From Candidatus Uhrbacteria bacterium (lineage in GTDB: Bacteria > Patescibacteriota > Patescibacteriia > UBA9934), in contig CALRHD010000007.1 of NCBI GenBank assembly GCA_943359325.1, forward strand, positions 1-39,593: DNA of 39,593 bases, read 5' to 3'. Under the pieces are notes generated by a model, which was given only the letters and a program-made list of their open reading frames with translations, made no database searches and had not been told where the DNA came from. Positions 1-39,593 of the stretch are shown piece after piece. The number at the start of each line of letters is the position of its first letter. Within the stretch, counting starts at the first letter, position 1. The translations under genes and the position numbers were made by a program.

Positions 1-315
1 AACGTGCGGTGCTATCGTGATAAAAGCGGCACGTGGAAAATGCTACTCGTTGATGCGCGTACTGCACCGAATGTGTATGGCATTGCACAGGAAGCATTGC
101 GCGCGTTTTCGCTTGGACATGCGGTCAGTAGTGGCGAACAATCCGCATTGATAAATGTGCTGAGTTATGTTCGATATATGAATGCCGCAGCAGGAACGCT
201 TGGCATGACAGAGCGTTTACATTTGTCGCCAACGCCGATCGCGCGGATGAGTCCCGCTATACTCCGTCTTTTGCATACAATGATTTCCGAAGGCACTCCA
301 CAACAAAAAACATAG
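1..315 (+). CDS. hypothetical protein, C-terminal part (5' end outside window)
   Basis: Frame open from the window edge to TAG at 313-315; no family recognised. Confidence 0.5.
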   Translation, partial: NVRCYRDKSGTWKMLLVDARTAPNVYGIAQEALRAFSLGHAVSSGEQSALINVLSYVRYMNAAAGTLGMTERLHLSPTPIARMSPAILRLLHTMISEGTPQQKT

Positions 316-453
316 AATATTTTCAGTTGGCCGATTTTGGGCTTGCATCATCGCAAACTTGCTCGACGTATTGCGACATACGCCTCGCAAGCTTTACTCG
401 CTGCGCACCCAAACTCGACTCAACTGAAAAAATTCTATATAACATCCACACAT

Positions 454-768
454 ATGCGCATTACAGAAATTCTCGCGACGTACCTCGACATGACGGACGC
501 GATTCGTGATTATGTGGAAAAGAAAGTAGGCTCGCTCGAAAAATTGTGCGAGCACTATTCGCCGTGCGACGTACGGGTGGAAGTGGGAAAGACAGGGGAG
601 CACCACCAAAAAGGAAAAATTTGGCGAGCGGAAATGCAGATGACGATTCCGGGAGCGTCACTGCGTGCCGAAAGTATCGAAGAAGATTTGTATGCAGCGA
701 TTGATTCCGCAAAAGATGATTTGAGGCGCCAGCTCGTTGCACATAAAGAAAAGTTACAAAGTCATTAA
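454..768 (+). CDS. hpf: ribosome hibernation promoting factor HPF/RaiA family
   Basis: MRITEILATYLDMTDAIRDYVEKKVGSLEKL...VRVEVGKTGEHHQKGKIWRAEMQMTIPGASLRAESIEEDLYAAIDSAKDDLRRQL is typical HPF. Start taken at internal ATG 454 rather than 337. Confidence 0.9.
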   Translation: MRITEILATYLDMTDAIRDYVEKKVGSLEKLCEHYSPCDVRVEVGKTGEHHQKGKIWRAEMQMTIPGASLRAESIEEDLYAAIDSAKDDLRRQLVAHKEKLQSH

Positions 769-769
769 T

Positions 770-2059
770 ATGTTTGATGACGTGAAACATGCACATCTCG
801 TCGGCGCGGGTGGCATCGGCATCTCCGCCGTCGGCAAATGGTTGTTGTCGCAAGGCGTCGTGGTGAGTGGTTCCGACGCGGTGCAGTCGTCAATAACAGA
901 TGACCTCGCTAAATGTGGAGCAGCGATTGTTATTGGACATGATGCAGCAAACATTCCCCGTGATTGCGACCTTGTTGTTTACACCGAAGCGGCGGGGGAG
1001 GAGAACGTCGAACGTATAGAAGCGTCGAGGCGTGGTATTCGTCAGCTTGGGCATTTTGGTTTTCTCGGAGAACTGTCGAAAGGCATGCGCACGATTTGTA
1101 TTACGGGCACGCACGGCAAGTCGACGACGACCGCGATGACAGGAAAAATTTTTGAAGCCTCGGGGCTGGACCCCACAGTGTTCGTGGGTTCGCTTGTGCC
1201 CGGATGGGAACTTGGCAACCTTCGTGTTGGGAAGAGCGACATACTTATCATCGAGGGCGATGAGTACAAGCGAAAAATGTTGCAGCTGCACCCTGAAACA
1301 ACACTCATTACAAACATCGAGCTCGACCACGCGGACATATACAAAGATCTTGATGACGTTATCGCAGCGTTCCAGCAGCTTGTTGACAAGACGACGGGCA
1401 TGACATTCGTGAATGCCGACGACGTAAATTCGCAGCACCTTCTTGGTGAACGTGTCGCGTTGTATTCACGATCTGATGTTCGTGGTTCCGTCGGCGTGCC
1501 AGGTGACTTCAATCGTGCAAATGCTGCAGCTGCTCGGGTTGCCACACAGGCATACGGTATTGCGGACGACATTATTGCAAAATCTCTTGCAGCATTCTCC
1601 GGCATCTGGCGCCGCTTCGAGCGCGTCGGCGTCTTGAAATGGGGTCAGGTCTGGAATCGGGAATCTGCTGAAGTGATTTCAGATTATGCCCACCACCCGA
1701 CAGCAATAAAAGCAACTCTCGCCGCAGCAAAAGAATTTTTCCCCGGTCGGCGCATCGTGCTTTGTTTTCAGCCACATCAGCACAATCGTACAAAAGAATT
1801 GTTCGACGACTTCGTGACGGCGTTTGGTGATGCCGACGTTTTGGTGCTTGCAGAAATTTACGGTGTGAAAGGTCGGACGGAAGATAACGCGATTTCGAGT
1901 AGCGATCTTTTGCGCGCACTACATCGCGACAATGTGACATACGCTAAAACGCTCAATGACGCTGAAACGCAACTTCGCGGTGTTGTAAAGGACGGTGACG
2001 TCATTATTGTTATGGGTGCGGGTGATATTGACGACGTCGCTCGCCGCCTTGTCGACTAG
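770..2059 (+). CDS. murC: UDP-N-acetylmuramate--L-alanine ligase (Mur ligase)
   Basis: HLVGAGGIGISAVGKWLLSQG, ITGTHGKSTTTAM and EGDEYKRKMLQLHP motifs; start at 770 just after the hpf stop. Confidence 0.9.
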   Translation: MFDDVKHAHLVGAGGIGISAVGKWLLSQGVVVSGSDAVQSSITDDLAKCGAAIVIGHDAANIPRDCDLVVYTEAAGEENVERIEASRRGIRQLGHFGFLGELSKGMRTICITGTHGKSTTTAMTGKIFEASGLDPTVFVGSLVPGWELGNLRVGKSDILIIEGDEYKRKMLQLHPETTLITNIELDHADIYKDLDDVIAAFQQLVDKTTGMTFVNADDVNSQHLLGERVALYSRSDVRGSVGVPGDFNRANAAAARVATQAYGIADDIIAKSLAAFSGIWRRFERVGVLKWGQVWNRESAEVISDYAHHPTAIKATLAAAKEFFPGRRIVLCFQPHQHNRTKELFDDFVTAFGDADVLVLAEIYGVKGRTEDNAISSSDLLRALHRDNVTYAKTLNDAETQLRGVVKDGDVIIVMGAGDIDDVARRLVD

Positions 2060-2113
2060 TTGCCACTTTGCTCCATTTGAGGCACACTCGTGCCGTATTC
2101 TTGATGCAGCGTT

Positions 2114-4873
2114 ATGTCTTTTTTGACGAAGATTTTTGGCGACCCCAACGCAAAGCTCATAAAAGAAATTCGTATACAAGCTGACGCAATGACGGCGCTC
2201 GAGTCAACCATCGCTCCCTTTTCGGACGACGAACTGCGTGCAAAAACGCTCGAGTTCAAAAAACGGCTTGCGGACGGTGAAGCCATCGACGACATCGCGA
2301 ACGAAGCATTTGCGGTGGTGCGTGAAGCGGCGAAGCGCAGTCTTGGCCAGCGTCACTACGACGTCCAGCTTATGGGCGGTATTGCACTTCACCGTGGAAT
2401 GATTGCGGAAATGCGAACAGGTGAAGGGAAGACACTGACGTCAACCGCACCTGTGTATCTCAACGCGCTCCTCGGGAACGGCGTGCACGTCGTCACTGTG
2501 AACGACTATCTTGCAAAACGCGACGCGGCATGGATGGGTCGTGTGTTTGCGTTTTTAGGCTTGCAGGTTGGGTGTATTCAGCATGAAGGGGGATATATTT
2601 TCGATACGACATTTACTGTACCAGAGGACTCTACACTTCAGGCGACAGACTCTAGCGCAAATGCATTCAAAGTGCAGACGGATTTTTTGAGACCTGCTGG
2701 TCGGCGAGATGCGTACATGGCCGACATCACGTACGGCACGAACAACGAATTCGGTTTCGACTATCTTCGTGATAATATGGCGCAAGACGCCGCACACATG
2801 GTCCAGCGCGAATTGCACTATGCAATTGTCGACGAGGTCGACAGCATTTTGGTCGACGAGGCACGAACGCCGCTTATTATTAGCGCACCTGCACAAGAAT
2901 CGGCGGATACATATTACCGATTTGCCGACGTTGTGCGTGGCCTTCAAATAAACGATGACTATAATTTGGACGAAAAAATGCGCACGTCAACGTACACCGA
3001 AGCGGGTTTGCAAAAAATTGAGCGCGCACTGAACGTGGAAAATTTGTATGAAAGCGGGCTCGAGAATGTGCATCATGCCGATCAAGCATTGCGTGCGCAC
3101 AGCTTGTTTTTGAAAGACCGCGACTACATTGTGCGTGACGGTGAAGTGCTTATTGTCGACGAGTTCACAGGGCGCATTATGGAAGGTCGTCGGTATAGCG
3201 AAGGGCTGCACCAAGCGATTGAAGCAAAAGAGGGTGTGAAAATTCAGCGTGAAAGTCGAACGCTTGCGACAATTACGTACCAAAATTATTTCCGACTCTA
3301 CAAAAAGCTCGGCGGCATGACGGGAACGGCGGCTACCGAGGCGGAAGAGTTTGAAAAAACATATGGGCTTGAAGTGCTACAAATTCCAACGAACAAAACA
3401 AATGGGCGTGTCGACCTGACCGATCGCATCTATAAATCCGAGCAAGGAAAATGGTTGGCGGTCGTGCGCGAGGTGAAGGAGCGGCACGAGAAGGGTCAAC
3501 CCGTCTTGGTTGGAACGGTTTCCGTCGACAAGAATGAACGGTTGAGCGAATTACTGAAAACAGCAGGTGTACCGCACGAACTGTTGAACGCGAAAAACCA
3601 CGAACGCGAGGCGGAAATTATCGCGCAGGCGGGTCGTCGTGGTGCGGTGACGGTTGCGACGAACATGGCAGGTCGTGGTGTCGACATTATTCTTGGTGGT
3701 AATCCTCCGTCGGCGAGCGAGGCTGAGGAGATTCGTGGGCTTGGTGGTCTGCATGTTATTGGCACGGAGCGCCATGAGTCGCGGCGTATCGACAATCAGC
3801 TGCGTGGTCGTGCGGGGCGTCAGGGCGATCCAGGAAGCACACAGTTTTTTGTGTCGCTCGACGACGACCTCATGCGCATTTTTGGTACGACGCGCATGAA
3901 GAATATGATGGACAGGCTCGGGTTCGACGACGACATGCCGATCGAGAGTAAAATGATTACGAATGCGATTGAAAAGGCGCAAGAACGCGTCGAAGGGCAT
4001 AACTATGATACGCGAAAACATGTGCTTGAGTATGACGACGTGCTGAATAAGCACCGTTTGTCGACGTATGCTCGTCGCAAAAACATTTTGCAAGGCGAAC
4101 TTTCGGTTGCGCATGCGGAGTTGATGGCGATCGTTGAGCGCGAAATTGAACAGGTTGTGCACTTTCATACAGGCGAGGCAGTGGATGCGCCTGACAATTT
4201 TGGTGACAAAAAGTCTGGCGGCGATTGGGATCCGAAAGAAATTATCGAGACGCTCAATACACTTGGCGAGCTTAGCGAACCAACGAAGTCAAAAATCCGC
4301 GTAACGCTTGCCACTGTTTCGAAGGATCGCGAAAAACTTGCTGGCCAGCGTACCGACGTTATCGAAACGACCATCGCAGCCATGAAAGAGAAATACGACG
4401 AAGCGGTAACGACGTTTGGGGGCCCCGTCGAACGGGGTATTGGCGAAGAGCAGGTGCAACGTATTGAGCGCAGTGTGCTGCTTCGTGCGATCGACAGTCA
4501 TTGGATGCGTCATTTGGATGAAATGACATATCTTCGCCATACGATTGGTTTGCGTGGCTATGCCCAGCGCGACCCGCTTGTCGAATACAAGCGCGAGGCG
4601 TTTCTCATTTATGGTTCCATGATGAATGAAGTGCAACGAGAAGTGGCGTATAATCTTTTCAAGCTGCTCGATCAAGGCATTGCTGCACGCAATATGATCA
4701 ACCTCGCACCGCAGCTCATTCGGGGTATGCAGTTCTCCGGCGCGGCGAAGAGTGAGGGGACGATGATGGAAACGCCAAAGCAAGAGACCACAGAGGAGAG
4801 TGTCAAAGCGGGTCGCAATGAGCCGTGTCCGTGTGGAAGTGGGAAGAAGTATAAAAAATGTCACGGGGCATAG
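2114..4873 (+). CDS. secA: preprotein translocase ATPase SecA
   Basis: MRTGEGKTLTSTAPVYLNAL, TYGTNNEFGFDYLRDNM, GRAGRQGDPGSTQFFVSLDDDLMR, C-terminal zinc motif PCPCGSGKKYKKCHG. Confidence 0.98.
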   Translation: MSFLTKIFGDPNAKLIKEIRIQADAMTALESTIAPFSDDELRAKTLEFKKRLADGEAIDDIANEAFAVVREAAKRSLGQRHYDVQLMGGIALHRGMIAEMRTGEGKTLTSTAPVYLNALLGNGVHVVTVNDYLAKRDAAWMGRVFAFLGLQVGCIQHEGGYIFDTTFTVPEDSTLQATDSSANAFKVQTDFLRPAGRRDAYMADITYGTNNEFGFDYLRDNMAQDAAHMVQRELHYAIVDEVDSILVDEARTPLIISAPAQESADTYYRFADVVRGLQINDDYNLDEKMRTSTYTEAGLQKIERALNVENLYESGLENVHHADQALRAHSLFLKDRDYIVRDGEVLIVDEFTGRIMEGRRYSEGLHQAIEAKEGVKIQRESRTLATITYQNYFRLYKKLGGMTGTAATEAEEFEKTYGLEVLQIPTNKTNGRVDLTDRIYKSEQGKWLAVVREVKERHEKGQPVLVGTVSVDKNERLSELLKTAGVPHELLNAKNHEREAEIIAQAGRRGAVTVATNMAGRGVDIILGGNPPSASEAEEIRGLGGLHVIGTERHESRRIDNQLRGRAGRQGDPGSTQFFVSLDDDLMRIFGTTRMKNMMDRLGFDDDMPIESKMITNAIEKAQERVEGHNYDTRKHVLEYDDVLNKHRLSTYARRKNILQGELSVAHAELMAIVEREIEQVVHFHTGEAVDAPDNFGDKKSGGDWDPKEIIETLNTLGELSEPTKSKIRVTLATVSKDREKLAGQRTDVIETTIAAMKEKYDEAVTTFGGPVERGIGEEQVQRIERSVLLRAIDSHWMRHLDEMTYLRHTIGLRGYAQRDPLVEYKREAFLIYGSMMNEVQREVAYNLFKLLDQGIAARNMINLAPQLIRGMQFSGAAKSEGTMMETPKQETTEESVKAGRNEPCPCGSGKKYKKCHGA

Positions 4874-4874
4874 T

Positions 4875-5336
4875 ATGACCGACGACATGACGAAAACGAA
4901 CGTCAAACGTGGAGTCGATTGCATTGGCGTGGCGATCAGTTTTGTGTTGCACGACGGAAGCGGAAAGGTATTATTGCACAAACGTGGAGAGAAGTGCCGT
5001 GATGAGCAAGGGAAGTGGGACACCGGCGGTGGTGCGCTCGAGTTTGGAGAGTCATTTGAGGATTGCGTAACGCGAGAAGTAAAAGAGGAATTTTGTTGTG
5101 ACGTTCTTGGGTTGAAATTTCTCGGCACATTGAATGTACTTCGTGAACACAACGGCAGTCCGACGCATTGGGTGAGTGTTTGCTTTGCAATAAAAATTGA
5201 TCCCACACAGGTTTGTAATGGTGAACCTGAAAAGATTGAGGAGTTGGGATGGTTTCTGCCTGACGATTTACCGTCGCCGCAACACACCACACTCACGCGA
5301 TGGATTATGATGGCAAAAGAGAAAGGAATTTTATGA
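4875..5336 (+). CDS. NUDIX hydrolase
   Basis: NUDIX box GGALEFGESFEDCVTREVKEEF; ATG 4875 directly after the secA stop. Confidence 0.9.
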   Translation: MTDDMTKTNVKRGVDCIGVAISFVLHDGSGKVLLHKRGEKCRDEQGKWDTGGGALEFGESFEDCVTREVKEEFCCDVLGLKFLGTLNVLREHNGSPTHWVSVCFAIKIDPTQVCNGEPEKIEELGWFLPDDLPSPQHTTLTRWIMMAKEKGIL

Positions 5337-5473
5337 ATTTGAAAAATAAGGATGTTCTCGAATCTGCGCTCGGCGCAACGTCGATCGTGTTGCACGAGAA
5401 GGGCCATATCGGCGGCGAGGCAAATGTCACCGAATTGCCAGAGGCACTCCATGCAATTACTGGCCACGCATGA
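5333..5473 (+). pseudogene. 46-aa ORF resembling the C-terminus of an RBBP9/YdeN-like alpha/beta hydrolase (probable gene remnant)
   Basis: ATGA overlap with the NUDIX stop; translation MNLKNKDVLESALGATSIVLHEKGHIGGEANVTELPEALHAITGHA carries the GKGH-type catalytic His region and TELPEAL tail of that family, with no N-terminal hydrolase core. Confidence 0.5.
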
Positions 5474-5487
5474 AGCTTCTTGCCATG

Positions 5488-5496
5488 TGCTATACT
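5488..5496 (+). promoter_or_regulatory. extended -10 promoter of the 5525 gene
   Basis: TGCTATACT. Confidence 0.4.
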
Positions 5497-5524
5497 GGTG
5501 TCGTCCTTTTTTACTATCTCCACT

Positions 5525-5872
5525 ATGGCAATCAGCCTTCAAGAAGTGCACACACGACTGAAAGAGAAAAAGGCAAAGCGCCGTGACATGAATAAAATGC
5601 AGCAAGATGAATTGTCGGTTCACGCACGATATCAAGAGTTGTGTGAGGAAGTTGCGAAGCTGCGGGAGGAGAAAAAGTCGATCGAGAGTGAGCTGCGGAA
5701 TGCTGCGGATGCGCAAGAACTTGAAGCGCTAAAGATAGACATTAAAACCGACCACGAACTGCTTGCCGACATCGCCCTCAACTTGTACATTACAAACGAA
5801 CCCGTCGAGATCGTCGACGAATATAACGCACGCTGGGTTCCTGTGTTTACGGTGAGATTTACGAAAGACTAA
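5525..5872 (+). CDS. coiled-coil hypothetical protein
   Basis: K/E-rich helical sequence LKEKKAKRRDMNKMQQDELSVHARYQELCEEVAKLREEKKSIESEL; start after an extended -10 at 5488. Confidence 0.65.
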   Translation: MAISLQEVHTRLKEKKAKRRDMNKMQQDELSVHARYQELCEEVAKLREEKKSIESELRNAADAQELEALKIDIKTDHELLADIALNLYITNEPVEIVDEYNARWVPVFTVRFTKD

Positions 5873-5874
5873 TC

Positions 5875-6117
5875 ATGTCCGTCATTGGCAAAAAGAACAT
5901 ACCCTCGCCTGATGACGGAGTTACATCAGATATGCAAATCACACGCCTCCCCATAGGTCGCTATAAATCTGAATGCCCTGCATGTGGCAGTAATGCTGTG
6001 TGGACGGGGAAGGTAACCGACGACACAGGGTTTGTGCTGCTCGAAATGTCGTGCGCATCGTGTAAAAATTCGTTTGACGAACGCAATCCCGACTGGCAGG
6101 GCGACTTTACACAATAA
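5875..6117 (+). CDS. small zinc-ribbon-like protein
   Basis: Two CxxC pairs: CPACGSNAVW...MSCASCKNSF. Confidence 0.6.
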   Translation: MSVIGKKNIPSPDDGVTSDMQITRLPIGRYKSECPACGSNAVWTGKVTDDTGFVLLEMSCASCKNSFDERNPDWQGDFTQ

Positions 6118-6126
6118 TTTTTCTGC

Positions 6127-6987
6127 ATGATTGGTGTCTTTGATTCCGGAGTCGGAGGGCTCACCATTTTGCGTGCACTACGGGCAAAATTGCCGGAGCA
6201 TGATTTTTGTTATCTTGGCGACAACGCTCGTGCGCCGTATGGCAGTCGTGACGCCGACGACATTTATCGTTGCACGCGTGATGGTGTTGACTGGCTTTTT
6301 GGGCAGGGCGCGCAAATTGTTATTTTGGCGTGTAACACCGCAAGCGCAAACGCACTTCGTCGGTTACAAAAGGAATATTTACCCAAAGCATATCCGAACC
6401 GTCGTGTGCTCGGCATTCTCGTGCCAACGGTGGAGGCGATCAGTGGCATTGCGTGGCACGACAAGCACAGCAAGAATGGTGACGAAGGTCATGTGCTCGT
6501 GTTTGGTACGCCTGCCATGGTGAGTTCCGGTGCGTATACCGCTGAAATTCGCAAACGCAGTCCAAACGTCCATGTCATCGAACATCCGTGTCCCACACTT
6601 GTTCCACTCATTGAACGCGGTGCACACCACGAAGAAATTACTGCTGCCGTTCGTGCGTGTGTCGACGCCGCCGAGCGTGCTGCACAAGGCCATTGGCCGC
6701 CGTCTGCCGTCCTCCTCGGCTGCACGCACTACCCGCTCATTGTCGACGATTTTATAGCCGCACTGCCGAAAGGGCTCGTTATTTACGACCAAGGGACAAT
6801 CGCCGCCGACGCTCTTGCGAAGTACCTCGACCACCACAAAGACATCGACGAAAAATGCAAAAAAGACGGTGTCCTTCGCGCATTAACGACTGGTGACGCA
6901 ACCGAACTCACCACCCGCGCAAGCACGTTTTACGGCATGCCGCTCGTGTTCGATGCGCTGTACTTACCAAAATATCAGGATTCATGA
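6127..6987 (+). CDS. murI: glutamate racemase
   Basis: MIGVFDSGVGGLTILRAL, YLGDNARAPYGSR, ILACNTASANALR, LLGCTHYPLI. Confidence 0.95.
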   Translation: MIGVFDSGVGGLTILRALRAKLPEHDFCYLGDNARAPYGSRDADDIYRCTRDGVDWLFGQGAQIVILACNTASANALRRLQKEYLPKAYPNRRVLGILVPTVEAISGIAWHDKHSKNGDEGHVLVFGTPAMVSSGAYTAEIRKRSPNVHVIEHPCPTLVPLIERGAHHEEITAAVRACVDAAERAAQGHWPPSAVLLGCTHYPLIVDDFIAALPKGLVIYDQGTIAADALAKYLDHHKDIDEKCKKDGVLRALTTGDATELTTRASTFYGMPLVFDALYLPKYQDS

Positions 6988-6998
6988 ACAGGGTGCTC

Positions 6999-7028
6999 TT
7001 GTAGAAAAATGTCACTTTGGCATAGAAT
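6999..7028 (+). promoter_or_regulatory. sigma70-type promoter of secD
   Basis: TTGTAG (6999-7004), 18-bp spacer, TAGAAT (7023-7028); ATG at 7038. Confidence 0.5.
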
Positions 7029-7037
7029 GCCGCCACT

Positions 7038-9062
7038 ATGGCTATGCGAACTTTCCGCGCTCTGTCGACCCGTCGCAGCATTCTCCATGTTGCCCTTGTC
7101 GCCCTTTTGCTCTTCGTTACTGCACTCACTGCATTTCCCGCGCCGTGGAATACAGCCATGAGTGCAGTACACGATAAAATCGGTTTTAGCCTTCCGCAGG
7201 TTCCTGCGACACCATTCACGCTCGGTCTTGACGTGAAGGGCGGTGTTCACCTCGTGTACGAAGCAGACATGAAGGACATTGCGCCCGCAGAAAAAGTCAG
7301 CGCACTCGAAGGTGTTCGCGACGTTATTGAGCGACGCGCAAATTCACTCGGTGTTGCAGAGTCGCGTGTCGAAACAACCATCGATGGCGATCATTATCGC
7401 GTTATCGTCGAACTTCCCGGTATACAGGATGCATCGCAAGCAATGCAGCTTATTGGCGAAACGCCTGTGCTTGAATTTAAGACGCCGACCGCCGATGTTG
7501 CCATTGACCCTACACCAGAACAGCAAGCGCAAATCGATGACGCACAAAAAATAGAACGTGTTGCCGCGAAGGATATTCTTGTTCGTGCGCAAAATGGTGA
7601 GGACTTTACACAGCTCGCAAAAGATAATTCGATCGATGCGTCAACGAAAGATAATGGCGGCTCCCTCGGATTTTTGTCGGACAAGGATTCTGTCTACGCC
7701 GAGCTTATCAAAGGATTTACACGTCGCACAAAACCAGGTGTCGTTGGCGGCCTGTACGAAAGTGAGTCGACCATCCACATCATGAAACTTGGCGATACAA
7801 AAGAAGAGCGCGAGGTTGCCGCGTCGCATATTTTGGTGTGCTACGCAGGTGCAACAAGCTGCAGCGATACGCGTACAAAAGAAGAAGCACAAACGCTTAT
7901 CGTAACGGTGAAGTCCGAAGTCACCACACAAAACTTTGTAGAGAAAGCGGCGCAGTATTCCTCCGACCCTGGATCGAAAAATACTGGAGGCGACTTAGGA
8001 TTGGTTCGCAGGGGCATGATGGTGCAGGCGTTTGAGGATGCGCTCTTCGCTCTCAATGATGGCGTCATTTCGGATGTTGTCGAAACGGAATTTGGGTACC
8101 ACATTATTTATCGCAGCAGCTCAACCGTATTTCAAACGTACGAACTTTCACACATCGAAATGCCGTGGACAACCGCGTCAGACGTCGTGAATATCGACCC
8201 GTGGGAAAATACCGCGTTGTCAGGAAAGAATGTGCAGAATGCAAGCGTTGCCTTCGATCAGCGTACGAATGCGCCATACATCTCCTTGAACTTTAATAGT
8301 GAAGGCGCCGAACTTTTTGCCAAGCTTACCGCAGCAAATGTCGGGCAGGTTATTGGCATCTTTCTTGATGGTCAACCGATTACCACACCTGTTGTTCAGC
8401 AAGCAATTTACGGCGGTCAAGCACAAATCACAGGGAGCTTCAGTGTGCAAGAAGCAAAATTACTTGCACAACGATTGAACGCAGGAGCGCTGCCAGTCCC
8501 GATCTCACCCGTGAACCAGCAAACCATTGGTCCAACGCTTGGCGCAGCGTCACTCGCAGCAAGTATTAAGGCGGCACTTATCGGTTTTCTGCTCGTCGCA
8601 CTCTTTGTGACACTGTATTACCGTCTTCCAGGATTGATTGCCGTTATTGTCCTCGTTGTCTATGCGACGACAAACCTTGCGCTGTATAAAATGTTCGGTG
8701 TGACGATTACGTTGTCGGGTATTGCAGGTTTTGTGCTGTCGCTTGGCATTGCAGTTGACGCAAACGTGCTCATCTTTGAACGTCTTAAAGAAGAACTTCG
8801 TCTCGGTCGTGACGTGCAGAGTGCGATTGCTGAGGCGGTGAGCCGCGCGTGGCCATCCATTCGTGACGGCAACGCAACAACACTTATTGCAACGGCTGTT
8901 TTGTTCACGATGGGCACGAGCTTTATTAAGGGCTTTGCGTTGACGCTCACGATCGGTATCCTCGTTTCTATTTTCTGCGCACTCGTCATTACCCGTGCAT
9001 TGCTCCTTGTTGTGTCAAAAAATAAAAAACTTCGCAACCGCTGGTTTTACCTTGGACTATAG
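7038..9062 (+). CDS. secD: protein translocase subunit SecD with inserted parvulin-like (PPIC rotamase) segments
   Basis: LGLDVKGGVHLVYE, ERRANSLGVAESRV, GALPVPISPVNQQTIGPTLG, GIAVDANVLIFERLKEE. Between the P1 base and head lie parvulin-like ASHILV...GGDLGLVRRGMMVQAFEDALFAL...VVETEFGYHIIY. Confidence 0.95.
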   Translation: MAMRTFRALSTRRSILHVALVALLLFVTALTAFPAPWNTAMSAVHDKIGFSLPQVPATPFTLGLDVKGGVHLVYEADMKDIAPAEKVSALEGVRDVIERRANSLGVAESRVETTIDGDHYRVIVELPGIQDASQAMQLIGETPVLEFKTPTADVAIDPTPEQQAQIDDAQKIERVAAKDILVRAQNGEDFTQLAKDNSIDASTKDNGGSLGFLSDKDSVYAELIKGFTRRTKPGVVGGLYESESTIHIMKLGDTKEEREVAASHILVCYAGATSCSDTRTKEEAQTLIVTVKSEVTTQNFVEKAAQYSSDPGSKNTGGDLGLVRRGMMVQAFEDALFALNDGVISDVVETEFGYHIIYRSSSTVFQTYELSHIEMPWTTASDVVNIDPWENTALSGKNVQNASVAFDQRTNAPYISLNFNSEGAELFAKLTAANVGQVIGIFLDGQPITTPVVQQAIYGGQAQITGSFSVQEAKLLAQRLNAGALPVPISPVNQQTIGPTLGAASLAASIKAALIGFLLVALFVTLYYRLPGLIAVIVLVVYATTNLALYKMFGVTITLSGIAGFVLSLGIAVDANVLIFERLKEELRLGRDVQSAIAEAVSRAWPSIRDGNATTLIATAVLFTMGTSFIKGFALTLTIGILVSIFCALVITRALLLVVSKNKKLRNRWFYLGL

Positions 9063-9070
9063 ACTCTGCT

Positions 9071-9970
9071 ATGAAAAAACATATCAACATCATCCGTCAT
9101 TCACGATTGTGGCTCGCGATCTCGGGCGCACTCATTGTGACGTCGATTATTTGCACGGCGGTATTTGGCCTCAATTTCGGCATCGACTTTACCGGTGGCT
9201 CGCTTCTCACGCTCGATGTTCCTGAAATCGTCGGGCAAGATGCAATGCGCGACGCAGTCACTACGGCAGGATATTCGAGCAGTGTGCAGACAGCGACGGA
9301 TGGTTCGGTGCTTGTACGTATTGCGCCGATTACCGAGGTCGAGCATCAGGCACTCCTTGCATCGCTGAAGACAACTTTTGGTGACGTTACCGAATTGCGT
9401 TTTGACACCGTTGGTCCGTCGATCGGGAGCGAACTTAAAAAACAAGCAGGTATTGCGGTTGTTCTCGTTCTTGCGCTTATTGCCGTGTACATCGCATGGG
9501 CATTCCGTCGCGTTTCTCAGCCTGTTGCGTCGTGGAAATACGGGCTTATGACGCTGATCGCCGCGGCGCATGACATTATTATTCCTATTGGTGTATTTGC
9601 CGTGCTTGGAAAAATCTTCGGCTACCAAGCTGACACCGCATTTGTTGCTGCTGTTCTCACCATTCTCGGTTATTCGATTAATGACACCATCGTTGTCTTC
9701 GACCGAACACGTGAAAATCTGTATCGTCATCGTCACGACGACGGCTCGTTCGCTGATACGGTCAATTCAAGCATAATCGAAACCATCGCGCGTTCGCTCA
9801 ATACCACCTTGTGCGTTTTACTTCCCGTTCTCGCTATCGTAATCTTTGGCGGGGAATCTACGCGCTCGTTCGCTATCACTCTCATGGTCGGAATTCTTTC
9901 TGGTGCGTACTCATCGATTTTCGTCGCAAGCCCACTCCTTGTCATGAGTGAGAAATGGGGAAAGAAATAG
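9071..9970 (+). CDS. secF: protein translocase subunit SecF
   Basis: FGLNFGIDFTGGSLLTLDV, LGYSINDTIVVFDRTREN, TTLCVLLPVLAIVIFGGES. Confidence 0.95.
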   Translation: MKKHINIIRHSRLWLAISGALIVTSIICTAVFGLNFGIDFTGGSLLTLDVPEIVGQDAMRDAVTTAGYSSSVQTATDGSVLVRIAPITEVEHQALLASLKTTFGDVTELRFDTVGPSIGSELKKQAGIAVVLVLALIAVYIAWAFRRVSQPVASWKYGLMTLIAAAHDIIIPIGVFAVLGKIFGYQADTAFVAAVLTILGYSINDTIVVFDRTRENLYRHRHDDGSFADTVNSSIIETIARSLNTTLCVLLPVLAIVIFGGESTRSFAITLMVGILSGAYSSIFVASPLLVMSEKWGKK

Positions 9971-9974
9971 AGTG

Positions 9975-9983
9975 TGATATACT
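9975..9983 (+). promoter_or_regulatory. extended -10 promoter of the 9992 gene
   Basis: TGATATACT, 8 nt before ATG 9992. Confidence 0.45.
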
Positions 9984-9991
9984 GATATTGT

Positions 9992-10450
9992 ATGTCTGAA
10001 CATGAACCAACAATTGGGGATATTCTCGCGTTATTAACTGCCCTCGGGAGCAATGTTTCGAATATCAAGGCCGAGCTCGTAAATATTCAGACTGATCTTG
10101 TAAACATCAGGGTCGAAATGGCAACGAAGGCCGATCTTGTAAACATCAGGGTCGAAATGGCAACGAAGGCCGATCTTGTAAACATCAGGGTCGAAATGGC
10201 AACGAAGGCCGATCTTGTAAACATCAGGGCCGAAATGGCAACGCAATTTGAACTCAAGAATCTGTACGAGTTCATGCAAAGCAGCCTTTCTTCTAAAGAA
10301 GATCTTCACGAGCTGGAGTCACGGATTATGACGCACATCGATGGTTTGGTGCAGGACAACAGAAAACTTGATCAGGAACGACTCGCGATGCATAATCGAC
10401 AAAATCGTTTGGAAGATCGCGTTGAACGTCTCGAACTAAAAACAGCATAA
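9992..10450 (+). CDS. coiled-coil protein with tandem 13-aa repeats
   Basis: VNIRVEMATKADL repeated; C-terminal LEDRVERLELKTA; preceded by TGATATACT. Confidence 0.75.
   Translation: MSEHEPTIGDILALLTALGSNVSNIKAELVNIQTDLVNIRVEMATKADLVNIRVEMATKADLVNIRVEMATKADLVNIRAEMATQFELKNLYEFMQSSLSSKEDLHELESRIMTHIDGLVQDNRKLDQERLAMHNRQNRLEDRVERLELKTA
10094..10249 (+). repeat. 39-bp tandem repeat, about four copies, in-frame
   Basis: Unit GATCTTGTAAACATCAGGGTCGAAATGGCAACGAAGGCC starts at 10094, 10133 and 10172 (identical); the copy at 10211 diverges at its end. Confidence 0.95.
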
Positions 10451-10454
10451 ACAC

Positions 10455-10490
10455 TCGCCGCTGGCAATGACTGGCGGCGTTTGTTTTTTT
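10455..10490 (+). terminator. Rho-independent terminator
   Basis: CGCCGC...GCGGCG stem followed by TTTGTTTTTTT. Confidence 0.7.
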
Positions 10491-10506
10491 CATAGATTAC
10501 GAAATG

Positions 10507-10515
10507 TGCTATCAT
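10507..10515 (+). promoter_or_regulatory. extended -10 promoter of the 10526 gene
   Basis: TGCTATCAT, 10 nt before ATG 10526. Confidence 0.4.
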
Positions 10516-10525
10516 GGTAGCAACT

Positions 10526-12130
10526 ATGCTTGGCATTGTTTTTCACTTCCCGTCATTCATTACGACGTACCTTTCGTCGTATTCCGCGCCAGAGATTGCG
10601 TCGCACGCACTGTTGTTTCTTGGATGGATTCCTATTTTTGGTGTCATCATTTGGGGTGGTACGCAGGTGTGGATAGACTTCAAACAGGGGCAGTACTTTA
10701 ACCACATACATTGGATTCTTCTGAATATCAGCATTCCTGCAGGCGCGATTAACACGCCAAAAGGCATGGAGAACTTTTTTAATAACCTTGCGGGTTCGAA
10801 GTCAGCGATCACATGGAAAGAGTCGCACCTCGAAGGAAAATTTCAGGCATATTTTTCACTTGAAATTGTGGGAAGTAACGGCGGTGTTGAGTTTTATATT
10901 CGTTGCCCCGATAAATATAAGGATTTGGTCGAGCCAGCGCTCTATGCCCAATACCCCGAAGCACAGATCACCGAGGTACCCGACTACATCGACGCCATTC
11001 CGGACAAATATCCGAACGACACGCATAAGGTATTCGGTAGTGAAATGATCCTGCAAAAGCCGTCGCACTACCCGCTTCGGACATATCTTTCGTTTGAACA
11101 TCAGGGTGAAAAAGATTTTCGGTTTAAAGATCCGCTCCTCAACATCATAGAACTCATGGGTAAAATGGGAAAGGGTGAACATTTGTGGCTGCAGATTATT
11201 ATTATGCAGCCCGACGAACAGACATGGGCAAAAGAAGGTGAGAAGTACCTCAACAAAATCATGGGCAAGGAGGAGCCAAAACCAAAGCCGGGAATAATTG
11301 GTTCAGTGGCAAGTGCACTTGGGAGTCTTCCTGCCGAGGCATTGAAGCAGGCGACAGGAGTTGCAATCGGTGGTGCAGCAGAAGAGGGGCATAAGGAAGA
11401 CGACTTCCGCATGTTTAAGTTGACGCCAACGGAACGTGCGTTTGCCGACGCGATTGCGGAAAAAATTTCTAAAATTGGCTGGTATACAAAAATTCGCGTC
11501 ATGTATATTGGGCCGAAAGAACGCTATCGAAAGCCGCTCATGGCGTCGGCGATTAAAGGCATGTTCCACCCGTTTGCACACTTGAACATGAACAAGTTGG
11601 GGCTCCACAATCCTGCAACGCCGAAGGATGACTATTTCTGGATGGTGTGGCAAATGTATTACAAGATGACGCGACTTGTTGGGCGTTACAAACTTCGCGC
11701 ACTCGGTGCGGGTGCGCCGCCGTTTATTTTGAATGCGGAGGAGCTCGCGACCCTTTTTCACTTTCCTGCAAGCGACGCCCGTACGCCGATTCTTACAAAC
11801 ATTGGCGCACGTCGTGGCGAAGCACCGAACACTTTGCCGTTTGCAAGTGTGGGTTCGCCCGACTTGCCAGACTGGAAACAGTTACTTAAAGCGAAAGACG
11901 CCGGCCACGACGCGATCGCCGACGAATCTATGCTTGGTGTTCCTACGCCAACAATGGAAGTAAAAAGTCACGTGCAGACCCTACAATCTAAAACCTACAA
12001 CCTACCTACCTCAAAGAATGACTTCATGCCGCAGCCAGGCAGACCGGCACCATTGCCGCCAGGGCTTGATCTTTCTCTAGAACCGTTGACCGACACAAGT
12101 GACGCCCCACCAAATTTACCCGTGCTATGA
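10526..12130 (+). CDS. conserved membrane-anchored protein paired with downstream conjugation-type ATPase
   Basis: N-terminal hydrophobic segments followed by a long soluble region; 4-bp overlap (ATGA) with the next CDS. Start 10526 preferred over 10514, which overlaps the -10. Confidence 0.75.
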   Translation: MLGIVFHFPSFITTYLSSYSAPEIASHALLFLGWIPIFGVIIWGGTQVWIDFKQGQYFNHIHWILLNISIPAGAINTPKGMENFFNNLAGSKSAITWKESHLEGKFQAYFSLEIVGSNGGVEFYIRCPDKYKDLVEPALYAQYPEAQITEVPDYIDAIPDKYPNDTHKVFGSEMILQKPSHYPLRTYLSFEHQGEKDFRFKDPLLNIIELMGKMGKGEHLWLQIIIMQPDEQTWAKEGEKYLNKIMGKEEPKPKPGIIGSVASALGSLPAEALKQATGVAIGGAAEEGHKEDDFRMFKLTPTERAFADAIAEKISKIGWYTKIRVMYIGPKERYRKPLMASAIKGMFHPFAHLNMNKLGLHNPATPKDDYFWMVWQMYYKMTRLVGRYKLRALGAGAPPFILNAEELATLFHFPASDARTPILTNIGARRGEAPNTLPFASVGSPDLPDWKQLLKAKDAGHDAIADESMLGVPTPTMEVKSHVQTLQSKTYNLPTSKNDFMPQPGRPAPLPPGLDLSLEPLTDTSDAPPNLPVL

Positions 12131-13986
12131 CCGACCGTTACCCCCACGATCACGAAAATGACGTCATCTATTTCGGGAAGACGAATTTCCGAAATGAGCT
12201 GCGCAAATTCGGCATCAAAACCGACGATCGTCGTCGGCACATGTATGTGATTGGGAAAACGGGCATGGGAAAAACGACGCTGCTCGAAAACATGATTCTC
12301 TCCGACATTTACGCGGGGCATGGCTGCTGCTACGTCGACCCGCACGGCGACACTGCGGAACGCCTGCTTGACTACATTCCGTCGTGGCGCATTGACGACG
12401 TTGTGTATTTCAATCCTGCAGACACGAACCACCCTATTGCATTTAACATTCTCGAAAAAACTGAAACGGCGGTGCTCGTCGATGATTACAACAGTAAAGT
12501 CATGAGTGCGCTCATGTCGATCTTTAAGAAGGTCTGGGAAAACGTGTGGAGTGCGCGCATGGAGTACATTTTACAGAACACGATTCTTGCGCTTCTCGAC
12601 ACTCCGGGAACAACGCTTCTCGGCGTGAATCGCATGTTGTCGGACAAAGACTATCGCACGTCTATTGTCCAGAATGTGCAAGACCCTATTGTGCAACAAT
12701 TTTGGTTGAAAGAATTTGCCGCGTACGACATGAAGTTTGCGAGCGAAGCCGTTGCGCCAATTCAAAACAAAATCGGTCAGTTGTTGACGTCAACGATTAT
12801 GCGCAATATCGTCGCGCAGGCAAAGTCGACGATCAACTTTCGCGAGATAATTGATAATCAGAAGATTCTTATCGTCAATTTGTCGAAAGGACTCGTTGGC
12901 GAAGATGTCATGCGTATTTTAGGCGGCATGTTGGTGACGAAAATTTACATGTCGGCCATGGAGCGTGTGAGCATCAAAAATGAAAACGACCGTCTCGATT
13001 TCTATTTGTACGTTGACGAGTTTCAAAACTTTGCCGTTGAATCGTTTGCAAGCATTTTGAGCGAAGCGCGTAAGTATCGCCTGAACCTCATTATCGCGCA
13101 TCAATACATTGCACAGCTCGATACGAAGGAATCGACCGCGGTGCGCGACGCCGTGTTCGGCAACATTGGGAGCATGGTGATGTTCCGCGTTGGTTCGCCA
13201 GACGCAGAGTTTCTCGAGAGCGAATTTATGCCACGGTTTTTGCCAGAAGATCTTATCAACCTTCCGAAGCATGGAATTTACTTGAAGCTCATGGTCGATG
13301 GCATTACGAGTCAGCCGTTTTCCGCGTTGACGTTGCCGCCAATTGCACAGGTAACGGGCAGTCGCGAAAGAGTTGTCGAGTTATCTCGTGAACGTCACGG
13401 TGGCAATCGTAAGGAAATTGAGGAACTTGTCATGGTGTGGAGCGGGTTTGACCCGAACGTAAACGTCGCCGACCAATTGAAGAAGGTGTCTGACCAAAAG
13501 AAAGAAGAAAAGAAGGCGCGATTTGGGCATGAATACGAATGCACGCGCTGCAAGAAAAAGTTTACGTTGCCTGTTGAGCTCGATAAATCGCGCCCGATTT
13601 ATTGTGAGGAGTGCCATCCGATTGTCATGGAAGAACGTAAGAGCGGGAAAAAGGCGGGAGACGCTCGCCGTCAAATGCCTGCAAAACCTGCAACAATGCC
13701 ACCGCCGAAAATTATGGATGGTGAGCTTGTGGTAAAACCTATTGGTACGCCAATGTCGATAGAGAATTTGCTACCAACAGTGGAGAAGAGTATTGCGCCA
13801 CTTGTATTCGATGTACCTGTGGGAAATTTTGTGCCGCCAGGTGCGATGATTAGTGCGCCGCAGAATGCATTTATTAAAAAAACTGAACCCGTCATACAAC
13901 AACCCGTACAAGGGTCGGGAGATGGTGCGCGGAAACGAAAGCGTCGACGTCGTGGAGGCGCAGCGGGGAGAGCAGTAGTGACATAA
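12127..13986 (+). CDS. conjugation-type/HerA-TraG-like P-loop ATPase with C-terminal zinc ribbon
   Basis: MYVIGKTGMGKTTLLENMILSDI Walker A, FYLYVDEFQNFAVESFASILSEARKYRLNLIIAHQYIAQL Walker B; CTRCKKKF...IYCEECHP; basic tail RKRKRRRRGGAAGR. Confidence 0.9.
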   Translation: MTDRYPHDHENDVIYFGKTNFRNELRKFGIKTDDRRRHMYVIGKTGMGKTTLLENMILSDIYAGHGCCYVDPHGDTAERLLDYIPSWRIDDVVYFNPADTNHPIAFNILEKTETAVLVDDYNSKVMSALMSIFKKVWENVWSARMEYILQNTILALLDTPGTTLLGVNRMLSDKDYRTSIVQNVQDPIVQQFWLKEFAAYDMKFASEAVAPIQNKIGQLLTSTIMRNIVAQAKSTINFREIIDNQKILIVNLSKGLVGEDVMRILGGMLVTKIYMSAMERVSIKNENDRLDFYLYVDEFQNFAVESFASILSEARKYRLNLIIAHQYIAQLDTKESTAVRDAVFGNIGSMVMFRVGSPDAEFLESEFMPRFLPEDLINLPKHGIYLKLMVDGITSQPFSALTLPPIAQVTGSRERVVELSRERHGGNRKEIEELVMVWSGFDPNVNVADQLKKVSDQKKEEKKARFGHEYECTRCKKKFTLPVELDKSRPIYCEECHPIVMEERKSGKKAGDARRQMPAKPATMPPPKIMDGELVVKPIGTPMSIENLLPTVEKSIAPLVFDVPVGNFVPPGAMISAPQNAFIKKTEPVIQQPVQGSGDGARKRKRRRRGGAAGRAVVT

Positions 13987-14004
13987 TTATCCTCTCATTG
14001 ATTT

Positions 14005-14129
14005 CCCACACAGCACACTCCGCTCCTTGTGAGGCCCCGCAGCCGCAGTCCGTACGGCAAGGCCTCGGCTTACGCCGGCCACGGACTGACGGGCGGTGCT
14101 TCACTGCGTCGCAAAGTATGCTGTGTAGG
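14005..14129. other. candidate structured RNA or small palindromic insertion between the ATPase and methyltransferase genes
   Basis: Outer pair ACACAGCA (14008-14015)/TGCTGTGT (14119-14126); inner pair CAGTCCGT (14046-14053)/ACGGACTG (14081-14088); inner CGGC-TTAC-GCCG. Confidence 0.45.
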
Positions 14130-14140
14130 AAAGCATCGTT

Positions 14141-15007
14141 ATGCCCTCACTTTTACAACGCGAACATGCAGAGTGGAATGACGTCGTGCTTTTGGATTCT
14201 GGAGACATGGAAAAGTGTGAACGCTACGGCGATGTCGTTATGGTGCGGCCGGAACCGCAAGCATTGTGGGCGAAAGTGTCACATGACGGTGACTGGAAAA
14301 AAGCATGGGCAACGTACACGAGAAGTGGTCGCGAGGGCGATTGGGATATTCTGCGACCGCTCCCTGCGTCATGGGTAGTGCGTTGGGAGGATTTGTCGTT
14401 TCGACTGCGTACAACGTCGTTTAAACATATAGGGCTATTCCCTGAGCAAGCGTCGAACTGGAAATATTTGCGCGGCATCGTTCAGCCATCACACCGCGTA
14501 CTGAATCTTTTTGGGTATACGGGCGGGGCGACGTTGGCAGCGGCGTCGGCGGGTGCAGCAGAAGTTGTTCATGTCGATGGAAGTAAGCCCGCGGTAACAT
14601 GGGCGAAGGAGAACATCGAACTATCGGGACTTGAAAAACGTACAGTGCGGTACATCACCGACGATGTCATGAAGTTCGTGCAACGTGAGGTTCGTCGCGG
14701 AAATGTCTACGACGTTATTGTCATGGATCCACCTGCATTCGGCCGTGGTCCCGACGGTGAGGTGTGGAAATTCGACGAGCACTTGCCCGCACTTCTTGCG
14801 CTTTGTAGTCAGATCGTCAACAAGGACAGCGGACATATTATTGTGAACGCGTATTCACTTGGCTATCCCGCACTCGCAATCGAAAATCTCATTCGCACAA
14901 ACGTTCTGTCTGCACAGAATTTTTGCGCCGTTGAATTGACCATGAAAGAGACGTCTCCTCGCGGCTTTGAACTTCCGACGGGTATTGTGATACGGTCGAG
15001 CTGGTAA
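14141..15007 (+). CDS. class I SAM-dependent methyltransferase, RlmI/RlmK-like
   Basis: HIGLFPEQASNWKYLRG, VLNLFGYTGGATLAAASAGAAEVVHVDGSKPAVTWAKEN, VIVMDPPAFGRGPDGEVWKF. Confidence 0.85.
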   Translation: MPSLLQREHAEWNDVVLLDSGDMEKCERYGDVVMVRPEPQALWAKVSHDGDWKKAWATYTRSGREGDWDILRPLPASWVVRWEDLSFRLRTTSFKHIGLFPEQASNWKYLRGIVQPSHRVLNLFGYTGGATLAAASAGAAEVVHVDGSKPAVTWAKENIELSGLEKRTVRYITDDVMKFVQREVRRGNVYDVIVMDPPAFGRGPDGEVWKFDEHLPALLALCSQIVNKDSGHIIVNAYSLGYPALAIENLIRTNVLSAQNFCAVELTMKETSPRGFELPTGIVIRSSW

Positions 15008-15015
15008 GCCCACCT

Positions 15016-15687
15016 ATGACAATTCTCTACGAAGACAACCACCTCATTGCCGTGTGCAAACCGCACGGTATGTTGACGCAGGGCGACGACACGGGGGACG
15101 TGAATCTCATGGACGAAGTAAAGGCGTTTTTGAGGGAGCGTGACAAAAAGCCGGGAAAGGTTTTTTTGGGGTTGCTCCATAGGCTCGATAGGCCTGTTGG
15201 CGGCGTCGTGTTGTTCGCGAAGACATCCAAAGGTGCGTCACGCATATCTGAGCAATTTCGAAATCACACGGTTGAGAAACTGTATTGGGCGGTGGTGGAA
15301 AAGATTTCAAATACAAAAAATCAGAAATCAAATGGGACAGTTGTGCAATGGCTTGTAAAAGATGAGAGGAAAAATTTTGTTGTCGCATATGATCATGAAG
15401 TGGAAGGGTCGCAGAGGGCAGAGCTTGAGTATCGGATGATCAGTGATAAGAGGGGAGTTGCACTTGTTGAGGTTCGGCCGAAGACCGGACGACCGCACCA
15501 GATTCGTGTGGCAATGGCGTCGCTCGGAATGCCTGTCGTCAGCGATAAGAAGTACGGGGCGAAAAAGATGCTTGATGGCAACATCGCCCTGTTTGCACGA
15601 TCGTTATCGTTCGATCAACCGATTACGGGTGAACGCATCACTGTGACGGCCGAGCCGGAACTGGAAATTTTTTCGCTTGTGCAGTAA
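15016..15687 (+). CDS. RluA-family pseudouridine synthase
   Basis: LLHRLDRPVGGVVLFAKTSKGASRIS; VRPKTGRPHQIRVAMASLGMPVVSDKKYG. Confidence 0.92.
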   Translation: MTILYEDNHLIAVCKPHGMLTQGDDTGDVNLMDEVKAFLRERDKKPGKVFLGLLHRLDRPVGGVVLFAKTSKGASRISEQFRNHTVEKLYWAVVEKISNTKNQKSNGTVVQWLVKDERKNFVVAYDHEVEGSQRAELEYRMISDKRGVALVEVRPKTGRPHQIRVAMASLGMPVVSDKKYGAKKMLDGNIALFARSLSFDQPITGERITVTAEPELEIFSLVQ

Positions 15688-15699
15688 TGTCTCTGGCTT

Positions 15700-16794
15700 A
15701 TGGAGAAGCGAAGAGTTCTTGTTGGCTTGAGCGGTGGCGTTGATTCGAGTGTCAGCGCGGCGTTGTTGTTGGTGGAGGGGTATGAGGTTGTGGGGGGGTT
15801 TATGAAGAATTGGAGTGAGGAATGTGATTGGCGAGGGGAGCGGCGGGACGCGATGCAGGTCGCGGCGACATTGGGCATTCCGTTCCATACATTTGATTTT
15901 GAGAAAGAGTATCGGTCGAAGGTCTACGAATACATGATTGCGGAGTACAAGGCGGGGCGGACGCCGAATCCGGATGTGCTTTGCAATAGGTACATGAAGT
16001 TTGATTTGTTTTTACAAAAAGCCGATGAACTCGGTTGCGATTTTATTGCGACAGGACACTATGCGCGTGTTGCTCGCGATGATGCGGGAACGCACCTTTT
16101 CGCAGGTGCCGACAGCAATAAAGACCAAAGCTATTTTTTGTGCCAACTCACGCAGTCACAAATTTCCCGTGCGTTATTTCCTATCGGTGATTTGGAGAAG
16201 CCTGAGGTGCGCGAACTTGCACGGAAGTTCAATCTTCCTGTCGCAGAAAAAAAAGACAGTCAAGGGATTTGTTTTGTGGGAAAAGTCGACATGCAGAGTT
16301 TTCTTGAGGCGCGGATTACGCCGCACGACGGCAACATTGTGACGACCAGCGGGAAAATTCTTGGCACGCACAAAGGGTTTGAGTTTTACACTATTGGCCA
16401 GCGTGAGGGGTTGGGTGTTGGTGGGGGCGCGCCGCTCTATGTCGTCGAACGCCGACCCGATACAAACGAGGTTGTTGTTGCGGTTGGGGAAGATGACCCT
16501 GCGTTGTATCGTTCAGAGCTTGTTGCGACGAATATCACCGAAACAATCGACGGCAACCTGCAAAAATATTTTGGCAAAAAAATAACGGCACGGATTCGCT
16601 ACCGCCAACCGCTTGCAGTATGCAAGATGCAGGACCTCACGTCACTCGCGAGTGACGTGAGACCTGATCCTATTTTTGTTTCATCTAAAAAAATTTCAGT
16701 TTACTTCGACACGCCTCAACGCGCTATTGCTCCCGGACAGTTTATCGTTTTTTACGATGGCGACGAACTTATCGGCAGCGGTGTGATTGCGTGA
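15700..16794 (+). CDS. mnmA: tRNA-specific 2-thiouridylase MnmA
   Basis: VLVGLSGGVDSSVSAALL, TPNPDVLCNRYMKFDLFL, ATGHYARV, KDQSYFLCQL, FYTIGQREGLGVGG, RAIAPGQFIVFYDGDELIGSGVI. Confidence 0.96.
   Translation: MEKRRVLVGLSGGVDSSVSAALLLVEGYEVVGGFMKNWSEECDWRGERRDAMQVAATLGIPFHTFDFEKEYRSKVYEYMIAEYKAGRTPNPDVLCNRYMKFDLFLQKADELGCDFIATGHYARVARDDAGTHLFAGADSNKDQSYFLCQLTQSQISRALFPIGDLEKPEVRELARKFNLPVAEKKDSQGICFVGKVDMQSFLEARITPHDGNIVTTSGKILGTHKGFEFYTIGQREGLGVGGGAPLYVVERRPDTNEVVVAVGEDDPALYRSELVATNITETIDGNLQKYFGKKITARIRYRQPLAVCKMQDLTSLASDVRPDPIFVSSKKISVYFDTPQRAIAPGQFIVFYDGDELIGSGVIA
16636..16661. repeat. 26-bp perfect palindrome within mnmA
   Basis: CTCACGTCACTCGCGAGTGACGTGAG equals its own reverse complement; flanking CAGG/CCTG can extend the hairpin. 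Confidence 0.95.
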
Positions 16795-16797
16795 AAA

Positions 16798-16826
16798 TTG
16801 CAGAAAAGTCAAGAAAACGGTAGACT
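16798..16826 (+). promoter_or_regulatory. sigma70-type promoter of lepA
   Basis: TTGCAG (16798-16803), 17-bp spacer, TAGACT (16821-16826); ATG at 16836. Confidence 0.55.
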
Positions 16827-16835
16827 GCGGGCGGT

Positions 16836-18641
16836 ATGGTTCCACAGGAGCGGATTCGGAATTTTTGCATTATTGCCCACATCGACCATGGAAAGTCGAC
16901 GCTTTCGGATAGGCTTTTGGAAGTAACGGGTACCGTCGACAAGCGTCACATGAAGGAACAGCTGCTCGATAGCATGGACATCGAACGCGAGCGTGGCATT
17001 ACTATCAAACTCGCCCCAGCGCGGATGGTGTGGAAGGGGACGACATTGAACCTTATCGACACTCCAGGGCACATCGACTTCAATTACGAAGTGTCGCGGT
17101 CGTTGGCGGCGGTCGACGGTGCCGTGTTGCTTGTTGACGCGACGCAAGGGGTGCAGGCGCAAACGATTGCAAATTTGTATTTGGCGTTGGAGGAGGAATT
17201 GGAAATTATTCCCGTTCTCAATAAAATCGATTTGCCGAACGCTGACGTGCCACGTCGTGCAGAAGAGCTCATGAAGCTCATCGGTTGTAGCCGTGAAGAT
17301 ATTCTGAGCGTGTCGGGAAAAACAGGTGAGGGAGTTACCGAACTACTTGACCGCATTGTTGACCGCATTCCCTCGCCGAAGGGTGATGCACATGCTGCAC
17401 CGCGAGCGCTTATTTTCGACTCTGCCTACGACGACTACAAAGGTGTTGTGGCGTATGTGCGGATTGTTGACGGGACGTTCCGCAAGCGCGACAAACTCCA
17501 GATGATGATGACGCAAGCGGACGGTGAGGTGCTTGAGATTGGTGCGCTGACGCCAAAGTTTTCGCCGCTCGAGGAACTGGAGACAGGTCAGATTGGGTAT
17601 ATGGTGACAGGCGTTCGGGACATTCGGGCGTGCCGTGTGGGCGATACAATTACGAGAGTCGACGGTGAATGGGCAGGGGGAGTGCATGTGAAGGCGCTCG
17701 AGGGCTACCGCGAAGTGAAGCCCATGGTGTTCGCGGGCATTTTTCCTGCGTCGGGAGATGAGTATAGCAAACTGCGTGATGCAATGGATAGGCTCAAGTT
17801 GAACGACGCTGCACTCATGTTCGAACCAGAACATTCGCCTGCGCTTGGTTTTGGTTTTCGTTGTGGATTTCTTGGCATGCTGCATCTCGAGATTTTGAAG
17901 GAGCGATTATCCCGTGAATTTACGATCGATCTTGTCGTCACGCTCCCGAGTGTCGCCTATCACGTTTACAAAAATGGAAAGGCGGAGGCACATGTGATAA
18001 AAAGTGCGCTTGATTTGCCAGACCCGAGTTTTATCGACTGTATCGATGAGCCATGGGCGAAGGTCGACATTATTTCGCGTCCCGACGACATCGGCGGCAT
18101 TATGGGGCTGTGTCAGGAACGGCGCGGTGTGTACAAAAATACGGAATATTTGTCGGAGGGTCGGGCGGTGTTGCACTATGAATTGCCGTTGTCACAGATT
18201 ATTGTCGACTTTAACGATAAACTAAAAAGTGTGTCGAGCGGTTATGCGTCGATGGGCTATGAGGTGTTTACCTATCGTGAAGCTGATGTCGTGAAGATGG
18301 ATATTTTGGTTGCCGAAGAAGCGGTCGATGCGTTTGCGATGCTTGTATATCGTGAAGATGTTGAACGTGTGGGGCGGCGCGTACTCGATGTGTTGAAAGA
18401 CGAAATTCCGCAAGCGCAGTTTGTCATAAAACTTCAAGCGGCGATTGGGGGTAAGGTTGTGGCGTCAGAGAGAATTTCCGCGATGCGCAAAGACGTCACA
18501 GGTGATTTGTATGGCGGCGACGTCACACGAAAAATGAAATTGCTCGAGAAACAAAAGAAGGGGAAGAAAAAAATGCTCGCAATGGGTGTGGGCAAGGTGC
18601 ACATTCCGAGCGAGGCGTACTTGAAGGTGCTAAAGCGATAA
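16836..18641 (+). CDS. lepA: elongation factor 4 (LepA)
   Basis: RNFCIIAHIDHGKSTLSDRLLE, DTPGHIDFNYEVSRSLAAVDGAVLLVDATQGVQAQT, GFRCGFLGMLHLEI. Confidence 0.97.
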   Translation: MVPQERIRNFCIIAHIDHGKSTLSDRLLEVTGTVDKRHMKEQLLDSMDIERERGITIKLAPARMVWKGTTLNLIDTPGHIDFNYEVSRSLAAVDGAVLLVDATQGVQAQTIANLYLALEEELEIIPVLNKIDLPNADVPRRAEELMKLIGCSREDILSVSGKTGEGVTELLDRIVDRIPSPKGDAHAAPRALIFDSAYDDYKGVVAYVRIVDGTFRKRDKLQMMMTQADGEVLEIGALTPKFSPLEELETGQIGYMVTGVRDIRACRVGDTITRVDGEWAGGVHVKALEGYREVKPMVFAGIFPASGDEYSKLRDAMDRLKLNDAALMFEPEHSPALGFGFRCGFLGMLHLEILKERLSREFTIDLVVTLPSVAYHVYKNGKAEAHVIKSALDLPDPSFIDCIDEPWAKVDIISRPDDIGGIMGLCQERRGVYKNTEYLSEGRAVLHYELPLSQIIVDFNDKLKSVSSGYASMGYEVFTYREADVVKMDILVAEEAVDAFAMLVYREDVERVGRRVLDVLKDEIPQAQFVIKLQAAIGGKVVASERISAMRKDVTGDLYGGDVTRKMKLLEKQKKGKKKMLAMGVGKVHIPSEAYLKVLKR

Positions 18642-19559
18642 GCGTTGTGCGTCTTCGAGTTCGGCGAGGTTCTTTTGGCGTTTTGTTGTTTTGGTTTTTT
18701 GGCCAGAGAGGACGCGGGATATTTTTTCTTCGAATTCTTCGGCCGTGAAGGAGCCTCGCTGATTCAGCACAAAGAATGCGGTTGCGAGCCCTTCGCGAGT
18801 GAGGTCGAGGTTTTGGAGTGTGTCGGCAAGCACGATACTCGGCACAAACGGTTCGTCCTGTTTATTTTCGTCGTGTGCTGCCCATTTTTTGAGTTCTGCT
18901 TGCAGCGTGGGGCCGACGTCGGGATTCGTGAGGACGTCGTGAATGATATGGTCGACGTTACGCATTTTTGCCGCTTCAAGTCGGAGATTGTTGCCGTATT
19001 GGTGTTGGAGCCCTTCGAGACTGAGCACGTGAATGCCGCGAAGCGTCGTACGGTGCTTTAGCGCCTCGTCATCGGCAATACGGGATTTATAGTAGAACTC
19101 AAACGGTTGACGCATGATGCGAGTTTTGCCATCGACCGTGAGTGCAAACCGCAGCGTTCCTGAAAGTACTTTACCATCCTCACCAGAAAATCGTTTTGTT
19201 TTTCCTTCATTGTCCCATTCAATCCCAGGAACGTTATTGAGTCGTTCGTGTACTTTTTGCAGAGTCGCTTCACTCATGACGACAACGTCGAGATCGCCGG
19301 GAGGAACGTCAAAATTTGGGACATCGCGCTCTTTGCCATATAAGTACATTGCTGTGCTCGCGAACACCGCATAGTCATCAATGTCGGCAAGCACCTCCCG
19401 CCAATGGTTGAGTGCGGCATCGATTCCTGCTTCGCGTACCAGAACCGGCAACTCTTTGTCTTCAAGATCAAGCTCACCGTCATCGGGAATCGAATACTGA
19501 CGTTCAGTCTCGGGGATTTTGACGTCGACGAGTTCATGTTCTTCTTCATTTTCGATCAT
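18630..19559 (-). CDS. nucleotidyltransferase-like hypothetical protein
   Basis: FASTAMYLYGKERDVPNFDVPPGDLDVVVMSEATLQKV resembles a nucleotidyltransferase-fold active-site region; 12-bp convergent overlap with lepA. Confidence 0.65.
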   Translation of the reverse strand: MIENEEEHELVDVKIPETERQYSIPDDGELDLEDKELPVLVREAGIDAALNHWREVLADIDDYAVFASTAMYLYGKERDVPNFDVPPGDLDVVVMSEATLQKVHERLNNVPGIEWDNEGKTKRFSGEDGKVLSGTLRFALTVDGKTRIMRQPFEFYYKSRIADDEALKHRTTLRGIHVLSLEGLQHQYGNNLRLEAAKMRNVDHIIHDVLTNPDVGPTLQAELKKWAAHDENKQDEPFVPSIVLADTLQNLDLTREGLATAFFVLNQRGSFTAEEFEEKISRVLSGQKTKTTKRQKNLAELEDAQRLSL

Positions 19560-19588
19560 ACAAATTAACTATAACACAAAATGTGGGC

Positions 19589-19624
19589 AAAAAAACAAAT
19601 CGACCGACCACATGGGCCGGCCGA
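19589..19624 (-). terminator. Rho-independent terminator of gmk
   Basis: On the minus strand CGGCCGGCC-CATGT-GGTCGGTCG (two G-U pairs) followed by ATTTGTTTTTTT. Confidence 0.75.
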
Positions 19625-19628
19625 TACG

Positions 19629-20294
19629 CTATGAGTGGCGGATGAGCGCTTCGACGAAACTCCCTGCCAACGACCCACGCCTGGATGTACGTGCAAGCTC
19701 GGCGATTACGATCGCTTCGAGCTCCGCGTACGCCACGTCGAAGTCGTTATTCATGATGATGTAGTCGTACGTGTTGCAGTGTTGCATTTCAGCCAGCCCT
19801 GCACGCATCCTTTCTTCGATTTGTACTGCTGTCTCCGTTTCTCGATCGGCGAGTCTTTTCCGTAGCGCATCGATGCTCGGCGGGAGAATGAACACGGATA
19901 CGGCGTCCGCGATTTGCGCGCGTACTTGGTCCACCCCGTCGTTGTTGGCCTCCATGATGACAGACACTCGATTTTGCAAATCGTGCAGAATAGGCTCGCG
20001 AAGGGTTCCGTACCACTCATCGTGCATACTTGTGTACTCAAGGAGACGACCATCTTCACGGAGCTGTCCGAATGTTGCCCTCGTAACAAATTCCCTGTTG
20101 GTGGCTGTACATTGCTCATTCTCTCGAGGAGCACGTGTCGTTACCGAACGTGAGCGCACGAGACTGGGAATGTTCTTGTCCAGCGCTTCGACGAGCGTGC
20201 TTTTACCGACGCCACTTGGACCGTTGATGAGGAATAGCGCGCCAATGTCGGGGCGCGGCCAGCGACGAAGGAGTGCGTAACGATCAACGTGCAT
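19629..20294 (-). CDS. gmk: guanylate kinase-like P-loop kinase
   Basis: LFLINGPSGVGKSTLVEAL, RSVTTRAPRENE, YDYIIMNNDFDVAYAELEAIV; start chosen at MHVDRYALL. Confidence 0.85.
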   Translation of the reverse strand: MHVDRYALLRRWPRPDIGALFLINGPSGVGKSTLVEALDKNIPSLVRSRSVTTRAPRENEQCTATNREFVTRATFGQLREDGRLLEYTSMHDEWYGTLREPILHDLQNRVSVIMEANNDGVDQVRAQIADAVSVFILPPSIDALRKRLADRETETAVQIEERMRAGLAEMQHCNTYDYIIMNNDFDVAYAELEAIVIAELARTSRRGSLAGSFVEALIRHS

Positions 20295-20406
20295 TGTTGC
20301 CTCCAAAGGGACAGTACATATTCTTTGGCCACTGGTCAAAAAAAGTGGCGGCCACCCTCTACTCTTTCGAGCTTTGGGTGACCGCACGATGAGCGCAATT
20401 GCGCCG

Positions 20407-20616
20407 CTACGGTTCGTCGGATTTGGCGCCTTCGCCCGCGTCGTCGCCTTCCGAGGTTTTGGTGGAGTCGCCGTCACCATCGCCGCCTGCTTCGCCTCCG
20501 GCATTGCCTTCGGTTTCGCCTGCGCCTTCGGTTTCCACGGTTTCGCCCTGCGATTCCGTTTCCTCCTCTCCACTTCCTGCGCCCTCTTCCGCTTCCTTCT
20601 CTTTCTCTTCGTCCAT
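20407..20616 (-). CDS. small highly acidic low-complexity protein
   Basis: MDEEKEKEAEEGAGSGEEETESQGETVETEGAGETEGNAGGEAGGDGDGDSTKTSEGDDAGEGAKSDEP; upstream extended -10 TGCTATCCT near 20662-20672 (minus). Confidence 0.5.
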   Translation of the reverse strand: MDEEKEKEAEEGAGSGEEETESQGETVETEGAGETEGNAGGEAGGDGDGDSTKTSEGDDAGEGAKSDEP

Positions 20617-20718
20617 GTCTGTTCTTGACTGCACGGAAAGTACCGCCAGTCGCGAACGAGGATAGCACACGTATCAAGAAATGTAAAAAAAGTACGACCA
20701 CCGAAGTATGTTTTGAGG

Positions 20719-20761
20719 GGAGGGGTGTGGATAAGTATGTGGGCTGCTCAGGTGCCCACAT
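20719..20761. repeat. 43-bp dispersed repeat, copy 1 (DnaA-box-like site plus hairpin)
   Basis: GGAGGGGTGTGGATAAGTATGTGGGCTGCTCAGGTGCCCACAT, identical to 38824-38866. Confidence 0.97.
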
Positions 20762-20777
20762 GAGATAATTATTATGT

Positions 20778-20873
20778 ATGAAGCGTACGGAAAAAGTGAG
20801 AAGGGCGTGGGCAGTGGTGTGTATTCTTGTGGTGGCGTCGATGGTGCTTGCCACGGCGGTGTCTGGATTTTAG
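20778..20873 (+). CDS. putative 31-aa single-pass membrane peptide
   Basis: MKRTEKVRRAWAVVCILVVASMVLATAVSGF: basic N-terminus then a hydrophobic helix; not in the supplied ORF track because of its size. Confidence 0.35.
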   Translation: MKRTEKVRRAWAVVCILVVASMVLATAVSGF

Positions 20874-20885
20874 TGACGTGTTGTC

Positions 20886-20917
20886 ACCTCCAGAAGCGTG
20901 CAAACGTTTCTGGGGGT
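20886..20917 (+). promoter_or_regulatory. GNRA-capped hairpin in the recJ 5' region
   Basis: ACCTCCAGAAGCGT-GCAA-ACGTTTCTGGGGGT: 14-bp stem (two G-U pairs) with GCAA tetraloop, 14 nt upstream of the recJ ATG. Confidence 0.5.
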
Positions 20918-20931
20918 AACGACGAGTCATC

Positions 20932-22653
20932 ATGGAAAAAACGTGGGTGGTGGCGCCGAAGGTGGAAGGCGACATTGTGGCGCAGTTGCTAGCGAATCGT
21001 GGTGTTGCCGATGCGGATCGTGACGCTTTTTTATTGCCAAATTGGGAACAGGGGACGTACCCGCCAACGGGATTCACGCAGATGCCTCGTGCCGTTGAAC
21101 GTGTTTTTACTGCTCTCGAACAGGGTGAGCCGATCGTCATTCACGGCGATTACGATGCTGACGGCGTATGTGGAAGTTCTCTGCTTTTTGAAGCGATTCG
21201 CGACGTGCACAAAAAAATGTCCACGACTCAGTCGTGGACATCACAACTTTTTCTTTCCGTTTTCCTTCCTGACCGTGAAAAAGACGGCTACGGCGTTGCC
21301 ATGCACACTATCGACCGTATTGCCGACGAGGGTGCGAAGCTCCTTCTCACCGTTGACTGTGGGATTGCGAACGCCGACCAGCTTGATAGGGCTCATGAAC
21401 GTGGCGTCGACGTTATCGTGTGCGATCATCACCAGTTGGGCGACCGCATTCCGCCTCACGCCATTCTGCTTCATCCACTTGCGCCAAACGAAACCTACCC
21501 AAACAAAACCCTCTGCGGTACGGGTGTTGCGTTCAAATTGGCGAGCGCACTTATTCACGAAGCGCAGCGTCGTGGTGCCGCATTTCCTGTTGGCTACGAG
21601 AAGTGGCTGCTCGATTTCGTGGCGATCGCTACCGTTACCGATGTTATGCCGCTTGTGGGCGAGAATCGCGTGCTTGAACATTTTGGGCTTTCCGTATTAC
21701 GCAAAACCCGACGTCATGGTTTACGCGCCATTTTGGCGTCGGCAGGAACGGCGCCCGAGGACGTCAATACGGAAACGATAGGCTTCCGCATTGGCCCACG
21801 GCTGAATGCGGCAGGGCGTTTGTCGTCGGCGAAATTTGCGTTCGACGCACTGACGGCGTCGACAGCCGAAGAAGCGACGGTCGCCGCAGCAACACTCGAG
21901 TCGCTGAACACCGAGCGTCAAAAAGTTTTTGCACATGCCTACGACACTGCAAAGAAAATCGCCGATGCCGCACGTATTGCTCACCCTTCGCGACTCCTTG
22001 TTGTATGGCAAGACGAATGGTTGCCGGGTATTGTCGGTCTTATTGCGGGCAGGCTCGTTACCGATTATGGCGTTCCTGCGTTCGCATTCGCAAAAGTTGG
22101 CGAACATTATGTGGGGAGCGGGAGAAGTATCGGTGGGTTGCACTTGGTGCAGGCTATGGAGAGTTGTGGCGATATTTTTTTACGACGCGGAGGACATCCA
22201 CAGGCATGTGGTTTGACGATTGCAACGCAGGATTTGCTGCACACATTTCGAGAGAGCATGTCGCAATTCGCACGCACGCATTTTGGTGACGCACCACCTT
22301 CTGTCACGTTGCAGATTGACGCCGAACTTCCGCTTGAACATGCCGACTGGGCGCTTGTCGAGGCAATCGCGCGCTGTGCTCCATTTGGCGAAGGTAATCG
22401 TCCTCCGCTTTTTGTAGCGCGTAATGTCGAAGTGATCGCCGCCGAAACAATGGGTAGTACAAAGGCGCATTTGCGCATGAGTGTATTCGACGACACGCGA
22501 ACCATGCGAAAAATAATCGGCTTTGGCTTCGGCGACTTCGCGGCAACGCTCAAGATGGGCGACCACGTTGACGTCGTGTATGCTGTGGAGGTGAATGAGT
22601 GGAAAGGGAGGCGGGAATTGCAATATCGAATTGTCGACATTCGTCTATGCTAA
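20932..22653 (+). CDS. recJ: single-stranded-DNA-specific exonuclease RecJ
   Basis: IVIHGDYDADGVCGSSLLFEAIRD, LLTVDCGIANADQL, VIVCDHHQLG, GPRLNAAGRLSSAKFAFDAL, SGRSIGGLHLVQAM...RRGGHPQACGLTI. Confidence 0.95.
   Translation: MEKTWVVAPKVEGDIVAQLLANRGVADADRDAFLLPNWEQGTYPPTGFTQMPRAVERVFTALEQGEPIVIHGDYDADGVCGSSLLFEAIRDVHKKMSTTQSWTSQLFLSVFLPDREKDGYGVAMHTIDRIADEGAKLLLTVDCGIANADQLDRAHERGVDVIVCDHHQLGDRIPPHAILLHPLAPNETYPNKTLCGTGVAFKLASALIHEAQRRGAAFPVGYEKWLLDFVAIATVTDVMPLVGENRVLEHFGLSVLRKTRRHGLRAILASAGTAPEDVNTETIGFRIGPRLNAAGRLSSAKFAFDALTASTAEEATVAAATLESLNTERQKVFAHAYDTAKKIADAARIAHPSRLLVVWQDEWLPGIVGLIAGRLVTDYGVPAFAFAKVGEHYVGSGRSIGGLHLVQAMESCGDIFLRRGGHPQACGLTIATQDLLHTFRESMSQFARTHFGDAPPSVTLQIDAELPLEHADWALVEAIARCAPFGEGNRPPLFVARNVEVIAAETMGSTKAHLRMSVFDDTRTMRKIIGFGFGDFAATLKMGDHVDVVYAVEVNEWKGRRELQYRIVDIRLC
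21217..21241. repeat. 25-bp palindrome within recJ
   Basis: ATGTCCACGACT-C-AGTCGTGGACAT, 12-bp perfect arms around a single central base. Confidence 0.95.
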
Positions 22654-23075
22654 AGAGAGCAATCATGTATGCCGATGGTGGTGCGCGCGGCAATCCAGGG
22701 CCAGCAGCGGGCGGTGCGGTTTTGTTCGCAATCGCGGATGACGGCGGTTGTGGCGACGTTATCGCAACGACAGGAAAATTTCTGCCGCACGCAACGAACA
22801 ATGTTGCAGAGTACACGGGCATCATCGTTGGTCTTGAAAAAGCGCGTGAGTTTGGCATCGATGACCTCGATGTGCGTCTCGATAGCGAACTTGCGGTCAA
22901 GCAGTTGAACGGCGTGTATCGCGTCAAAAATCCAGAGCTTGCAAAATTGTTCGTTGTTGTGCACAACCTCCGTACGCATTTTCGTCGAATTGTTTTCCGC
23001 CACGTGCGTCGCGAATTCAATAAAGCCGCCGACGCGGTCGTGAATATGACTATCGATGCCGCGCTCGGACTGTGA
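22647..23075 (+). CDS. RNase HI-like protein
   Basis: MYADGGARGNPGPAAGGAVLF, NNVAEYTGIIVGLEKAREFG, VRLDSELAVKQLNGVYRVKNPEL; start overlaps the recJ stop. Confidence 0.9.
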   Translation: MLKRAIMYADGGARGNPGPAAGGAVLFAIADDGGCGDVIATTGKFLPHATNNVAEYTGIIVGLEKAREFGIDDLDVRLDSELAVKQLNGVYRVKNPELAKLFVVVHNLRTHFRRIVFRHVRREFNKAADAVVNMTIDAALGL

Positions 23076-23081
23076 TATATT
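23073..23081 (+). promoter_or_regulatory. extended -10 promoter upstream of pilM
   Basis: TGATATATT at the rnh stop codon, 40 bp before pilM. Confidence 0.4.
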
Positions 23082-23121
23082 AGGTGGTACCTTGTAGGAA
23101 GGTAGCTTGTAGACGGCTCAT

Positions 23122-24258
23122 ATGAATTTGTTTAGGGGGAAAAAACAAGAAGCGTTTCATGGCATGCTTGGTGTCGATCTGGGTCCGTCGGGCGTAAAAA
23201 TTGTCGAGCTCACTCCTGAAAAGGGAAAAATGCGACTTTCAACGTACGGCTACTCCGAATATGCAGAGCCGAAGCCCGAAGCAATGGCATTTTTGGATGA
23301 CGTCGATAAAACGGTGGAAGCGATAACACGCATTGTAAAAGAGTCGGGCATGAAGGCGACGAAGGCGATTGCGGCTTTGCCGAGCGCGATGGTTTTTCAG
23401 GCTATTATTACCATTCCACAACCGAAGAACGTCAAGGAAGATTTGAAAGCGCTTATCGAAACGCAAGCGGCAAAGTTGTTGCCATTACCGCTCTCGGAGA
23501 TGATCTTAGATTCGAATGTGCTTGATAAGGATTTATTGCCGAAAGAAGAGGAAAGAGGAAAGAAAAAAGAGGAAAGCATGAGTCAGCAGCCTACCGACGA
23601 GGCGAGAAAGAACAAAAATATTCGCGTACTGATTACCGGTGCACCAAAAACGTTGGTTGGAAAATACGTAGAGATTTTTCGGCGATCAAAAATTGAGCTC
23701 GTGTCACTCGAAACAGAAGTGTTTGCACTGATTCGTTCACTCGTTGGGAATGATAAGTCGCGCATCATGCTCGTCGACATGGGGCACGTGCAGACGAACA
23801 TTGCTATCGTCGACCGCGGTGTGCCGTATTTGCATCGGAGCACGCGGGGTGGTGGAGTCGACGTCACAAATGCGCTCGCACAAAGTACGAGCATGGCATT
23901 TGCCGACGCCGAGAGAATGAAGTGTGACCTAGGATTGCAGCAAGGAGGTGGAGAACCACCGAAGCTTGTGCAGACTGCACTTGCAAACATCGTGCATGAA
24001 TTACGATATGCGATTGAGCTGTACGCAGCACAGGATTTTCACAGCAACACGACAGTTGAAAAAATTATTATGACGGGTGGCTCGGCGCACCTACCTGCTC
24101 TTGATACGTATTTGACCTCACAGTTAAATGTGAACGTGTACATTGGTGATCCTTGGGCGCGTATTGCGGCACCGCCGTCGTTGCGCCCTGTGCTCGAAGA
24201 GGTCGGTCCACGTTTTGCGGTTGCGCTTGGGCTTGCCATGCGTCAGAACGAGTCGTGA
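23122..24258 (+). CDS. pilM: type IV pilus assembly protein PilM
   Basis: MLGVDLGPSGVKIVELTPEKGKMRLSTYGYSE, AIAALPSAMVFQAIITIPQP, RIMLVDMGHVQTNIAIV, IIMTGGSAHLPALDTYL. Confidence 0.93.
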   Translation: MNLFRGKKQEAFHGMLGVDLGPSGVKIVELTPEKGKMRLSTYGYSEYAEPKPEAMAFLDDVDKTVEAITRIVKESGMKATKAIAALPSAMVFQAIITIPQPKNVKEDLKALIETQAAKLLPLPLSEMILDSNVLDKDLLPKEEERGKKKEESMSQQPTDEARKNKNIRVLITGAPKTLVGKYVEIFRRSKIELVSLETEVFALIRSLVGNDKSRIMLVDMGHVQTNIAIVDRGVPYLHRSTRGGGVDVTNALAQSTSMAFADAERMKCDLGLQQGGGEPPKLVQTALANIVHELRYAIELYAAQDFHSNTTVEKIIMTGGSAHLPALDTYLTSQLNVNVYIGDPWARIAAPPSLRPVLEEVGPRFAVALGLAMRQNES

Positions 24259-24259
24259 T

Positions 24260-24631
24260 ATGCAAAAGCATTCGCTCCTCATTGCTTCGTGCGACGCCGT
24301 GCTCGCAGGAATTTTCGTGCGGCGTTTTTCGCGTGAAGGTTGGGACGTTGTTGTCGTTGATGGCATAAAAGACGCCGAGTATAAGGCGGTGAAAATGCGA
24401 CCGTCGATTTTTTTGTTTGACACGTCTTGCACGATCGATGTCGCACATGAAGTCAAGCGGCTTCGTGCGTTGCCCACGCTCCGCAAAACAAAAATCGTGT
24501 TACTTTCAGAACGAGCGGACATGTCGTCGATTCGTGCGGGACTTGCTGCAGGAGCGTCGGAATATGTGTTGACGCGGCATGTTATCCCCGCCGAGGTTGT
24601 GACGAAGATGAAGAAACTTATCGGAGCGTGA
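24260..24631 (+). CDS. degenerate response-regulator receiver-like protein
   Basis: PSIFLFDTS, IVLLSERADMSSIRAGLAAGASEYVLTRHVIPAEVV follows the receiver fold pattern. Confidence 0.65.
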   Translation: MQKHSLLIASCDAVLAGIFVRRFSREGWDVVVVDGIKDAEYKAVKMRPSIFLFDTSCTIDVAHEVKRLRALPTLRKTKIVLLSERADMSSIRAGLAAGASEYVLTRHVIPAEVVTKMKKLIGA

Positions 24632-24637
24632 TATAAT
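24629..24637 (+). promoter_or_regulatory. extended -10 promoter upstream of the pilin-like gene
   Basis: TGATATAAT, consensus extended -10. Confidence 0.5.
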
Positions 24638-24696
24638 AAAAAGGTTGTAGGTGGTAGCGTGTAGGTTATAGGGTCACTCACACTTACAAAAATATT

Positions 24697-25179
24697 ATGT
24701 CTAAATTTGAGGTGCTTGCGATTGTGGGAGTCATGGGAATATTCGGCGTGATTGCCGGGGTCGCAGTCCTGAACGCGAGAGAGAGGGTGCGTGACACGGC
24801 ACGACTTTCACAGATTCGTGATGTGCAAGAAGGGCTTGAGTCGTACTTTACCGATCATAGTGCGTATCCTGCAACGTCGGAACAGATTGCGCTTGGGCAG
24901 TCGACGTCGTTGTGCCTTTCAAATGATGGATTTGCGTGTACCGTTGCGCCGGAGAATGCGTACCTCGACGTCGTGCCGTCGCCGCCCGCATCAGGGTTGA
25001 AGGGGAAGTCGTCGTGCAGTGGTATTGCAAATGCGTATTGTTATGAGAGTGACGCTGCAGGTTATCGTTTGCAATTTGAGTTAGAGAGTGGGAATGCGCT
25101 TCTTCAGCTCACGAAAGGCGTGAACTGTGCAAACGAAACAAAACTTTTGCCGGGAGCATGCGCGGCATATAGTCATTAG
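24697..25179 (+). CDS. type IV pilin-like protein
   Basis: N-terminal hydrophobic helix then NARERVRDTARLSQIRDVQEGLESYFTDHSAYPAT, typical of pilin/pseudopilin; between pilM and a prepilin peptidase. Confidence 0.8.
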   Translation: MSKFEVLAIVGVMGIFGVIAGVAVLNARERVRDTARLSQIRDVQEGLESYFTDHSAYPATSEQIALGQSTSLCLSNDGFACTVAPENAYLDVVPSPPASGLKGKSSCSGIANAYCYESDAAGYRLQFELESGNALLQLTKGVNCANETKLLPGACAAYSH

Positions 25180-25186
25180 CTTCGAT

Positions 25187-25984
25187 ATGGAAATAGCGTT
25201 TACGTGGATTGCGCTTGCGGCATTGCTCGGCATCGCAACAGGAAGTTTGGTGAATGCGTTTGTGCTTCGTGCAAAACGTGGCTTGCCTTTGATGTCGAAG
25301 AATACTTGTATTCGTTGCGTCGAGCCAATCGCATGGTTCGACTGCATTCCTGTATTGAGCTACGTCGCATTGCGTGGCCGTTGTCGAAAATGTAGCTCGG
25401 CGATTGAATGGCAATATCCTGCGGTCGAGATTGCGATTTCGCTCTTATTCGCACTTTTCGCTGCGCGCATAACTTTTGGCATTGGTATCCCCGATTTTGT
25501 TGACTCATCTGAGCTTTGGATTTTGTTTGTTCGTGATGCCGTCATTTCTGCGCTGCTCGTCGTCATTTTTCTTTACGACTTTCGTTTTTCCGTCATTCCC
25601 GACAAATTTTCGATCCCTGCAGTGTGTGCAGCGCTGGTCTTCAACCTGCTCATGGGCGCAAATCCCTTTGCCGTTTTTCTTGGCGGACTAACGATTGGCG
25701 CATTTTTCTCCGTACAGTTTTTGGTGTCGCAGGGCAGGTGGATCGGCGGCGGTGACATTCGTATGGGGCTCCTCATGGGGTTTTTGCTTGGGTTGCCACT
25801 CGGTATGGTCGCATTGTTTTTGTCGTATGTTGGTGGCGCATTTGCAGGAATTATTTTACTTGTTTGGAAGCATCGCCGCATCGACAGCCACGTTCCGTTT
25901 GGTACATTTCTTGCGGGTGCAACGGTTTTGACAATGATTTTTGGAGCAGGAATTTTGGAGTGGTATCTCGGTTTGATCTCTTGA
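25187..25984 (+). CDS. A24-family prepilin peptidase
   Basis: CIRCVEPIAWFDCIPVLSYVALRGRCRKCSSAIEWQYPAVE, GGGDIRMGLLMGFLLG. Confidence 0.92.
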   Translation: MEIAFTWIALAALLGIATGSLVNAFVLRAKRGLPLMSKNTCIRCVEPIAWFDCIPVLSYVALRGRCRKCSSAIEWQYPAVEIAISLLFALFAARITFGIGIPDFVDSSELWILFVRDAVISALLVVIFLYDFRFSVIPDKFSIPAVCAALVFNLLMGANPFAVFLGGLTIGAFFSVQFLVSQGRWIGGGDIRMGLLMGFLLGLPLGMVALFLSYVGGAFAGIILLVWKHRRIDSHVPFGTFLAGATVLTMIFGAGILEWYLGLIS

Positions 25985-25985
25985 T

Positions 25986-26393
25986 CTAATCGTCGACGCG
26001 TGACCGAAGAAGTTTCGTGCGGCTGTGTAATTGTTTTTGGTGCAAGCGGCGTTCCTTCGATGCGCGAGTTGGTTTTGTTGCAAGACGACGTTTTACCGGC
26101 GTTAATGCTTTTGTGACAAGTCGTTCGAGACGTTCAATTGCCGTTTCGCGATTCCGTGACTGCTGACGTTCGTCGGAGGCCTGTAGCACCACTTCACCGT
26201 CATTATTTATTCGTGTCCGCAATGCATGGCGAATCATCGCTTTTTGTTTTTCATTGAATACGCGGGATGCATGTACACTCCAAAACAACTGCGCCTTTGT
26301 CGACGTTTTATTCACATTCTGTCCGCCGGCTCCCGACGAACGAACGTACACTAAACGAATCTCATTGACGGGGATGCTCACTCTCTCCTCCAT
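25986..26393 (-). CDS. arfB: ArfB-like peptidyl-tRNA hydrolase / class I release factor domain protein
   Basis: LVYVRSSGAGGQNVNKTSTKAQLFW GGQ motif and C-terminal basic tail. Confidence 0.85.
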   Translation of the reverse strand: MEERVSIPVNEIRLVYVRSSGAGGQNVNKTSTKAQLFWSVHASRVFNEKQKAMIRHALRTRINNDGEVVLQASDERQQSRNRETAIERLERLVTKALTPVKRRLATKPTRASKERRLHQKQLHSRTKLLRSRVDD

Positions 26394-26425
26394 ATGCGAG
26401 TAGTGTACCATTGATGTATAGATTG

Positions 26426-26452
26426 AGTCCCGATCTCGAGGAGATCGGGACT
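26426..26452. repeat. palindromic element, copy 1 (AGTCCCGATCTC family)
   Basis: AGTCCCGATCTC-GAG-GAGATCGGGACT between divergent arfB and ligA. Confidence 0.9.
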
Positions 26453-26516
26453 GCACTGCAGGAGCTCATCTTTTTCTCCACAGAACCATTGATATGGGGT
26501 ACGATATGGTCATTCT

Positions 26517-28493
26517 ATGATACATGCCGAGGCAAAAAGTCGTATTGAAAAGTTGCGGGCGCTGATTGAAAAATATCGGTACGAGTACCATGTTTTGGAT
26601 GTGCATACGGTATCGGACGCCACAAATGACGCGTTGAAACACGAGCTGTACACGCTCGAGCAACAATTCCCCGACCTCATTACTCCTCTTTCTCCGACGC
26701 AACGTGTGGGTGGCGAACCGCTGCCGAAGTTTTCAAAGGTGACGCATGCCGTACCGATGCTTTCCATGGAAGATGTCTTTACGGTGAACGAAGCGTGTGA
26801 TTGGTTAGCACGCGTTGAAAAGATGGCGAATAAGCATGTGGACATTGCGTGCATGCCAAAAATCGATGGTCTTGCGGTTTCGCTTGTGTATGAGGACAGA
26901 AAATTGATGACGGCGGCGACGCGCGGAAATGGAAAAATTGGAGAGAACGTGACGATGAATGTGCGGACGATCGAGTCGGTACCGCTTATGTTGCAGGGTG
27001 ACATGAAGGGGAGGGTCGAGGTGCGAGGGGAGATTTACATGACACGTAAGGATTTCGCAGCGTTGAATCGTCGTCAACAAAAATCGGGTGAAGCGCTATT
27101 TGCAAATCCGCGGAATGTATCGGCGGGAAGTATTCGTCAACTCGATCCGAAAATTGTCGCGACGCGACCACTGCGGTTTTTTGCATGGGGACTTGTAGCG
27201 AATGCGGGGCAATCAACACACATCGAAGGGTTGGAGCGTTTACGCGACATGGGTTTTGCGACGAGCCCGTTTGTGTATGCGAAAGATTTTAATGACATAA
27301 AAAAGTTTTTTGGTGACATGGAGAATAAGCGTGAGAAACTCGACTATTGGATTGACGGTGTGGTGTTGCGTGTGAACGACGTAAAAACATTTGACGGTCT
27401 TGGTGTTGTGGGAAAAACTCCACGTGGTCTTGTAGCATGGAAATTTGCGGCTGAAGAAGCGACGACACGTGTGCAAAGTGTGGAGTGGTCGGTGGGAAGA
27501 ACGGGGGCGCTGACGCCTGTCGCAACGGTTGCGCCGACGTTTATTGCAGGAACGACGGTGACGCACGCAACGCTTCATAACGCCGACGAAATTGCACGGC
27601 TCGGACTCAAACTCGGCGACACTGTTGTGCTCACAAAGGCGGGCGATATTATTCCAAAGATAACGAAGGTAATGACCGAGCTGCGCGACGGCAAAGAGAA
27701 AGTCATCATGATTCCGGAGAAGTGTCCCGTGTGCGGGTCTCCTATTGAACGTCGACAGGATGAGGTTGCGCTGTTCTGCATGAACAGCACTTGCTTCGCG
27801 CAGGAGAAAGAGCATGTGCTGTACGCCGCTCGTGCATTCGATATTGATGGACTTGGCGACAAGATCGTGGAGCGACTTGTTGAAGAGGGGCTGCTTTCGT
27901 CACCACCCGATATTTTTCGTCTGCAGGAAGGGGATCTCGCTCTGCTCGACCGGTTTGGCGACGTGTCCGCAAAAAAACTTGTCGATGAGATTGCAAAAAA
28001 GAAAATTATTGATCTCGATAAATTTATTCTCGGACTCGGCATTCGTCATGTCGGTGCGCAAACCGCATTTGCCCTTGCTCGTGCATTTGGAACGCTGGAG
28101 GTGTTTGTTTCTGCAACGGCTGAGCAATTGGTCGCTATTCCTGATGTGGGTGAGATTGTTGCGAAATCAATCTCCAAATTCTTGCGGAGCCCACAGTCGC
28201 ACCTTCTTTTTGACGCATATCGTGATGTCGGCGTCATTATACGAAAGGCGAAAACCATCACACAAAAACTCGCAGGGAAAACATTTGTATTCACAGGAAC
28301 ACTCTCGCTGCTCGAGCGCGAGGCCGCAAAAGAGAAAATTCGTTTGCTTGGGGGATCTGTCTCGGGTTCTGTGAGTAAAAAAACAGACTACGTTGTTGCG
28401 GGCGAGAATGCAGGTTCTAAGCGTGACGACGCACATCGCCTTCACGTCCCGATCTTGCGGGAGGACGAATTTATGCGTATGCTCGGCGAGTAG
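26517..28493 (+). CDS. ligA: NAD-dependent DNA ligase
   Basis: MPKIDGLAVSLVYEDRKL, GEIYMTRKDFAALN, NPRNVSAGSIRQLDP, CPVCGSPIER...CMNSTC, C-terminal BRCT. Confidence 0.97.
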   Translation: MIHAEAKSRIEKLRALIEKYRYEYHVLDVHTVSDATNDALKHELYTLEQQFPDLITPLSPTQRVGGEPLPKFSKVTHAVPMLSMEDVFTVNEACDWLARVEKMANKHVDIACMPKIDGLAVSLVYEDRKLMTAATRGNGKIGENVTMNVRTIESVPLMLQGDMKGRVEVRGEIYMTRKDFAALNRRQQKSGEALFANPRNVSAGSIRQLDPKIVATRPLRFFAWGLVANAGQSTHIEGLERLRDMGFATSPFVYAKDFNDIKKFFGDMENKREKLDYWIDGVVLRVNDVKTFDGLGVVGKTPRGLVAWKFAAEEATTRVQSVEWSVGRTGALTPVATVAPTFIAGTTVTHATLHNADEIARLGLKLGDTVVLTKAGDIIPKITKVMTELRDGKEKVIMIPEKCPVCGSPIERRQDEVALFCMNSTCFAQEKEHVLYAARAFDIDGLGDKIVERLVEEGLLSSPPDIFRLQEGDLALLDRFGDVSAKKLVDEIAKKKIIDLDKFILGLGIRHVGAQTAFALARAFGTLEVFVSATAEQLVAIPDVGEIVAKSISKFLRSPQSHLLFDAYRDVGVIIRKAKTITQKLAGKTFVFTGTLSLLEREAAKEKIRLLGGSVSGSVSKKTDYVVAGENAGSKRDDAHRLHVPILREDEFMRMLGE

Positions 28494-28524
28494 TTGAGTG
28501 CCCTCCTCACGACCTAAAATAAAT

Positions 28525-28803
28525 ATGGATATCCAAAGAATCGCATCACTTTCCCGTTTACAATTAACAGAAGACGAAGAGACGATGATGGCGGCACAGC
28601 TGCCAGAAATTTTGGCATACGTCGGCAAGCTGCAGGAAGTTGATACGTCAAATGTTGACGTCAAAGCATATTTGACGACGGCCACCAATGTACTCCGAGT
28701 CGATGAAGCGTTTCTTGTCGACGATGCACATCGAAAAATGTTGATCGATGCGTTTCCTGAAAAAACGGGCGATGCGCTAAAAGTCCCTGGAGTTTTTGAA
28801 TAA
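28525..28803 (+). CDS. gatC: Asp/Glu-tRNA amidotransferase subunit C
   Basis: IASLSRLQLTEDEETMMAAQLPEILAYVGKLQEVDT upstream of gatA. Confidence 0.9.
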   Translation: MDIQRIASLSRLQLTEDEETMMAAQLPEILAYVGKLQEVDTSNVDVKAYLTTATNVLRVDEAFLVDDAHRKMLIDAFPEKTGDALKVPGVFE

Positions 28804-28805
28804 GT

Positions 28806-30257
28806 ATGGTACGTTTTACATTAGCAAAAGAAATTCGTGATCGCATTCTGTCTGGCGCAGTCTCTGCGGTCGACGTTACGCAAGCGGTGCTCGACGATAT
28901 TCATGCACGCGACGAGAACCTCGGTGCGTTTTTGGAGACGTTCGACATTGAGGCGCTTGCGGCAGCGAAGGCAATCGACGACATGCGAGAGAGGGGCGAG
29001 GAGCTACCCTTGCTTGCCGGCGTTCCCGTTGCCATAAAAGACAATATGCTTTGTGAGGGGCATATTGCGTCTGCGGGTGCAAAAATTCTCGGTGAACATC
29101 GTTCGGCGTATACCGCGACTGCAGTGCAGAAATTACGTGACGCAGGTGCAATTGTCATTGGCCGCACGAACATGGACGACGCCGCAATGGGTTCGTCGAC
29201 AGAAACAAGCGCATGGCAAAAAACGTATAATCCGTGGAATACGGAAAAAATTCCCGGAGGCTCTTCTGGCGGTTCGGCGGTGGCGGTTTCCGCAGGTTTC
29301 GTTCCGCTGGCTCTCGGCAGCGACACAGGCGGCAGCATTCGTCAGCCTGCGGCAATGTGTGGTGTTGTGGGTGTGAAGCCGAGTTACGGTCGCGTTTCGC
29401 GTTACGGGCTTATTGCACTTTCGTCGTCGCTCGATCAAATCGGTGTTTTCGCACATACCGTTGACGACGCTCGCCTCGTACTTTCCGTCATCGAAGGTCG
29501 TGACGATAATGATGCAACTTCCGTTGATCTTTTGGAGCCACCTACCCCCTACAACCTACCCCCTACAACCTTTGCCAATTTGCGCATTGGCATTCCAAAA
29601 GAATATTTCATCGACGGCATTGACCCTGACGTACGGGCAAGAGTCGAAGAAGCGATTGACGTCATGAAGAAGAACGGCGCGACGATCGTTGACGTGTCGT
29701 TGCCACTTACACCGTACGCATTACCGACGTATTACATTATTCAGCCCGCAGAAGCGTCGAGCAATCTTGGGCGGTACGATGGTATACGCTATGGCACACG
29801 GGGTGACGGTGGGTTGAACGAAAGTTATTTTGACGCACGTGGCAAGGGGTTTGGTGCAGAGGTGAAACGCCGTATTTTGTTAGGCACGTTTATTTTGTCG
29901 GCAGGGTATTACGACGCGTACTACAAAAAAGCATTGGCGGTGCGGACGGCGATTCGAAAAGAATTTGACGATGTGTTTGAGCAGGTCGACGTGATCGTAA
30001 GTCCGACGTCGCCGTGTGTTGCATGGAATATGGGTGAAAAATTCAACGACCCGATCGCGATGTACTTAGCAGACATTTTTACGGTGTCGGCGAACATCGC
30101 AGGCATCGCAGGGGTTTCTGTGCCGTGCGGATTTGCCCATGACCTTCCTGTTGGCCTTCAGTTTTTGGCGGGTGCCATGCACGACGAAAAAGCACTTGCT
30201 GCCGCCGCGGCGTATCAAGCGGTCACCGATTGGCACACGGTGACGCCGAGTACGTGA
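28806..30257 (+). CDS. gatA: Asp/Glu-tRNA amidotransferase subunit A
   Basis: LAGVPVAIKDNMLCEG, PGGSSGGSAVAVSAGFVPLALGSDTGGSIRQPAAMCGVVGVKPSYGRVSRYGL. Confidence 0.97.
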   Translation: MVRFTLAKEIRDRILSGAVSAVDVTQAVLDDIHARDENLGAFLETFDIEALAAAKAIDDMRERGEELPLLAGVPVAIKDNMLCEGHIASAGAKILGEHRSAYTATAVQKLRDAGAIVIGRTNMDDAAMGSSTETSAWQKTYNPWNTEKIPGGSSGGSAVAVSAGFVPLALGSDTGGSIRQPAAMCGVVGVKPSYGRVSRYGLIALSSSLDQIGVFAHTVDDARLVLSVIEGRDDNDATSVDLLEPPTPYNLPPTTFANLRIGIPKEYFIDGIDPDVRARVEEAIDVMKKNGATIVDVSLPLTPYALPTYYIIQPAEASSNLGRYDGIRYGTRGDGGLNESYFDARGKGFGAEVKRRILLGTFILSAGYYDAYYKKALAVRTAIRKEFDDVFEQVDVIVSPTSPCVAWNMGEKFNDPIAMYLADIFTVSANIAGIAGVSVPCGFAHDLPVGLQFLAGAMHDEKALAAAAAYQAVTDWHTVTPST

Positions 30258-30261
30258 CGAC

Positions 30262-30436
30262 GAAGTCAACGGGATATTGCCGTCTCTTCGTTCGCACCGA
30301 CATCCGATAAATTTTTTGCTATTCTCTTGTCGTGATACAAGAAGTTGCTCTGTACTATCCCTTTTAATGGTTCTTTGTTTACTCGAAATTTATCGGGCCG
30401 GCACTCACTCATCGTCGACAATATCCCGTTGACTTC
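30262..30436. repeat. nested inverted-repeat element filling the gatA-lgt spacer
   Basis: GAAGTCAACGGGATATTG (30262-30279)/CAATATCCCGTTGACTTC (30419-30436), 18 bp perfect; inner CCGATAAATTT (30304-30314)/AAATTTATCGG (30386-30396). Confidence 0.85.
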
Positions 30437-30437
30437 T

Positions 30438-31220
30438 ATGATCCCATATTTCACGTGGCAAACGATTGCATTCGGTCCCATAACACTCTATGTGTGGGGC
30501 ATGTTTGTTGCGCTCGGATTTTTGACGGGAGCGTTTGCGGCGGCACAGTACGCAAAAAGTCGCGGGGATGATCCCAAAATTATTTACGACCTCGCAGTAT
30601 GGATGGCGGTAGCGGGAATGATTGGTGGGCGACTCGGCCACGTACTGTTTTACGAATTTCCGTTTTACGCTGCGCACCCTCTTGAAATTTTCGCCATTTG
30701 GCACGGTGGCATGTCGATGTTTGGTGGACTCATCGCGTGTGGGATTGTCGGCATATGGTTTTTGCGCCACAGAAACGTCGACGTCTGGCGTTACGTCGAC
30801 ACGGCTGCGTTTGGTCTTCCATTTGGCATCGCGATTGGCCGCATTGGCTGTTTCCTTATTCACGACCACCCCGGAACGGCGACGGACTTCATTCTCGGCG
30901 TGCAGTATCCCGACGGTGTCGTGCGCCACGATCTCGGACTGTATGAAGCGTTGAACGGACTTGCGATGGCAGTCGCATTTTTGCTGTTCCTCCGCTATGC
31001 GAAAAGTCCGCACAGTTCGTTACTCGCTACTCATTACTCACTACTATTCGCCATTTGGTACGGCACATTCCGTTTCGTGATGGATGCCTATCGTATAGTC
31101 GACACGCGATATTTTGGTGTCACCCCAGGGCAATATTTCGGCCTACTCCTCGCGATTTTTGGTATTATAGGCCTTGTGTGGATAAACAGGAGGCAGAAGG
31201 CGAGGGAAGTGCTAGAATGA
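30438..31220 (+). CDS. lgt: prolipoprotein diacylglyceryl transferase
   Basis: GPITLYVWGMFVALGFLTGAFAA, GGRLGHVLFYE, WHGGMSMFGGLIACG, GRIGCFLIHDHPG. Confidence 0.93.
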   Translation: MIPYFTWQTIAFGPITLYVWGMFVALGFLTGAFAAAQYAKSRGDDPKIIYDLAVWMAVAGMIGGRLGHVLFYEFPFYAAHPLEIFAIWHGGMSMFGGLIACGIVGIWFLRHRNVDVWRYVDTAAFGLPFGIAIGRIGCFLIHDHPGTATDFILGVQYPDGVVRHDLGLYEALNGLAMAVAFLLFLRYAKSPHSSLLATHYSLLFAIWYGTFRFVMDAYRIVDTRYFGVTPGQYFGLLLAIFGIIGLVWINRRQKAREVLE

Positions 31221-31255
31221 GATCGTGATCACTGAATCAGCATTTTTGTAATAAT

Positions 31256-32068
31256 ATGACTGAAGATATTCGCCACGATGAGGATGTGCACGCCGAGAGT
31301 CATTCGCATATTCCCGAGTTGCATCACGAACCACACCACGCACCGCATTCCGCACCACGCGACATGGGTTTTTTTGACGGAAATCCGAAAATGATTTTCG
31401 TGTTTGGACTTGTTGCAGGAATTGCGTTGACGTATTTGGGCGGTGATTTGTCGTCGTTTAATTCTCGTGCACAAGCAGCGGGAAGTGGAGACGTTGCAAT
31501 TGTCGCAGATGCAGGAGACACCGCAGCGGCAGCAGACACAACGCCAAAGGTTCTCGCAGCCGTTACGGACACCGACCATATTCGTGGTGACATCAAAAAA
31601 GCAAAAGTCGTCATGATAGAGTACTCCGACTATCAATGCCCGTTCTGCGAGCGTCACCACCCAACCATGAAGGCGCTTGAAGAGAAATACGGTAACGACG
31701 TCGCATGGGTGTATCGTCACTTCCCGTTGTCGTTTCACCCGAACGCAAAACCCGCTGCACTTGCTGCGGAGTGTGCAAGCGAGCAGGGAAAGTTTTGGGA
31801 ATTTACCGACGCAATGTACGTGAGTCAGGACAAGCTTGGTGCAGGCTTTTACACAGAAACAGCAAAGGGGTTAGGACTTGATATGACGAAGTTTCAAGGT
31901 TGTGTTGACACATCAAGGTACGCCTCGGTGGTAAATGGCGACCAAAAGACGGGCGCAGCAGCAGGCGTCAATGGTACTCCCGCAACATTCATCAACGGCC
32001 AGCTTGTCTCCGGCGCAGTCGACCAGTCGACGTTTGAGGAGTTGATTGACGCAGCGTTGGCGAAGTAG
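31256..32068 (+). CDS. membrane-anchored DsbA-family thiol oxidoreductase
   Basis: His-rich N-terminus, one TM helix, VVMIEYSDYQCPFCERHHPTMKAL (CPFC), VNGTPATFINGQLVSGA. Confidence 0.9.
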   Translation: MTEDIRHDEDVHAESHSHIPELHHEPHHAPHSAPRDMGFFDGNPKMIFVFGLVAGIALTYLGGDLSSFNSRAQAAGSGDVAIVADAGDTAAAADTTPKVLAAVTDTDHIRGDIKKAKVVMIEYSDYQCPFCERHHPTMKALEEKYGNDVAWVYRHFPLSFHPNAKPAALAAECASEQGKFWEFTDAMYVSQDKLGAGFYTETAKGLGLDMTKFQGCVDTSRYASVVNGDQKTGAAAGVNGTPATFINGQLVSGAVDQSTFEELIDAALAK

Positions 32069-32086
32069 AAGGTAATTATCGTGAAA

Positions 32087-32120
32087 CAAAAACAGGGTCG
32101 ATATGAGACCCTGTTTTTTT
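32087..32120 (+). terminator. Rho-independent terminator
   Basis: AAAAACAGGGTC-GATATGA-GACCCTGTTTTTTT. Confidence 0.85.
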
Positions 32121-32156
32121 ATACTACACCCTGCAAGCTACGACCTACAGCCTGTG

Positions 32157-33584
32157 TTATCTTCGTTTCGGATCGTAGCGATATGCAGGGGACGAATCCT
32201 CGTCGTCGATCCGCACACCATCTCGCATTGCGGGTTTTGATGTTGCATGCTGCGGGCGCGGGGAATGTGAGGGGGCACGGCTTGCTGCGTAAGCGGGGCG
32301 ACCACTCGATGGTGCTCGCGATGCTCCGCCCGTCGGCGTTGGTCGTTGACCAAATCCGCGTTGTCGGCTGGAGGTGCGTTGTGCGGGGTGTCCTCCTCGG
32401 GACGTTCCACCGCGGCGTTCCATGGGTTCTCGTCCTGCAGGAAGCATGACTGCTCCTGCTTCGGCACGGTGACGGCCCGTAACAGGGAGCTTGGTACGAA
32501 TAAGGCGCTCGATAGCGCGAATGTCGTTTGTTTGGTCGGGCGTCGCGAATGAAATCGCCTTGCCTTCTTGCCCTGCGCGGCCGGTGCGTCCAATGCGGTG
32601 TACATAGTCGTCGGAATTGTCGGGAAGGTCGAAGTTGACGACAAGGCTGATTCCTTTGACATCAATGCCGCGCGCAGCAATGTCGGTGGCAACGAGGACA
32701 CGGTAACGGCCACTCTTGAAGCCTTCGAGTGCTTCGCGACGTTGTGCAAGCGAACGGTTTGCGTGAATTTCCGCGGCGGTGTGACGTAAATCGCGGAGCG
32801 CTTTGCAAATCTTTTTCGCGCCATGTTTGGTGCGCGAAAACACGAGCACCGTTCCCATGTTTTCTTTGAGGAGCTTGAGGAGCAGGTCGAGCTTTGCGGC
32901 TTTGTCGACGATAAACACTTCTTGGCTCACGCGCTCGGCAGTCGTTCCTTGCTGGGCGACTTCGACGCGCACAGGCATTGCCATGTGCTTTGCGGCAATC
33001 GTCACGATGTCCGCAGGCATCGTGGCCGAGAACAGCATGGTTTGACGCTTTTTTGGAACTGCTTCAAGAATACGATTGATCTGTGGCGCGAAACCCATGT
33101 CGAGCATGCGGTCTGCTTCGTCGAGTACGAGAATAGAAACGCTATCGAGTTTGACCGTGCGCTGCTCCATGTGGTCGATGAGTCGTCCGGGAGTTGCAAT
33201 AATGATGTGCGGATTTGCCCCAAGCTGACGTTTCTGCTTGGCAATGTTTTCGCCGCCAATGAGCACAGCGGTGCGCATGCCCATGCCTCGACCGAGGCGC
33301 TGCAGTGCCTCGTCGACCTGAATGGCAAGCTCGCGGGTAGGCAAAATAATCAAGCCGCGACCCTTATGCTGGGCGAGGCGTTGGATCATGGGGATGCCGA
33401 ACGCGAATGTTTTGCCGGTACCGGTTTGTGCGATACCGATGATGTCTTTCCCTTCGATTGCGACCGGAATGGCTTTGTGCTGAATGGGGGTTGGTGTGGT
33501 GAGCTTTTGCTTTTCGAGAATGTCGAGAAGAGTCTTCGCGATACCCAAACCAAGAAAGCCCGTTGTTTCGGTGGTCATGTACAA
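32157..33584 (-). CDS. DEAD-box RNA helicase (RhlE-like) with basic C-terminal tail
   Basis: AQTGTGKTFAFGIPM, PTRELAIQV, TPGRLIDHM, VLDEADRMLDMGF, SATMP, HRIGRTGRAG; R/G/P-rich tail. Confidence 0.95.
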   Translation of the reverse strand: MYMTTETTGFLGLGIAKTLLDILEKQKLTTPTPIQHKAIPVAIEGKDIIGIAQTGTGKTFAFGIPMIQRLAQHKGRGLIILPTRELAIQVDEALQRLGRGMGMRTAVLIGGENIAKQKRQLGANPHIIIATPGRLIDHMEQRTVKLDSVSILVLDEADRMLDMGFAPQINRILEAVPKKRQTMLFSATMPADIVTIAAKHMAMPVRVEVAQQGTTAERVSQEVFIVDKAAKLDLLLKLLKENMGTVLVFSRTKHGAKKICKALRDLRHTAAEIHANRSLAQRREALEGFKSGRYRVLVATDIAARGIDVKGISLVVNFDLPDNSDDYVHRIGRTGRAGQEGKAISFATPDQTNDIRAIERLIRTKLPVTGRHRAEAGAVMLPAGREPMERRGGTSRGGHPAQRTSSRQRGFGQRPTPTGGASRAPSSGRPAYAASRAPSHSPRPQHATSKPAMRDGVRIDDEDSSPAYRYDPKRR

Positions 33585-33656
33585 AAATTAGGTGAATGAT
33601 GGCTTGACCAGAACCCTGGATCATCGCCACCATGCTGTGCGAAAAGGGGTTCAAAG

Positions 33657-33685
33657 CCGCACTTCGACAAGCTCGGTGCCTGCGG
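33657..33685. repeat. palindromic element with GAGCTTGTCGAAG core in the helicase 5' region
   Basis: CCGCACTTCGACAAGCTCGGTGCCTGCGG: GCAC/GTGC and CCGCA/TGCGG complementary ends around CTTCGACAAGCTC. Confidence 0.5.
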
Positions 33686-33720
33686 GGCGGTAAAATCAAG
33701 ACAAAAGTGTAGCACACTAT

Positions 33721-34038
33721 CTACATTTCTTCAAATAACACCGTACTTACCGCGCGTTCAATGCGGGCGCACTCCTTTTCAATAGTCGGGCCATCGTATT
33801 CTCCTGCATGCATGTGGCCTTCGCCGTAACTGGGCTGTTTTTGGTCAAGATGGACGTCAAAAGTGATGTTTTCGCCTCGGTCAGTGGCATAGAGGTGAAA
33901 ACGAGGATAAAAGCCCTTGGTAAGACGGAGGACATAGCTCGACTCATGGGATTTTGGATCGACAAAAGGGGAGTACCCCGCCCGCCGGAGGACATTGACG
34001 ACATTCGAAATTGCAGCTCTGGGGAAGGTGAGTTTCAT
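33721..34038 (-). CDS. conserved hypothetical protein (about 105 aa)
   Basis: Complete ORF; overlaps the upstream lipoprotein gene by 4 bp (ATGA), indicating translational coupling. Confidence 0.65.
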   Translation of the reverse strand: MKLTFPRAAISNVVNVLRRAGYSPFVDPKSHESSYVLRLTKGFYPRFHLYATDRGENITFDVHLDQKQPSYGEGHMHAGEYDGPTIEKECARIERAVSTVLFEEM

Positions 34039-34679
34039 AGTGGTGAACGACGATACAAGCCAAAAAGGCCGGTACCGTGGACAAGAGGTGACACGGTCAC
34101 GTCAAAGTTTTTTGATGCGGTCTTTTGGTCGGTGATTTCATTTTCTGGAAGGTCATCAATAAAAGTGGCGTTGGCCATGTCGATTTTCCATGTGGTACCG
34201 ATCATGCTGTTTTTTGCTTGGAGTGCTTGCTGCAACAATGATGTGTTGTTATTGATGCGCGTGCCACGACCACAGTCGGTAGTGACGGTTTCGCTTGGGT
34301 AGTTATTTGCGCGCCACACAGGTTTTACGGTGAGTGTTCCGTCCTGGTAAGACGCAACACCAGTGAGTGTACCGTCGTGGGAATCGGAAACGCTGCATGA
34401 GGGGTTTGGGCAAATGCTATTACTTTCTGTGTCGTATGCGCATGAAAAACGATCATCGACATACGTAACGTCACCTTCGATTTCGTACTGATCTTCATGG
34501 CGGCGAATAAAGTGTAACCTGACTGTTGCAGCACCAGAGGGGCCATATGCAAGTTCAGGCAACTTTTCAAATTGCCAACCCGCAATACCCCAAAACTCGT
34601 CAGGGAGGTCAGACTGTGTCGTACATCCTGCACCAAGCAGAAAGAGTGGGAATAAAAGCAAGAATAGCAGTTTGTTCAT
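34035..34679 (-). CDS. putative lipoprotein
   Basis: MNKLLFLLLFPLFLLGAGCTTQSD: lipobox LGAGC. Confidence 0.8.
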   Translation of the reverse strand: MNKLLFLLLFPLFLLGAGCTTQSDLPDEFWGIAGWQFEKLPELAYGPSGAATVRLHFIRRHEDQYEIEGDVTYVDDRFSCAYDTESNSICPNPSCSVSDSHDGTLTGVASYQDGTLTVKPVWRANNYPSETVTTDCGRGTRINNNTSLLQQALQAKNSMIGTTWKIDMANATFIDDLPENEITDQKTASKNFDVTVSPLVHGTGLFGLYRRSPL

Positions 34680-34693
34680 ATGCATGCAGTATA

Positions 34694-34724
34694 CAACACT
34701 ATGCACTGACAGTGCGTAGTGTTG
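34694..34724. repeat. hairpin palindrome upstream of the lipoprotein gene
   Basis: CAACACTATGCACT-GAC-AGTGCGTAGTGTTG, 14-bp arms with one non-Watson-Crick position. Confidence 0.8.
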
Positions 34725-34740
34725 ATTTTAACTAAAAACA

Positions 34741-34769
34741 AAAAAAGACCGCGTTAGCGGTTATTTTTT
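34741..34769 (-). terminator. Rho-independent terminator of tRNA-Pro
   Basis: Minus strand ACCGC-TAAC-GCGGTC followed by TTTTTT; A/T tracts on both sides. Confidence 0.7.
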
Positions 34770-34844
34770 GGTCGGGCTGGCGGGATTTGAACCCACGGCC
34801 TCTTCGTCCCGAACGAAGCGCGCTACCATCTGCGCTACAGCCCG
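34769..34844 (-). tRNA. tRNA-Pro(CGG)
   Basis: Minus strand CGGGCTGTAGCGCAGATGGTAGCGCGCTTCGTTCGGGACGAAGAGGCCGTGGGTTCAAATCCCGCCAGCCCGACCA; loop TTCGGGA; CCA encoded. Confidence 0.95.
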
Positions 34845-34903
34845 ATGTCGCAACAGCGTACAACTTTGTAAATTTTTTCGCAATCGGGTACCCTTTGCCG
34901 CGT

Positions 34904-34991
34904 GGAAGGATCGCATAGTGGCCTAGTGCGCACGCTTGGAAAGCGTGTGAACCGCAAGGTTCCGAGAGTTCGAATCTCTCTCCTTCCGCCA
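34904..34991 (+). tRNA. tRNA-Ser(GGA)
   Basis: GGAAGGA...TCCTTCCGCCA acceptor, anticodon arm CGCTTGGAAAGCG, long variable arm; CCA encoded. Confidence 0.93.
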
Positions 34992-35031
34992 TCCCACTTC
35001 GCCCTTAGGGCTACGTTAGGGATTTTCCAAT

Positions 35032-35106
35032 CGGGCCATGGCGCAGTGGTAGCGCGCTTGCATGGGGTGCAAGAGGCCGTGGGTTCAAGCCCCACTGGCC
35101 CGACCA
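35032..35106 (+). tRNA. tRNA-Pro(GGG)
   Basis: CGGGCCA...TGGCCCGACCA acceptor; anticodon arm CTTGC-ATGGGGT-GCAAG; CCA encoded. Confidence 0.93.
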
Positions 35107-35143
35107 GGCCGTCGAACGGCCTAAAACTATTTAATGACTTCAG

Positions 35144-35171
35144 AAATCCGTCGCATGAGCGGCGGATTTTT
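35144..35171 (+). terminator. Rho-independent terminator after tRNA-Pro(GGG)
   Basis: AAATCCGTCGC-ATGA-GCGGCGGATTTTT. Confidence 0.75.
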
Positions 35172-35255
35172 GTTACAAAAACCCTAGCAAAAAAATGTAG
35201 GGCGCCCTGTTTTACGAGAGCGCCCGAGAGGGACGAGGTGTGACACTGGACATCT

Positions 35256-35537
35256 TTGTCTTTTTTTGGTAGCTTACAAAAACTGGAGGTTCTCTTGACA
35301 CGATTCATTGGAGAAATGGCATTTCTTTGCTTCGCTTTCCTCATTGCACAGCTTCTCGCTCTTTCGATGATGTCCTTTGCGGTATTGCTCGGCGATAAAC
35401 AGTGGAGTGCCTATAACGTTGTGATGGTTGGGATTGGTCTTACGGCGATGTTTTATCTGGAACGCATCTCAGCAAGACTGTCCAGCTCGGACACTTCGCT
35501 CAAGATCCCCGACGATGGTCGCCGCCGCGCGCCGTAG
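35256..35537 (+). CDS. small membrane protein, hypothetical
   Basis: Two predicted hydrophobic helices; exact start uncertain. Confidence 0.5.
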   Translation: MSFFGSLQKLEVLLTRFIGEMAFLCFAFLIAQLLALSMMSFAVLLGDKQWSAYNVVMVGIGLTAMFYLERISARLSSSDTSLKIPDDGRRRAP

Positions 35538-35601
35538 CCACGCCCTCTTCGCTGCTGTTTCCATTTGGGGAACGGCAGCGATTGTTTTATACTTCTCCCG
35601 T

Positions 35602-36015
35602 ATGTCCTACTGGCTTTTGAAAACCGATCCTGACACCTACAGTTGGGGTGATTTGGTGAAAGAAAAAAAAACACAGTGGAGCGGCGTGCGCAACTTTCAG
35701 GCGCGGAATTTCTTGCGAAGCATGAAGGCGAATGATGTTGCACTCATTTATCACAGCATGGAGGAGCGGAGCGTGGTTGGCATTGCCCGCATTGTGAGTG
35801 GACCGTACGTTGACCCGAACGATGATAGATGGACAGTGGTTGACGTTGCCGCATGGAAACCGCTTACGAAGCCCGTCACACTTCTGCAAATCAAAATGCG
35901 GCCATCGCTCAAAAACATGTTGTTGGTGACGCACTCGAGGTTGTCGGTCATGCCGCTGACGCTCGGGCAAGCGAAAGCGGTGTTGAAGATAGGGAAGACG
36001 GAACTTGAAAAATAA
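35602..36015 (+). CDS. EVE-domain protein
   Basis: MSYWLLKTDPDTYSWGDLVKEKKTQWSGVRNFQARNFLRSMKANDVALIYHS is characteristic of EVE domains. Confidence 0.92.
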   Translation: MSYWLLKTDPDTYSWGDLVKEKKTQWSGVRNFQARNFLRSMKANDVALIYHSMEERSVVGIARIVSGPYVDPNDDRWTVVDVAAWKPLTKPVTLLQIKMRPSLKNMLLVTHSRLSVMPLTLGQAKAVLKIGKTELEK

Positions 36016-36024
36016 ATAACAAGT

Positions 36025-36067
36025 AAATAACAAGTCCCGATCTCGGGGAGATCGGGACTTGTTATTT
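36025..36067. repeat. palindromic element, copy 2 (AGTCCCGATCTC family); likely bidirectional terminator
   Basis: AAATAACAAGTCCCGATCTC-GGG-GAGATCGGGACTTGTTATTT: 20-bp perfect arms, 3-nt loop, between convergent genes. Confidence 0.95.
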
Positions 36068-38744
36068 AGAACGCAAGGTTCGTATCGATATTGGTGATGG
36101 ATGATTCCTCATTTTCACGGTCGTAATCGGCAGTGCTCGTCACGTCGTCACCGAATTCGTAGTTCCCGTAGAAGGCATCGGAAATATCGTCGATTTGGCG
36201 GTTCCATGTGCTACCGTAGAGTGCGATTGCCGTTGCTTCGCTGTCGATAGGGCGAAGCACACCACCGCGAGTCACGGCATACACCGTGTTGACGGTGATG
36301 AACTTTACCATGCGTGTTCCGGGGTGGTAGGTAATGTTGCGGCCGAGGGTGAGTGACGCCATGAAGTCGTCGCTTACAACCACAACGTCGTCAAAATTTT
36401 CGTACCATGTAAAGAATACTTTCTCGTTCGGGAATGCGTGGCGCTTGCTGTCGAAGTCGGCGTAAAAGTACACAGCCTTGCATGGGTCGTTCACGTCCGC
36501 GCCTTCGCTGCATGCCAGTTTGACGAGATTTCCCGCTACGGCGTCGCCCTCCTCGTTCGTGACATCTTCTTCCTCGGCAATAATTTCATCGTCGACAATA
36601 ACTTCTTCGTCATCCGTCACCACTGCTGTGGAGAGCGTCGCTGTTGCTGTGCCGCTCGCGCTATTTCCTGCTGCATCACGACACGTCACGACCACCGTTG
36701 CGGTTGCGCCGCTACTAAATGTATAAGATTTTGACGCTGCGCCGTTTGCAATAGTCATCGTTCCTGCCGACGCACCGTTGATGTACAGCGTGCACGAACT
36801 CACCGCAATGTTGTCTGCTGCTGTTGCGCTTATTGTTCGTGCGGTGCCAAGTGTGAATGTTGTGGGGGAGGGGGTGCCGACGGTTGGGGCGGTGGTGTCG
36901 ACGACCTCTGTGCCGCTTACCGTAAATGTTGCGTCAGCGCTACTTCCGTAATTGCCTGCTTCGTCAACACAATGAGCGTAGGCATAAAAGTCGCCCGTCT
37001 CGGTAAACGTGTACGACGCCGACCATAGAATTATCATAGGGTCGAACGTTGCAGATACGGAGGCGTAGGAGGAAATTGCGGTGTGGAATCCTGCAAGGAC
37101 TTCATCGTTTTCCTGAATAATAAGTGAGCATGAATCTATGCCCGACGCATCGCTTCCCATGAACGAGAACGTCGACGCTGTTCCCGTGTCGTTGATATTT
37201 GTGGTGACTGCGCCGATGGTAGGCCCTGTGGTGTCGGCAAGAGAAACGACGAAGTCAATCGCGGCATCTGCACCACGATTTCCTGAAAAGTCGTAGCAGG
37301 AAACATTACCGTCGAACGACTCGACAGTGTCGAATGTGTACCCGCCGGTAAATGTGCCGTTTGCGTCTGGATCGGTGAGCTCGACAAGAGGATCGCTGTC
37401 ACGCTCAAAGTAACATACATCAACGCCACTGCCGGCATCTGTTGCCGTAACGCTGAAAAGTGTTGCGTGGAGGTTGTCGGCAGATGTCGGGGTGAATGAG
37501 CCGACGATCGGGCCGGTAAGGTCGACAAAAATTGTTTGTGTAACGGTTGAGTTTGCACTTCCGTACGAATCAACCGCGTAAAGCGAAATCGTGTGACTTC
37601 CTGCCGAAAGTGCCGCGGTTGTGTAGGAAAGTGCAGACGTTGCCGTCCATGCACCAGAGTCAATGCGGATGTAATAAAGAATTTCTCCACCCGCTTCGTC
37701 TGTGACCGCGCTCCATGTGACAATCTGTGCTGTTGTTCCGCTGTAGATCGTGCTGGTCGTGGTAGCGGTGCTGTTGAATAAGACGCTACTAAATTCGGTT
37801 GGTGCCATGCCATCGTAGCGACGAACAGTTCCTGCGTAGCTCACCGCAAGGCGATTTGTGCCAAAGTTTTTTACGCCGTTCCACGTCGTGTTAATCCATG
37901 TTCCTGTAGATGCAATACTCCACGTTGCACCGCCGTCGGACGTTTCGTATGCGCCGTCGTTCGAGGCAACGAGTGTCCCTGTGCTCACCCCGGTGTTCAT
38001 GCTAATCCCGTTCACGTTGTCCCATGTTCCGAGGCCGGAAATGGTGACGCCGCTCCACGTTGTGCCGTTACTTTTTCGTACCACACCGTCGGCACCGCCT
38101 GCCCAAATGCTCGACATGCTTGCCATAGAAACACAAAGCAGCGTTGCGCTGGTGCCAGAAGTCTGTGCTGCCCATGTTGTGCCGTTGTAGTATAAGACTG
38201 TTCCACTTGTACCAACGGCATACGCAGTAGTGCTGTTCCATGTGGTGACGCCGCGGAGTGATGCCGTTGTCCCCGATGTACTTGGTGTCCATGTTACACC
38301 CCAGTCTGTGGACTTGAGAATCGTGCCGCCTGAACCAACCGCGAATGTTGTGCCTATCGTCCCCATACTGACGCTATACAGCAGTGCCGTTGATCCACTC
38401 GCTGTTGCCGTCCACGTCGCACCGCTGTTGCTCGAGTAGAGAATGACACCACTGTCGCCAACTGCAACGGCATGTGCGCCTTCCATGTCGACACTATTCA
38501 ATCGCGTTGCGACGATAGGCGTTATTGTCGACCATGTGCTCCCATAGTTTGTACTGCGAATAATTTTGCCCGAGTTTCCAACAGCGAGCGCCGTACTTGA
38601 ATATGCATCGACGCCGTTGAGAATGGTTGTGTTGCCAGAAGATGGCGAGTACCAGCTTGCGGCGTGGGCAGGGGAAGAAAGAAAAAAGAGGAATGAGGAA
38701 AGCACCACGAAAAGTGTTTTGATCGCATGGTTTGCAATGCGCAT
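36066..38744 (-). CDS. secreted/surface protein: YCF48/BNR-like propeller repeats, Ig-like repeats and conserved C-terminal module
   Basis: Signal peptide; repeats such as AVAVGDSGVILYSSNSGATWTATASG; Ig-like SCTLYINGASAGTM...CRDAAGNSASG; C-terminal KRHAFPNEKVFFTWYENFDDVVVVSDDFMASLTLG. Confidence 0.85.
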   Translation of the reverse strand: MRIANHAIKTLFVVLSSFLFFLSSPAHAASWYSPSSGNTTILNGVDAYSSTALAVGNSGKIIRSTNYGSTWSTITPIVATRLNSVDMEGAHAVAVGDSGVILYSSNSGATWTATASGSTALLYSVSMGTIGTTFAVGSGGTILKSTDWGVTWTPSTSGTTASLRGVTTWNSTTAYAVGTSGTVLYYNGTTWAAQTSGTSATLLCVSMASMSSIWAGGADGVVRKSNGTTWSGVTISGLGTWDNVNGISMNTGVSTGTLVASNDGAYETSDGGATWSIASTGTWINTTWNGVKNFGTNRLAVSYAGTVRRYDGMAPTEFSSVLFNSTATTTSTIYSGTTAQIVTWSAVTDEAGGEILYYIRIDSGAWTATSALSYTTAALSAGSHTISLYAVDSYGSANSTVTQTIFVDLTGPIVGSFTPTSADNLHATLFSVTATDAGSGVDVCYFERDSDPLVELTDPDANGTFTGGYTFDTVESFDGNVSCYDFSGNRGADAAIDFVVSLADTTGPTIGAVTTNINDTGTASTFSFMGSDASGIDSCSLIIQENDEVLAGFHTAISSYASVSATFDPMIILWSASYTFTETGDFYAYAHCVDEAGNYGSSADATFTVSGTEVVDTTAPTVGTPSPTTFTLGTARTISATAADNIAVSSCTLYINGASAGTMTIANGAASKSYTFSSGATATVVVTCRDAAGNSASGTATATLSTAVVTDDEEVIVDDEIIAEEEDVTNEEGDAVAGNLVKLACSEGADVNDPCKAVYFYADFDSKRHAFPNEKVFFTWYENFDDVVVVSDDFMASLTLGRNITYHPGTRMVKFITVNTVYAVTRGGVLRPIDSEATAIALYGSTWNRQIDDISDAFYGNYEFGDDVTSTADYDRENEESSITNIDTNLAF

Positions 38745-38776
38745 ATCGAAAAATAAGAAATATTGACTTTATAATA

Positions 38777-38811
38777 ACACAAAGAACCCGATAGAATCGG
38801 GTTCTTTGTGT
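38777..38811. repeat. hairpin palindrome between the two surface-protein genes
   Basis: ACACAAAGAACCCGAT-AGA-ATCGGGTTCTTTGTGT, 16-bp perfect arms. Confidence 0.9.
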
Positions 38812-38823
38812 GACGTGAGGAGA

Positions 38824-38866
38824 GGAGGGGTGTGGATAAGTATGTGGGCTGCTCAGGTGCCCACAT
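38824..38866. repeat. 43-bp dispersed repeat, copy 2
   Basis: Identical to 20719-20761. Confidence 0.97.
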
Positions 38867-38868
38867 CG

Positions 38869-39593
38869 CTAAAGCACGTCGTCGATTGACGATACGCTCG
38901 CGGTGACGTCGCTCACGTTGTAGTCGCTTACTGCGTCGATAATGGTGCCGAATGAGTAGTTGCCGTAAAATGCGTCGGAAATATCGTCGACCATCGTGGT
39001 GTTCCAGTGCGTGCCGTAGAGCGACGCGGCGATTGATTCCGTCGTGATGCCGCGCAGCTCCCCGTTTTCTCCAACAGCGTATACCGTGTTGACGGTGATG
39101 AATTTCACCAATCGTGTTCCGGGGTGATAGGTGACGTTATGGCCAAGAGTGAGCGACGCCATGAAGTCATTTGTCACGACAATCACGTCGTCAAAATCGT
39201 TATACCATGTGAAGAAGACGGCTTCGTTCGGAAATGCGTGACGCTTCCCGTCGTCGCCGTAATAGTAGACGGCACGGCACGGGTCGTTGACGTCGGCGCT
39301 GCTTCCACATTGCATCTTTAGGAGCGTGCCTTCGCTTGCCGTGCTCGACGGTGGGGCGGTGGATGTCGCTGCAGCAACGGTTACCATTGCGGAACTGCCG
39401 CTTGTCGAATTTCCTGCGGCGTCAGAACAACGTGCATAAACAGGAAACGTGCCACTCGCACTGAACGTGTAGGTTTTGTGTGCCGTGCCGCCTGAAAGCG
39501 TCATGCTTCCTGCGCTCGAACCGCTCACGTACAGGGTGCAGCTCGTGACGCCAACCGTGTCGCTATACAGGGCAGAAAAAACAACGGCGATGT
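38869..39593 (-). CDS. secreted/surface protein, C-terminal part (5' end outside window), paralogous C-terminus to 36066-38744
   Basis: Frame open to the window edge; Ig-like TSCTLYVSGSSAGSM...CSDAAGNSTSG; KRHAFPNEAVFFTWYNDFDDVIVVTNDFMASLTLG. Confidence 0.85.
   Translation of the reverse strand, partial: IAVVFSALYSDTVGVTSCTLYVSGSSAGSMTLSGGTAHKTYTFSASGTFPVYARCSDAAGNSTSGSSAMVTVAAATSTAPPSSTASEGTLLKMQCGSSADVNDPCRAVYYYGDDGKRHAFPNEAVFFTWYNDFDDVIVVTNDFMASLTLGHNVTYHPGTRLVKFITVNTVYAVGENGELRGITTESIAASLYGTHWNTTMVDDISDAFYGNYSFGTIIDAVSDYNVSDVTASVSSIDDVL

Follow-up and report, generated by a model that had tools for sequence, protein, structure and literature searches.

The closest described systems are REP/RAYT systems (REPtrons; PMC2817692, PMC6006769, PMC8266576), in which, as here, short hairpins occur in tens of dispersed, mostly extragenic copies and a cognate IS200-related Y1 gene lies between two of them, with one hairpin family per transposase and compensatory changes in the stems. 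Orthologous RAYTs with different REP classes on their flanks are known (PMC3686654). REPs in frame within replication and repair genes have also been described (Di Nocera et al. 2013, PMC3733652), including a case much like that of recJ reported here, in which two Xanthomonas species differ in the REP that they carry at about one position of recB. Those intragenic REPs belong to the GTAG or CGTC superfamilies, unlike ours, and recJ does not occur in the main text of that paper. TIRtrons/TIRYT (PMC3733652) and atypical TnpA subclasses (PMC6006769) share with our system RAYT-like genes whose flanking repeats are not GTAG-REPs and are in some cases dispersed, whereas here the flanks consist of hairpins of ∼23–41 nt, perfect or nearly so, and solo copies number up to some twenty. 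Rickettsia palindromic elements (RPE-1, -4 and -6 in PMC3733652), compared by description, are likewise in-frame palindromes in unrelated protein genes, whereas ours come with an evident cognate transposase. Our host also differs from those of REP/RAYT systems, being Ca. Uhrbacteria, an assignment with which the nearest named RecJ records agree; in the literature covered, which is incomplete, we found no papers on RAYTs in CPR or on transposases in Uhrbacteria.

The window, that is, the whole stretch of 39,593 nucleotides that was analysed, contains the following features:

20932–22653, plus strand: recJ, single-stranded-DNA exonuclease of 573 aa, carrier of the hairpin (Pfam, PDB comparison, AlphaFold2 model)
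21217–21241, no strand assigned: in-frame recJ hairpin of family A, a REP-like palindrome and one of the 21 genome places with this core
20726–20760, plus strand: subfamily A2 element, intergenic, upstream of recJ; box TGTGGATAA at 20726–20734 and hairpin TGTGGGCTGCTCAGGTGCCCACA at 20738–20760
38831–38865, plus strand: second A2 element; box TGTGGATAA at 38831–38839 and hairpin at 38843–38865
16636–16661, no strand assigned: in-frame mnmA palindrome CTCACGTCACTCG/CGAGTGACGTGAG, probably a member of family C minus the inner hairpin
34694–34724, no strand assigned: intergenic hairpin CAACACTATGCACTGACAGTGCGTAGTGTTG of family B, which has 23 copies and its cognate RAYT at G000:C5:43373

On the opposite strand, TGTGGATAA reads as the classical DnaA box TTATCCACA, and we refer to it, by sequence, as DnaA-box-like.

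The recJ palindrome reads ATGTCCACGACT C AGTCGTGGACAT, with 12-bp arms that are 100% complementary around a 1-nt loop, and encodes MSTTQSWTS, as stated in the preliminary description of this DNA; these are residues 96–104 of RecJ. Shuffling synonymous codons in the 22.9 kb of the window's larger plus-strand genes gave an expectation of 0.015 perfect palindromes with arms of at least 12 and a loop of at most 1; two were observed, those in recJ and mnmA, so that such palindromes do not occur in these coding sequences at chance frequency. The 573-aa ORF has the DHH, DHHA1 and RecJ_OB domains (Pfam), and comparison with RecJ structures in the PDB (8y30, 5f54) shows ∼12 extra residues at the palindrome, in agreement with the lengthening proposed earlier; at the mnmA palindrome, PDB MnmA has ∼15 residues fewer. 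That perfect self-complementarity far above chance coincides with a length-variable loop of a conserved enzyme, in mnmA as well as in recJ, had thus been described rightly. The two palindromes had further been regarded as unlike in sequence and alike only in a property. They do differ, but this reading is incomplete, because each is a member of a multi-copy family, A for recJ and probably C for mnmA, and each family flanks its own RAYT transposase gene in the genome. The mnmA copy is probably a shortened family C element, judging from its resemblance to a double hairpin of that family of which only the outer arms are left.

Whether the recJ palindrome is an insertion depends on the relatives with which it is compared. 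In all four species of the genus with sequence, the loop is ∼20–22 aa long, against ∼14 aa in the majority of the family's other genera, and a clear DNA palindrome is present within the genus only in this species and one sister species. The loop is therefore longer than in most of the family but not specifically in this species, and, as sibling loops are equally long, we dropped the idea of a clean insertion in recJ with respect to its closest relatives. An ancient insertion conserved as protein without DNA palindromy, the other explanation raised at the outset, holds in part: the long loop is genus-wide, but neither its residues nor the palindrome sequence is conserved. In an AlphaFold2 model of RecJ (pLDDT 86; 87–90 in the blocks covering residues 96–104), these residues form the end of helix 76–99 and the loop leading to strand 108–111. 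This position in the model suggests that the loop lies at the protein surface, where the hairpin would be near-neutral for RecJ.

When up to 3 mismatches are allowed, the family A core, the 23-mer TGTCCACGACTnAGTCGTGGACA, occurs 21 times in the 790,734-base genome (reversed-pattern control, 0); recJ holds one of the three copies that match the pattern exactly. None was found in the genomes searched from the same genus (4) and the same family (18), and the sole other match among the 288 genomes of that search, own included, was one 3-mismatch place in a distant genome of the same class. The exact palindrome had no match in collections of genome contigs and viral contigs, in which the own genome is perhaps not included. 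The two A2 elements in the window (20738 and 38843) define a sister subfamily, TGTGGGCACCTGAGCAGCCCACA, which has its tail in common with A and its stem bases swapped compensatorily. Stem covariation is seen in families A and B; in B, 4 pairs are changed on both sides, more than in shuffles or in slid controls. Families B and C have 23 and 8 copies in this genome (reversed control, 0), and those inspected are intergenic or at gene ends, none being clearly inside a gene except the mnmA case. Among other features of the window, two palindromes (36024–36068 and 26426–26452) have AGTCCCGATCTC...GAGATCGGGACT in common, one with 21-bp arms, and make up another small repeat family that resembles either terminators or REPs; strong hairpins with 16-bp and 12-bp arms (38777–38811 and 32088–32118) are possibly terminators, and a small protein at 9992–10450 has tandem LVNIRVEMATKAD repeats. 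Two neighbouring surface-type proteins (36066–38744 and 38869–39591, minus strand) have a common C-terminal domain, KRHAFPNE.VFFTWY, and are likely a tandem duplication.

Assignment by ORF inspection placed the non-coding copies of family A between genes or at gene ends. In-frame palindromes occur in recJ, rsmA, comF, an aspartoacylase-like gene (twice) and mnmA, all but the last from family A. By comparison with the nearest relatives, the genus siblings, the rsmA copy adds 9 aa and one aspartoacylase-like copy 6–7 aa, so that both are clean insertions; the copies in recJ and comF and the second aspartoacylase-like copy bring no net gain over these siblings, and a simple insertion cannot be claimed for them. 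Coding copies can persist because the hairpin is stop-free in five of the six reading frames. The box matches at 5/9 positions in recJ, 4/9 in rsmA, and 7/9 and 6/9 in the aspartoacylase-like gene; as four of the five coding copies are without a good TGTGGATAA box, in genes the hairpin alone persists.

The genome (G000; G001–G004 are sister species of the same genus) encodes six IS200-like Y1 proteins, all of which pass the Pfam Y1_Tnp cut-off in a genome search and keep the NHxH (HUH) motif and the RYIxxN[PA] tyrosine motif, with NA replacing NP in two. Five of the genes are small and RAYT-type, each with its own palindrome family on both sides (A on contig C2, B on C5, C on C14, E on C19 and F on C3). 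The family A RAYT, near 7.1 kb on C2 and encoded on the minus strand at about 6.87–7.63 kb, lies between two family A hairpins, and its stop codon is supplied by the downstream one. With the NCBIfam model NF047646 (REP_Tyr_transpos, cut-off 80 bits), the five hairpin-flanked RAYTs score 27–52 bits, below the cut-off, and the sixth protein scores 86.7; the latter has an HTH-like C-terminus and no hairpins and resembles subclass 2.1 of PMC6006769. The long RAYT L074 (G000:C5:21191) has an HTH-like C-terminus without flanking hairpins, with similar proteins at L077, L080, L085 and L089; its counterparts in the four sister species have TGTGGATAA and a conserved stretch upstream. A leader recurs upstream of RAYTs (L024, L076, L082–L084 and L088), comprising a CTCCC...GGGGA hairpin and then a T-rich stretch, and its sequence is suggestive of attenuation of the transposase.

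Together, these data suggest that the recJ palindrome is a solo REP-like element, a 23–25-nt hairpin most likely spread in trans by a RAYT (Y1/HUH) transposase, to which we give a probability of roughly 0.88. The presumed transposase is the C2 RAYT with family A hairpins on both flanks. It would recognize the hairpin in single-stranded form, cut next to it and insert it elsewhere, preferably at a position 3′ to 5′-TGTGGATAA(G/C)T. Most copies remain between genes, and a coding copy can persist in a surface loop if the net length change is a multiple of three. Against this reading stand the poor boxes at the recJ, rsmA and aspartoacylase-like copies, the missing net gain in length at recJ, comF and the second aspartoacylase-like copy, and the lack of a GTAG head and of an inverted pair in family A.

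Orthologous sites with different hairpins bear on how the recJ copy arrived. At recJ, family A in G000 and another dispersed family, G, in G002 (CCCCGAGGCCTAGCCTAGGCCAGGCCTCG; 5 places in G002, 1 in G003, control 0) lie within a few nucleotides of each other with no net length change among genus members. Six orthologous intergenic junctions (gene names are our reading of the protein sequences) also have different hairpins in different species:

lexA/metK junction: G000, G001 and G002
upstream of xseA: G000, G001 and G003
upstream of tmk: G001, G002 and G003
tRNA ligase/scpA junction: G001, G002 and G003
prfB junction: G001 and G003
upstream of the MSNEIVLDIETQ protein: G000, G002 and G003

At several of these, the flank and TGTGGATAAGT are identical up to the hairpin. 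Some hairpins at one site are maybe distant variants and others are unrelated in sequence; upstream of tmk, those of G001 and G003 have their outer arms in common, and the G003 site (L300 near 1497) holds a 56-bp palindrome, symmetric over its full length and with TGTGGATAA/TTATCCACA at the two ends. These sites and the recJ pair would fit a variant, rather than the opposite, of the transposition reading, in which the recJ loop of the genus ancestor already held a REP that each species overwrote with its own current hairpin, by the transposase or by gene conversion, instead of receiving a fresh insertion. New REP variants might partially replace the originals after an 'orthoswitch' (PMC3686654). 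However, the recJ loops of G003 and G004 are equally long without a clear palindrome remnant, and no intermediate was found; we regard exchange as plausible but somewhat short of an even chance.

Directly 5′ of the hairpin, TGTGGATAA is present at 8/9 matches or better in 15 of the 21 family A copies, followed by (G/C)TAT in family A and by GTGG or GTAG in some other families of the genus. Across the five species, a strong hairpin starts within 12 nt 3′ of 42 of the 136 exact TGTGGATAA sites, compared with ∼1 in dinucleotide shuffles. These 42 hairpins represent many unrelated palindrome families, although a few are hairpins of another kind, for example paired boxes or probable terminators. 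In the G000 stretches, most of the association is on one side (11 sites 3′ and 3 sites 5′). A conserved TGTGGATAA cluster lies between pnp-like and lspA-like genes (L267 near 2047–2118, L268 near 2357–2428). The identity of TGTGGATAA clusters as oriC (G000:C4 near 24.5 kb, G001:C2 near 6.3 kb) was considered and is unsupported, the neighbours being pnp/lspA-like with no dnaA seen. We tentatively propose, and think somewhat less probable than its converse, that fixed TGTGGATAA sites are docking sites where species-specific RAYTs install and later swap hairpins, the recJ codon stretch included. Alternatively, the box may not be a target site but belong to the mobile element itself, or serve the RAYT as a promoter element under DnaA control, which would explain its constant distance from the hairpin in those 15 copies and its position beside the upstream hairpin of several RAYTs. 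We consider this less likely than not, as the same box adjoins many unrelated families, stays with its flank at orthologous sites while the hairpin changes, and is missing at the downstream hairpin of the family A RAYT and, in good form, at most of the coding copies.

A role for the host, with the palindrome conserved as a regulator dyad, transcription terminator or DNA uptake sequence, is very improbable. Perfect dyad symmetry, the many intergenic copies and the association with a DnaA-box-like sequence would be expected of such a signal, but the palindrome has no T-run, lies within several unrelated coding sequences and is tied to transposase genes bearing the same palindrome, while orthologous sites bear different ones; its absence from sister species, that is, its species specificity, largely refutes such a role. 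A local origin, in which template switching perfected a recJ quasi-palindrome with no link to mobile DNA, is barely credible given the same sequence at 20 other genome places, except as the cause of the perfect arms, since hairpin-templated correction could explain why the recJ copy is among only three perfect ones.

Read from sequence, the anatomy appears to be that of a REP/RAYT system that departs from strict membership in the GTAG foot, the inverted orientation of the flanks and the curated RAYT score. Unlike in REP/RAYT systems, family A has no GTAG/GTGG foot, and where the flanking hairpins are asymmetric (RAYTs A and F of this genome, L087 and L090), the two are direct repeats instead of an inverted pair. 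The elements are singlets here, not REPIN pairs, and a 9-bp DnaA-box-like head is common to many families. New with respect to known REPs are thus this head, the directly repeated flanking hairpins and the different hairpins at fixed sites.

These findings address two open questions, how REPs choose their sites and how RAYT and hairpin change jointly. Target choice and hairpin exchange become directly testable within the genus, as a single 0.79-Mb genome has five pairs of RAYT and hairpin, several sister species differ in the hairpins that they carry at identical sites, and the 9-bp head is common. Hairpins in other repair genes elsewhere were noted earlier (PMC3733652). In this very reduced genome, selfish hairpins are tolerated inside conserved enzymes, a DNA-repair exonuclease included, and if the docking-site reading is true, the spread of RAYT/REP elements would be tied to DnaA or the replication fork.
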